Shown here: positions 1-42,234 of the stretch, piece by piece
How the letters are laid out: every line of letters begins with the position of its first letter
How positions within the stretch are numbered: the first letter of the stretch is position 1
From: an uncultured Lachnospiraceae bacterium
GTDB taxonomy: Bacteria > Bacillota > Clostridia > Lachnospirales > Lachnospiraceae
Direction: 5' to 3'
Assembly (NCBI GenBank): GCA_902776305.1
Contig: CACYPS010000024.1
Location: 1-42,234, forward strand
Length of the DNA: 42,234 bases
The notes under the pieces: generated by a model
Seen by the model: the letters and a program-made list of their open reading frames with translations, nothing else
The model's database searches: none
What the model was told of the DNA's origin: nothing
Position numbers and translations under genes: made by a program

Positions 1-249
1 CTACTTCGGTAACTGCACACCGCCGGCAGAACATACCAACACCGCAAATACCGAAGTATTGGCTTCTTTGCCGCCTACTTCGGTAACTGCACACCGCCGA
101 CAGACCAAGCCAACGCCGCAAATACCGAAGTATTGGCTTCTTTGCCGCCTACTTCGGTAACTGCACACCGCCGACAGACCAAGCCAACGCCACAAATACC
201 GAAGTATTGGCTTCTTTGCCGCCTACTTCGGTAACTGCACACCGCCGGA
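1..249. repeat. 74-bp tandem repeat array with TACCGAAGTA / TACTTCGGTA half-sites
   Basis: Three full 74-bp units and a partial one run from the window edge; CTACTTCGGTAACTGCACAC recurs at 1, 75, 149 and 223. Each unit holds TACCGAAGTA and its exact inverse TACTTCGGTA, 17 nt apart, so each can form a 10-bp hairpin. Units differ at only a few bases. The array stops 8 bp beyond the stop codon of the decarboxylase gene, so it lies in that gene's 3' untranslated region. Related arrays occur at 4441-4774 and 9351-9435. The array may continue beyond the window. Confidence 0.93.
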
Positions 250-257
250 CGTAAACC

Positions 258-2117
258 TCACACATCCACACCCATCACAGAAAATCCCCTCTCCATCCAC
301 TCTCGAATCTCCGAGACCTTCTCCTCCGTATATATCTCCCCGGGAACAATCAGCGGCACATCCGGCGGATACAAGATCACAAAATCCGCGCACACGCGCC
401 CCGCCGCACGCTCCAGCGCTACCGTCTCACATTCGGCTTCCAACGCGTCCGAAATCTTCATAACTTGCGCGACCTCCGACAGAACGACCGGCACTCGCCC
501 CGAATCCTCCTTTCGTCCAAGCATGCCCTCTTGAATCTCACCGTCGACTCCGAAATCCGCCCTCGCATCATCCGTCTCCTCCGACCGAGTCCCTCTCAGC
601 CCAGGCCTCTCCGCCTGAGCCCTCGCCTCCGACTTCTCGCGCTCCACCCGCTCATCAATCTCGCGCATAGCCGTAACAAGCCGTCCGAACCCCTCGTCCG
701 TATCCGCAAATGACGTCATCGCCAGGCAATACTCCCCCGTCCTCATTTCCATCTGCAAATGATACTCATCTCTCAGCACCCCATACAACCACTCGGCGCC
801 ATAAATATCCTCTCCAAGCTCAAAACCCTGCCCGAGCAGTGCTTCTTCATAGCTCTTCTTCGTCCCGCTTACAGACACCTGTCTGCAGTCCACCTGCGCC
901 TCAACCGCGTCCGCCTTCTTCCGCCCTGCACCTTTTTCCGGCACCGATACCGTCTTCCCCAGACTCATCTGCGTTCCAACCGCATCCGGCATCTCAGTTG
1001 TACCCTTTACCGGCACCAACACCAACTTCCCCGGATCCATCCGCGTCCCGACCGGATACGGCAGCATCCCATCCTCCGGCCCGATCACCGCGTCCTCGCC
1101 GCCCGTAAGTCTGAAATGCTTCAGCGAGCAAATCTCCCGGCGCACCCTCTGCAGCCGCCGCGCGTACGCCTCAAACAGCTCCGCGCCCTGCTCCCGCACC
1201 AACCTGAGCGCACTCGTGATAGAGGCCATCAGCACATAAGACGGACTGGACGTCTCATAAATATCCATGAAAAAATGCAGCCGCCGGCTCGACACCCGCC
1301 CGCTCACATTGTGAAGCAGAGCCGTCTGCGTCATCGCCGGAAGCGTCTTATGCGTGCTCTGCACAACGACATCCGCGCCGCAGCGCACCGCACTCTCCGG
1401 AAAATACGGATGAAACCCCAGATGCGCACCATGCGCTTCATCGACGATGAGCGATGCATTATAAGCATGTGCAAATGCCGCCCACGCCCTCACATCCTTC
1501 ACACACCCCTCATACGTGGGACTTGTGATTACAATGGCATCACAGCGAATATTGCTATCCCTCGCCTCTCCTGCCACCTCGAGCAAAGATTCAGCGTCAC
1601 ACTCAGAACTGCTTACAACTTTCTCTGAATCCTCCGTGTCCTCACGCATATTCTTTCCGCCGGATTCGCCGTCTACCGCTACCCCTGTAGCCAGATTCTT
1701 ATTCTTCCCTTCGAATCTCCCTTCCTCAGCTTCCCCCGAGCACACCTCCTCCACATACAGCACCCTCAGCTCCCGCAGATACGCCGCATGATACACCGCC
1801 ATATGGCACGCCCGCTCAATCAGAATCGTCCCGCCCCTCGGCACCGCGGCCGAAATAGCAGCCAAAAGCGCGCACGTCGACCCGTTCACAGAGAACAGCG
1901 TCTCCTTGACGCCGTACATCTCCGCAGCAGCCTCCATCTCGTCCCGAAGGACCCCTTCCGCATCGTGCAGATTGTCGAATCCATCAATCTCCGTGATGTC
2001 CAGCTTCATCGCCTGACCGCCGAGCGGGTCCATCACCCGCTTGTGCCCCGGCATGTGGAAGGCGTACGCATCCGACTCCGCATATTTCAGTAATTTCTTT
2101 TCCAGACTATCCTTCAT
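258..2117 (-). CDS. Orn/Lys/Arg decarboxylase family PLP enzyme with repeat insertions
   Basis: This is a fold-type I PLP-dependent basic amino acid decarboxylase (arginine, lysine or ornithine to polyamine precursor), cytoplasmic. The N-terminal MPGHK motif (residues 22-26), the S-x-NGST segment, the DEAHGAH motif and the PLP lysine in STHK (K257) are all visible. A C-terminal YPPDVPLIVPGE motif is typical of the small domain. The ATG follows a good GAGGTG site. At 619 residues it is longer than the roughly 480-residue short Firmicutes members. The excess sits in three low-complexity insertions (about residues 130-190, 365-440 and 525-575). The middle one contains three degenerate 24-25-residue repeats (VGTRMDPGK, VGTQMSLGK, VEAQVDCRQ). 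The active-site core looks intact. Substrate cannot be assigned from sequence. Confidence 0.9.
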   Translation of the reverse strand: MKDSLEKKLLKYAESDAYAFHMPGHKRVMDPLGGQAMKLDITEIDGFDNLHDAEGVLRDEMEAAAEMYGVKETLFSVNGSTCALLAAISAAVPRGGTILIERACHMAVYHAAYLRELRVLYVEEVCSGEAEEGRFEGKNKNLATGVAVDGESGGKNMREDTEDSEKVVSSSECDAESLLEVAGEARDSNIRCDAIVITSPTYEGCVKDVRAWAAFAHAYNASLIVDEAHGAHLGFHPYFPESAVRCGADVVVQSTHKTLPAMTQTALLHNVSGRVSSRRLHFFMDIYETSSPSYVLMASITSALRLVREQGAELFEAYARRLQRVRREICSLKHFRLTGGEDAVIGPEDGMLPYPVGTRMDPGKLVLVPVKGTTEMPDAVGTQMSLGKTVSVPEKGAGRKKADAVEAQVDCRQVSVSGTKKSYEEALLGQGFELGEDIYGAEWLYGVLRDEYHLQMEMRTGEYCLAMTSFADTDEGFGRLVTAMREIDERVEREKSEARAQAERPGLRGTRSEETDDARADFGVDGEIQEGMLGRKEDSGRVPVVLSEVAQVMKISDALEAECETVALERAAGRVCADFVILYPPDVPLIVPGEIYTEEKVSEIREWMERGFSVMGVDV

Positions 2118-2233
2118 ATTTCACCTCATGGCCCTTAGCAGACCTTCCTATAGTTTTCTTCAATCTCCCGAGCTCTATCAGAGGACAGTTCCAATATCCA
2201 AGAACCATCTTTATTTCCCCACAATAATATATC

Positions 2234-2322
2234 TTATCGGAAGTTGCGCAGCAACTTACGATAAAAAGGCGCATATATGCGCCGAATTATGATTATGAGG
2301 TTCGCGAAGCGGTTCTCATAAT
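2234..2322. repeat. cluster of three consecutive palindromes (intergenic structured element)
   Basis: Three back-to-back inverted repeats occupy the gap between the decarboxylase and the deacetylase-like gene. The first, 2234-2264, pairs TTATCGGAAGTTGC with GCAACTTACGATAA. The second, 2268-2283, is the perfect palindrome GGCGCATATATGCGCC. The third, 2292-2322, pairs ATTATGAG with CTCATAAT around a GC-rich loop. No coding frame explains them. They resemble a BOX/MITE-like intergenic element, but only one copy is in this window. I see nothing else in 2118-2609 except the terminator at 2419. Confidence 0.65.
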
Positions 2323-2418
2323 ATTCACTATACCATGTCGGGAGATATCCCTTGACGGGTATGCGGTTCCATCGCAACTTACAAAGCTATCGACGGTTAT
2401 ACAGATCATATTATCCCC

Positions 2419-2463
2419 AAAATGACCCGATCATGACATTCCCTGTCATAACCGGGTCATTTT
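2419..2463 (-). terminator. probable rho-independent terminator of the deacetylase-like gene
   Basis: AAAATGACCCG and CGGGTCATTTT form an 11-bp stem with a second inner ATGACA/TGTCAT stem. The A/T flanks make it potentially bidirectional. It lies about 150 bp past the stop of the minus-strand gene at 2610. Confidence 0.7.
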
Positions 2464-2609
2464 ACATTTTCCTTCTTATCTTACGTATACCGCTTGAAAA
2501 TCCATGAAAATACCGCACCGTCTATCTCATAACTCAAGTCACAAGAATACACCGGTTCTTTTTCTTGCCATGCTTTCGTAATAGGCACTCTCCAATACAC
2601 GCAAAACTC

Positions 2610-4328
2610 TCAATTCATAATCTCAACCGGCCTTATTCTGCTCGCATTAAAGAAACTCTCAATATCATGAATACCGAGCGCATTCATATCCGCAATCGAA
2701 TTCTGGTTCCCCAGCATCGCCTGCTCCAGGCGGTACCCGTCAATATTGATACGAGAGTCGCGCACATAATTATCGCGAATCTGCATCCATACGGGCACGG
2801 AGCCGTCTACATTTGCGTAATAATCATAGCCCGCACCCTTGTAATATGCAAATTTCTCGTTCGAATACGAATAATCCTCCGGCCCCGCAAGGTCCGTGCC
2901 GTGAGCAAATATAATCGAATCCGTCTGACCGACTATCGGTGCAACCCAGTTCACCCAGCGCTCATTATCCTGAATCAGGCTGTCAAGGCCCGTCGCCTGG
3001 ACATTCCTGTGACCCCAGGTATGACTTGCAAATTCATACCCCTCCGCCTTAAGCGCCTCCGCGATCTTCGTCGCCTCAGCAACATCCGTATCCCAGTCGA
3101 AATTCGGATTGTTCTCAAGCCAAACCTTCTGATTATCATCCAGTCTCGACTCCTCGCGGGTCTTATAGACCTCGTCCGTCCTGTAACCGAACACGCCGTT
3201 GTAGCCCGTCAGCGCGATCATGCAGTGCGCATTGTGATACGAGAAATCCGGATGCGCATCGATGAACGATGACAGAAGCGGAACAACGTCATAATCGCCC
3301 ACCAGCGTCTCGCCGGCCTCGTTGATATACTCGCACTTCACCTTGCCGCTCTCATCCAGCACAAGCTTCGAGGCGATGCCCTGATTATCATAAGCGTGAT
3401 AATAAGACAAATCGTCCTCCGACATAACCGCCGGATGCTTGCCCGGGGGCAGCATCAGATTCTGATTCGGTGCAAAATGCTTCGTTCCGTCCGCATCCAC
3501 CGTCTCCGTCGCAAGGTCATGCAGGGAAATGAGAACTACGCCGTAATCATACATTTGCTGCGTAATGACATTGAACTCCTCGGTAGAGCACATCCAGCAG
3601 TCATTATCCTTCGCAACAAAATCGCCGACCAGCTCCGCCTTGAATCCGCGGTCATCATTCAGCAGCGAATGATAGAAGAAATGCGGAATCTCCTCCACAT
3701 TATAAGCAATGCACGTCGACTTCGTCTGTGTGTAGCGGTCGATGGCGTCCAGCATGTTCTGATTGGATTCATATCCTGCAAATGCCTGCACCCTCGCAAT
3801 CGCCCCATCATAGTCGTACATAGCCGCAAGCCTGTCAGCCTCACTTAAAATGGTAGCCTCGTCCGTACTCAAATTGGAATAATCCATCGTAGCCACAGAC
3901 CCGCCCGTTGCATTTTCTGCACCTGCGGCAGCTCCGTCAGCCGACCCGCTGCCCGAAACGACGGTGCCGTCTTCCAGAGTCACCGAGCCATTTGCATTCA
4001 AAGTACCCGTGACCACCGTGCCGTCACTGAGTGTTACGGTCCCGTCGGCATTTGCGACAGCACCGCTGCTCACAGCCTCAGTCGACCCGCCGGAAGAATC
4101 GGAATCCTTCTTCTTTCCGCCTCCGACGATCCCGCGAATCACAAAAATCAAAATCAGCAGAAGCAGCACGCCGCCGACCGGAATTGCGATCTTCAGCATT
4201 TTCTCTCTCTGCTTCTTCTTGCGTCTGGCTTCGCGCGCCGCGCGCTTCGCTCTCCTCGCCTTTCGCTCCGCAGCGATGCGGGCTTCCTCTTCCCGCTGTT
4301 CCTGCTCGAGTCTCTCCTCTTCTGTCAT
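2610..4328 (-). CDS. membrane-anchored polysaccharide-deacetylase-like protein
   Basis: The predicted layout is cytoplasmic N terminus, one membrane segment, extracellular domain. Residues 1-45 are a highly charged Glu/Arg/Lys helix. Residues 46-66 are a transmembrane segment. A Ser/Gly/Thr linker (70-135) contains DGTV(T/V) repeats. The rest is a catalytic-type domain. S435-H440 reads SHTWGH, matching the HxxxH metal motif of NodB-type (CE4) deacetylases. The place where CE4 enzymes carry TFDDG reads ALTGYNGVFGYRT, so the usual catalytic and metal aspartates are not obvious. It may be a divergent member or lack deacetylase activity. AAAGGGG precedes the ATG. It is probably monocistronic, with a terminator at 2419-2463. 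Confidence 0.75.
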   Translation of the reverse strand: MTEEERLEQEQREEEARIAAERKARRAKRAAREARRKKKQREKMLKIAIPVGGVLLLLILIFVIRGIVGGGKKKDSDSSGGSTEAVSSGAVANADGTVTLSDGTVVTGTLNANGSVTLEDGTVVSGSGSADGAAAGAENATGGSVATMDYSNLSTDEATILSEADRLAAMYDYDGAIARVQAFAGYESNQNMLDAIDRYTQTKSTCIAYNVEEIPHFFYHSLLNDDRGFKAELVGDFVAKDNDCWMCSTEEFNVITQQMYDYGVVLISLHDLATETVDADGTKHFAPNQNLMLPPGKHPAVMSEDDLSYYHAYDNQGIASKLVLDESGKVKCEYINEAGETLVGDYDVVPLLSSFIDAHPDFSYHNAHCMIALTGYNGVFGYRTDEVYKTREESRLDDNQKVWLENNPNFDWDTDVAEATKIAEALKAEGYEFASHTWGHRNVQATGLDSLIQDNERWVNWVAPIVGQTDSIIFAHGTDLAGPEDYSYSNEKFAYYKGAGYDYYANVDGSVPVWMQIRDNYVRDSRINIDGYRLEQAMLGNQNSIADMNALGIHDIESFFNASRIRPVEIMN

Positions 4329-4440
4329 AGCTTTTCCCCTTTGATTATTGCTGTTTTGCTATAATTGCCCTACTCTATATAATACACCATGAGAGATATC
4401 TTCGACCATATAAACATGAAAATCTGACGAGGTTCGTGGG

Positions 4441-4774
4441 TTTACCGAAGTAGCCGCAAAATCTCGCTCTACTTCCGTAATTTCAGGCCTGATTTGAATG
4501 CCAACGGTCTCTCATTTACCGAAGTAAACCCCAAATCTCGCTCTACTTCCGTAATTTCCGACCCGGCTTGAATGCCGGCGACTCTCATTTACCGAAGTAG
4601 CCGCCAAATCTCGCTCTACTTCCGTAATCTCAGGCCTGATTTGAATGCCAACGGTCTCTCATTTACCGAAGTAAACCCCAAATCTCGCTCTACTTCCGTA
4701 ATTTCAGGACCAGCTTGACTGCCGCCGCCTCGCATTTACCGAAGTAGCCGCCAAATCCCGCTCTACTTCCGTAA
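4441..4774. repeat. 73/74-bp tandem array, second copy of the TACSGAAGTA repeat family
   Basis: Units start at 4441, 4515, 4588, 4662 and 4735 (74, 73, 74, 73 bp and a partial). Each contains TTACCGAAGTAG and CTACTTCCGTAA, inverse except for one C/G position, about 16 nt apart. Units 1 and 3 resemble each other, as do 2 and 4, so the array grew by duplicating a dimer. It ends 22 bp beyond the stop of the gene at 4796. The unique 4329-4440 stretch between the array and the deacetylase-like gene holds no recognisable gene. Confidence 0.93.
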
Positions 4775-4795
4775 ACCACATGCCCCTCCGAACAT

Positions 4796-6622
4796 TTACT
4801 GCTCCTTCACTCGCCCCGCAACCCGCATTACCTCCGTCACCAGCAACGACACCCCCAGCACCTGCAGCGCATTAATAATCAGCACCACCGGACCGAGATA
4901 CTCATAAGCCAGCTCCATCGTATTCCACGCGCAGAACCAGAGAATCGCAAATATATACAGCACCGCACTCAGCCCCATCCCCATAGATACAAGCATGAGC
5001 GGCACCCTGTCAAAATTCTTCCTGAAGAGGCCGACAAGCATCATAATGAAAAACAGCAGGAACCCTATCGCCGCCACGATCGTCACCGCAATGCCGCACT
5101 TCGAGTAGACAAGAGTGTCATAAACCGCACATTTCACCCCCGTCTCAAACTCCGACGCATTCGACCCATCCTCCAGCACGTACGGACTCTTCACGATCGC
5201 CGCCATCCGCTGAACATGCTCCGGATCTCCCTCAGCCGGCGACGCCGCCGTGACATTCAGACTATACTTAAGGAGCACCTTCACCATCTCCGGGAACTTT
5301 GCCGGGAAATACTCCAGGATCTCCTCCTTCGTCATCCCCCGTCCGCCGGACGAAATATAAATTGACTTCGTGTCCTTCGGCAGCCGTCCGTCTTTAAATG
5401 CAGCCGTCAACTCCTCATGGACCTTCTTATAATACTCATTGACGACGGCACCGCCCTTCTCGTAGAGGCCATTTGCCTCCACGGCCTCGCGCAGCGCCCA
5501 GTAAATGCCGTCACCGTGCATTTCCCCGTCGGTCGTGACCGCCCACGAACCCTGATACATCCCATCGATATACGGCTTCGTCTCCGCCAGCGCCGGGCTC
5601 ACCTCGAACGCCTTCTCGAGCCCGTCCCGAGACAGCCAGATAAGCAGCGGCTGCTGCCCGTCATCAATATGATACAGGTCACTCATCACCTTGCTGTAAT
5701 ACGTGTCGTTGCGGTCCGTCACCGCGAACTCCCCGTAATGCCGATTGTTGGTGAAGCGTATTGCAAATGATGCCGCCAAAAGGCTCACCGCCGGCAACAC
5801 AAAACACATACAGCATGTGATCACATACGCCTTGCTTCTCGCGGCGCGTCCGCCGAAACCGGCTCCAGCCTCTGCCGACGGCTTGTTACGCCCCCGGCCG
5901 GATCCCGCACCGAATACGCCAGCGCTTCCCGACGGCTTGTTACGCCCCCGACCAAATCCGTCTCCGCCACCGGACCAGACACCATACCCTGCCGACGGCT
6001 TATTACCCCCGGTAAACAGCACCACCGCCGCTATCCCCAGTCCGCACACCACAAACGGCACCAGCCAGATCCCGTCCTCCTTCGTGAACCAGAAGACAGT
6101 CAGCGACACACTTGCAAGAATCGACCACAGAATCGTCCTCACAACATGCTGTCCCCTCAAAATCGTGCCGTACACTCCGATAATCGCTGCGATGAGCAGA
6201 AGCGTCACGGACGACTGAAAACCTGCCCGATAAATCTTCTGAATGGCATCCTTATTGAGCATGATCGGCGAAAACAGCAGATAGACATACATAAAGAATG
6301 CGACATAGAGATTCGGAAACAGCTTATAGAGAGCCATGCAGAAAAGCAGCACGCACAGGCAATAAAACACCGTATTTCCCAGAGAATAGGGAATCCCGAG
6401 CTTCGACATGATTGCGAGATACGCGGAATACCCTACGACCTTCGTGAGCGTCGCGCCGCGAAACTCTCCCAGCCATAAACCTTGCAACATCGACTCCGCA
6501 TAGCGCACCATCAGAAAATCATCCGCCATATATTGTCCCCGCAAGTACACGGGGATGCCGTACCCTATGAAAATGCGCAGCGCTGTCGCCGCCGCTCCAA
6601 GCCCAAATATAATAAAACTCAT
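4796..6622 (-). CDS. polytopic membrane protein, GT-C glycosyltransferase-like
   Basis: About a dozen hydrophobic segments are interrupted by a large hydrophilic domain in the second half. An acidic ADDF motif lies near residue 30, after the first membrane helix, as in GT-C enzymes that use lipid-linked sugars. I infer a role in surface-glycan modification; no family can be named firmly. I choose the ATG at 6622, one base after the acyltransferase stop. A TTG at 6643 would give a 7-residue extension overlapping that gene. A Gly-rich loop around residues 205-265 carries three NKPS repeats, encoded by near-identical 20-bp blocks at 5878, 5931 and 5994. It is last in a probable operon with the acyltransferase and the 29-residue peptide. 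Confidence 0.7.
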   Translation of the reverse strand: MSFIIFGLGAAATALRIFIGYGIPVYLRGQYMADDFLMVRYAESMLQGLWLGEFRGATLTKVVGYSAYLAIMSKLGIPYSLGNTVFYCLCVLLFCMALYKLFPNLYVAFFMYVYLLFSPIMLNKDAIQKIYRAGFQSSVTLLLIAAIIGVYGTILRGQHVVRTILWSILASVSLTVFWFTKEDGIWLVPFVVCGLGIAAVVLFTGGNKPSAGYGVWSGGGDGFGRGRNKPSGSAGVFGAGSGRGRNKPSAEAGAGFGGRAARSKAYVITCCMCFVLPAVSLLAASFAIRFTNNRHYGEFAVTDRNDTYYSKVMSDLYHIDDGQQPLLIWLSRDGLEKAFEVSPALAETKPYIDGMYQGSWAVTTDGEMHGDGIYWALREAVEANGLYEKGGAVVNEYYKKVHEELTAAFKDGRLPKDTKSIYISSGGRGMTKEEILEYFPAKFPEMVKVLLKYSLNVTAASPAEGDPEHVQRMAAIVKSPYVLEDGSNASEFETGVKCAVYDTLVYSKCGIAVTIVAAIGFLLFFIMMLVGLFRKNFDRVPLMLVSMGMGLSAVLYIFAILWFCAWNTMELAYEYLGPVVLIINALQVLGVSLLVTEVMRVAGRVKEQ

Positions 6623-6623
6623 T

Positions 6624-7724
6624 TTACACGTTCCCAAAAACAAATCTCTTCACAGCGCCAACCATCGCCTTAAACGGTCTCACCCACGTGTCCGCATACG
6701 TATCCACAGCCGCAACATACGCCTTTTCAACGGTCGCCTTCCGTATCAGGTCAATGATCGTACAGACACTGTAGACCAGCAGCATGACCGCAATGGAATA
6801 AGGGATGATGAGCGCTGATTCCTGATAAGATGCATTTTTAAAAACCGTCTGCCATAAAAACGGCCGCACGATTCTGTTATCATGAATCAGGTACACCCCA
6901 AATGTAGCGGACGCAACCACATTAATCCACTTGTTGTACCCCATCTTGATACTGTAAAACACCATGAACATCGACAACGCACTCAAAAATGTGAGCACCG
7001 ACCACCTCTCATAGAATTCCACATACCGTCTGGAAGCAATCGGCACCTTCGTCCCGAGCAATATCAGCGTAACGCTGGACAGATACCTCAGCAGTGAAAA
7101 CACGATGCAGAAGCACAGATAGTGCCGGCATTTGAACCGGGGATTCAAGCCGTACAGCCTGATATACGCCGCCACGCTGTACAGCGTAACGAACCACACA
7201 AGCGGATTCACCAGATAATCCTCCGGCGCAAGCGTCGGTACGATACACCACATGATGATCAGCAGCACAAGGAATTTCTGGAAAATGCCCCTATCCATCC
7301 TCCTGAGAAACATATTCAAAAACGGATGGAGCAAATACAACTCAAAATACGTACTCGCAAACCACCACCGGTTCGTCGTAATCGGGCATAGCGTGCCGAT
7401 CATTTCTTTCCATGAAAATTCACTGACGCCTGCCAACACGAAAATGACATAAATCGCCAGCGAATAAAATACCACCTGTCCCCAGAACTTAAGTATTCTC
7501 TTATAATTGAACAGCCCGCTCCGGTCATTTATCAGAAAATAGCCCGAAATCAGCACAAACACATTTACGCCGAAATATCCCCCCATTTCGATGAAATACC
7601 ACCAGAATCTCGGTATCGACAGTGTTTGGGCATCAAAATGAAACCCGCCATGTGTGGCAAAATGGCTGATGACGATTGAAATCATAGATATGATTCGGAG
7701 CAGTTCAAAGGAAGAGTCCCTCAC
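6624..7724 (-). CDS. acyltransferase family 3 membrane protein
   Basis: This is an integral membrane O-acyltransferase of the OafA/acyltransferase-3 type, expected to acetylate an exported glycan. About ten hydrophobic segments are present. The family N terminus is clear: ELLRIISMISIVISH, with the conserved Arg and His, then FVLISGYF. I prefer the GTG at 7724. It overlaps the stop of the upstream 29-codon gene as GTGA and has GGAAGAG 6 bp upstream, so translation is probably coupled. An ATG at 7745 gives seven more residues but overlaps the small gene by 25 bp. It ends one base before the GT-C-like gene. The natural substrate is unknown. Confidence 0.85.
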   Translation of the reverse strand: MRDSSFELLRIISMISIVISHFATHGGFHFDAQTLSIPRFWWYFIEMGGYFGVNVFVLISGYFLINDRSGLFNYKRILKFWGQVVFYSLAIYVIFVLAGVSEFSWKEMIGTLCPITTNRWWFASTYFELYLLHPFLNMFLRRMDRGIFQKFLVLLIIMWCIVPTLAPEDYLVNPLVWFVTLYSVAAYIRLYGLNPRFKCRHYLCFCIVFSLLRYLSSVTLILLGTKVPIASRRYVEFYERWSVLTFLSALSMFMVFYSIKMGYNKWINVVASATFGVYLIHDNRIVRPFLWQTVFKNASYQESALIIPYSIAVMLLVYSVCTIIDLIRKATVEKAYVAAVDTYADTWVRPFKAMVGAVKRFVFGNV

Positions 7725-7810
7725 TTCTTGCCTCTTCCGGTCCATTTCCTGACCATGGCTCCGGCAAACATCGCTACGATTGCCAGCACAAGTACTGTTT
7801 GTATAGACAT
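7721..7810 (-). CDS. 29-residue single-pass membrane peptide
   Basis: This is a short open frame starting MSIQTVLVLAIVAMFAGAM and ending in a basic RKWTGRGKK tail. It has about 18 hydrophobic residues followed by positive charges, so it would sit as a single helix with its C terminus inside. An ideal GGGAGG site lies 9 bp upstream of the ATG. The stop overlaps the acyltransferase GTG in a GTGA. This coupling and the signal quality are why I call it real despite its size. I do not recognise a family; it may be a stabilising subunit of the downstream acyltransferase. Confidence 0.65.
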   Translation of the reverse strand: MSIQTVLVLAIVAMFAGAMVRKWTGRGKK

Positions 7811-7830
7811 TTTAAAATCCTCCCTCACTC

Positions 7831-8044
7831 ATGTATTTCAAGCGGCAGTCCGTCCGGACTCGAAAAACATCCTGTCTGACTTCGTCTCACTTGTGTATTT
7901 CAAGTGGCAGTCCGTCCGGACTCGAAAAACATCCTGTCTGACTTCGTCTCACTCATGTATTTCAAGCGGCAGCCCATCCGGACTCGAAAAACATCCTGTC
8001 TGACTTCGTCTCACTCGTGTATTTCAAGTGGCAGCCCATCCGGA
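7831..8044. repeat. 62-bp tandem repeats duplicating the 3' end of the VOC gene
   Basis: Units begin at 7831, 7893, 7955 and 8017 (period exactly 62). Read on the minus strand, each contains the final codons of the VOC gene (encoding DGLPLEIHE or close to it), its TGA stop, and a spacer. The last unit at 8017 is the real gene end. Units differ at a few positions only (for example GCGGCAGTCC versus GTGGCAGCCC). The array separates the VOC gene from the 29-residue gene and supplies sequence up to its Shine-Dalgarno site. Confidence 0.93.
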
Positions 8045-8385
8045 TCATGGAAGAATGTCATCTTCTTCCCCGTATAGTCATCATGACGGATCGGCTCGCA
8101 TGCAATCCCCTTCTCCTCGAGCATCTTCACCGTATCATCGACGGAGGGTACGGCAAATGCCAGATGCCTCAGCCCGCACGCCTCCGGGTAAGACGGTCTT
8201 GCAGGTGCGTCCGGTCTGATGAAGAGTTCAAGTTCCGTGGTCTCATTGACCTTCAGATCGATCTTCCAGTCATGTTCCCGCTGGTTTCCCCGAATGATCT
8301 CAAAGCCCAATAATTCATGATAAAAATTCATCGCCTTATAATAATCGCTGCAGATGATCGCTATATGATGGATCGCGTTAAACAT
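8011..8385 (-). CDS. VOC family (glyoxalase I-like) protein
   Basis: This is a 124-residue vicinal oxygen chelate fold protein with two beta-alpha-beta-beta-beta modules. Candidate metal ligands sit where expected: H7 (HHIAI), E53 (ELEL), H74 (LRHLAF) and E121 (LPLEIHE). It is closest in pattern to the YaeR/GloA2 group of small metal-dependent VOC enzymes. True lactoylglutathione lyase activity is not established. The strong AGGGAGGG site is about 6 bp from the ATG. An extended -10 (TGCTATAAT) lies about 40 bp upstream. Its last ten codons are duplicated three times downstream. Confidence 0.87.
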   Translation of the reverse strand: MFNAIHHIAIICSDYYKAMNFYHELLGFEIIRGNQREHDWKIDLKVNETTELELFIRPDAPARPSYPEACGLRHLAFAVPSVDDTVKMLEEKGIACEPIRHDDYTGKKMTFFHDPDGLPLEIHE

Positions 8386-8425
8386 TGTATTCCCTCCCTG
8401 AGACGGCTTTTTCCATTAATACTTT

Positions 8426-8434
8426 ATTATAGCA
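8426..8434 (-). promoter_or_regulatory. extended -10 promoter element for the VOC operon
   Basis: The minus strand reads TGCTATAAT, a consensus extended -10, about 40 bp before the VOC start. No good -35 is visible at 17 bp, as is common for extended -10 promoters. Confidence 0.45.
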
Positions 8435-8474
8435 AACTATGCCTCAACCTGCAGTCCAAATCTGTATATTTCGA

Positions 8475-8540
8475 TGTTACATTCCCGCTTTCATCTGAAT
8501 GTCTTTCCGACTTTATTCTGAATGCTTTCCGGCTTTATTC
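8475..8540. repeat. 22-bp degenerate direct repeats at the truncated metallophosphoesterase end
   Basis: On the minus strand GAATAAAGCCGGAAAGCATT is followed by near copies at 8496-8518 and, more diverged, 8475-8495. The first copy encodes the last residues of the metallophosphoesterase frame and its stop. Confidence 0.7.
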
Positions 8541-9250
8541 GATTGCTGGCCACCGTGCGCATGCCCGGACAGCACGAGATCAATATTTCGATTGATCAAC
8601 ATCGGCTCCTCCAGACACCAGTACTCCGGATGGTGTGACAGCAGAATCCTATATCGAGGTACTTTCACAAATGTATCCAGCCACTCATAATCCGACTCCT
8701 GCATTTTCGGACGCCAAAACGGTTTCAGGATGGGATAGCGTCCCGCTCTCGTAACAGCTGCGTTCTCACTTGAATCCTTATTCGGTTCCTTCAGGACATT
8801 ACCCGCAAGCAAACCTCCAACCGCCTTCTCCCCAGCCTCCAACGCCTCAATCTCTCTCCTGTACCTCGACACATACGCCGACGTCAAGCCGCCAATCACA
8901 TACTTGTCGGTTTTCACGAAGCAATTGTCGAGTAGCTCCGCACCCGTCTGCGCAATCAATTCGAAATCATCCTGATTCAGCATTATCTCATGATTCCCGA
9001 GCGACATATACGTCGGTGCAATTTGTGCACACTCAGATAGAAAGGGCAGGACATTCTTCTCGCTCTGCACGATCAACATATCGTCCGTTGGTCTTCGCCT
9101 GAGCACGAGGTCACCGGTAATTACAATGATATCCGGCTTTCTGTTTCTCATGCTCTCAATTGCCTGGCGTCCATCCTTATTGTGAAGATCTGAGATGTGC
9201 GCAATCGTTAAAAATATATCTCCTGAGATGCTGTAATTCTTTTCAATCAT
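8513..9250 (-). CDS. metallophosphoesterase, C-terminally truncated
   Basis: This is a calcineurin-like phosphoesterase with motif I DLH (D21, H23), GDL (D47), GNHE (N86, H87), a SHHP motif and GHAHGGQ (229-235). Family members of this type usually continue 40 or more residues after GHAHGGQ with a beta-strand segment. Here the frame ends ten residues later in SNKAGKHSE, and those residues are encoded by a short repeat (8519-8540). All metal ligands are retained, so activity is possible, but loss of the native tail suggests a damaged gene. A hydrophilic insert (about residues 140-170) is also present. The start at 9250 is the first ATG; no strong ribosome site is obvious. Confidence 0.75.
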   Translation of the reverse strand: MIEKNYSISGDIFLTIAHISDLHNKDGRQAIESMRNRKPDIIVITGDLVLRRRPTDDMLIVQSEKNVLPFLSECAQIAPTYMSLGNHEIMLNQDDFELIAQTGAELLDNCFVKTDKYVIGGLTSAYVSRYRREIEALEAGEKAVGGLLAGNVLKEPNKDSSENAAVTRAGRYPILKPFWRPKMQESDYEWLDTFVKVPRYRILLSHHPEYWCLEEPMLINRNIDLVLSGHAHGGQQSNKAGKHSE

Positions 9251-9350
9251 GATTCTATCCGTTCCGTATCATTCCTGTTATCGCCATTCGCATCACATGG
9301 ACGCATTACCTCGGCAATTAAAACCATCTACCTCGACCGCGGCCTCCCAA

Positions 9351-9435
9351 TTTACGGAAGTAATCGCCATTCTGCCCCCCACTTCCGTAATCCCCGCTCC
9401 AGCTTGATTGCCGGCTGCTTCAATTTACGGAAGCA
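9351..9435. repeat. third locus of the TACSGAAGTA repeat family
   Basis: TTTACGGAAG begins at 9351 and again at 9424 (73-bp period), with the perfect inverse ACTTCCGTAA at 9381-9390. This is about 1.1 units, ending 7 bp from the stop of the Rpn-like gene. In addition TCACATGGRCGCATTACCT occurs at both 9292-9310 and 9442-9460, the second copy being the 3' end of that gene. The duplicated segment therefore includes the gene end. Confidence 0.85.
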
Positions 9436-9441
9436 ACCGCC

Positions 9442-10467
9442 TCACATGGGCGCATTACCTGCCACATTTCCTGTTAATTGTGCCAGCTCTTCTACTGTCA
9501 CCTTTAATATCCTTGCGACTCTTTCCGGCTCCAGCCCGTCTTCAAGCATGGCCTTTGCGTCTTTCATGAGCCTGCTGCGGTCGCCAACTTGTGTACCTTC
9601 ACTATATATCCTTCTCACTTCCAAATCTATCACTTTCCCGCCCATAATCCTCTCTGCTCCTTCCTTCACACGTCTGTAATTGCGTGCCAGCTGTCCCAAG
9701 ACAACCTTTCCCATTTCCAGGATAATCCTTCTCTGATACGCCGTCAGCGCCATCGCTTCCACAGCCTCATCAAGCCTGCTCACAAGACGCGAAACTTCAC
9801 CGAGAAGCCCGGCCAACCGCTCTTCGTCGTTCTCACATTCCTTAAAATCCTTCTCCCTATTAAAAAGATAAAATGGAATCAGAAAGTACAGCTTCCGCCC
9901 AAAGATACTGTCCAAATCATAATCCGCCATCTTCATCACGGATATATCAAAGACGACAGTTCCCCCCGACGTAATAAGTTCTATCTCCATCTTCTCCGGT
10001 GTCCCCCTGCCGCTTCGAAGATACAGCACTGCGGCATTTGGCAGCACAACGGTCATCCGGTTCTCACTAATAACGCTATCATCAAGAGCAGCCTGCGTGG
10101 CATACTCAAAGACCCTTATAAGCATACTACTGTCAGGCGTGGACTGGCACTCAATGAGATATTTTCCTCTCACTGTTCCGGATTCGTCCATAATCGCAAA
10201 GGCGCTATCCGTGACCCTCTTGCTCAATCCGCCGTCCATCGCACTAATAAAATGCTCATTCTGCCCAAACACAACCCTCGCACCGGCAGAATAATTTGTC
10301 TTGAAAATCTCATTGACGACAAATATCAGAAGTTCTGCACAATCATTGGTCATTGTCCGGAACGCGTCGTCATACGGTGTTCCGCCCGATACAGCTTCAG
10401 CAACCGCTTCCTGATCTTTCGCATCAACAGAAACCGCTGCATTATCAGTGCCCTCTGTTTTATTCAT
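9442..10467 (-). CDS. Rpn-like PD-(D/E)XK nuclease / putative transposase protein
   Basis: This 341-residue protein has an N-terminal restriction-fold core with KYLIECQS, an E-x-Q variant of the PD-(D/E)XK motif, followed by RVFEYATQAALDD. A helical, charged C-terminal part ends in a short EPERVARILKVTVEELAQL helix-turn-helix-like tail, as in Rpn/transposase_31-type proteins of Clostridia. These are linked to recombination or phage defence; the role here is unproven. I choose the ATG at 10467, preceded by GGAAGGAG at good spacing, over upstream alternatives in a hydrophobic leader. The stop abuts a TACSGAAGTA repeat. Confidence 0.8.
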   Translation of the reverse strand: MNKTEGTDNAAVSVDAKDQEAVAEAVSGGTPYDDAFRTMTNDCAELLIFVVNEIFKTNYSAGARVVFGQNEHFISAMDGGLSKRVTDSAFAIMDESGTVRGKYLIECQSTPDSSMLIRVFEYATQAALDDSVISENRMTVVLPNAAVLYLRSGRGTPEKMEIELITSGGTVVFDISVMKMADYDLDSIFGRKLYFLIPFYLFNREKDFKECENDEERLAGLLGEVSRLVSRLDEAVEAMALTAYQRRIILEMGKVVLGQLARNYRRVKEGAERIMGGKVIDLEVRRIYSEGTQVGDRSRLMKDAKAMLEDGLEPERVARILKVTVEELAQLTGNVAGNAPM

Positions 10468-10593
10468 ACAGATTCTCCTTCCATTATACAGTTGCAGAAA
10501 AAGCAATTCCAGAACAATTAAAAATCTGAACACCACGCACACACTGAACGCTTTTGGCCGCAATCCGGCTAAAATTATTCAGTGCCGTGTTGC

Positions 10594-10722
10594 TCAATAT
10601 TTTTTGAAAACATCCAGCGCTTTATTTGCCTCGTTACGTAATAAGTCTTTGGAAAAATATGGCGGAACCGCCTCAGATTCTGCTGAAAATTCTTGGATAC
10701 ATGCCTTCGTGTAAGTGGTAAT
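10594..10722 (-). pseudogene. possible 3' remnant of an unidentified gene
   Basis: A 42-codon minus-strand open stretch reads in a protein-like way (AESEAVPPYFSKDLLRNEAN, then KALDVFKKY and stop). It is closed upstream by TAG and lacks a start. It may be a gene tail or chance. The rest of 10468-11142 holds the terminator at 10961 and nothing else I can identify. Confidence 0.25.
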
Positions 10723-10960
10723 CTATTTTCCGGATAAATGCCTGCAAATAGTCTTGATTACACTATCTTTGATGCATGAATTTCCAGCAGTGTCCTATCA
10801 GGACGTTAAGAATATCTTTAAAATATCACATCGAATCATGCTGCGCAATTGACAGATTCTCTACAAAACATACTGGAATTTCGTAAAAATAAAATAACTG
10901 CAAAGTAATAATCCTCAAACCTGTTGCATACAAAAAACTAATTTTCCTTAAAACAAAAGG

Positions 10961-11001
10961 AACTCCGGGGAGACCACCCTAACGTGTATCTTCACGGAGT
11001 T
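10961..11001 (-). terminator. probable terminator downstream of the 120-residue gene
   Basis: AACTCCG at 10961 pairs with CGGAGTT at 10995. Read on the minus strand the stem is followed by CCTTTTGTTTT. It lies about 140 bp after the stop at 11143. Confidence 0.5.
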
Positions 11002-11142
11002 TTCTAAACTGCCTGCCCCGGCTTACAAAAGCAATCTAATTTTTGCCTGTACTACCGCAGTCCATATCATATCGGAGGCGCTGATAAAGGAGCAGAATGG
11101 CATCAGTATTTTGGGCTTGTCCTCAGTCCGGATAAAACTTAA

Positions 11143-11505
11143 TCAGTTGACGATATAATGTGCACCGTTCTCTGTGTAAACCAATCCATGCAAATTCTGA
11201 TGATAGCACTCAAGATAATACCCCAGCCATCTCTCCTGTTCTCTCACATAGGATGCATATCGGAAAATCACACCGGGCGCAGATAAGTTCTCTGTTCCTC
11301 CGACTTTAACATATTCTCCACGATCATTCCTTCCGATGAATGTGTCTACGCGATCGAGCAGAGACTTCGTTGCTCCCTCCTCATTCGGTGATGCGCCAGT
11401 AGCTGAAACTTGCACATAGCACAGCACGTTTATCAAATCGAGCGGTGTGCCATCATTATCTTTTATTGAATAGATGTAGACTTTCTTTGTTTTGGATTGT
11501 TTCAT
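11143..11505 (-). CDS. hypothetical protein, 120 residues
   Basis: I do not recognise a family. The protein is soluble, with a basic N terminus, a central VDTFIGRNDRGEYVKVGG segment and an aromatic C-terminal half (RYASYVREQERWLGYYLECY). AAAGGAG sits 7 bp from the ATG. It starts 40 bp after the stop of the 249-residue gene, so the two are probably cotranscribed. They lie downstream of the HNH/ATPase/metallopeptidase genes in the same direction, but the plus-strand gene at 12472 interrupts. A link to that system is possible, not shown. Confidence 0.6.
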   Translation of the reverse strand: MKQSKTKKVYIYSIKDNDGTPLDLINVLCYVQVSATGASPNEEGATKSLLDRVDTFIGRNDRGEYVKVGGTENLSAPGVIFRYASYVREQERWLGYYLECYHQNLHGLVYTENGAHYIVN

Positions 11506-11545
11506 CGTATGCTCCTTTTGTCTTTAATAAGTCGAAATCCGCACT

Positions 11546-12295
11546 TCAATACCAGCCCCTACGAAACTTTGGCTCGTATCCGTCATCTCCTCCACTCCCC
11601 TCACAGGACACGAATTCGAATCCGTTCTCTTTACTCCAATTTTGCAAATCATACTCCAGATTGCTCCCATAATCTTCCACGACCGGTTGATAATAATCGT
11701 CTTCTGTGCAGTATTCCTTAAATTCATAATCCAGATATTTCTGCAGCCTTTTCGCGAACAAATCATAGATCGTTTCTTTTGTCGTAAACGAGTTTTTCTC
11801 AAGCAGCTTCACCAATTCCCTGTCCTCAGAAACATATTCTGTTGGTCTCAAAATAATCCTTGCTTTATAATGGCAGTCTACTGTGCCATTCCCTGCATCC
11901 CACACTGCAAATCCTTCCCAGTCATATATAAACATCTCCCTCAAAAAACGGCACAGTCCTTCCCGTTCTTTACGCTGCCACTCCTTTTTATTCTTCTCTG
12001 AATAAAGCGTATAAAGGATAATAGCAAGCCGGTCCGATATCTTTTTATTAAGACTGCACTCTCTCCTGATGGTGCCGGATAGCAGTTCCGCATCATAACC
12101 GGGATCTGCAGTTTCCAGCATCCCGCTTGCCAGAAGATGCAAAAGCGCCGCCGCTGTTTTCCTATCTGCGGTTCCGGATTTGACCAGCTTTGTATAAACC
12201 AGATATGGCTCATCTGTCAAATATTTCAGCCCATTCTGGTCGATGATCTCCTTAAGCGCTTTCACGATACCTTCTATCGTTTTTTCCGACTTCAC
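11546..12295 (-). CDS. hypothetical protein, 249 residues, helical N terminus
   Basis: No family is recognised with confidence. The N-terminal 80 residues (IIDQNGLKYLTDEPYLVYTK and following helix) loosely resemble the small helical domain found in some DnaK-associated and zinc-ribbon proteins. The C-terminal half is acidic and Tyr-rich. I place the start at the GTG at 12295, which has an excellent GGAGGGAG site 6 bp upstream. An ATG at 12343 would add 16 residues but has no such site. It is the first gene of a probable pair with the 120-residue protein. Confidence 0.6.
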   Translation of the reverse strand: MKSEKTIEGIVKALKEIIDQNGLKYLTDEPYLVYTKLVKSGTADRKTAAALLHLLASGMLETADPGYDAELLSGTIRRECSLNKKISDRLAIILYTLYSEKNKKEWQRKEREGLCRFLREMFIYDWEGFAVWDAGNGTVDCHYKARIILRPTEYVSEDRELVKLLEKNSFTTKETIYDLFAKRLQKYLDYEFKEYCTEDDYYQPVVEDYGSNLEYDLQNWSKENGFEFVSCEGSGGDDGYEPKFRRGWY

Positions 12296-12393
12296 TCTTC
12301 TCCCTCCATTTTTCAAGAATTCTATTACCGCAAATACCGACATTATCTTAACCCAGAGTTATTAATCATAATTACGTTCATTTCGCTTCATTC

Positions 12394-12423
12394 TTGTCTT
12401 CGCCCCCCTCATGCCTTATGATT
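12394..12423 (+). promoter_or_regulatory. candidate promoter for the plus-strand membrane protein
   Basis: TTGTCT (12394) and TATGAT (12418) are 18 bp apart, about 50 bp before the ATG at 12472. Confidence 0.4.
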
Positions 12424-12471
12424 ATTATAGTTCACGCACCCTCTGCTGGCAATTTATAAAGGACACCCCAC

Positions 12472-12975
12472 ATGAAGAGAGAACCCAAACCTAAAATCAC
12501 AAAAGACACCCTCCCCGAAGATTTCACCCTGCTCCTTGCTCTGACCGACAGCCTCCCGGTAATCTTCTTCGGTGCCAGCATGCTGCTCATCGGCCGCAGA
12601 TTCTCGAGCCTCCTCTTCATGGCCGGAGCCCTCCTCTGCCTCATCGGAGGTGCCGGAAAGGTACTCTGGAAAATAATCGTTGTCCTACAAAAGAAAAATG
12701 TATGGCCGCTATTTATCCAAATGCGCATCCTCATGCCCTCAGGCTTCCTCCTCATGCTGGCATCCCTGTTTGCAAATGCTGACAAACTGAGCTTCCATAC
12801 AATCTGCCAAGCCGTGACTTCATTTCCGTCCGTGATCTTCTTTGCCGCGGGACTTCTGGGGATGGTTCTGATGACCGTATTTGCGTTCATTCTCAACAGC
12901 GCGGACCCGAGGGCAAACTGGATTGAGCAGCTGACCAATGGCGCTGCGCAGACAGCATTTTTCATTGGGCTTTAA
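12472..12975 (+). CDS. small polytopic membrane protein, 167 residues
   Basis: The protein has a hydrophilic N terminus (MKREPKPKITKD) and then four hydrophobic segments at about residues 25-45, 47-70, 82-100 and 115-140. I do not recognise the family. It stands alone on the plus strand between minus-strand genes. An AAAGGA site precedes the ATG, and a compact terminator lies just after the stop. The opposite-strand frame over the same region is Arg/Ser-rich with no ribosome site and is taken as a shadow. Cellular role unknown. Confidence 0.7.
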   Translation: MKREPKPKITKDTLPEDFTLLLALTDSLPVIFFGASMLLIGRRFSSLLFMAGALLCLIGGAGKVLWKIIVVLQKKNVWPLFIQMRILMPSGFLLMLASLFANADKLSFHTICQAVTSFPSVIFFAAGLLGMVLMTVFAFILNSADPRANWIEQLTNGAAQTAFFIGL

Positions 12976-12991
12976 CTGCTCAAGTGAAAAC

Positions 12992-13030
12992 CTTACAGAT
13001 TACGGAAGTAATCAATTTTTTTGCCTGTAA
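12992..13030 (+). terminator. terminator between convergent genes, built on a TACGGAAGTA site
   Basis: GATTAC-GGAA-GTAATC is followed by AATTTTTTT, and an outer CTTACAG/CTGTAAG pair encloses it. It ends the plus-strand gene and overlaps the stop codon of the minus-strand HNH gene. The core is the same half-site seen in the 74-bp arrays. Confidence 0.65.
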
Positions 13031-14094
13031 GTCCGGTACAAATCCGTATACATTTTTGACTCCGGCTTTTTGCTCTGTTCCGTTCCCTCCGCACATCGGT
13101 CCAGAAACAGATCCTGTTCAAGCCGGTGTCTGTATCTTACCCTGCTCTGCCATTCATCGATCCCATCCATCGCAAGAATCTGCTCTATTTCCTCCACCTG
13201 CGTGCCGGGATACCTGACCATTCTATCTAAATACAAGGCTGCCTCGTCCTCAAAAGCCTCATAAATATCCTGCAACGCAAAGACTTTAATGTTTTTCTTA
13301 TATCGATCATACTCTTCACTATATCTGTCTGATATCACCCTGACCTCTATACTGCTTTCATGATATGTTCCGTCTTCTTCCCTCACAAATGGTCTCGAGT
13401 GCAGGCGAATCCCTATATTAGAGTCAAAATCTGCCTTTTCCTCAAAAGGGGATATTAGTTCGAGGTCGTCAGCTTTCCTTTTATGATTATTGCAGGCCGA
13501 GCAGCTCGGAATCAGATTGTACAAGCACAGTGCAAAGAACGGATAGTCTGTTTTATTCACGAAATGATCTAATTCTGCTCCGAGGATTTTCTTCCCCCTT
13601 CCTCCTATATATTCGCAGCCGCAATACGGACACGATCTAATACCGAGTGATTTCAGTATTCTGACATTATATTTCACTCCCCTTTCGTCTTTACGTTCGC
13701 ACATCGCCCGATAATAAGTCTTTTGAAAGCTTTGCAAAAAAGTGTCTTTGGAAATATCCGGAGATTCAGAGTTTAGATTCTTCTTCATGCTTTTTAAATA
13801 TATATGCGCTCTATGAATCTGCTCCGGAGTTGCAAGGAGCAGTTTTTTTATAAAGTAGCGTATATCATCCAACGAACGCTCAACCACCTGATCTGAAAGC
13901 TTTTCAAGACCCATCTCATCAGCCAGTCCATATTCCACAATTTTTTCATAAAACTCTCTCAGCACAAAACTCGGCCAATCTTCATCTGCGATATCATCAT
14001 ATCCCTCAAGTCTTTTTGATTCCATTACCTTCAATGCCATTTCGGCATACTCATTTTCAAACTCATCGTGTTTTTTCCGATTGACTTTAAGCAT
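13012..14094 (-). CDS. HNH endonuclease (PtuB-like)
   Basis: A 360-residue protein with a helical N-terminal 150 residues, then a zinc-bound HNH fold. CPYC (155-158) and CSAC (198-201) are the zinc-binding pairs. D176-H177 (LDHF) is the catalytic site, and CNNHKRKADDL (201-211) completes the motif. The spacing and the LYNLIPSC phrase match HNH nucleases paired with ATPases in Septu (PtuB) and in some retron effector modules. The predicted activity is nucleic-acid cleavage gated by the ATPase. It starts 46 bp after the ATPase stop, with AAGGGGAG upstream, so it is cotranscribed. The last codons overlap the terminator at 12992. Confidence 0.8.
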   Translation of the reverse strand: MLKVNRKKHDEFENEYAEMALKVMESKRLEGYDDIADEDWPSFVLREFYEKIVEYGLADEMGLEKLSDQVVERSLDDIRYFIKKLLLATPEQIHRAHIYLKSMKKNLNSESPDISKDTFLQSFQKTYYRAMCERKDERGVKYNVRILKSLGIRSCPYCGCEYIGGRGKKILGAELDHFVNKTDYPFFALCLYNLIPSCSACNNHKRKADDLELISPFEEKADFDSNIGIRLHSRPFVREEDGTYHESSIEVRVISDRYSEEYDRYKKNIKVFALQDIYEAFEDEAALYLDRMVRYPGTQVEEIEQILAMDGIDEWQSRVRYRHRLEQDLFLDRCAEGTEQSKKPESKMYTDLYRTYRQKN

Positions 14095-14140
14095 GCATAA
14101 ATCTCCCCTTTTTCAGTATTCTTATCTTACACCGGAATCG

Positions 14141-17100
14141 CTATTTATGAAAAAGCGGTTCGGTTCTCGCCGTAAAATCATTATACATGTCAGTCAGCTC
14201 ATTTCTCAGGACACCTTCTCCAATCAAGTCTATGTAATATTTCAAAACATCCTTAGTCCATTTATATTTCATACATTCCGAATCTGTATCCGCAAAAGAC
14301 TTTTTCCGCGCTTTTATAAGTACTTCTATAACATACTCTCCTTCGGCCTTGCCTTCACATTTTCGCAGTTCTCTCCTGTCCTCCATACCGTTTCTCCGGG
14401 CAGCTTCAACCGCTGTCAATATTTTCATTGTCTTAGTGAAAATATCCTTGTGATTTGCCTCAAGAGTAGCAATAAAATTCTTATATTTACTACTCCTTTT
14501 CCTTCTTTTTTCTTCCAAAAACTCGACCAAATCGGTCACATCGATAAGCAATCCCACGAGCGACTCTATGCGTTCATCCGCAAATGCTCCAATAGTCCTT
14601 TTAAGAAAAAACGGCTTAGCCATCAGCGTGTGAATATTCTGCCCGAATGTGGGAACTGAAGGATTCATTCGTCGAGTTTCATCCCTATTGCATATCACGG
14701 AGTCTTCGAATGAATCTGCTCTATCATCCTTCATCAGATATATGTCTCTCTGCCTCAGATCCGACAGCATAAGAGGTGAGTTTGTCGTAAATACAATCTG
14801 AAGAGGTTCTTCCCGTTCCCCGTCTTCGACCATTTGCAGAATATCTTGTACGAATTCTCTCTGCCAATCCGGATGATAATAAGTATCTGCCTCATCAAAA
14901 AACAGAACACCTGCATCGGTATCCTGCAAATGCAGACCCATCATCTCATCCCGTACATACTCCCAGCTCAAAGATTCTTCCTCCCATCTCAGAGGATCTG
15001 CAAATGCATGTTTCGGATCAACTCCTCTTTCTGCAAAGACCATTTCGAATTCTTTCCATCCTTTCACGCACCAGTATAGTTTTGATAACAGCGCAAACTT
15101 ACTATACTGCCCCGAAGAAAACGGACGCATATATGCAAGCGGGTCTTTTAATACCGTCTCCAGAGCCTGTCCCGTCAAACTTCGGACAAATACAGAATCT
15201 TCCTTAATAAGATTCTCATAGTCATCGCTCACTCCTCCGAGGTCATATTTCTTAGGTTCGAGTTCCGGACTCCTTACTGCGAGGTCATCAGCAGAAAAAT
15301 CGTCACCAAAATACTTTTTCAGATTTTCCTTCTCAGAGTAATAAAACAGGAGCTGCATGACAATTGCTTTGTTCAAAATCGAATCCGAAGGATTCTTTCG
15401 TGCGCGGCTGAACACTTCTTCCGATAAATCAATAATACCATCCTCTTTATCCCTTCTTCGGGAAAAAGCCTGTTCCGTGACAAAAAATCCCCCTTGCAGA
15501 GTTTCTGCTGTCTCATCCTTACTGTACCTGCTATTCTCTTCATCCGTAATACCGGCAGGAGCCAGGAATTGAGAAAAATACACAATCTTGCGGTTTCGGC
15601 TGTACATAGGAAGAAGATTGCCGATACTATATGGATAGACTACTCTTCCGTCATCAGCGTTTGCGTATAAAACCTCTGATGAGTCCGGTTCCTCATGGCT
15701 ATTCACGGTTTTGTTTAAAAATGTTACCCTGTCTGTCTGATTTTCTCCTTCCGGAATAGTAACACCTTCGAACAAAAGATTGGTAAGATAATAATATTTT
15801 CCGTTAAAATAGAATATGATAAAAAATACGGTCCCTTCGGATTGCCTTTCTTCCTTCCCGGAAGAAGTCTCATTCAGGCGATAGTACTTCATATTCTCCG
15901 GTTTTATGTCAACGCAACCATTATATGCTTGCAGCTTTTCAGTGTATAAATCGCGGCAAATCTTCAAAAAACTGTCTCTGAGAAAATCAACGACACTACT
16001 TTTACCTGCACCGTTCTTTCCTACGAATCCGGTCAGCGAAAGTATCTTACTACCGTAAAAATGATCCAAAGATCCCTCTATGTCTGCCTTTTCAAGTTCA
16101 ACTTTATTCCCGATCCGCGAAAACGCAAACATATGGTCAAATGAAAGCGCTATACGATCTATTCCTCTGTAGTTCTCAAGATATATCAGTGAATAGTGGA
16201 AATCTGCTCCGGCCGGATGCATACGATACTCTACTGCTGTTTCAAGTATCTTTTCTTCTTTCAGCAGTTTTTCAAGGGCCTCCAGCTCGTAATCATCCGT
16301 GCAGAAAGGAACCTTGAACTGCCTTTCCGGGTATTTCTCCGCATCTTTCCCCGAGCCCCTACAATACATGCGAATGCATAACTCCATTTGTTGCCCAGAT
16401 TCCTGTATTTTACCGGGCTGAGCATCGATTGATTTAAGCGTAATAACCATCACGTGGATGTCGGACAAAATAATGTTGAAAACAGAGGACGTCGCATTTG
16501 CATAATCATGATTATCTTCCACCGAATCTTCTGTCAGCGATATACCACGCATACTTTTCTCCCGCAAAATATCAGACACATATTCTTTCATTCTTGCAGA
16601 AACATATGCACAGTCAATGCAGTTGAACTTCAGACATGCCTGTCGTTCTCCATCCTGCGTCCACATAGTCTGAATCATGCTCGTTACATGCTGACGGATG
16701 ACAGACTCCAGAACTTTTCTCGGGCAAGGATCAGTCTGAGTACCTATCAAGGCGCTTTCAGAAAGCTCTTCTAAGAAGTTACGGTACGAGCACTGCTCAA
16801 TAATCTGCTGCTTCAACTCTTCGGGAAGTGTGCCAAAGTTCTTTGCAATTACATCATCTACATTACGATCAATAGTTTTTTCCGTCTCTATGCCGGGAGA
16901 TATTAATTTGCTGACAACCATTATAAACTCAGTATCTGCATCTTCTTCCGGACAGAAATACTCAAGCAATATGGCTAAACAACGGTCCCGTGTCATGAGA
17001 CCGCATTCCGTACACCACCAGCAGGTCCCCTTATAATTCACATACAGTATTTTTCTGAATGTACTCGTAACGAGTTGATTGACCACCCCTGCTATAAGAA

Positions 17101-17569
17101 TGTCTTCAGCATCTTCTTTCCCGCTCCCATCAACAGGTCTCAGTTCTTCATTCTTTGAATAGCCTACACCTTCATTAATCATATACATCCCGAGCGAAAA
17201 GGCGGGAATATGAATTAAATTTTCAAATTCGTCCAATTTAAATAATTCTTCATACCCGCCCGCACCATACATGTTAACCAAAAGACTTATAACTGCCCAG
17301 GAAATAAAAATGAGCATATCTCGCAATGCTGCAGCTCGATTTGAGCTGTGTGAAACGTCCTTCAAGCTTAACTCTATCTTCTCATAAAACCAGCCGGCCC
17401 ACTGCAGAAACTCATTAATATTTCTGGCACGATCCAGCCTCGTCCAAATCTCCTGTTGAAAAACATCCTTATCTGTTTGAGAGTCATCAGATTGACCCTG
17501 CGCCGAATATTTTTCAGCGGCAAGACTCGTGTATTTCTGAATATGTGCTTTGGCTTCCATGTATTCCAT
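14141..17569 (-). CDS. large ABC/SMC-type AAA ATPase, defence-system like
   Basis: This is a 1142-residue ATPase. Residues 1-480 are a long helical region of unknown fold containing several Cys pairs (CWWCTEC; CLKFNCIDC), possibly a metal site. Walker A is GKNGAGKSS (517-525). An ABC-like signature FSSGQ lies at 817-821. Walker B is LFFDEAD (D892, E893), followed by TYYHPDWQREF and a TTNSPLMLSDL segment typical of OLD/RecF/SMC-like DNA-repair and defence ATPases. It is about twice the size of a typical PtuA. No TOPRIM domain is evident. AGGGAAG lies about 7 bp upstream of the ATG. It is followed at once by the HNH nuclease and preceded by the 63-residue gene with an intervening terminator-like hairpin. 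Confidence 0.82.
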   Translation of the reverse strand: MEYMEAKAHIQKYTSLAAEKYSAQGQSDDSQTDKDVFQQEIWTRLDRARNINEFLQWAGWFYEKIELSLKDVSHSSNRAAALRDMLIFISWAVISLLVNMYGAGGYEELFKLDEFENLIHIPAFSLGMYMINEGVGYSKNEELRPVDGSGKEDAEDILIAGVVNQLVTSTFRKILYVNYKGTCWWCTECGLMTRDRCLAILLEYFCPEEDADTEFIMVVSKLISPGIETEKTIDRNVDDVIAKNFGTLPEELKQQIIEQCSYRNFLEELSESALIGTQTDPCPRKVLESVIRQHVTSMIQTMWTQDGERQACLKFNCIDCAYVSARMKEYVSDILREKSMRGISLTEDSVEDNHDYANATSSVFNIILSDIHVMVITLKSIDAQPGKIQESGQQMELCIRMYCRGSGKDAEKYPERQFKVPFCTDDYELEALEKLLKEEKILETAVEYRMHPAGADFHYSLIYLENYRGIDRIALSFDHMFAFSRIGNKVELEKADIEGSLDHFYGSKILSLTGFVGKNGAGKSSVVDFLRDSFLKICRDLYTEKLQAYNGCVDIKPENMKYYRLNETSSGKEERQSEGTVFFIIFYFNGKYYYLTNLLFEGVTIPEGENQTDRVTFLNKTVNSHEEPDSSEVLYANADDGRVVYPYSIGNLLPMYSRNRKIVYFSQFLAPAGITDEENSRYSKDETAETLQGGFFVTEQAFSRRRDKEDGIIDLSEEVFSRARKNPSDSILNKAIVMQLLFYYSEKENLKKYFGDDFSADDLAVRSPELEPKKYDLGGVSDDYENLIKEDSVFVRSLTGQALETVLKDPLAYMRPFSSGQYSKFALLSKLYWCVKGWKEFEMVFAERGVDPKHAFADPLRWEEESLSWEYVRDEMMGLHLQDTDAGVLFFDEADTYYHPDWQREFVQDILQMVEDGEREEPLQIVFTTNSPLMLSDLRQRDIYLMKDDRADSFEDSVICNRDETRRMNPSVPTFGQNIHTLMAKPFFLKRTIGAFADERIESLVGLLIDVTDLVEFLEEKRRKRSSKYKNFIATLEANHKDIFTKTMKILTAVEAARRNGMEDRRELRKCEGKAEGEYVIEVLIKARKKSFADTDSECMKYKWTKDVLKYYIDLIGEGVLRNELTDMYNDFTARTEPLFHK

Positions 17570-17646
17570 ATTATTTCTTCCCTCAACTAATCAATCCCGG
17601 ACTAATCACCGAAAACTCAGAAACGAAGTTCCCTATGACATAAACA

Positions 17647-17680
17647 AAAAGCCACTGATACAATATCTGTACAGTGGCTT
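17647..17680 (-). terminator. hairpin terminator or attenuator before the ATPase gene
   Basis: AAGCCACTG and CAGTGGCTT form a 9-bp stem; on the minus strand it is followed by TTTTGTTTA. It lies between the 63-residue gene and the ATPase start, about 80 bp upstream of the latter, so it either ends the small gene's transcript or attenuates the ATPase-HNH genes. A second small hairpin ACCGTAAATACGGT lies just after the small gene's stop. Confidence 0.7.
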
Positions 17681-17781
17681 AGATTCCTTGACTACTATGA
17701 TTACGCATACAGAACTATGCATAGACCTGCTATCTTGATTTTACTGATATCAGCCTTATACATAGCACACCGTATTTACGG

Positions 17782-17973
17782 TTAATGCTTTGGAACAATT
17801 AACTTCTTAGGCAGTATCGGACTGCTGTTATATGGCTTACTATCTTTATTTCTCACACAGGCATCCATCACTGTATAGTATTCTATAGTCTCGAAGGAGG
17901 ATTTAACACGTCTGTCCCTTAATACGTCAACCGCAAATGAATCCGGCTGAGCCTGCGTGATGATATCTGCCAT
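17782..17973 (-). CDS. 63-residue protein of unknown function in the ATPase-HNH locus
   Basis: No family is recognised. It is a soluble, charged small protein (starts MADIITQAQPDSFAVDVLRD, ends in a Pro/Lys-rich tail, LPKKLIVPKH). AAAGGAG at 7 bp spacing is near-ideal. A consensus promoter lies 55 bp upstream and a terminator-like hairpin follows, so it looks strongly and partly independently expressed. Its position between metallopeptidase and ATPase suggests a regulator, substrate or antitoxin-like partner; this is inference. Confidence 0.7.
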   Translation of the reverse strand: MADIITQAQPDSFAVDVLRDRRVKSSFETIEYYTVMDACVRNKDSKPYNSSPILPKKLIVPKH

Positions 17974-18028
17974 ACCCAGCTCCTTTCTATGTAAATACTA
18001 CATGTTAATAAATTTGTGAGATACTGCT

Positions 18029-18057
18029 ATTATACCATTGCAGAAATCTTATCTCAA
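18029..18057 (-). promoter_or_regulatory. near-consensus promoter for the 63-residue gene
   Basis: The minus strand reads TTGAGA, 17 bp, TATAAT, with TG one base before the -10 (extended -10). This is the best promoter match I found in the window. Confidence 0.75.
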
Positions 18058-18205
18058 GTCTCGAACGCAAAAATACACTCAGAATAATTACTGTTTATCG
18101 TAACATGTGGCAGCTCACGATGCAAGATGAATTTTCCTGCGTTTTATCCTGTTTTTGATATGAAAGATAAGCCGTATCTTTTATCTTTACACAATAATCC
18201 GCACA

Positions 18206-21200
18206 TTACTCACAGTCTGTCAAAATATCTTCTGCCACGCCTCTAATCGCACGATAATACAATTCGGACACCATCTCTATCATATGTGTATTCGTCCACT
18301 TTCGTATGTCCTTATCATACCTGCGTTCAGGATGATTTAAAAGCTTCCGTATCTCCCTAAAGTACGGCCACATCCAACACCCGTCAGAGCCATCGGAACC
18401 TACGAATTCATCGTGAAGCCTGCCGGTATTATAATAACCCAGCCGGTAATCCTCGGACAAATACTCCAGTCTTTCAAGTGTCACGATTTCCTGATGAATT
18501 TCCACATAAAGCCTCTTAAGGAAAAATGACATATACCCAAGTCTTGACATCTCCCCTCGCAAAATCTCCAATTCCTGCAGCTGCTTCTGCTTTATATCAA
18601 AAAGACCTCTTCTGGAATCATAATGGCTTCTTTTTGTCTCCTCATCTCCTTCGGGAACGGATCTGATAATCTCATCATAGATAAGCCCGGTATAAGAACG
18701 CAGAAAGAGAAAATATTCTGTTTCATATTTGTTCAAAATGGCCTCCAAAGTCAGTCCGGGCTGGACTTTGGACAAATCTTCGTACAGCTCTCCTTCTGAC
18801 AGTCTGTTCCTTTCGTTCGTCTCCTCGATTGCATCAAAGAGCTCCTTAATGTCTTTCTCTCCGGAATCTTTCCCGTCCCTGTAAACCTCGTCAAAGAAAT
18901 CAGTATTCTCTCTGTTATCATCGAAATACTGATCTTTATAGTATACAATGCGTCTTCTGAAGCTTCTGCACCACTCAGACAATGACTTCCTGACTATTTC
19001 TCCTGTCTCTTCATCCTCGGCATCCTGTATCATGTCGTCGAAGCTTCTGCATCTGTCGCTAATGGCTTCAAGCGATTTATCTGACATCAGGACAAAATCA
19101 TTATAAAGCCGCTCCATCAGTCCCCACCAGTAACGCCTTTTGTCCGCCCTGCGTTCAAGGTGCTTCGCCGACCGGCTGAATTCTGCATACATAACAAGAC
19201 AAAATCTCCGGATGTAAGTGTGCGCTGTCCTTGCATCGGAAGGAGCATACTCCGAGAGAAAGCTGAAGTACCCGAACGGAGTCATTTCAACAAGATTATA
19301 CATGAACAAGTCAGAGCAAACTTCGGAATAGATGGTAGACGCCTGCTTCATAATTTCCGTAGCTTCCATGCGGGTCTTTGTAATATGCGGAGAAATGAAG
19401 GCTTCCAGTGTGGATGGTGCTATGATACTGTAACTGTCTCCACGTGTCAGATACATGAACACCTTACCGATTTCCGCGACAAGCGCTTTATTTTCACCAT
19501 CCTTCTCCAGTTTTTCGGCATTTGCACTCAGCTGTTCGCTCAGAACTATAAAGAAACGATCTACCAGTCTATAGCGTGGAAGTATTTGGTTGAAATCATC
19601 ACCAAAACTGCGGTTGGCAAGCAGCGACTCATAAATCTGTTTAGCTGATACATCGACAAAGCCTGCTTTGTCTGCCGGATTTTTATCTTCCTGTACTTGC
19701 AGATACACTTCTAATGCAGCGATAGCATCCCTCATATATGTTTGAACACTTTGTTCGTATTCTTTAGCATAAATCGAAGAATTTCTTCGCTTATATGCCG
19801 GCTCCCACCTGTTAACAAGTGCCTTTCTCAAGACTCTTACTCTTTTTAGTGCTTCATCTCTTTCTTCGATATTCTTTTCATCGCGAAGACTTATACACTG
19901 ACGTATGAATCTGTCAACGTCATTTATCTGCCGTATGACCTCCGTAAACTTATCATATTCGTTCTTAATATAGTCGAGAACATTACCATAGCTGAAATCT
20001 TTTATCATCCTCATGGCATTGCGGTCATCATTAATAATCTTGCTGTAGGTATAAAAGAGGCTGTCACATATGAGTTGAGTAATGCCGATCGACTCTCTGA
20101 GTTCAGGAATATTCGCATGCAGATTATCTATAACACTCATTGTAATCTGATCACATATCAGATACGTGAGATAATCAACAATAATTCCATTTCTTTCAGC
20201 CCGTCCTCTATAGCGAAGGTTATGAGCCACTTCATGAAAAAGGATTCCTACCGTCCCGCCAAAATTTGTCAAATCGCTGAAATTGGAACACCACACCACC
20301 ATCAGCTTCTCGTTCGGAAATGTCGGTTTTGCTTCCTTGAACAGAACTTTGGTTCTTAAAGATTCATCCTGATTTCCGGGAATCACGAAGGGCGTATACT
20401 GCTGCCTCAAACCGAATATCTCTTCGCAAAGAGCCGTCCCCTCATACCATTTGAAAAGCGAATTCAGAAGTTCACCGTATCCTACCAGTACTTTCTCCAT
20501 GCTGACTGTTGACTCAAGGTTATAGTTCGGCGTCTGTAGCGACTGAAGATTGTTATCTCGAATCAGCTTCGAGAAGACATTTAGCGACTCGACTGCCTCC
20601 GCAAGTGCATGCTCCATTATAGGAATAAAGTTACGATTCTTCTTTTCTTCAAGCACCTTATAACAATCCTGCATTCCATCCAGCACCATATTAATCTGGC
20701 TAATCAGAATAGAGCAATATATCCGTGTATCCGATAGCCCGTTAATTGAACCGCACAGGTTTAGCATTTGCCTGAGGAGATTCAGTTGATAAAGCATGTT
20801 TCGCCGATTCGTATCAAGTAGCATGACCTGTGTAAAAACTTCATCCAGTCTCCTTTTGACCCGGCTGAGCGCTCTTTCATTAATTTCCGCTATAAGCGGA
20901 CATGTTATCGTCTCTTCTCTGAGTCGAATTTCGGTCTGACTGGATTCTGAGTCCTTAGCGAAGATATCCATATTATCGCACTTGAATACATATCTCTCAT
21001 TGACGTATGTCACATACCCCTTTTGGGCGATATACTCTATCAGTTCTTCACAGATATCAAACTCCTCTCCCAGTTCTGCCCTCATCGCCCGTTGTTCTTC
21101 ATCAGATCTATTTGATTTTTCTGAGCCCCTGCTTCCGAGCTTATAATCGTAAAGCGTCTTCGAGACATATCTGAAAGCGTTCTCTGTCAAAGTGACGGAA

Positions 21201-22270
21201 AAATCGTACCTGCCGTTCAGCCGGGCATATTTATGGCTGCTGTTGTCTTTGGCTGCATTTGCCCAATACCTGTTGCTGAAAGTCATCCTTAGTACAAATC
21301 GCCCGTCTACTTTAAAATCGCCGTCATATTGTTCAAAAAACGTCTTTCTCTCCGGCATTTCCGGAACTTCGGTTTTTCCCTGACTTATAGACGTTACATG
21401 CCTGGCAGAGTCATTACACCCAAACCACTTTTTGTTACAGCTAAGGAGCGTATATGTCTTAAAAAAGACATACCGCATTCCCTGCTTTCCCCCGGTGGCA
21501 CTTTTCGGGTAATAACACCCCCGTTCTCTGAACAGAGTTGCAAGAATAAAAGCAGTCTCGGGACGATTACTGCCAACAGCCACTGTAAAATCACCGGCTG
21601 ATATGGAACGGTATACTCTGCAGATGAAAGGATCTCTTCGATAATGCTCTCTCGCATAGCCTTCTATAATCCTGTGTATATCCTCATAGAACTGATTGAT
21701 TATGCCCCTGGTCACCGAATTTGGCAAGTAGTCGCCACTCTCTTCGTCTTCATGTACAGGCTCAATCCTTGCCATGATTTCCGGCATGATATAAATCTGA
21801 ACCAAACTCAGATAGGGGTACTGGTTCTGCATTGCAAACGGATTCCCATATGGTGCCGCTTTTCCGTCAGCCTCTCCATCTACAGCTTTGACAGATATCT
21901 CATGTTCATGTTTCTCTATGTCCTCTGCCAGACAATAAATCGGTATGCTCTGCATAGCGACCTCATACTTTGACAATCTGTTATCAGACGAGGTATTGAT
22001 ATCCATGAATTTATTGATGTCTTCTTCTATTTGTATCTTTTTCGGTACGAGTGCATCAAAATAATCCATTGCAAGATAGGGTGCTTCTTCTGATGTTTCA
22101 TCATCTGTCAAAGCATCTCCTAACGTATCCGGCAAATACATATCATATACGTCAGCCCCTTCTGCTGACTCCGGTATATAATCATCCTGTGCATCGGCAA
22201 TTTCCGTTTTTACCGAAGTATGGACAGCTTTTCTCAGTAATTTAATCAGATAAAATTCCGGTTCGCGCAT
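18206..22270 (-). CDS. giant putative zinc metallopeptidase (HEVAH), 1354 residues
   Basis: I recognise no named family. A zincin motif HEVAH lies at H679-H683, in ILFHEVAHNLRYRGRAERNG. A plausible third-ligand segment SEVCSDLF (E983, D987) is about 300 residues downstream, reminiscent of ExxxD in other predicted peptidases. N-terminal residues 1-480 are mixed and acidic; the remainder is mostly helical and charged with likely coiled coils (810-890, 1130-1260). No signal peptide or membrane segment is evident, so it is cytoplasmic. The start at 22270 follows AAAAGGT; the longer frame to 22435 has no ribosome site and runs into the promoter. It is the first gene of the ATPase-HNH locus, and its promoter contains a G7 tract. 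Proteolytic activity is inferred from motif only. Confidence 0.75.
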   Translation of the reverse strand: MREPEFYLIKLLRKAVHTSVKTEIADAQDDYIPESAEGADVYDMYLPDTLGDALTDDETSEEAPYLAMDYFDALVPKKIQIEEDINKFMDINTSSDNRLSKYEVAMQSIPIYCLAEDIEKHEHEISVKAVDGEADGKAAPYGNPFAMQNQYPYLSLVQIYIMPEIMARIEPVHEDEESGDYLPNSVTRGIINQFYEDIHRIIEGYAREHYRRDPFICRVYRSISAGDFTVAVGSNRPETAFILATLFRERGCYYPKSATGGKQGMRYVFFKTYTLLSCNKKWFGCNDSARHVTSISQGKTEVPEMPERKTFFEQYDGDFKVDGRFVLRMTFSNRYWANAAKDNSSHKYARLNGRYDFSVTLTENAFRYVSKTLYDYKLGSRGSEKSNRSDEEQRAMRAELGEEFDICEELIEYIAQKGYVTYVNERYVFKCDNMDIFAKDSESSQTEIRLREETITCPLIAEINERALSRVKRRLDEVFTQVMLLDTNRRNMLYQLNLLRQMLNLCGSINGLSDTRIYCSILISQINMVLDGMQDCYKVLEEKKNRNFIPIMEHALAEAVESLNVFSKLIRDNNLQSLQTPNYNLESTVSMEKVLVGYGELLNSLFKWYEGTALCEEIFGLRQQYTPFVIPGNQDESLRTKVLFKEAKPTFPNEKLMVVWCSNFSDLTNFGGTVGILFHEVAHNLRYRGRAERNGIIVDYLTYLICDQITMSVIDNLHANIPELRESIGITQLICDSLFYTYSKIINDDRNAMRMIKDFSYGNVLDYIKNEYDKFTEVIRQINDVDRFIRQCISLRDEKNIEERDEALKRVRVLRKALVNRWEPAYKRRNSSIYAKEYEQSVQTYMRDAIAALEVYLQVQEDKNPADKAGFVDVSAKQIYESLLANRSFGDDFNQILPRYRLVDRFFIVLSEQLSANAEKLEKDGENKALVAEIGKVFMYLTRGDSYSIIAPSTLEAFISPHITKTRMEATEIMKQASTIYSEVCSDLFMYNLVEMTPFGYFSFLSEYAPSDARTAHTYIRRFCLVMYAEFSRSAKHLERRADKRRYWWGLMERLYNDFVLMSDKSLEAISDRCRSFDDMIQDAEDEETGEIVRKSLSEWCRSFRRRIVYYKDQYFDDNRENTDFFDEVYRDGKDSGEKDIKELFDAIEETNERNRLSEGELYEDLSKVQPGLTLEAILNKYETEYFLFLRSYTGLIYDEIIRSVPEGDEETKRSHYDSRRGLFDIKQKQLQELEILRGEMSRLGYMSFFLKRLYVEIHQEIVTLERLEYLSEDYRLGYYNTGRLHDEFVGSDGSDGCWMWPYFREIRKLLNHPERRYDKDIRKWTNTHMIEMVSELYYRAIRGVAEDILTDCE

Positions 22271-22393
22271 TTCAGTACCTTTTCTATTTTGCTCCAAATA
22301 TGCATACAAGTAAGAACGCCACGGCTTTTTTGGGGGTGAAGATTTGAGATTTATTTCGTCAATGACTATGAAGTATACAGAACGACTATCTGT

Positions 22394-22422
22394 ATAATAA
22401 CATACAAACACCCCCCCAACAA
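22394..22422 (-). promoter_or_regulatory. candidate phase-variable promoter with G7 spacer tract
   Basis: On the minus strand TTGTTG (-35) and TATTAT (-10) are 17 bp apart, and the spacer begins with six G that join the last G of the -35 to make a run of seven. The predicted transcript starts near 22387, about 117 nt before the metallopeptidase ATG. A second run of nine C (nine G on the transcribed strand) is at 22473-22481. Slippage in the first tract would change -35/-10 spacing. Confidence 0.5.
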
Positions 22423-22496
22423 CATAACAACACAATTCATCAAGAAGCTTTGAATTTCCTTTAAAGCCCTTTCCCCCCCCCGCCTCCTTCTTGTCT

Positions 22497-22952
22497 TCAC
22501 CCCTTCCTCCTTCTCCACCCCATCTTCACAAACACCGGCCTCAGCACCCTCTTCACTCTCCTCAGCGCGCCCACGCAGACCCTCCTCACCGGATAAACCG
22601 CGCACCAAAACCTGACGTACCTGAGATACCCGGCATCCTCCACAGAATAGTCCTTCCCCTTCCGCTTGAACCCGGTCAACACGCCGATAACCGCCTCCTC
22701 GGGCACCCGCTCCAGCGCATAAGTATTATCCCCCCGGATCAGATACCCGTCCTCCGTCACCTCAATGACCCGATGGAGCACATAAGCCTTCCCCCGGCGG
22801 TACAGCGCCACATCCATCGGCTTCAGCCTTCCGTTCGGCGGCGAAATAATCACAATATCTCTCCCCTGATGGAACAAGGGCTCCATGCTTCGACCCTTCG
22901 TCGTATACGCAATCATGCCATAGTTGGCAAGCATTTCTTCAAATGTACTCAT
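22497..22952 (-). CDS. signal peptidase I-like S24/S26 protease
   Basis: A 151-residue protein of the ER/archaeal (S26B-like) signal peptidase type. The nucleophile motif GRSMEP (S22) is present. VLHRVIEV (H60) stands where bacterial enzymes carry the Lys base, as in the Ser-His variant, and RGDNTY follows. There is no clear N-terminal membrane helix; the C terminus is highly basic with some hydrophobic residues. The start at 22952 has GGAGAGAG upstream; a GTG at 22970 would add six residues. It follows the epimerase gene by 50 bp and is probably cotranscribed. Such proteases occur in polysaccharide loci, but the substrate is unknown. Confidence 0.75.
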   Translation of the reverse strand: MSTFEEMLANYGMIAYTTKGRSMEPLFHQGRDIVIISPPNGRLKPMDVALYRRGKAYVLHRVIEVTEDGYLIRGDNTYALERVPEEAVIGVLTGFKRKGKDYSVEDAGYLRYVRFWCAVYPVRRVCVGALRRVKRVLRPVFVKMGWRRRKG

Positions 22953-23002
22953 TCTCTCTCCACACCTCACCCGTACAAAGTATTCACGTGTTCTCCGTTA
23001 CT

Positions 23003-24070
23003 TCAGCAATAATAGCTCTTATACCATTCGGCAAATGCCCTCAAGCCCTCTCTTATCCCTATCCTCGGAGTAAACCCGTAATCCCTCTCCAAGGCCGCCG
23101 AATCCGCATAGGTAATCGGCACGTCACCGGGCTGCATCCCCACAAGCTCCCTATGACCTTCAAAATCATAATCCTCCGGAAGCACACCTGCCCTGACAAG
23201 CTCCTCCTGCAATGTGGAAATGTAATCCAGCAAATTCTCCGGCTGCCCTCCGCCGATGTTATAAACCGCATATGGCGGAACCGGAAGACCATCCGTCCCG
23301 TTCTCCTTCTCCGGCGCTCCTTGCATAACCCGAATGATCCCCTCGACGATATCATCAATATACGTAAAATCCCTCTTCATATCGCCGTAATTAAAGATTT
23401 TGATCGACTGTCCCGCCGTAAGCCGCTTCGTCGCGGAAAAATAAAACATATCCGGTCTGCCTGCCGGTCCGTACACCGTAAAGAAGCGCAGTCCGGTAGA
23501 GGGAATATTGTAGAGCTTACTGTATGCATGAGCCAGAAGCTCATTGCTTTTCTTCGTTGCAGCATAGAGAGACACCGGATTATCGACCTTATCATCCGTA
23601 CTGAACGGCACCTTCTTGTTGCCTCCGTAGACGGAAGACGAGGATGCATAGACCAGGTGCTTCACCGGATAGTGCCGGCACGCTTCGAGAATGTTATAAA
23701 ACCCGATGATATTTGATTCTATGTAAACATCCGGATGATCGATGCTGTATTGGACGCCTGCCTGAGCCGCGAGGTTTACAACAATATCAAAATGATACCG
23801 TTCAAAAAGTTCATCGACAAGAGCCTTCTCCCCTATACTCCCTTTTACAAATACATGCTTTACAGAAGAGGCCTCTGCCGCTTTATCTATCTGCTCCAGT
23901 CTCCACTCTTTCAGCCCAACCTCATAATAATCATTCATATTATCCAATGAGATAATTGTCCCGGAACTCATATCGTCAAGAAGACGCATAACAAGATTCG
24001 CACCTATAAAACCGGGAGAACCGGTGACCAGGATTGTGCTGCCGTTTAATTCTATATGGTGTTTTGTCAT
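23003..24070 (-). CDS. UDP-glucuronate 4-epimerase-like NAD-dependent epimerase
   Basis: Extended SDR with the Rossmann motif TGSPGFIG (16-23), [11 protein letters not shown]-type segment near 100-110, SSSSVYG (143-149) and catalytic Y169/K173 (YAATK). The combination AQAGVQYS plus GRPDMFYF is characteristic of the UDP-glucuronate to UDP-galacturonate epimerases (LpsL/Cap1J/GAE type). It is transcribed divergently from the UDP-glucose dehydrogenase gene, which would supply its substrate UDP-GlcA. This pairing supports the assignment. The product UDP-GalA would feed the surface polysaccharide. The ribosome site is weak. Confidence 0.88.
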
Positions 24071-24118
24071 TTCTTTAATTACTCACGCTTTCCTTGCCTT
24101 CGCTCCTCATTATATGCT

Positions 24119-24173
24119 ACGATAAAACGCGAATCAATTATCGTAATCAGTTATTTATGTTGTTTAAAACAAC
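24119..24173. promoter_or_regulatory. inverted repeats in the divergent epimerase/dehydrogenase intergenic region
   Basis: ACGATAA (24119) and TTATCGT (24138) form one inverted pair. GTTGTTTAAAACAAC (24159-24173) is a perfect 7-1-7 palindrome. Both lie between the two divergent starts and could be operators. The second is 23 bp upstream of the dehydrogenase ATG. Confidence 0.4.
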
Positions 24174-24196
24174 ACTCAGGAGAATACCATCGCCTC

Positions 24197-25558
24197 ATGA
24201 AAAAACTTTCCCTGCCGCTCCTCGCGCGTACTGTCGCGGCCCGGCGCAAAGCCCTCAATCCCACACAGGCGCAACTTGCCAAATCTGTCGGCATTAATCG
24301 CTCCTACAAAATCGCTGTTGCCGGAATCGGCTATGTAGGTCTGTCCCTCGCAGTCCTGCTCGCACAGCACAACGAAGTAACTGCAGTAGATATTGTCCCG
24401 GAAAAAGTAGAAAAGCTAAACAGATTCATTTCGCCCATACAGGACGAATACATTGAAAGATACTTAAGGGAAGCAAAAAAAGGTACTCGAACACTAAACC
24501 TGGCCGCAACGATGGACGCCGCTTCAGCCTATACCAATGCAGACTTCATCGTCATAGCGGCTCCGACCAGCTACGACCCGGAGACCAACTATTTCGATTG
24601 CTCAGCAGTAGAAACCGTCATTCAGCTTGTACTGGATACAACCGCGGCACGCCGAATTAAGCCGACCATCGTAATAAAATCAACAATCCCGGTAGGCTAC
24701 ACTCAAAGTGTTCGTCAGAAATTCAACGCCGACAACATTATCTTCTCGCCCGAATTTCTGAGAGAATCCAAGGCCCTCTACGATAACCTGTATCCGAGCC
24801 GAATCATTGTCGGATGTGAAGAAGGGACGGAGGAGGCCGCGCATACATTTGGCGCACTGTTGCGCCGCGGCGCACTCAAGGATCCCATCGAGACCCTTTT
24901 CATGGGCTGCACGGAAGCGGAGGCAACAAAACTATTCGTCAACACCTATCTGGCGCTTAGGGTTTCCTACTTCAACGAGCTCGACACGTATGCGGAAATA
25001 AAAGGATTAAAAACTGCTTCTATAATTAAGGGCGTATGCCTCGACCCCCGTGTTGGCGATTACTACAACAACCCGTCCTTCGGATACGGCGGTTATTGTC
25101 TTCCGAAAGACACAAAACAGCTTCTGGCTAACTACCAAGATGTTCCTGAAAACTTAATTCAAGCAATCGTAGAATCAAACCGAACGCGAAAAGATTTCAT
25201 TGCTGATCGCGTACTGCAGATTGCAGGAGGTTATTCATACTCCAACGGACAGTATAACCCGATGTATGAAAAGGAAATTATTGTAGGAGTATACCGTCTG
25301 ACTATGAAATCCAACTCAGATAATTTCCGCCAGTCCTCTATTCAAGGCGTCATGAAGCGAATAAAAGGGAAAGGCGCAAAAGTCATCATCTATGAGCCAA
25401 CCTTAAAAAACGGCTCCACTTTCTTCGGAAGTCTGGTCGTAAATAATCTTGAGAAATTCAAAAAAATGAGCGGCTGCATCATAGCCAATCGCTATGACCC
25501 TATACTTGACGATGTGAAAGAAAAAGTGTACACGAGAGATTTGTTCCGAAGAGACTGA
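24197..25558 (+). CDS. ugd: UDP-glucose 6-dehydrogenase with XRE-like N-terminal remnant
   Basis: This enzyme oxidises UDP-glucose to UDP-glucuronate using two NAD+. The Rossmann motif GIGYVG is at 43-48, the catalytic cysteine is C301 in [10 protein letters not shown], and the [19 protein letters not shown] segment is present. The first 36 residues ([20 protein letters not shown]) match helices 1-3 of a Cro/CI-type HTH. They join the dehydrogenase abruptly at YKIAVAG, so the DNA-binding domain is incomplete. Ordinary family members begin at the Rossmann strand, as does the paralogue at 25696. The ATG at 24197 lacks a close ribosome site (AGGAG is 14 bp away), and no other in-frame start is available nearby. 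It is divergent from the epimerase. Confidence 0.9.
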
Positions 25559-25695
25559 CTTCTGACTACAGAATATGCAAACGGAATCGCCTAAAGAAAA
25601 TGTCAGCAATACGAGAATCATATCCGGTGATTATTCGCCATCAACCGGATCCTCTTCGAAAACATATTATAATTAAAATTACAAAGGAGACCCTT

Positions 25696-25962
25696 ATGAA
25701 AATCACCGTAGCAGGCGTAGGTTATGTCGGCCTCTCTCTGGCTGTTCTCCTCGCCCAGAACCATGAAGTAACTGCGATTACAACTACCCCGGCCAAAGCT
25801 GACAAACTCAACAAATTCATAAGCCCTATTCAGGATGAAGAAATTGAGCGTTTTTTCAGAGAAGTAAATGCCGGCGAACGCACTCTTCATCTCCACACCA
25901 CCGTTGATAAAGAAGCTGCCTACAGTTCTGCTGATCTTGTTATCATCGCAATGAATGTTTAA
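25696..25962 (+). pseudogene. truncated second UDP-glucose dehydrogenase (N-terminal fragment)
   Basis: It begins with AAAGGAG and ATG and reads [20 protein letters not shown], clearly paralogous to the complete dehydrogenase just upstream, without the HTH extension. Homology continues to SSADLVIIA and then stops at about 25950, where the frame enters recombinase-derived sequence and terminates (MNV). Most of the enzyme, including the catalytic Cys, is gone. The NAD ribose-binding acidic residue after the second strand also appears lost (AITTTP instead of AVDIVP). This was a tandem duplicate broken by a mobile element. Confidence 0.88.
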
Positions 25963-26029
25963 ATGAAATATAGTCCTCAGCCTCATTGCGATACTGTTCT
26001 GGAAATGCAAAATCAGTTTTGATCTTCAT
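25943..26029 (-). pseudogene. N-terminal fragment of a second tyrosine recombinase
   Basis: An ATG at 26029, with GGAGG upstream inside the previous gene, opens MKIKTDFAFPEQYRNEAEDY and then ISFKHS before it hits the junction with the truncated dehydrogenase. The sequence looks like the start of a SAM-like core-binding domain. It overlaps the end of the preceding recombinase by 17 bp, a pattern seen in elements with two or three consecutive recombinase genes. Confidence 0.6.
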
Positions 26030-26588
26030 CTGGCACCTCCAAAGCGAATTGCTTTAATGTATTAATATCAATGTTAAGATAGATTTTGGTTGTATTGAGA
26101 TTTGTATGACCGAGAACATCTTTGATTACATACATCGGAGTATTATTGCTCAGAAGATTGCTTGCAAGGGAGTGTCTTAAGGCATGTGGTCCGTGTTTGC
26201 GTTTCGAAATATCCAGACCAGCTTTTTTGAAGTACTTTGAGACGATGGAATGCATCTGGCTGGAAGAAATCATGCCATAATCATTTTTTAAGCCGACAAA
26301 CAACAGTGGTGAACTACAGTCTGGTCTTGAACTTCTTAAATAATCGATAAGCGCAAACTTGATATTTTCTAATAGAGGCAGTTGATTGAAAACGCCTGTT
26401 TTGAACTGTTTGAATTCGATAGTATCACGTTCCCAATGTATGTCTGTCAGATTTAATCTGCAGATATCGCCAGATCGTATTCCCAGTTCAGCTGCCAGCA
26501 AAACGATAAGGAAATCTCTTTTGCCTGATGCTGTTCTATTATCAACAGTTGAAATAAGTTTTTGTACTTCGTTTTCAGAATACCGCTG
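26013..26588 (-). pseudogene. tyrosine recombinase, C-terminal catalytic domain only
   Basis: About 190 residues of a phage-integrase catalytic domain. Catalytic Arg is in GIRSGD, the HxxR box reads HALRH, the second His is in GHTN, and the nucleophile Tyr is in TTKIYLN. The reading starts within sequence (YSENEVQKLI and following) that joins the GH3 fragment at about 26580, so the core-binding domain is missing. A TTG inside could start a 162-residue protein, but that lacks an identified ribosome site. It is followed by the overlapping second recombinase fragment. Confidence 0.8.
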
Positions 26589-27304
26589 TTGATCACCGTG
26601 ATGATTTTCTCCTTATATGTTTCTGCAGATGTGGTCTTTACCGCATTCCAGTCTGTTACCAGAAAGCCATCAAATCCCATGTCTTCCTTAAGATATCGGA
26701 GCAGTTCCTTATGTTCGCTCATTCTGATACCGTTAACGGAAGAGTCACTGATCATGATTGTCTGCACACCGGCATCGATCTGAGCCTGATAAATTCCAAG
26801 CAGTTCCTTTAATTCTTCTTCTGATAATTCCGCATTGCCGCGGTCAATCAATCTGCCTGGATAATAGTCCGGTCCGGTCCCAAATATCGTGCTGCCATCT
26901 GCAAGAAAGTGTTTGGCACACGCGACAACCCCGTTTTCAACCAGCCCCTCCGTATAGGCACGGCCAAGATTCTTTACAATTTCGGGATCTGAGCTGTAGC
27001 ATTCATATGTTCTTCCCCATCTGGGATCGCATGAAACCGCGACCGTCGGTGCAAAGTTCCAGAGCATATGACATCTGGCTGCTTCCATAGCTGTGATACG
27101 GCCTGCCTCTTTTGTGAGTTCAGGATCGTTTGCGGCACCAAGAGCAATATTATGCGGAAAAATCACAGTATCAAGGCAGTAATTCACACCGTGCACATCA
27201 TCCTGCCCATAGAGATAAGGAACAGCTGCCTGAGAATCAAGTGCAGCTGTCTGAAGCTGATCCACCGTTAGTACTTTTTGAAGTTTGGAATCAGGATCAT
27301 TCAT
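26579..27304 (-). pseudogene. GH3 beta-glucosidase-like fragment
   Basis: The segment encodes much of the N-terminal TIM-barrel of a glycoside hydrolase family 3 enzyme: YGQDDVHG, FPHNIALGAANDPEL, DPRWGRTYE, CAKHF and the nucleophile in VTDW. It ends at VINSGI, where recombinase sequence begins; the remaining roughly half of a GH3 enzyme is absent. The first ATG (27304) also lacks the usual first 40-60 family residues. Protein-like sequence in another frame lies between 27305 and 27395, so the 5' end may be frameshifted too. The surviving frame reads through into out-of-frame recombinase DNA. Confidence 0.85.
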
Positions 27305-27395
27305 GTTGCAAATTCCTCCACTCCGGCCAGCGGATCATTATTATGATTTCTATTATCCGTAATTGTGATGCCGCTGCCTCCATCAATCCGGGATC

Positions 27396-27494
27396 TCAGT
27401 GAATAATCTCAAACAAAAACCCGACCGCTGTCAACAGCAATAAAACCAAAACCGCAATCAGCCGTATCATAATCTGATATTTATTCTTCTTCAT
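27396..27494 (-). CDS. 32-residue membrane peptide, possibly the detached GH3 N terminus
   Basis: ATG at 27494 with an excellent AAGGAG site 6 bp upstream, overlapping the end of the GH26-like gene by 14 bp. It encodes MKKNKYQIMIRLIAVLVLLL and a hydrophobic remainder ending FEIIH. Basic N terminus and a 20-residue hydrophobic stretch make it a signal anchor. Either it is a genuine microprotein or it was the membrane anchor of the GH3 enzyme, now cut off by frameshifts between 27305 and 27398. Confidence 0.5.
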   Translation of the reverse strand: MKKNKYQIMIRLIAVLVLLLLTAVGFLFEIIH

Positions 27495-28470
27495 TCGAAT
27501 CTCCTTCCAGGAGCAACTGATCTTCCCGCAGCTTACGTATTTCCTCGCAGAAGACTTTTACACATGCTTCGTTGTCTGTAAAACGATATTGTCTTCTTCC
27601 TCTTTCAGCATCTGTATCAAGAAATACAACCGCCTTCAAATTCGGATCATGTCTGATATATTTAAAAACACTGAGTATGAAATTGATACTGTCCTCATGA
27701 TCTTCTTTATTGGAATGAAATCCGGTTTCTGAAATAATAACAGGTTTTTTAAATTCTCCAAGTGCGTTGCCTTTGCAGTGCCGCAGGAAAAACTCACCGA
27801 AATCATTGTATTTTAACGATGTTGAAGCCGAAAGATTGACCGTAACGCCAACGTAATCTACATAGTCTTCTCCCGGATAATATGGTCTGGCATATTCTGA
27901 CATCCTGTTCGGCGACCAGATCCATCGAATCTGCGGACAGATTTCATCGGACATACTTACAATATGACGCCATGCACGAATATAAAGTTCTGAATCAATT
28001 CCCTGCCATTGATACCAGGGTTTGCCATAATTGGGAGACATTTCCATTTCATGGGCAAACCTGATCAAAACAGGCAGATCAGGACAGCTGTCCGCAACTC
28101 TTCTGAAAAAGTCCCGAAGATATTCATCATGATCTCCATTGACTATTTCTTCAAAAGGTACATCAACAGGCTGCCAGGTAATCAGAGGAACTGCGGCTCT
28201 GTTGCGGCCGCACAGTTCAAGTTTAACGATACCGCTGTCTGAATACCAGTTTTCAAACCAGGAAACGATATCAGGCATAAGCTCAAGACGGTTAACATCC
28301 TGCGGCTCAACAATATTGATACCGATCATTTTCCCATCCACATTATCTGTATTCACATGTCCGTATTCCCATCTGTTCATATGGACTGTTCTGACTGTCG
28401 CAAATACCAGTACAGCACCGAGCAGTAAGAAAATCAAAGCGCTGAACAGCATATTCTTCCTGTTATTCAT
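27481..28470 (-). CDS. membrane-anchored GH26-like glycoside hydrolase
   Basis: A 329-residue protein with a membrane anchor at 7-27 and an extracellular barrel. RFAHEME (H140, E141) fits the acid/base motif and IISETGF (E248) fits the nucleophile of clan GH-A, most like family 26; WIWSPN is also typical of GH26. It probably trims or releases the glycan made by the adjacent synthase, as hydrolases do in synthase-dependent exopolysaccharide systems. The ATG at 28470 overlaps the synthase stop as ATGA and has GAAGGAGG upstream. A start at 28515 would add 15 residues inside the upstream gene and is less likely. Glycan identity is unknown. Confidence 0.75.
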   Translation of the reverse strand: MNNRKNMLFSALIFLLLGAVLVFATVRTVHMNRWEYGHVNTDNVDGKMIGINIVEPQDVNRLELMPDIVSWFENWYSDSGIVKLELCGRNRAAVPLITWQPVDVPFEEIVNGDHDEYLRDFFRRVADSCPDLPVLIRFAHEMEMSPNYGKPWYQWQGIDSELYIRAWRHIVSMSDEICPQIRWIWSPNRMSEYARPYYPGEDYVDYVGVTVNLSASTSLKYNDFGEFFLRHCKGNALGEFKKPVIISETGFHSNKEDHEDSINFILSVFKYIRHDPNLKAVVFLDTDAERGRRQYRFTDNEACVKVFCEEIRKLREDQLLLEGDSNEEE

Positions 28471-29756
28471 TGCTGCCCCTCCTTCGTCTGAACTGTGAGT
28501 TCTCTTGTTCCCCATGGAAGTCCGTCAGCACATCTCATCAGTCCGAGAATGCGGATCGGCGCCATGAATAAACTCAGCACCAGTACAATTATCGGGAAAA
28601 GAAATATGTAATAAAGCGGGAGACTTTTCATAATCCGAATATTCCGGCTTCCGAAGCCGAATACTGACCCGATTATTATCAGCAGAACAGTTACAGGCAG
28701 CGGGAACGGGTAGACCAGAAAACTATAGAAACGGCCCATTAATCTGAGAATGAAACAGATGATGTTGCTTAAGTATACACTCATCAACATGAACGGCATA
28801 ATCATGTCCGTCCAGAAAATAAAGCACATCAGCTTTGCATTTTTGATCATCCATGGCGTCATGTACAGATTATTGTATTGAGAGCCTTCTGCCCACCTCA
28901 GCTGCTGGCGAAAGAATTTCTTCCATGTCACAGGTGCATCTGTGTATACAACTGCCGTATCCTGCATGACTGTTTTATAACCCTGTTTCAGTGTGAGATT
29001 CGTTAATGAGCGGTCATCTGAAACCTCCTTATGGATTCCCAGAAATGTTTCGTGCAGAAATTCCGGCATTACTTTACGGACTATCTCAGACCGGAAAGCG
29101 ATGGTTCTCCCCGGCAGACAGCCGACCTTTCCGGTTGCACTCATTGCCTTCATTGTTCCCTCGGCACGTACCTCCTCTAGTACACTCGCAAACATCGTAA
29201 CAAGACTGCGGTCCGGTTTATATATATGCTGGCGAGAAGTGACCCCCCCGTTTTTTTCATCTGCCGAAAACGGCATCAGAAGGTTTTCCAACATGTGATC
29301 TGACCAGAGTGTATCACTGTCAACCAGGAAACATATATCACTTTGGACACTCATTGCTTCGACCCCGAGTCTGATCGCATTTCGTTTGCCGGGTGTTTCC
29401 GTCCACAACCATTTGACGTCTGTTCGTTTTCCTTTGGCAGCACACTGTTCAGATGTCTGCTGACAGATTTTCTCCAACGGTTTGTTTTCAGGCCCGTTAA
29501 TCACAACTATCAACTCATCGGGTTCCTGCTCCGTTATTTTTTCAAGAACGGAACAAAACAGTTCTTCTGATTCATCCACAACAGGAATTATGACAGATGA
29601 GAAAAACGGTTTGTTTTCACAGACTACCGGTCTGTATTTCAACGCATGAAAATAGACAATTGCCCATCGCAGATAAATAAAAATAATAAATACCACAAAC
29701 CAATGAAGATTGTGATATTTAAACAACTCAACCAGCATAAGAAAAAAAGTATACAT
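28467..29756 (-). CDS. processive GT2 polysaccharide synthase
   Basis: A 429-residue inner-membrane glycosyltransferase with one N-terminal hydrophobic segment (about 18-36) and three to four C-terminal ones. The catalytic domain carries DSD (146-148), SDDR (246-249, equivalent to the GDDR/TED site) and QQLRW (284-288, the QxxRW motif), as in hyaluronan and cellulose synthases. It is expected to polymerise a beta-linked glycan from a nucleotide sugar and pass it across the membrane. It is coupled to a GH26-like hydrolase by an ATGA overlap. The first ATG (29756) has a modest GGATGG site. The overlapping short frame at 29728 is an HTH fragment, suggesting the promoter region was altered by recombination. 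Confidence 0.85.
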   Translation of the reverse strand: MYTFFLMLVELFKYHNLHWFVVFIIFIYLRWAIVYFHALKYRPVVCENKPFFSSVIIPVVDESEELFCSVLEKITEQEPDELIVVINGPENKPLEKICQQTSEQCAAKGKRTDVKWLWTETPGKRNAIRLGVEAMSVQSDICFLVDSDTLWSDHMLENLLMPFSADEKNGGVTSRQHIYKPDRSLVTMFASVLEEVRAEGTMKAMSATGKVGCLPGRTIAFRSEIVRKVMPEFLHETFLGIHKEVSDDRSLTNLTLKQGYKTVMQDTAVVYTDAPVTWKKFFRQQLRWAEGSQYNNLYMTPWMIKNAKLMCFIFWTDMIMPFMLMSVYLSNIICFILRLMGRFYSFLVYPFPLPVTVLLIIIGSVFGFGSRNIRIMKSLPLYYIFLFPIIVLVLSLFMAPIRILGLMRCADGLPWGTRELTVQTKEGQQ

Positions 29757-29874
29757 AATTCCATCCTGCTATTATATGATCAGTATATATCAAGCTACCT
29801 GGTTTAACTCCTAGAAATTCAGCCGCCTCATCAATACTTATCCATTTTTCATTATGTTCATTTATTTCACTCAT
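29728..29874 (-). pseudogene. truncated excisionase-type HTH gene fragment
   Basis: The ATG at 29874 with AGGTGA upstream opens MSEINEHNEKWISIDEAAEF and then LGVKPGS. This is the first half of a helix_turn_helix_17 (excisionase/MerR-like) domain. After that the sequence is unrelated and the frame closes at 29728 inside the synthase gene. The recognition half of the domain is lost. Confidence 0.6.
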
Positions 29875-30287
29875 ATATTCACCTCAACTCTTTTCAAAAA
29901 AGAATCTAGTATGCCAACTTAATATTATGCCTCTATCCTTTTGCGATTTCAATTCATTTTTTGTTATTTGCTGTTATTTATCGTCATCTTTGCGTTTCTC
30001 AAATTCGAACTGATTTTCTCAAAGCTACTACTATGCAAGCAGTGTCTTTGTGTCACAAAAGACCTATTGCTTGTTGGGGAAGCGCCCCAATCCCCTTGAA
30101 CGATGCCTGCAGCATCGAGCTTAATCAGAAAAAATCATTTTTTATGAGTTGGATATTCTAACTAATGTATTACTACCAGTTTGGAGAGGATTATTATTTA
30201 CAACTGTCAGTTTTTTATAAAACAGGCAATTTATAAAAGATCGTCCTCTTGTCAGCCAAGTAAAATTTGATTGATGGAGGAAACTAT
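29875..30287. other. AT-rich stretch without a recognisable gene
   Basis: No convincing coding frame on either strand. A GC-rich hairpin TTGGGG/CCCCAA lies at 30074-30090 in otherwise AT-rich DNA. It sits between mobile-element remnants and may be old element backbone. Confidence 0.4.
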
Positions 30288-30494
30288 ATGAGACATGAAG
30301 ATCCACGCATCTCGATTGACCAGGCTCTGATAATGGCCCTTAAGATGCATGACCGCGGGCACTGTAATCTCTTTCGAGCAATACTGACAGGACTGCAGCT
30401 CAGATATCAGCTTAACTTTCTGGGTGAGCTGGGCGTATCCCTGGACTCCTTCAGAGACATGATCAATCAGGCGCAAACAGAGAAGGTCATCTGA
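30288..30494 (+). CDS. 68-residue helical protein, probable mobile-element gene
   Basis: The ATG at 30288 has GGAGG 7 bp upstream. The protein (starting MRHEDPRISIDQALIMALKM) is mostly helical and soluble; I do not recognise the family. A strong terminator with eight T follows at 30512. It is the only plus-strand gene in the block and lies between an HTH fragment and a truncated ParB-like gene, so I infer an integrative-element origin. The opposite-strand frame covering it lacks a good ribosome site and is treated as a shadow. Confidence 0.6.
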   Translation: MRHEDPRISIDQALIMALKMHDRGHCNLFRAILTGLQLRYQLNFLGELGVSLDSFRDMINQAQTEKVI

Positions 30495-30511
30495 GTATTG
30501 AGATGGCGAAG

Positions 30512-30543
30512 ACGATACTGCATTATGCAGAATCGTTTTTTTT
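30512..30543 (+). terminator. rho-independent terminator of the 68-residue gene
   Basis: ACGAT and CTGCA pair with TGCAG and ATCGT around a short loop, followed by eight T. Confidence 0.8.
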
Positions 30544-30574
30544 GCAACGTAGAATTTCAGTTGTTCAAAAATAT

Positions 30575-30598
30575 GGTGGCCGCTGAGCGACGGCCACC
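30575..30598 (-). terminator. probable terminator of the ParB-like remnant
   Basis: GGTGGCCG and CGGCCACC form a perfect 8-bp stem. Read on the minus strand it is followed by ATATTTTT, 43 bp after the stop at 30641. Confidence 0.6.
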
Positions 30599-30640
30599 GA
30601 ATTATTACAACTATCATGATTAATACAACTGTGATAAACA

Positions 30641-31378
30641 TTACGCTTCGATAGGCAGATTCAGCTGATCATTTTCTTTTTCTGCTTCTCCGTGGTCCGT
30701 TTCATTTGCAGCACTTTCCTGAGCTTCCGCAGCAATCTTTTTGATCCTGCTTGTACTGGATTTATGTTTTCTTGCCTGCTCGGTCATGTACGAGTAGAGT
30801 TTTTCCAGACTCAAATTGTTCTTGCCACCTCTGGTTCCCTTCGCGTAGAACGTCACCAGCGCCTCTGCATAACCCATTGACCCAGAGCGGCGTTCTTTTG
30901 CATTCCTCATGATTTCTTTCAGAGAAACAGATCCCAGCTTCTCTTTGAAAGTCTCGTCGCTCAATTCATCTCCATACACATGAATCAAAATGGCAATGCT
31001 CTTTAGAATGTTCGAACTGAGAGAATGCGGAGCTCCTTCCCAGGTGGCAATGCAAAGCCGGAGGGTGTGATCCAGATTGCCGTATCCAAACTTTTTCATG
31101 ATGTCCTGAATCGTTGCAACCGCACAGATTCCGCCAGGGACATCTCCCGGTGTGATAGATAAACCGTATGATTCTACAAGCTCCTTGATAATCAACTGTT
31201 CCTGATTACCTGCCTCAATATTTGCAGTGAAAATATCATACGGCGTAAGTGGGCGGACATATTTGCTTTGGTTCGCAAAGATATCAGCTTCATGCGTATA
31301 CTCCAGATCATCATAGATCATGCACCAGACCGGTGTATCAACATCCCTTTGCGGATGTTTCTCTTCAATTCTGATATA
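30641..31378 (-). pseudogene. N-terminally truncated ParB-like (DUF6551-type) protein
   Basis: The phrases ANQSKYVRPLTPYDIF and ESYGLSI, and the LRLC-WEG and YGDEL elements, are those of ParB-nuclease-related proteins found on integrative elements and phages (DUF6551-type, recalled, not searched). An in-frame upstream continuation (RIEEKHPQRDVDTPVWC) is also protein-like, but it is cut by a stop at about 31379. The ParB-type catalytic N terminus is therefore missing. A 226-residue product could still be made from the ATG at 31321, without a clear ribosome site. Charged C-terminal tail. Confidence 0.65.
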
Positions 31379-31432
31379 TCACAAATTGTTTTGATGACGC
31401 CTATCGAATACCGTAAACGTTATTATGCAACA

Positions 31433-31471
31433 GCATAAAAAATACCGCCAACAGATTTCACTGATGGCAGC
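31433..31471 (-). terminator. terminator of the ABC exporter operon
   Basis: On the minus strand GCTGCCATCAG pairs with CTGTTGGCGGT (two wobble pairs, one mismatch), followed by ATTTTTTAT. It is about 90 bp beyond the ABC ATPase stop. Confidence 0.6.
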
Positions 31472-31560
31472 ATTAATTTTTTAATTATTCACCGTCCACT
31501 TGACGGTTAGCCCACCAATCTATGCGAGTCCCCCTGCTTCTTTACATTCTCATCGTTCAT

Positions 31561-32832
31561 TTACTGAGAAGTTACCTGTATCGGATCCATCATAATATGA
31601 CCCCAGTAATTGCTCTTCCACATCTCCCCCTTGACGCCGAACACCTCTGTATTATTGATCACAAAGGGTATCACATTCGGAATGCAGTCACATTTTTCCC
31701 TGGCAAAAGAGCGGCTACGCTGCAGGATACTGATTTCATAATAGTATGCCCCGTCCGCCAATCCTTTATTCGGAACAGAGACCGAGACCATATTGATGCC
31801 TGGCTGCACAGTAAATTCACCCGACTCTGTCTTACCGATTCGCGTCCCATCCTGATAGAACAGAATCATCATAAATCTGACGTTCTCCTGCACATTCTCC
31901 GCCTTCAGCGAAAAAACAATGTCCATCGGTTCGTGCGACGTATAAACATTATTATCCCTATGAATCTCGGCTGATACGAAAAGGATTCTTCTGGATATTC
32001 CCTTAAGCCTTGGCACGGAAATAAGATCCATTTTTTTGTCAAAAGACATCCCGCCGGCATCCATGTACTGGCGTATGCCTTCTTCCACATCGCCGTCATA
32101 GATGAGCTTACCCTGGTCAAGCACAATACACCGCTTGCACAACTGCCGGATCGTATTCATGTTATGGCTCACATAGAGAATTGTGCGACTCTGCGATCTC
32201 GAGACATCGTTCATCTTGTCCAGACACTTTTTCTGAAATGCCATATCACCTACCGCCAGCACTTCATCCATAACCATTATCTCGGAGTCCAGATGTGCAG
32301 CAACCGCAAACGCAAGTTTCACGTACATACCGCTGGAATACCTCTTCACCGGCGTATCGATAAACTGTCGGCATTCGGAGAATTCGATGATATCCTCCAA
32401 CTTCTCATCGATCTCTTTTTTTCGCATCCCCAGAATCGCGCCGTTCATATAGATATTCTCCCGGCCGGTCAGCTCCGGATGAAATCCCGTGCCGATCTCC
32501 AGCATGGACGCAACCCTTCCGTTCAAGCCGATCATTCCGCTGCTTGGCACAGTAACTCGGGAGATCAGTTTAAGCAGAGTGGACTTTCCTGCACCATTTC
32601 GCCCGATAATCCCGACCCGCTCTCCGGCCTTCAACTCAAAGGACACATCATCCAGCGCAAAAAAAGTGTCGCCTCGCTCATATTGCTGCGCGCCTATCTT
32701 CTGTGTCGGATCTTCCCGGTGACGGATTCGGGCACCTAAACGCTGTAATTCATCCCGTAGCGTCGTCCGACCAATCTGCCCCAGTATATACTCTTTGGTT
32801 ATATGATCAACAAGAATCATGCTTTCATCCAT
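31561..32832 (-). CDS. polysaccharide/teichoic-type ABC exporter ATP-binding protein (Wzt/TagH-like)
   Basis: The nucleotide-binding domain carries Walker A GRNGAGKS (77-84), signature YSSGM (165-169), Walker B IMVMDE (185-190) and switch H223. The long N-terminal segment before Walker A and GTGFHPELTGREN are typical of glycan exporters. A C-terminal domain of about 150 residues (from about residue 270) has the beta-sandwich look of Wzt substrate-binding domains. With the permease upstream it would export a finished lipid-linked polymer. The start at 32832 is 28 bp after the permease stop; MILVDH at 32820 is an alternative. The last 100 residues are closely duplicated at 39760. Confidence 0.9.
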   Translation of the reverse strand: MDESMILVDHITKEYILGQIGRTTLRDELQRLGARIRHREDPTQKIGAQQYERGDTFFALDDVSFELKAGERVGIIGRNGAGKSTLLKLISRVTVPSSGMIGLNGRVASMLEIGTGFHPELTGRENIYMNGAILGMRKKEIDEKLEDIIEFSECRQFIDTPVKRYSSGMYVKLAFAVAAHLDSEIMVMDEVLAVGDMAFQKKCLDKMNDVSRSQSRTILYVSHNMNTIRQLCKRCIVLDQGKLIYDGDVEEGIRQYMDAGGMSFDKKMDLISVPRLKGISRRILFVSAEIHRDNNVYTSHEPMDIVFSLKAENVQENVRFMMILFYQDGTRIGKTESGEFTVQPGINMVSVSVPNKGLADGAYYYEISILQRSRSFAREKCDCIPNVIPFVINNTEVFGVKGEMWKSNYWGHIMMDPIQVTSQ

Positions 32833-32860
32833 AGCGTGTTCTATGCTCTCCGTAAATAAT

Positions 32861-33730
32861 TTAAATTGTATCCATAAATGTTCGCTCGATCCGGCTGAAC
32901 AGAACCAGACCAATCAAAAAGATAACACCGGTTACAAACAAACTGACCATATAATATGAAATGCCAAAGTACCCGGTTCCAAACAACACATATCGAAAAG
33001 CAGTCAGAATAGGAGTAACCGGATTCAGCAGATAAAGTCCCCGATACTGATCCGGAACCAGCTCCAGTCCATAAGCAACAGGAGAGCCATACTGCCACAG
33101 CTGCAATCCGAAGCTGACCAACATGGCAAGATCTCTGTATTTTGTCGTGACAGAAGATACGATAATACCACATCCTATAGCCAGGATCATCAGATGAAGC
33201 ACCAGAAGCGGTATCAGGAGCAACATCGGCGTAATTCGGACACCTGCACTACCGGTAAAAATATAAATCAGCAAGATTACCAGCATCAGCGCAAACTGAA
33301 TACCAAAAGAAATCAGGTTGGAACATGCCGAAGATACCGGTCCGACCAATCGTGGGAAATAGACCTTTCCCATAATGTTCCGATTACGGATAAAGACATT
33401 GGACACATCGTTGATTGTTGTAGAAAAATATCCCCAGCAGATATTACCCGCCATATAAAACAAAAACCCCGGAATCATCAGATCTCCCGGTGCATCCGCA
33501 GTTGTCAGCTTTGCCAGACGTCCAAATATAATAGTAAACACCACTGTCGTGAGCAGCGGCTGAATCACTGCCCACAGCGGTCCCAGGATTGTCTGCTTGT
33601 ACTTCGCGGTAAAGTCCCGCTTCACGAACAGAAAAATCAAATCCCGATATCGAAGAGTTTCCCTGACATGCAGATCAAACACTCTGTGCTGTGATGTAAT
33701 TGTTGTCTTATAGTGAAACGCTTTCTCCAT
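32861..33730 (-). CDS. ABC-2 type glycan exporter permease (Wzm/TagG-like)
   Basis: A 289-residue protein with an amphipathic N terminus, RYRDLIFLFVKRDFTAKYKQ motif and six hydrophobic segments, the standard layout of ABC-2 polysaccharide permeases. LGPLWAVIQPLL and the C-terminal NPVTPILTAFRY are family hallmarks. GGAGTAGAGG precedes the ATG. It lies 3 bp after the GT2 gene and 28 bp before the ATPase, so these three form a tight operon. It forms the membrane channel with the ATPase at 31561. Confidence 0.92.
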   Translation of the reverse strand: MEKAFHYKTTITSQHRVFDLHVRETLRYRDLIFLFVKRDFTAKYKQTILGPLWAVIQPLLTTVVFTIIFGRLAKLTTADAPGDLMIPGFLFYMAGNICWGYFSTTINDVSNVFIRNRNIMGKVYFPRLVGPVSSACSNLISFGIQFALMLVILLIYIFTGSAGVRITPMLLLIPLLVLHLMILAIGCGIIVSSVTTKYRDLAMLVSFGLQLWQYGSPVAYGLELVPDQYRGLYLLNPVTPILTAFRYVLFGTGYFGISYYMVSLFVTGVIFLIGLVLFSRIERTFMDTI

Positions 33731-33733
33731 CCT

Positions 33734-34861
33734 CTACTCCATCGTTCGGTTTTTGGAACCAAGCACACCCGCAGTTAGTGTGCGAAACAATCTTATTATC
33801 TTTCTCAATGCGGATTTTGTAATCGCATTTACTGCAGACGGAAACGGAAGATACCGAAAAACCAATCGTACTTTCTCTATTATTGACATTTCATCAGTAA
33901 ATGTCTGAACTATCAGCCTTTTTTCTATCAATTCTATGTATCGCTTCAGTTTTCGAGAATTGTAGATATGACGCTGATCATTCGCTCTCATAATCCGGCG
34001 GTACCAACTAACAATTTCTGGGTTTATCACCGCATCTCTATGGCGCCCGGCAGAATGAATATAGTGCAAATTCAATTCCTCGTCCGATATTGTGCCCATT
34101 AACTCAATAAGCAATTTCCTCTGAGTTTTCTTATCACACTCAATTTGCTGTTCTCTGTGCGCGATTGTAATTTGATCTGCATGTTCCCTTTTGAAAACCA
34201 GCACATCTCCTAAAATGCATACGTCACCATAATGGCTAATCGTTTCCCACATCCCATAATCCTGTGCATAACGCAGGCTTTCATCATACCAAATATTATA
34301 CTTAATCAATTTATCATGCCGAAAAAAAGCTGTAGGATGGCTCGGACCTGGATTGACAAACAGCATCTTTATTCGATATTCCTCCATATCGATCAATGAA
34401 TGCTTCCATAATAAAGCAAGGGGTCTTTTTTTTCCAATCGTTACTTTTTTTGAACCGCATAGAATTATATCCGGATTACTTTCCATGAATGCGAACTGTT
34501 TTTCAAAACGTATGGGAATAGAAATATCATCATCATCCATTCTAGCTATATATTTCCCTCTTGCCTCCCGCAGCCCTATATTGAGAGACTTCGTAATACC
34601 AAGGTTCCTTTCATTATGAATAATACGGATGCGGGGATCGCTTAGGGATTCCAAATACTCACTGCAGCTCCCGGTACAACCGTCATCAATAATAATAAAT
34701 TCAAAATCCTTAAACGTTTGGTTTATAATACTGTCAACGGCTTCTCTCAAAAAGCTGACCGGTGTGTTGAATACAGGCATAACGACACTGATTGGTTTTT
34801 CAAATTGCACTGTCTCCTCCATGCATAATCTTCTCTTTTCATAAAAGACACTTGTCGTCAT
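33734..34861 (-). CDS. GT2 family glycosyltransferase
   Basis: A GT-A fold transferase with VVMPVFNTP at the start of the domain, IIIDDGCTG, and the metal motif MDDDD near residue 111. It is soluble or peripheral, with a basic C terminus, and probably adds a residue to the exported polymer. It is close in layout to cytoplasmic capsule GT2 enzymes; donor and linkage are unknown. The first ATG (34861) and a second at 34822 (MEETVQ) are both possible; neither has a strong ribosome site. First gene of the GT2-permease-ATPase operon, separated from the dehydratase gene by a terminator-like hairpin. Confidence 0.85.
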   Translation of the reverse strand: MTTSVFYEKRRLCMEETVQFEKPISVVMPVFNTPVSFLREAVDSIINQTFKDFEFIIIDDGCTGSCSEYLESLSDPRIRIIHNERNLGITKSLNIGLREARGKYIARMDDDDISIPIRFEKQFAFMESNPDIILCGSKKVTIGKKRPLALLWKHSLIDMEEYRIKMLFVNPGPSHPTAFFRHDKLIKYNIWYDESLRYAQDYGMWETISHYGDVCILGDVLVFKREHADQITIAHREQQIECDKKTQRKLLIELMGTISDEELNLHYIHSAGRHRDAVINPEIVSWYRRIMRANDQRHIYNSRKLKRYIELIEKRLIVQTFTDEMSIIEKVRLVFRYLPFPSAVNAITKSALRKIIRLFRTLTAGVLGSKNRTME

Positions 34862-34938
34862 AATAGCAAAAATCCTAATCGGATGAAGTAACGGGACGAG
34901 AAATTCTGCGTAAGTAAACTGAATCGTTCACAGAAACA

Positions 34939-34977
34939 AAGAGCAGTTGGCTGCCAATCACGCAGCTTGCTGCTCTT
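34939..34977 (-). terminator. terminator downstream of the CapD-like gene
   Basis: AAGAGCAG and CTGCTCTT pair, with an inner AGC/GCT-rich stem; the minus strand continues TTTGTTTC. It lies directly after the stop at 34984. Confidence 0.6.
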
Positions 34978-34983
34978 CTTAAT

Positions 34984-36954
34984 TTATTTCTTATGATGAA
35001 ACGTCGGTACCATCTCCGACACCAATCTCTCCGTCTCCGGACTGTTCTCATAACAAGCCTTCGCAAGCTCCTCGAGCTCTGTCAAGAACTCATTCGTATC
35101 GATCGGAATAGGCATGCCGATATGAATCAGGTCATTCGGGGTCTTCTGAAGCCCCTCTTCATTCATGAGCTTCTCCTCATAGAGCTTCTCTCCTGGGCGG
35201 AGACCGGTATAGACTATCTTTATATCCACGTCCGGTTCGAGTCCCGACAACTTTATAAGATTTCTCGCAAGCGTGTCAATCTTGACCGGGTCGCCCATAT
35301 CAAGCACATAGATTCGGCTCTCTTTCGCGGTTCCGGCGTAAGCACCGGCCTGGAGCACAAGACTCACAGCCTCCGGTATCGTCATAAAATACCGGGTGAT
35401 ATCAGGATGCGTAACCGTAACAGGTCCGCCTTCTGCAATCTGTTTCCTGAACAGCGGGATGACAGACCCATTCGATCCCAAAACATTTCCGAATCGGACT
35501 GCAACGAAACGGGTATGAGAACTTCCCGCTCTCATCTTCATGTCCTCTGACCAACGACTATCTACATCCGAATGCGCATGTACCACCGGAAGAATATATT
35601 CACGATTCTCATTGCCGATACGGTCAAGGGTCTGGATGACCATTTCACACAGACGCTTGCTGGCACCCATGATATTCGTAGGATTCACCGCTTTGTCCGT
35701 ACTGATCAGTACAAATCGATTCACGCCATATTTCATGGCAGCAAAGGCTGTCTTATAGGTACCGATCACATTGTTCTTTATAGCCTCACACGGGCTGTAC
35801 TCCATAAGGGGTACATGCTTATGAGCGGCTGCATGGAACACTATCTCAGGACGATATTTCTCAAACACCTCCATTATGCGCCTGCTGTCACGTACCGAGC
35901 CGATCAGAACAACGAGATCAAGGTAAGAATACTTTCTCTTCAGTTCCTGCTGAATATCATACGCATTGTTCTCATAGATATCGAAGATGATAAGCCTTTT
36001 CGGTTTATGAGCCACAATCTGCCGGCATAGCTCACTTCCGATTGAACCGCCGCCACCCGTTACAAGAACAACTTTCTCCTGAAGGTACTCTGCAATCTCA
36101 TCGATATTAACACGTATGACATCACGTCCCAGAAGGTCTTCCACGGAAACTTTTCTAAGCTGGTTGGTTGTAATTTCCCCAGTCGTAAGCTGATACATAC
36201 CCGGAAGGCTCATCAGTTCACAGTCTGTTTCCTTGCAAATATTCAGAATATCCCGCTTGTTATGCGCCGATGCAGACGGAATGGCCAGGTATATTTTCTG
36301 GATTTTGTACTTCTCTACATTTGTAAGAATATCGTTCCTGCCACCGACAACAGGCACACCCTCCACAAGACGACCCCATTTGTTACTGTTATCGTCTATG
36401 ATGCACATCACCCGTTCCTTCGTCTCCTTCTGCCTCAGGATATCACGAAGGATCATCTGTCCGGCCTGTCCTGCACCAATCAGCATTATATGCGTTGCGT
36501 CGGGTTCCTTTTTCTTTCTTAATGACCGTTCAAGCAATACAAATCGATAGGAGAATCGAATTGCAAGTATCGCTGCAAACTGCAAGATTCCGCCTACAAA
36601 ATAATAGGAAACCGGCATCCGTTTTACAAAAAAGACTGTCAGGATGACATGGAGCGGAATAGTAATAGCCGTTGCCATGGTAACATTTTCAAGCTCTCGA
36701 AGGCTGGCAAATCTCCAGATGCTGTTATACAATCTCAATTTTCTAAAGATAACGAGACATATGACAATATAAAAAGGTATAAACTTCTTATATCCCTCAT
36801 AATAGCTTGACGGAATCTGCGAAAATTGCAAATCAAACCGAAGAAGAAGTGCGAAAATATATGAAAATGCAATAGCGATTGCATCATAAATCCCCAGTAA
36901 TAATGAGATAAACTGCCAGTGTTCCATGTGGAATGGTAGTTTCTTTCTTCCCAT
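34984..36954 (-). CDS. membrane-bound nucleotide-sugar 4,6-dehydratase (CapD/WbpM/PglF-like)
   Basis: A 656-residue protein. Residues 1-140 hold four membrane helices. A first Rossmann domain (LIGAGQAG, about 156-163) comes next, then the catalytic SDR domain with TGGGGSIG (about 299-306) and STDKAVNP...MGASK. The Met-x-x-x-Lys arrangement replaces the usual Tyr, as in the WbpM/PglF group. It converts a UDP-HexNAc, probably UDP-GlcNAc, to a 4-keto-6-deoxy sugar for the polymer. A segment around residues 465-485 (HAHSDVDSRWSED) is more hydrophilic than in most relatives. AAAGGGG lies upstream of the ATG. Probably the first gene of this minus-strand cluster. Confidence 0.9.
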   Translation of the reverse strand: MGRKKLPFHMEHWQFISLLLGIYDAIAIAFSYIFALLLRFDLQFSQIPSSYYEGYKKFIPFYIVICLVIFRKLRLYNSIWRFASLRELENVTMATAITIPLHVILTVFFVKRMPVSYYFVGGILQFAAILAIRFSYRFVLLERSLRKKKEPDATHIMLIGAGQAGQMILRDILRQKETKERVMCIIDDNSNKWGRLVEGVPVVGGRNDILTNVEKYKIQKIYLAIPSASAHNKRDILNICKETDCELMSLPGMYQLTTGEITTNQLRKVSVEDLLGRDVIRVNIDEIAEYLQEKVVLVTGGGGSIGSELCRQIVAHKPKRLIIFDIYENNAYDIQQELKRKYSYLDLVVLIGSVRDSRRIMEVFEKYRPEIVFHAAAHKHVPLMEYSPCEAIKNNVIGTYKTAFAAMKYGVNRFVLISTDKAVNPTNIMGASKRLCEMVIQTLDRIGNENREYILPVVHAHSDVDSRWSEDMKMRAGSSHTRFVAVRFGNVLGSNGSVIPLFRKQIAEGGPVTVTHPDITRYFMTIPEAVSLVLQAGAYAGTAKESRIYVLDMGDPVKIDTLARNLIKLSGLEPDVDIKIVYTGLRPGEKLYEEKLMNEEGLQKTPNDLIHIGMPIPIDTNEFLTELEELAKACYENSPETERLVSEMVPTFHHKK

Positions 36955-37341
36955 AAGGCCCCTTTCCTTAACGTAATCTTTTAAAAAATATACTTGACCA
37001 TGTTAAAGGATAATACAACGAATTCACATGAATTTCAATAATTTGCAAGAAAAAACCTTCATTCTTCAAATGACACAAACTAAGCCTAACATAAAAAGCA
37101 TATATCTTCGGAAATCTTCCTCCATGGAAGACTGTTTCCATATACTGATTTTATCCTCGCTAACGCAAACATTGAAGTATCAAAAAAAACGAACCATATA
37201 CAGTTCATTAAATTATTATGTTATACTATTTTACATGTATTCATCTTTTCCCAACTGTTATCATCATTATAGTAAGAATACACTTTCTTAAATATTTCGT
37301 CTATCAATTAATGCACAGAAAGGATTTAAAACGGTAATGAT
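36955..37341. other. AT-rich divergent intergenic region
   Basis: This separates the minus-strand dehydratase from the plus-strand SDR gene. No gene is seen. An extended -10 for the plus strand, TGTTATACT (37219-37227), is the only clear signal, about 115 bp upstream of the SDR start; a matching -35 is not evident. Confidence 0.4.
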
Positions 37342-38088
37342 ATGAAAAAAGCCCTTATTGTAGGCGGCAGCAACGGAATCGGTCTTGCTATCGCAAAGAA
37401 ACTGATCGAGCGGGGTTATTATATTGAGATTCTCGATAAAGTCTCGCCGGAAGCAGATTCCGGACTATCGGACACTACTTATCGCTATCAGGCATGTGAC
37501 CTGACCCAAATGAATCCGGAATTATTTATGACACTTTCACAGGACCCTGATATCAACTTTCTGATGATAACTGCAGGCTTCGGCAGAGTAACAAATTTTG
37601 AAAATCTCTCCCTGACCGAAATTGAAAATATGTTGATGGTAAACACGCTGGCCGGTATCAAAACAATAAGCATCTTCTATGACCGTCTTCGAAGAGATCC
37701 GGCCTTCTATTGCGGAATGATGGGCTCTATCGCAGGCTTGATCAGCTCACCAATGTTCTCAGTATATGCCGCCTCTAAAGCAGCCATCTGCAGATTCATT
37801 GAAAGCGTGAATATTGAACTTGAAGTGAACGGCAGTGCTAATCGCATCCTAAATGTATCTCCCGGATCTATTAAAGGCACACGCTTTAACGGAGGACCTA
37901 ATGACTTTAGCCAGACGGAGCAACTCGCAGAGGATATCGTCTCGCATATCTTTGCCAGAGATGAGCTATTTATTCCCGATTACGATACGGTTTTTAAGGG
38001 CGTCCTGGAACGGTATTATTCCGACCCGCATGCATTTGGCATAAGCAGCTACGAGTACAAGTTAAAATCAGGACGTGTCAAGAATTAA
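37342..38088 (+). CDS. short-chain dehydrogenase/reductase
   Basis: A classical SDR of 248 residues with the NAD(P) motif GGSNGIG (8-14), catalytic S129 (GSIAG), Y142 and K146 (YAASK). The adjacent gene couples a cytidylyltransferase to an oxidoreductase, so this enzyme may reduce or oxidise a polyol-phosphate or sugar precursor for a teichoic-like polymer. That role is inferred from context only. The ATG at 37342 is 17 bp after an AAAGGA site, so initiation may be weak. It lies 45 bp upstream of the next gene and is probably cotranscribed. Confidence 0.8.
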   Translation: MKKALIVGGSNGIGLAIAKKLIERGYYIEILDKVSPEADSGLSDTTYRYQACDLTQMNPELFMTLSQDPDINFLMITAGFGRVTNFENLSLTEIENMLMVNTLAGIKTISIFYDRLRRDPAFYCGMMGSIAGLISSPMFSVYAASKAAICRFIESVNIELEVNGSANRILNVSPGSIKGTRFNGGPNDFSQTEQLAEDIVSHIFARDELFIPDYDTVFKGVLERYYSDPHAFGISSYEYKLKSGRVKN

Positions 38089-38133
38089 TTCACGTTACTA
38101 TTTTTAATCCATGAATCCGATGCGAGGAAAACA

Positions 38134-39540
38134 ATGAAAACGGTTATAACATACGGCACTTACGATATGCTTCATTATGGTCATATCAGGCTCCTGGAGC
38201 GAGCCAAAAAATTGGGTGATTATCTCATTGTGGGGGTTACTTCTGAGGATTTTGACAGATCTCGCGGAAAAATAAATGTTCAGCAATCTCTTATGGAACG
38301 AGTCGAAGCCCTTAATGCGACAGGGTTAGCTGACCAGATAATTATTGAGGAGTATACCGGACAGAAAATAGATGACATCCGAAGATATAATGTAGATATC
38401 TTCGCCATTGGTTCTGATTGGGAGGGCAAATTCGATTATCTGAAAGAATTCTGTGATGTTGTGTATCTGGAACGTACACAGGGAATCTCCAGTACCGACC
38501 TCAGAGCCAAAAATCAGGGAATTCGTCTGGGAATTGTCGGAAGCGGAAAGCCTACAGTAGTAGCGAAATATATTAACGAGTGCAGCTATATAAACGGACT
38601 TGTGATCTCCGGTATATTTACTGACGGAGAAGATATTAAACTTCTTGATGCTTCACAGGAAAACGTTGCTTCCGGAGGAGCCGAATCCGTAAACAGTCAT
38701 TCTAAAACCTTAAAAAAATCCGATCTCCCTGTAAAAAACAGTTATCGGGAATTGTTGGAGGACTGCTCTGCGGTATATATCGCATCTTATCCCTCTGAGC
38801 ATTTTGAGCAGATTAAATACGCTCTCGAGCAGGGAAAACACGTTCTTTGTGAGTCGCCGTTAGCACTGAGTAAGAAAGAGGTTGAAGATCTTTTTGAATT
38901 GGCTGCAAAGAAGGAACTGGTCTTAGTTGAAGCAATAAAGACCGCCTATTCCATGGCCTATGACAGGCTTCTTCTGCTTATAAAAAGCGGTATGATTGGG
39001 GATGTTTTATCAATCGAATCTACCTGCACCTCGTTAGCAGAAATGCAGAATGAAAACATTCTAAAAGGTTGGAACAGTATCAATACCTGGGGACCTACTG
39101 CACTGCTACCGGTGTTCCAGATTCTTGGCACTGATTACATTGATTGTAGAATTGTGACAAAACTAACAGACCCGAATCACAATGTGGATGCATATACAAA
39201 AGTCAGCTTTATCTATAAAAGATCCACAGCAGATATAAAAGTCGGTCTCGGAATGAAATCCGAGGGGGATTTAATAATTTCCGGAACCAAAGGTTATATT
39301 TATGTACCGGCGCCCTGGTGGAAAACCGACTATTTCGAGGTTCGTTTTGAACACTCTGAGAATAATAAACGATATTTCTACCAATTAGACGGTGAAGGAA
39401 TTCGTTTTGAGTTGGTTGACTTTGTCAAGCTGATTAATACTGGTTATTCCAATAATTATATTTCACATAAAACAAGTGCAGAAATTGCCAATATTCTCAA
39501 TATACATCATGACAAACGCCGAGCAATACTCCTTGGATGA
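38134..39540 (+). CDS. bifunctional TagD-like cytidylyltransferase fused to Gfo/Idh/MocA oxidoreductase
   Basis: Residues 1-125 form a glycerol-3-phosphate cytidylyltransferase-type domain with HYGH (14-17) and ISSTDLR (118-124). From 130 a Gfo/Idh/MocA domain starts with GIVGSGKP (133-140) and runs to the end (468). The conserved EKP motif of that family reads ESP (E240-S241-P242), so the usual Lys is absent and the oxidoreductase half may be altered or act differently. Between the motifs, residues 175-200 are a Ser-rich insertion. The fusion would make a CDP-activated polyol and a linked redox step for a teichoic-type polymer. A terminator hairpin follows at 39688. Confidence 0.85.
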   Translation: MKTVITYGTYDMLHYGHIRLLERAKKLGDYLIVGVTSEDFDRSRGKINVQQSLMERVEALNATGLADQIIIEEYTGQKIDDIRRYNVDIFAIGSDWEGKFDYLKEFCDVVYLERTQGISSTDLRAKNQGIRLGIVGSGKPTVVAKYINECSYINGLVISGIFTDGEDIKLLDASQENVASGGAESVNSHSKTLKKSDLPVKNSYRELLEDCSAVYIASYPSEHFEQIKYALEQGKHVLCESPLALSKKEVEDLFELAAKKELVLVEAIKTAYSMAYDRLLLLIKSGMIGDVLSIESTCTSLAEMQNENILKGWNSINTWGPTALLPVFQILGTDYIDCRIVTKLTDPNHNVDAYTKVSFIYKRSTADIKVGLGMKSEGDLIISGTKGYIYVPAPWWKTDYFEVRFEHSENNKRYFYQLDGEGIRFELVDFVKLINTGYSNNYISHKTSAEIANILNIHHDKRRAILLG

Positions 39541-39687
39541 TAGATAATATGTAAATCAGATGAATTATTGGGGCCTATTACATATAACTACGCAATAATA
39601 AAACGCTTTAATCATCGAGCAGTGTAGATTACCGTAAAATATAATAATCCATTACTCTAATGAATAAACGCGATTTACGATTGTACT

Positions 39688-39720
39688 TTCCATGCGCTGA
39701 GCAAACTTCAGCGCATGGAA
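39688..39720. terminator. strong bidirectional hairpin between convergent genes
   Basis: TTCCATGCGCTGA pairs perfectly with TCAGCGCATGGAA (13 bp). There is no long T run. It lies between the plus-strand fusion gene and the minus-strand fragment at 39760. Confidence 0.7.
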
Positions 39721-39759
39721 TAATTGTCCAAATTAATCAAGTTTAATCCTGATCATTTT

Positions 39760-40071
39760 TTAGTTAAATGCGGTCACGCGTATCGGCTTCATCATAATAT
39801 GGCCCCAGTAATTGCTTTGCCATTTCTCCCCTTTGACACCGAACACCTCTGTATTATTGATCATAAAGGGAATCACGTTTGGAATGCAGTCACACTTTTC
39901 TCTATCAAATGAGCGACCCCGCTGCAGGATGCTAATCTCGTAATAGTACGTCCCGTCAGCAAGTCCTTCATTGGGAACTGACACAATAACTGTATTTATA
40001 CCCTGCTGTACAGTAAAATCACCCGACTCCGTCTTCCCAATTCGCGACCCATCCTGATAGAATACAATCAT
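39760..40071 (-). pseudogene. duplicated C-terminal fragment of the Wzt-like ABC ATPase
   Basis: The 103-residue frame (FYQDGSRIGKTESGDFTVQQ and following) is a close paralogue of the last 100 residues of the ABC ATPase at 31561. Similarity is high at DNA level too. It begins abruptly within the substrate-binding domain, so no ATPase domain and no true start are present. This is either the remnant of a second exporter gene or a duplicated gene end. It ends in VTAFN rather than VTSQ. Confidence 0.85.
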
Positions 40072-40293
40072 TAATCCTTTGTTGGAATTTAAAATAGGAT
40101 GTAGTATACTGACTCCATGTAAACGGGATCATTATGAGATGCAGCTTGAAAGAAAAGAATAGATTATTATGTGAAGACTGTCTTCCTGCATAGGCTTTTA
40201 CTATATACTAAAAATGATTAACAAAAGGGAAGTAGGTTAAAAACATGCATAAATTAAATATAGTTATAATCCAGAAATAGATAAGGTTAAGAA

Positions 40294-40668
40294 AACGTTA
40301 ATCGATGTTAGATTGATTTAGTGGATGTGTTTAAATAATTTTGCAAGAAACATAATTTGACTTGTTTCGCGGTTGGGGGAGCATTGTTTGGTTAGTTAGA
40401 CATTATGGCTTTACACCTTGGGATGATGAGATAGGACTTTAAGCGGTTGATTGAATTGATTGAAACCGATGAATTTCCTTATTCCTATCTGACATCGTTG
40501 ATAGATCATTCATATAGCAAAGGGCAGAAACGATTGAAAGATGTTAAGACAACAGCAATTTCGATAAATACTGTTTCATATAATTACAATAAAGTAATTT
40601 TTATAGATATTTTTCTTTTGGTTCGATTTCCAATAACAACTGGAAAACTTTTCTTCTCGAGCCAGAAT
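40294..40668 (+). pseudogene. decayed licD-like phosphotransferase gene
   Basis: Short in-frame pieces of a LicD family protein are visible in shifting frames: FCKKHNLTCFAVGGALFG, then RHYGFTPWDDE in another frame, then KRLIELIETDEFPY and VIFIDIFLLVRFP. These match the conserved LicD order (GG-LLG, RH-GF-PWDDD, IDIFPLD). Stops and at least two frameshifts interrupt it. LicD proteins transfer phosphocholine or other phospho-substituents to glycans. No functional product is expected. Confidence 0.65.
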
Positions 40669-40683
40669 TAATATTTGTTCAAA

Positions 40684-41100
40684 TTTTCTGGTCATAAGTG
40701 TGGCGGTGATTTTAAGGTGGCTATTTTCCAAACCGAATTAATTCAAGGGATAAGGTACATCGCATAGAAACTATTAAAAAGATTGTTTCCGGGATGGATA
40801 AAGAAACTATAAATTGTGTTGCTCAAATAAATGTATTGGTGGTCAATGCCGGTGTTCATAGAGACGACAGTAATGAAGTAGCTGAGTCAGCGAAAGTTAT
40901 TGAAAATAGTCAGCGAGATATTAATATTGCCTTCATGAACGAATTGTCCATTATATTTAATAAAGTGGGGATAGACACGAAATTGTGTTGGAAGCGGCTG
41001 GCACGAAATGGAACCGTTTCAGTTATAGCATAGACTCGTTGGTGGACATTGCATAAATGATATGGGTCGAAGGTGGATTATTGAATGTGTCTATAGCATG
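40684..41100 (+). pseudogene. decayed UDP-aminosugar dehydrogenase (WbpA/WecC-like)
   Basis: Pieces in several frames follow the order of UDP-HexNAc 6-dehydrogenases: FSGHKCGGDFKV, RINSRDKVHRIETIKKIVSG, EVAESAKVIENSQRDINIAF, NELSIIF, then VLEAAGTKWN after a frameshift, VGGHCI with the catalytic Cys, and NDMGR after an apparent internal deletion. One intact 79-residue frame (40794-41033) survives but is only the middle of the enzyme. The surrounding DNA is AT-rich. Nothing is recognised in 40072-40293 or 41101-41261. Confidence 0.72.
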
Positions 41101-41261
41101 CTATTTGCATCGACTATAGCGAGAAAAAGATTGTCGTATAATGGTAACGAAGAAAGGTACATCGATAGCATCTGCTATTTAAGCTTTTTCTAACTAATAC
41201 TTCCCACACCCAAAAGGGCGTGAAATGTAGTATTTACAATGGTTTCGGTGCAAAAATACAA

Positions 41262-42234
41262 TTATGTCGCAGACAGCTGCTCCGCGCAGACCTCTAAGGG
41301 CGCTCTCAGATAGTTCGGCAGGTTGTTGATGAATTGCTGTACAAATCCTGCCATTTGAGCATCAGTGAGAGCAAAGAACTCTTTGACGGTTGAAAGCAGC
41401 GCGATTATGATCAGTCTCATGGAATGGTCAAAGGTGATTTCCGCTACTTCCTGGACATATAGGTAGAACAGTTCTCCAAGTGACCGGTGATCTGTGTTTG
41501 CCCTCTGGAACACACTAAGCATCATATACCTGACATTAGCAATGGCAAGGTGTGCTGTCAGCGAATCAAAAGAAGTGCTCTGGCATTCCTTCGTATATTT
41601 CAGATACTGCTTGCAAGTCTTGAAATAGACCTCGATATTCCAGCGGTATCCGTACCGTATGATGATTTCTTCTTCTGAAAGCGTCGTATCGGTGCAGATG
41701 ATGGCAATCCAGTCTTTCTTATTTGCCTTGTTTCGGACATAGACAAGTTTCGCCGGTATGCGTCCCAGGATCTTGCCGTACTTTTTCTGTAAGAGACTGA
41801 CCTCTACGGAAAGAAGATAAGACTTTGCCGGTTTTTTCACCACGGCGATGACATCCATGTGCAGTAGGTTTTTGATGTCCATGATCCCCTTCGGGGTGGC
41901 GAACCAGCTGTCGAAAAGCACATACTTTGCAGTATGGCTGGCAGTAACAGCCTGGGAGAGCATCTGAAGGATCAGTTCCGATGCCTTCATGCATGCCTGT
42001 TTCCGGATTTTCCCTACAAGTGTGCGGCCGTCGTATTCCTTTGCTTTGGAAACGATCAGCTTCTCGTATTCTTCCCGATCATCGGAAGTGGCAGACCGCA
42101 TGAATTCAACTACAAGCTTCTGTGAGAGAACGCGCAGGAACTTATGCCAGTTGATCGAGGCGTTATTGCAGAACCGACGGATTGTATTCTTGGAGAATGG
42201 CTCTTTATAAGCACCGACACGCATGGACATGTAT
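41262..42234 (-). mobile_element. IS4-like DDE transposase gene, 5' end cut by the window
   Basis: At least 322 residues of a DDE transposase. LFDSWFATPKGI carries one catalytic Asp, and YGYRWNIEVYFKTCKQYLK is the Y-R-E signature of IS4-type enzymes. The frame stays open to the window edge, so the true start and first Asp region may lie beyond 42234. Terminal inverted repeats cannot be defined because only one end is present; candidate end sequence lies in 41190-41261. The insertion neighbours the decayed sugar genes. Confidence 0.85.

Follow-up and report, generated by a model that had tools for sequence, protein, structure and literature searches.

Septu systems pair an ATPase (PtuA) with an HNH protein (PtuB), as do the effectors of I-A retrons, and the PADLOC candidate PDC-M62, another ATPase-HNH pair, has been resolved as Septu by others. 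FRG-domain proteins correspond to a further PADLOC candidate, PDC-S15, in which the letter S presumably marks a single-gene candidate. Passages of PMC13096335 describe cleavage of tRNA-Tyr by an E. coli Septu, and passages of PMC9503650 assign Frg to the ART superfamily. Both families bear on the locus described here, which lies in a 42,234-nucleotide stretch of DNA from an uncultured Lachnospiraceae bacterium (the window) and combines a Septu-like ATPase-HNH pair with the gene of a giant HExxH protein.

Gene organization of the locus

All ORFs of the four minus-strand genes that a sequence-only reading had described in series are present, and their order and strand were confirmed (Table 1). 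The size of 1354 residues given there for the giant protein stands, whereas the end at position 22422 is about 150 bases off, since the 1354-aa reading starts at the ATG at 22270; the maximal ORF (18206-22435, minus strand) has a TTG start and encodes 1409 aa. The HEVAH motif was found as claimed, at residues 679-683 of the 1354-aa protein. The intergenic gaps are uneven: 232 bases follow the giant gene, 212 the small ORF and 46 the ATPase gene.

Table 1. Features of the locus and their positions in the window.
Feature	Position	Strand	Remarks
Giant HExxH protein gene	18206..22270	-	1354 aa from ATG 22270; ORF list, relatives, invariant motifs
Promoter-like site TTGAGA-17-TATAAT, extended -10	18029..18057	-	Between giant gene and small ORF
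63-codon ORF	17782..17973	-	Good ribosome-binding site; AGAAAGGAG
Strong intrinsic-terminator-like hairpin	17650..17679	-	Between small ORF and ATPase gene
Septu-like (PDC-M62A) ATPase gene	14141..17569	-	1142 aa: ~455-aa N-terminal extension and ATPase body
HNH nuclease gene (PDC-M62B)	13012..14094	-	360 aa; profile match and motifs

The ATPase-HNH pair is of the Septu kind

The best match of the ATPase was PADLOC PDC-M62A (1.6e-38; the best of three matching stretches covers residues 889-1021) and that of the HNH protein, encoded just downstream, was PDC-M62B (4.8e-35), with weaker matches to PtuA (3.9e-13) and PtuB (2.5e-9). The earlier comparison of the pair with Septu is supported. Walker A, signature and Walker B motifs are all present in the ATPase, as previously read (GKNGAGKSS at 517, FSSGQ at 817 and VLFFDEAD at 888), and the HNH protein carries CPYC at 155, LDHF at 175, YNLIPSC at 192 and CSACNNHK at 198. 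Solved PtuA-type chains were matched by the ATPase at E 9.2e-5 or weaker, and the best match of the HNH protein among phage HNH families was 4.7e-12.

The window pair shares with PDC-M62 the ATPase body and the HNH protein, their adjacency and the order ATPase then HNH. It differs in the size of the ATPase: some 455 additional N-terminal residues bring it to 1142 aa, compared to 552-701 aa in eight two-gene relatives (the full-length ATPases of L047-L051, L053, L054 and L085, that of L052 being cut by a contig end). From Septu in the strict sense it is set apart by scores far below the NCBIfam cut-offs (33.2 of 500 bits for PtuA and 12.9 of 150 for PtuB), these equivalog models being of the retron Ec78 type. 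No retron RNA was matched in the stretch by Rfam, whose single match was under its gathering score, and no reverse transcriptase is encoded among the four genes.

Surveys of relatives did not bear out the view that the system is defined by a fourth component, the giant peptidase. Among 14 fetched ATPase stretches, none of which has a giant, 10 carry the ATPase-HNH pair and four are without an HNH match; ATPase loci from four of the 15 other genomes of one search and six of the 10 others of another were left out of this neighbour survey. The pair likewise occurs without a giant in all four plasmid records viewed, out of 30 with an HNH match. The ATPase was not found in viral contigs, and in phages it gave two weak matches, to the ATPase body.

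The earlier observation that the ATPase is oversized, with an extra N-terminal half, also holds. The first 480 aa had no match in 99 other genomes of the family, 41 other genomes of the genus, or plasmids. Among the relatives compared, an extension of similar length recurs only in the nearest relative of the pair, locus L084 of the order-mate genome G1097, where it makes up 412 aa of a 955-aa ATPase with an HNH partner; no giant was matched in G1097 in a search run without a positive control. The description of this half as Cys-rich applies to the window protein (13 Cys in residues 1-455 vs. 6 in the other 687) and fails for L084, with 2 Cys in its 412-residue extension. When the two extensions were compared, 39 of 500 shuffles reached the local score and 192 of 300 the end-free global score, and the hhalign E was 0.058; homology is thus unsupported, and the extensions agree in position and length alone. 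A relationship of the N-terminal half to FRG or to the giant was likewise unsupported (hhalign E 0.4 and 0.16).

The giant HExxH protein and its FRG partner

In an alignment of the window giant with 13 relatives, H679, E680 and H683 are invariant, as is a second motif, YxExxxD (Y981, E983, D987). Of the 39 columns that do not vary among the 13 other giants compared, which include HExxH, YxExxxD, GD and GRYD, the window protein retains 38, and it is in this respect no worse than the other giants. The HExxH motif, with the distant E983 as a candidate third ligand, makes the giant a putative zinc metallopeptidase (zincin), a reading based on motifs. No significant match to the window giant was found in Pfam, NCBIfam, PADLOC or PDB sequences; the PADLOC check suggested earlier named the ATPase and HNH (as candidate PDC-M62) and left the giant without a match. 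No Pfam peptidase exceeded its cut-off, the best being Tox-MPTase2 (E 0.0084, 16.3 of 25 bits). A second model, of the HExxH part (mean pLDDT 77.8), gave no fold match with E < 0.3, and the top rows of a VIA search were mainly designed or other helical chains; no metallopeptidase was prominent among the 50 rows listed by either search. The only fold lead for the N-terminal part is chlorite dismutase/HemQ, from a low-confidence model (mean pLDDT 60.9) and at about 10% identity, which would indicate a shared fold at most. This part was also considered as a triplicated GGDEF/palm-like cyclase on account of hairpins with DYFD, GDF and GRYDF, and the idea was rejected, the three segments being unmatched with one another (hhalign E 0.18-0.36).

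In relatives, an FRG-domain gene is the next gene after the giant in all 17 loci in which the 3' end of the giant gene is on the contig (16 of 16 such scan loci, and L008). The two frames overlap in 12 of 13 measured loci, with the first possible start taken, and giant and FRG protein distances are strongly correlated (r 0.946, n=14), as high a value being reached in none of 5000 permutations. The three FRG proteins scanned matched the FRG Pfam family at 2.6e-15 or better and PADLOC PDC-S15. The surroundings of the giant-FRG pair are mixed: genes named by eye are methionine-aminopeptidase-like and S13-like on either side of it in L036, and flagellar-like in L035. No ATPase or HNH match was obtained in the 17 scanned giant loci (stretches of 5.5-21.7 kb), and adjacency of the giant to such a pair is therefore not routine. 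The proposal of a four-gene system licensed by the peptidase is contradicted by these 17 loci, in which relatives of the peptidase stand without the ATPase and HNH, and with FRG instead, an outcome that the earlier reading had itself listed as refuting it; the neighbourhood survey thus shows the giant travelling with FRG, and the pair travelling without the giant, in place of a four-gene co-occurrence.

From this gene linkage, the giant is predicted to be the larger subunit of a compact module of two genes, the other encoding an FRG effector, a probable NAD+-consuming enzyme of the ART superfamily. Whereas the PDC-S15 label presumably stands for a single gene, in the giant loci seen FRG is the constant partner of the giant and half of a two-gene unit. 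The linkage of a giant HExxH protein to FRG is without a library model, and no description of it was found in the literature searched, a small share of the papers using the terms; the pair may be undescribed. The giant is a candidate for the sensor or regulator that FRG proteins, at least those of this group, have lacked.

FRG is missing from the window

The FRG profile detected no FRG gene in the window (best ORF E 4), although it recovered controls outside its training set (L044, 4.7e-98; L046, 2.1e-110), and none was found in the host genome at E 1 in a search without a positive control. The Septu-like pair occupies the usual FRG position, on the strand of the giant gene. In the tree, the window giant is nested in the FRG-linked giants as sister to L040 (support 99/98), a join of two long branches about which the tree program warns; the branch of the window giant measures 2.88, against a median of 1.4.

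Small ORF and signals between the giant and ATPase genes

The product of the 63-codon ORF had no relative in 199 other genomes of the family, plasmids, the 17 giant loci, PADLOC, Pfam or PHROGs, and gave one sub-threshold NCBIfam match (E 0.035). Neither its identity as an FRG remnant (hhalign E 0.32) nor a relationship to the giant (E 0.42) was supported. Nor does the genome hold this region as a repeated gene: apart from the self-match, the small-ORF region gave only 10 short matches, about 20-38 bases long, and nine of these fall at query positions 544-581, window 17657-17620, which lie past the ORF.

The promoter-like site is the sole site of such strength on the minus strand of 12801-22800 (mean 0.015 in 200 shuffles), at a threshold picked after the site was seen; a looser scan gave 31 promoter-like sites where 20.9 were expected. 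The terminator-like hairpin is also the sole such site on that strand and interval (0 in 40 shuffles), again at a threshold picked after it was seen, and is missing from the standard scan, limited to loops of 3-8 bases. The RNA fold z of 17630-17790, which covers it, is -4.19. Immediately upstream of the ATPase gene no strong promoter was apparent; we infer a separate transcription unit for the ATPase because the hairpin precedes its gene. With a promoter-like site, the 63-codon ORF and the hairpin lying between the modules, one four-gene operon is unlikely.

Two probable modules and the alternatives

We lean towards reading the stretch as two modules and not one obligate system, with FRG lost or replaced beside the giant and the ATPase-HNH pair independent of it. 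The giant would probably detect a trigger through the long N-terminal region and the helical parts, and release or activate an FRG effector, probably by proteolysis; at the window locus the FRG gene would have been lost or replaced. The ATPase and HNH protein would form a long-ATPase variant of PDC-M62/Septu, in which an ATPase oligomer retains the nuclease until infection; the released nuclease would then cleave nucleic acid, as the Septu of PMC13096335 does with tRNA, and stop phage growth, the cell paying the cost. Such an anti-phage function is predicted, and the pair is most likely self-sufficient, from its own transcription unit. Counting against two modules are the intact giant, the failure to find FRG in the genome and the location of the pair exactly in the FRG position. 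Decay would be the expected fate of an orphan, and the intact state of the giant without FRG therefore favours its use with some partner.

That partner could be the ATPase-HNH pair. The giant would then be a general sensor or gate whose FRG effector has been replaced, and would license the Septu-like nuclease, perhaps via the extra N-terminal half of the ATPase, an exchange that we consider plausible but would not expect. The position and strand of the pair, the missing FRG (window, with controls found; genome, without a positive control), the 38 of 39 columns retained, the position of the giant among FRG-linked relatives (99/98 support for its join with L040) and the 17 giant loci free of ATPase/HNH matches all point to it, but a 232-base gap, a promoter-like site, a small ORF and a terminator-like hairpin lie in between, the nearest relative of the pair (L084) is long-extended without a giant, the join with L040 is a long-branch pair with a program warning, and the example is single. 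More tentatively still, the giant would be a plug-in immune sensor-protease with interchangeable effectors, FRG in relatives and the Septu-like ATPase-HNH here, and the extra N-terminal half a docking or cleavage site. A special case within the two-module reading, in which the giant is a recent orphan decaying after FRG deletion and only the Septu-like pair matters, is improbable: no FRG was found (in the window with the same controls, in the genome without one) and the branch is long, but the frame is open over its full length and the retention of conserved columns makes decay less likely. Least likely of all is one obligate four-gene system in which the ATPase or the small protein is the substrate of the peptidase. 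The shared strand and order speak for it; terminator- and promoter-like sites lie inside it, the small protein is without relatives in the 199 other family genomes, and each half occurs without the other, for which reason we rejected it as the best reading. What may be new is thus the giant-FRG module, together with a possible effector exchange for a Septu-like nuclease, seen once. A true exchange would let modularity be tested directly, with one sensor serving two chemically different effectors; otherwise, the locus cautions against always taking adjacent defence genes on one strand for a single system.

Distribution of the giant protein

The giant was absent from the viral contigs, phages and plasmids searched. 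With the 14-row profile, its own genome was the only one matched among 329 in the phylum sample. A search of the class sample matched one other genome among 391. The relatives of the giant are mostly from Lachnospiraceae.

The giant protein and its FRG-domain partner

All four minus-strand open reading frames that a sequence-only reading had joined into one defence system (peptidase, 63-residue protein, ATPase and HNH nuclease) are present; its end at 22422 was slightly off, and the likeliest start of the peptidase gene is ATG 22270, for a product of 1354 aa, here called the giant protein. No significant match to this protein was obtained in PADLOC, Pfam, NCBIfam or PDB sequences. Counting its own genome, it was found in 4 of 299 family genomes and 2 of 391 class-sample genomes, and a 14-row profile detected it in its own genome alone in the phylum sample (1/329). 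A pattern scan of a genome-contig collection yielded 17 giant loci, among which L030, L040 and L045 share contigs with the earlier-found L007, L028 and L009, respectively. L031 and L034 are near-duplicates of each other, as are L037 and L038, and a single isolate supplied both contigs L041 and L042. Another locus, L008, was found by the family search only.

In all 16 scan loci having the 3' end of the giant gene on the contig, the next gene encodes an FRG-domain (ART-superfamily) effector; with L008 added, this holds in 17/17 loci, which are not independent cases. The three FRG proteins scanned matched Pfam FRG at 2.6e-15 or better and the PADLOC candidate model PDC-S15 at 3.9e-22 or better. 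Taking the first possible start, the two frames overlap in 12 of 13 measured loci, with a gap of 18 bases in L044 and, outside the 13, of 21 bases in L008. Pairwise distances of giant and FRG proteins are correlated across 14 loci (r 0.946; 0/5000 permutations as high). Because the surroundings are mixed and often contain housekeeping genes (by eye), the giant-FRG pair looks like a self-contained cassette. In the tree, the giant of the window falls among the FRG-linked giants, as sister of L040 (support 99/98), both being long branches for which the tree program warned of a false join. If this placement is right, the giants were linked to FRG earlier, and the window has since lost or exchanged its FRG gene. 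Searches of open PMC papers listed no description of the giant-FRG module.

Three loci deserve mention. In L036 (8878-13618) the giant-FRG pair lies between methionine-aminopeptidase-like and S13-like genes within a ribosomal-protein cluster (names by eye). In L033 the gene immediately after the pair (13942-16422) is SIR2-like and encodes 826 aa, with a weak PADLOC SIR2 match (1.3e-4). In L043 (1891-5292) the giant gene is fragmented into several frames and the FRG gene next to it is intact, the reverse of the window.

Invariant residues in 14 aligned giants comprise HExxH (679-683), R686, R693, N694, Y981, E983 and D987, as well as DYFD (69-72), GD (226-227) and GRYD (353-356); in L008, outside this alignment, DYFD reads DYFN. 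An HExxH motif followed at a distance by E characterizes zincins, and on this basis the giant is a putative zincin. In a model of residues 1-1090 (pLDDT 60.9), residues 1-381 fall close to chlorite dismutase/HemQ, which has a tandem ferredoxin-like fold. A second model, built for the HExxH part from the L030 sequence (pLDDT 77.8), gave no clear fold match. We infer that the giant would be a sensor gating an effector, probably by proteolysis. According to PMC9503650, Frg is an ART superfamily member and a suggested NADase.

The ATPase-HNH pair

The best PADLOC matches were PDC-M62A for the ATPase (1.6e-38) and PDC-M62B for the HNH protein (4.8e-35), those to PtuA and PtuB being weaker. Within the ATPase, the matches score best in the second half, and residues 1 to ~455 gave nothing above noise in PADLOC, Pfam, NCBIfam or PHROGs. 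The pair shares with Septu and PDC-M62 the combination of ATPase and HNH and is a variant of this already known kind; loci bearing both names were assigned to Septu in PMC11811056. By analogy with Septu, the HNH protein would cleave under ATPase control upon infection. The E. coli Septu of PMC13096335 requires both the ATPase and HNH motifs and cuts tRNA-Tyr.

ATPase matches occur in 16/299 family genomes, own genome counted. In 11 family loci fetched as stretches of 5.8-13 kb, an HNH relative adjoins the ATPase in eight (L047-L054), no HNH match was found in three (L055-L057), and the giant is absent from all fetched stretches. The ATPases of the eight measure 552-701 aa, save L052 (419 aa, truncated by the contig end). 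The order sample gave ATPase matches in 11/325 genomes, own counted, and three further loci were fetched: L084 (955 aa, with HNH), L085 (659 aa, with HNH) and L086 (no HNH detected). The nearest relative found is L084, whose ATPase aligns with that of the window from residue 452 onward and carries a 412-aa extension ahead of the aligned part; both its proteins also match PDC-M62A and B. No giant match was found in the L084 genome at E 1, in a search run without a positive control there. Directly upstream of the L084 ATPase gene lies an IS3-type element (by eye), which may mask an earlier neighbour. Beyond this element stands what we take to be a MutH/Sau3AI-like restriction enzyme gene (L084:9387-10769), which suggests a defence island. 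Of 30 plasmid records matching the HNH protein, four were viewed, and in each an ATPase gene precedes the HNH match.

The junction and the possible coupling of giant and nuclease pair

Features between the giant and ATPase genes
Feature	Position	Strand	Placement
Giant stop	18206	-	start of junction
Promoter-like TTGAGA-17-TATAAT, extended -10	18057-18029	-	downstream of giant stop
Ribosome-binding site and 63-codon ORF	17973-17782 (ORF)	-	after promoter-like site
Terminator-like hairpin and U-run	17679-17650	-	between 63-codon ORF and ATPase start
ATPase start	17569	-	after hairpin

The promoter-like and terminator-like sites are the sole ones of such strength on the minus strand of 12801-22800; in shuffled sequence the promoter threshold was passed 0.015 times on average (200 shuffles) and the terminator threshold never (40 shuffles), both thresholds having been fixed after the sites were seen. 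A looser standard scan showed a modest excess (promoter-like, 31 versus 20.9 expected; terminator-like, 11 versus 6.2). Bracketed by these sites, the 63-codon ORF resembles either a monocistronic transcription unit or an attenuator-bearing leader of the ATPase gene. The stretch 17630-18060 (-) is a small monocistron-like unit that could serve as leader/attenuator or as small regulatory RNA. No relatives of the ORF were found in 199 other family genomes.

We lean towards the giant and the ATPase-HNH pair being two separate modules. A possible but distinctly less probable reading is an effector exchange, with the FRG of the giant replaced here by the pair: both lie on the same strand, the pair occupies the usual FRG position, FRG was found neither in the window nor in the genome, the giant is intact, and none of the 17 giant loci has an ATPase-HNH match. 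Against this stands the junction with its promoter-like site, ORF and terminator-like hairpin. Within the two-module reading, a decaying orphan giant is an unlikely special case: the window giant keeps 38/39 columns identical in the 13 others, which in the same test kept from 38/38 to 38/43, and therefore shows no sign of decay. That the four genes form one obligate system, as originally proposed, we consider more improbable still, and we give the remaining possibilities together very little weight.

Genomic setting

The window is an entire contig of a 4.08-Mb genome (128 contigs, 97.4% complete). The GC content is 42.0% in 13012-22270 versus 50.3% in the left and 43.1% in the right flank; composition alone therefore marks no island. 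Between the hairpin and the ATPase start, 17620-17657 is a small dispersed repeat (~25-38 bases), to which 9 other short stretches of the genome match at 84-96% identity, with overlapping inverted copies in two places. Downstream of the HNH gene, a 265-aa protein (11546-12343) has a sub-threshold match to a SoFic-like C-terminal domain (8.4e-4). A short ORF at 26013-27304, in which an integrase fragment (Pfam Phage_integrase, 2.9e-23) overlaps a GH3 N-terminal domain (5.1e-47), looks like an insertion remnant. By eye, the C-terminal part of an ABC-transporter ATPase-like protein (31561-32913) recurs in the 103-aa ORF at 39760-40071, a duplicated gene fragment.
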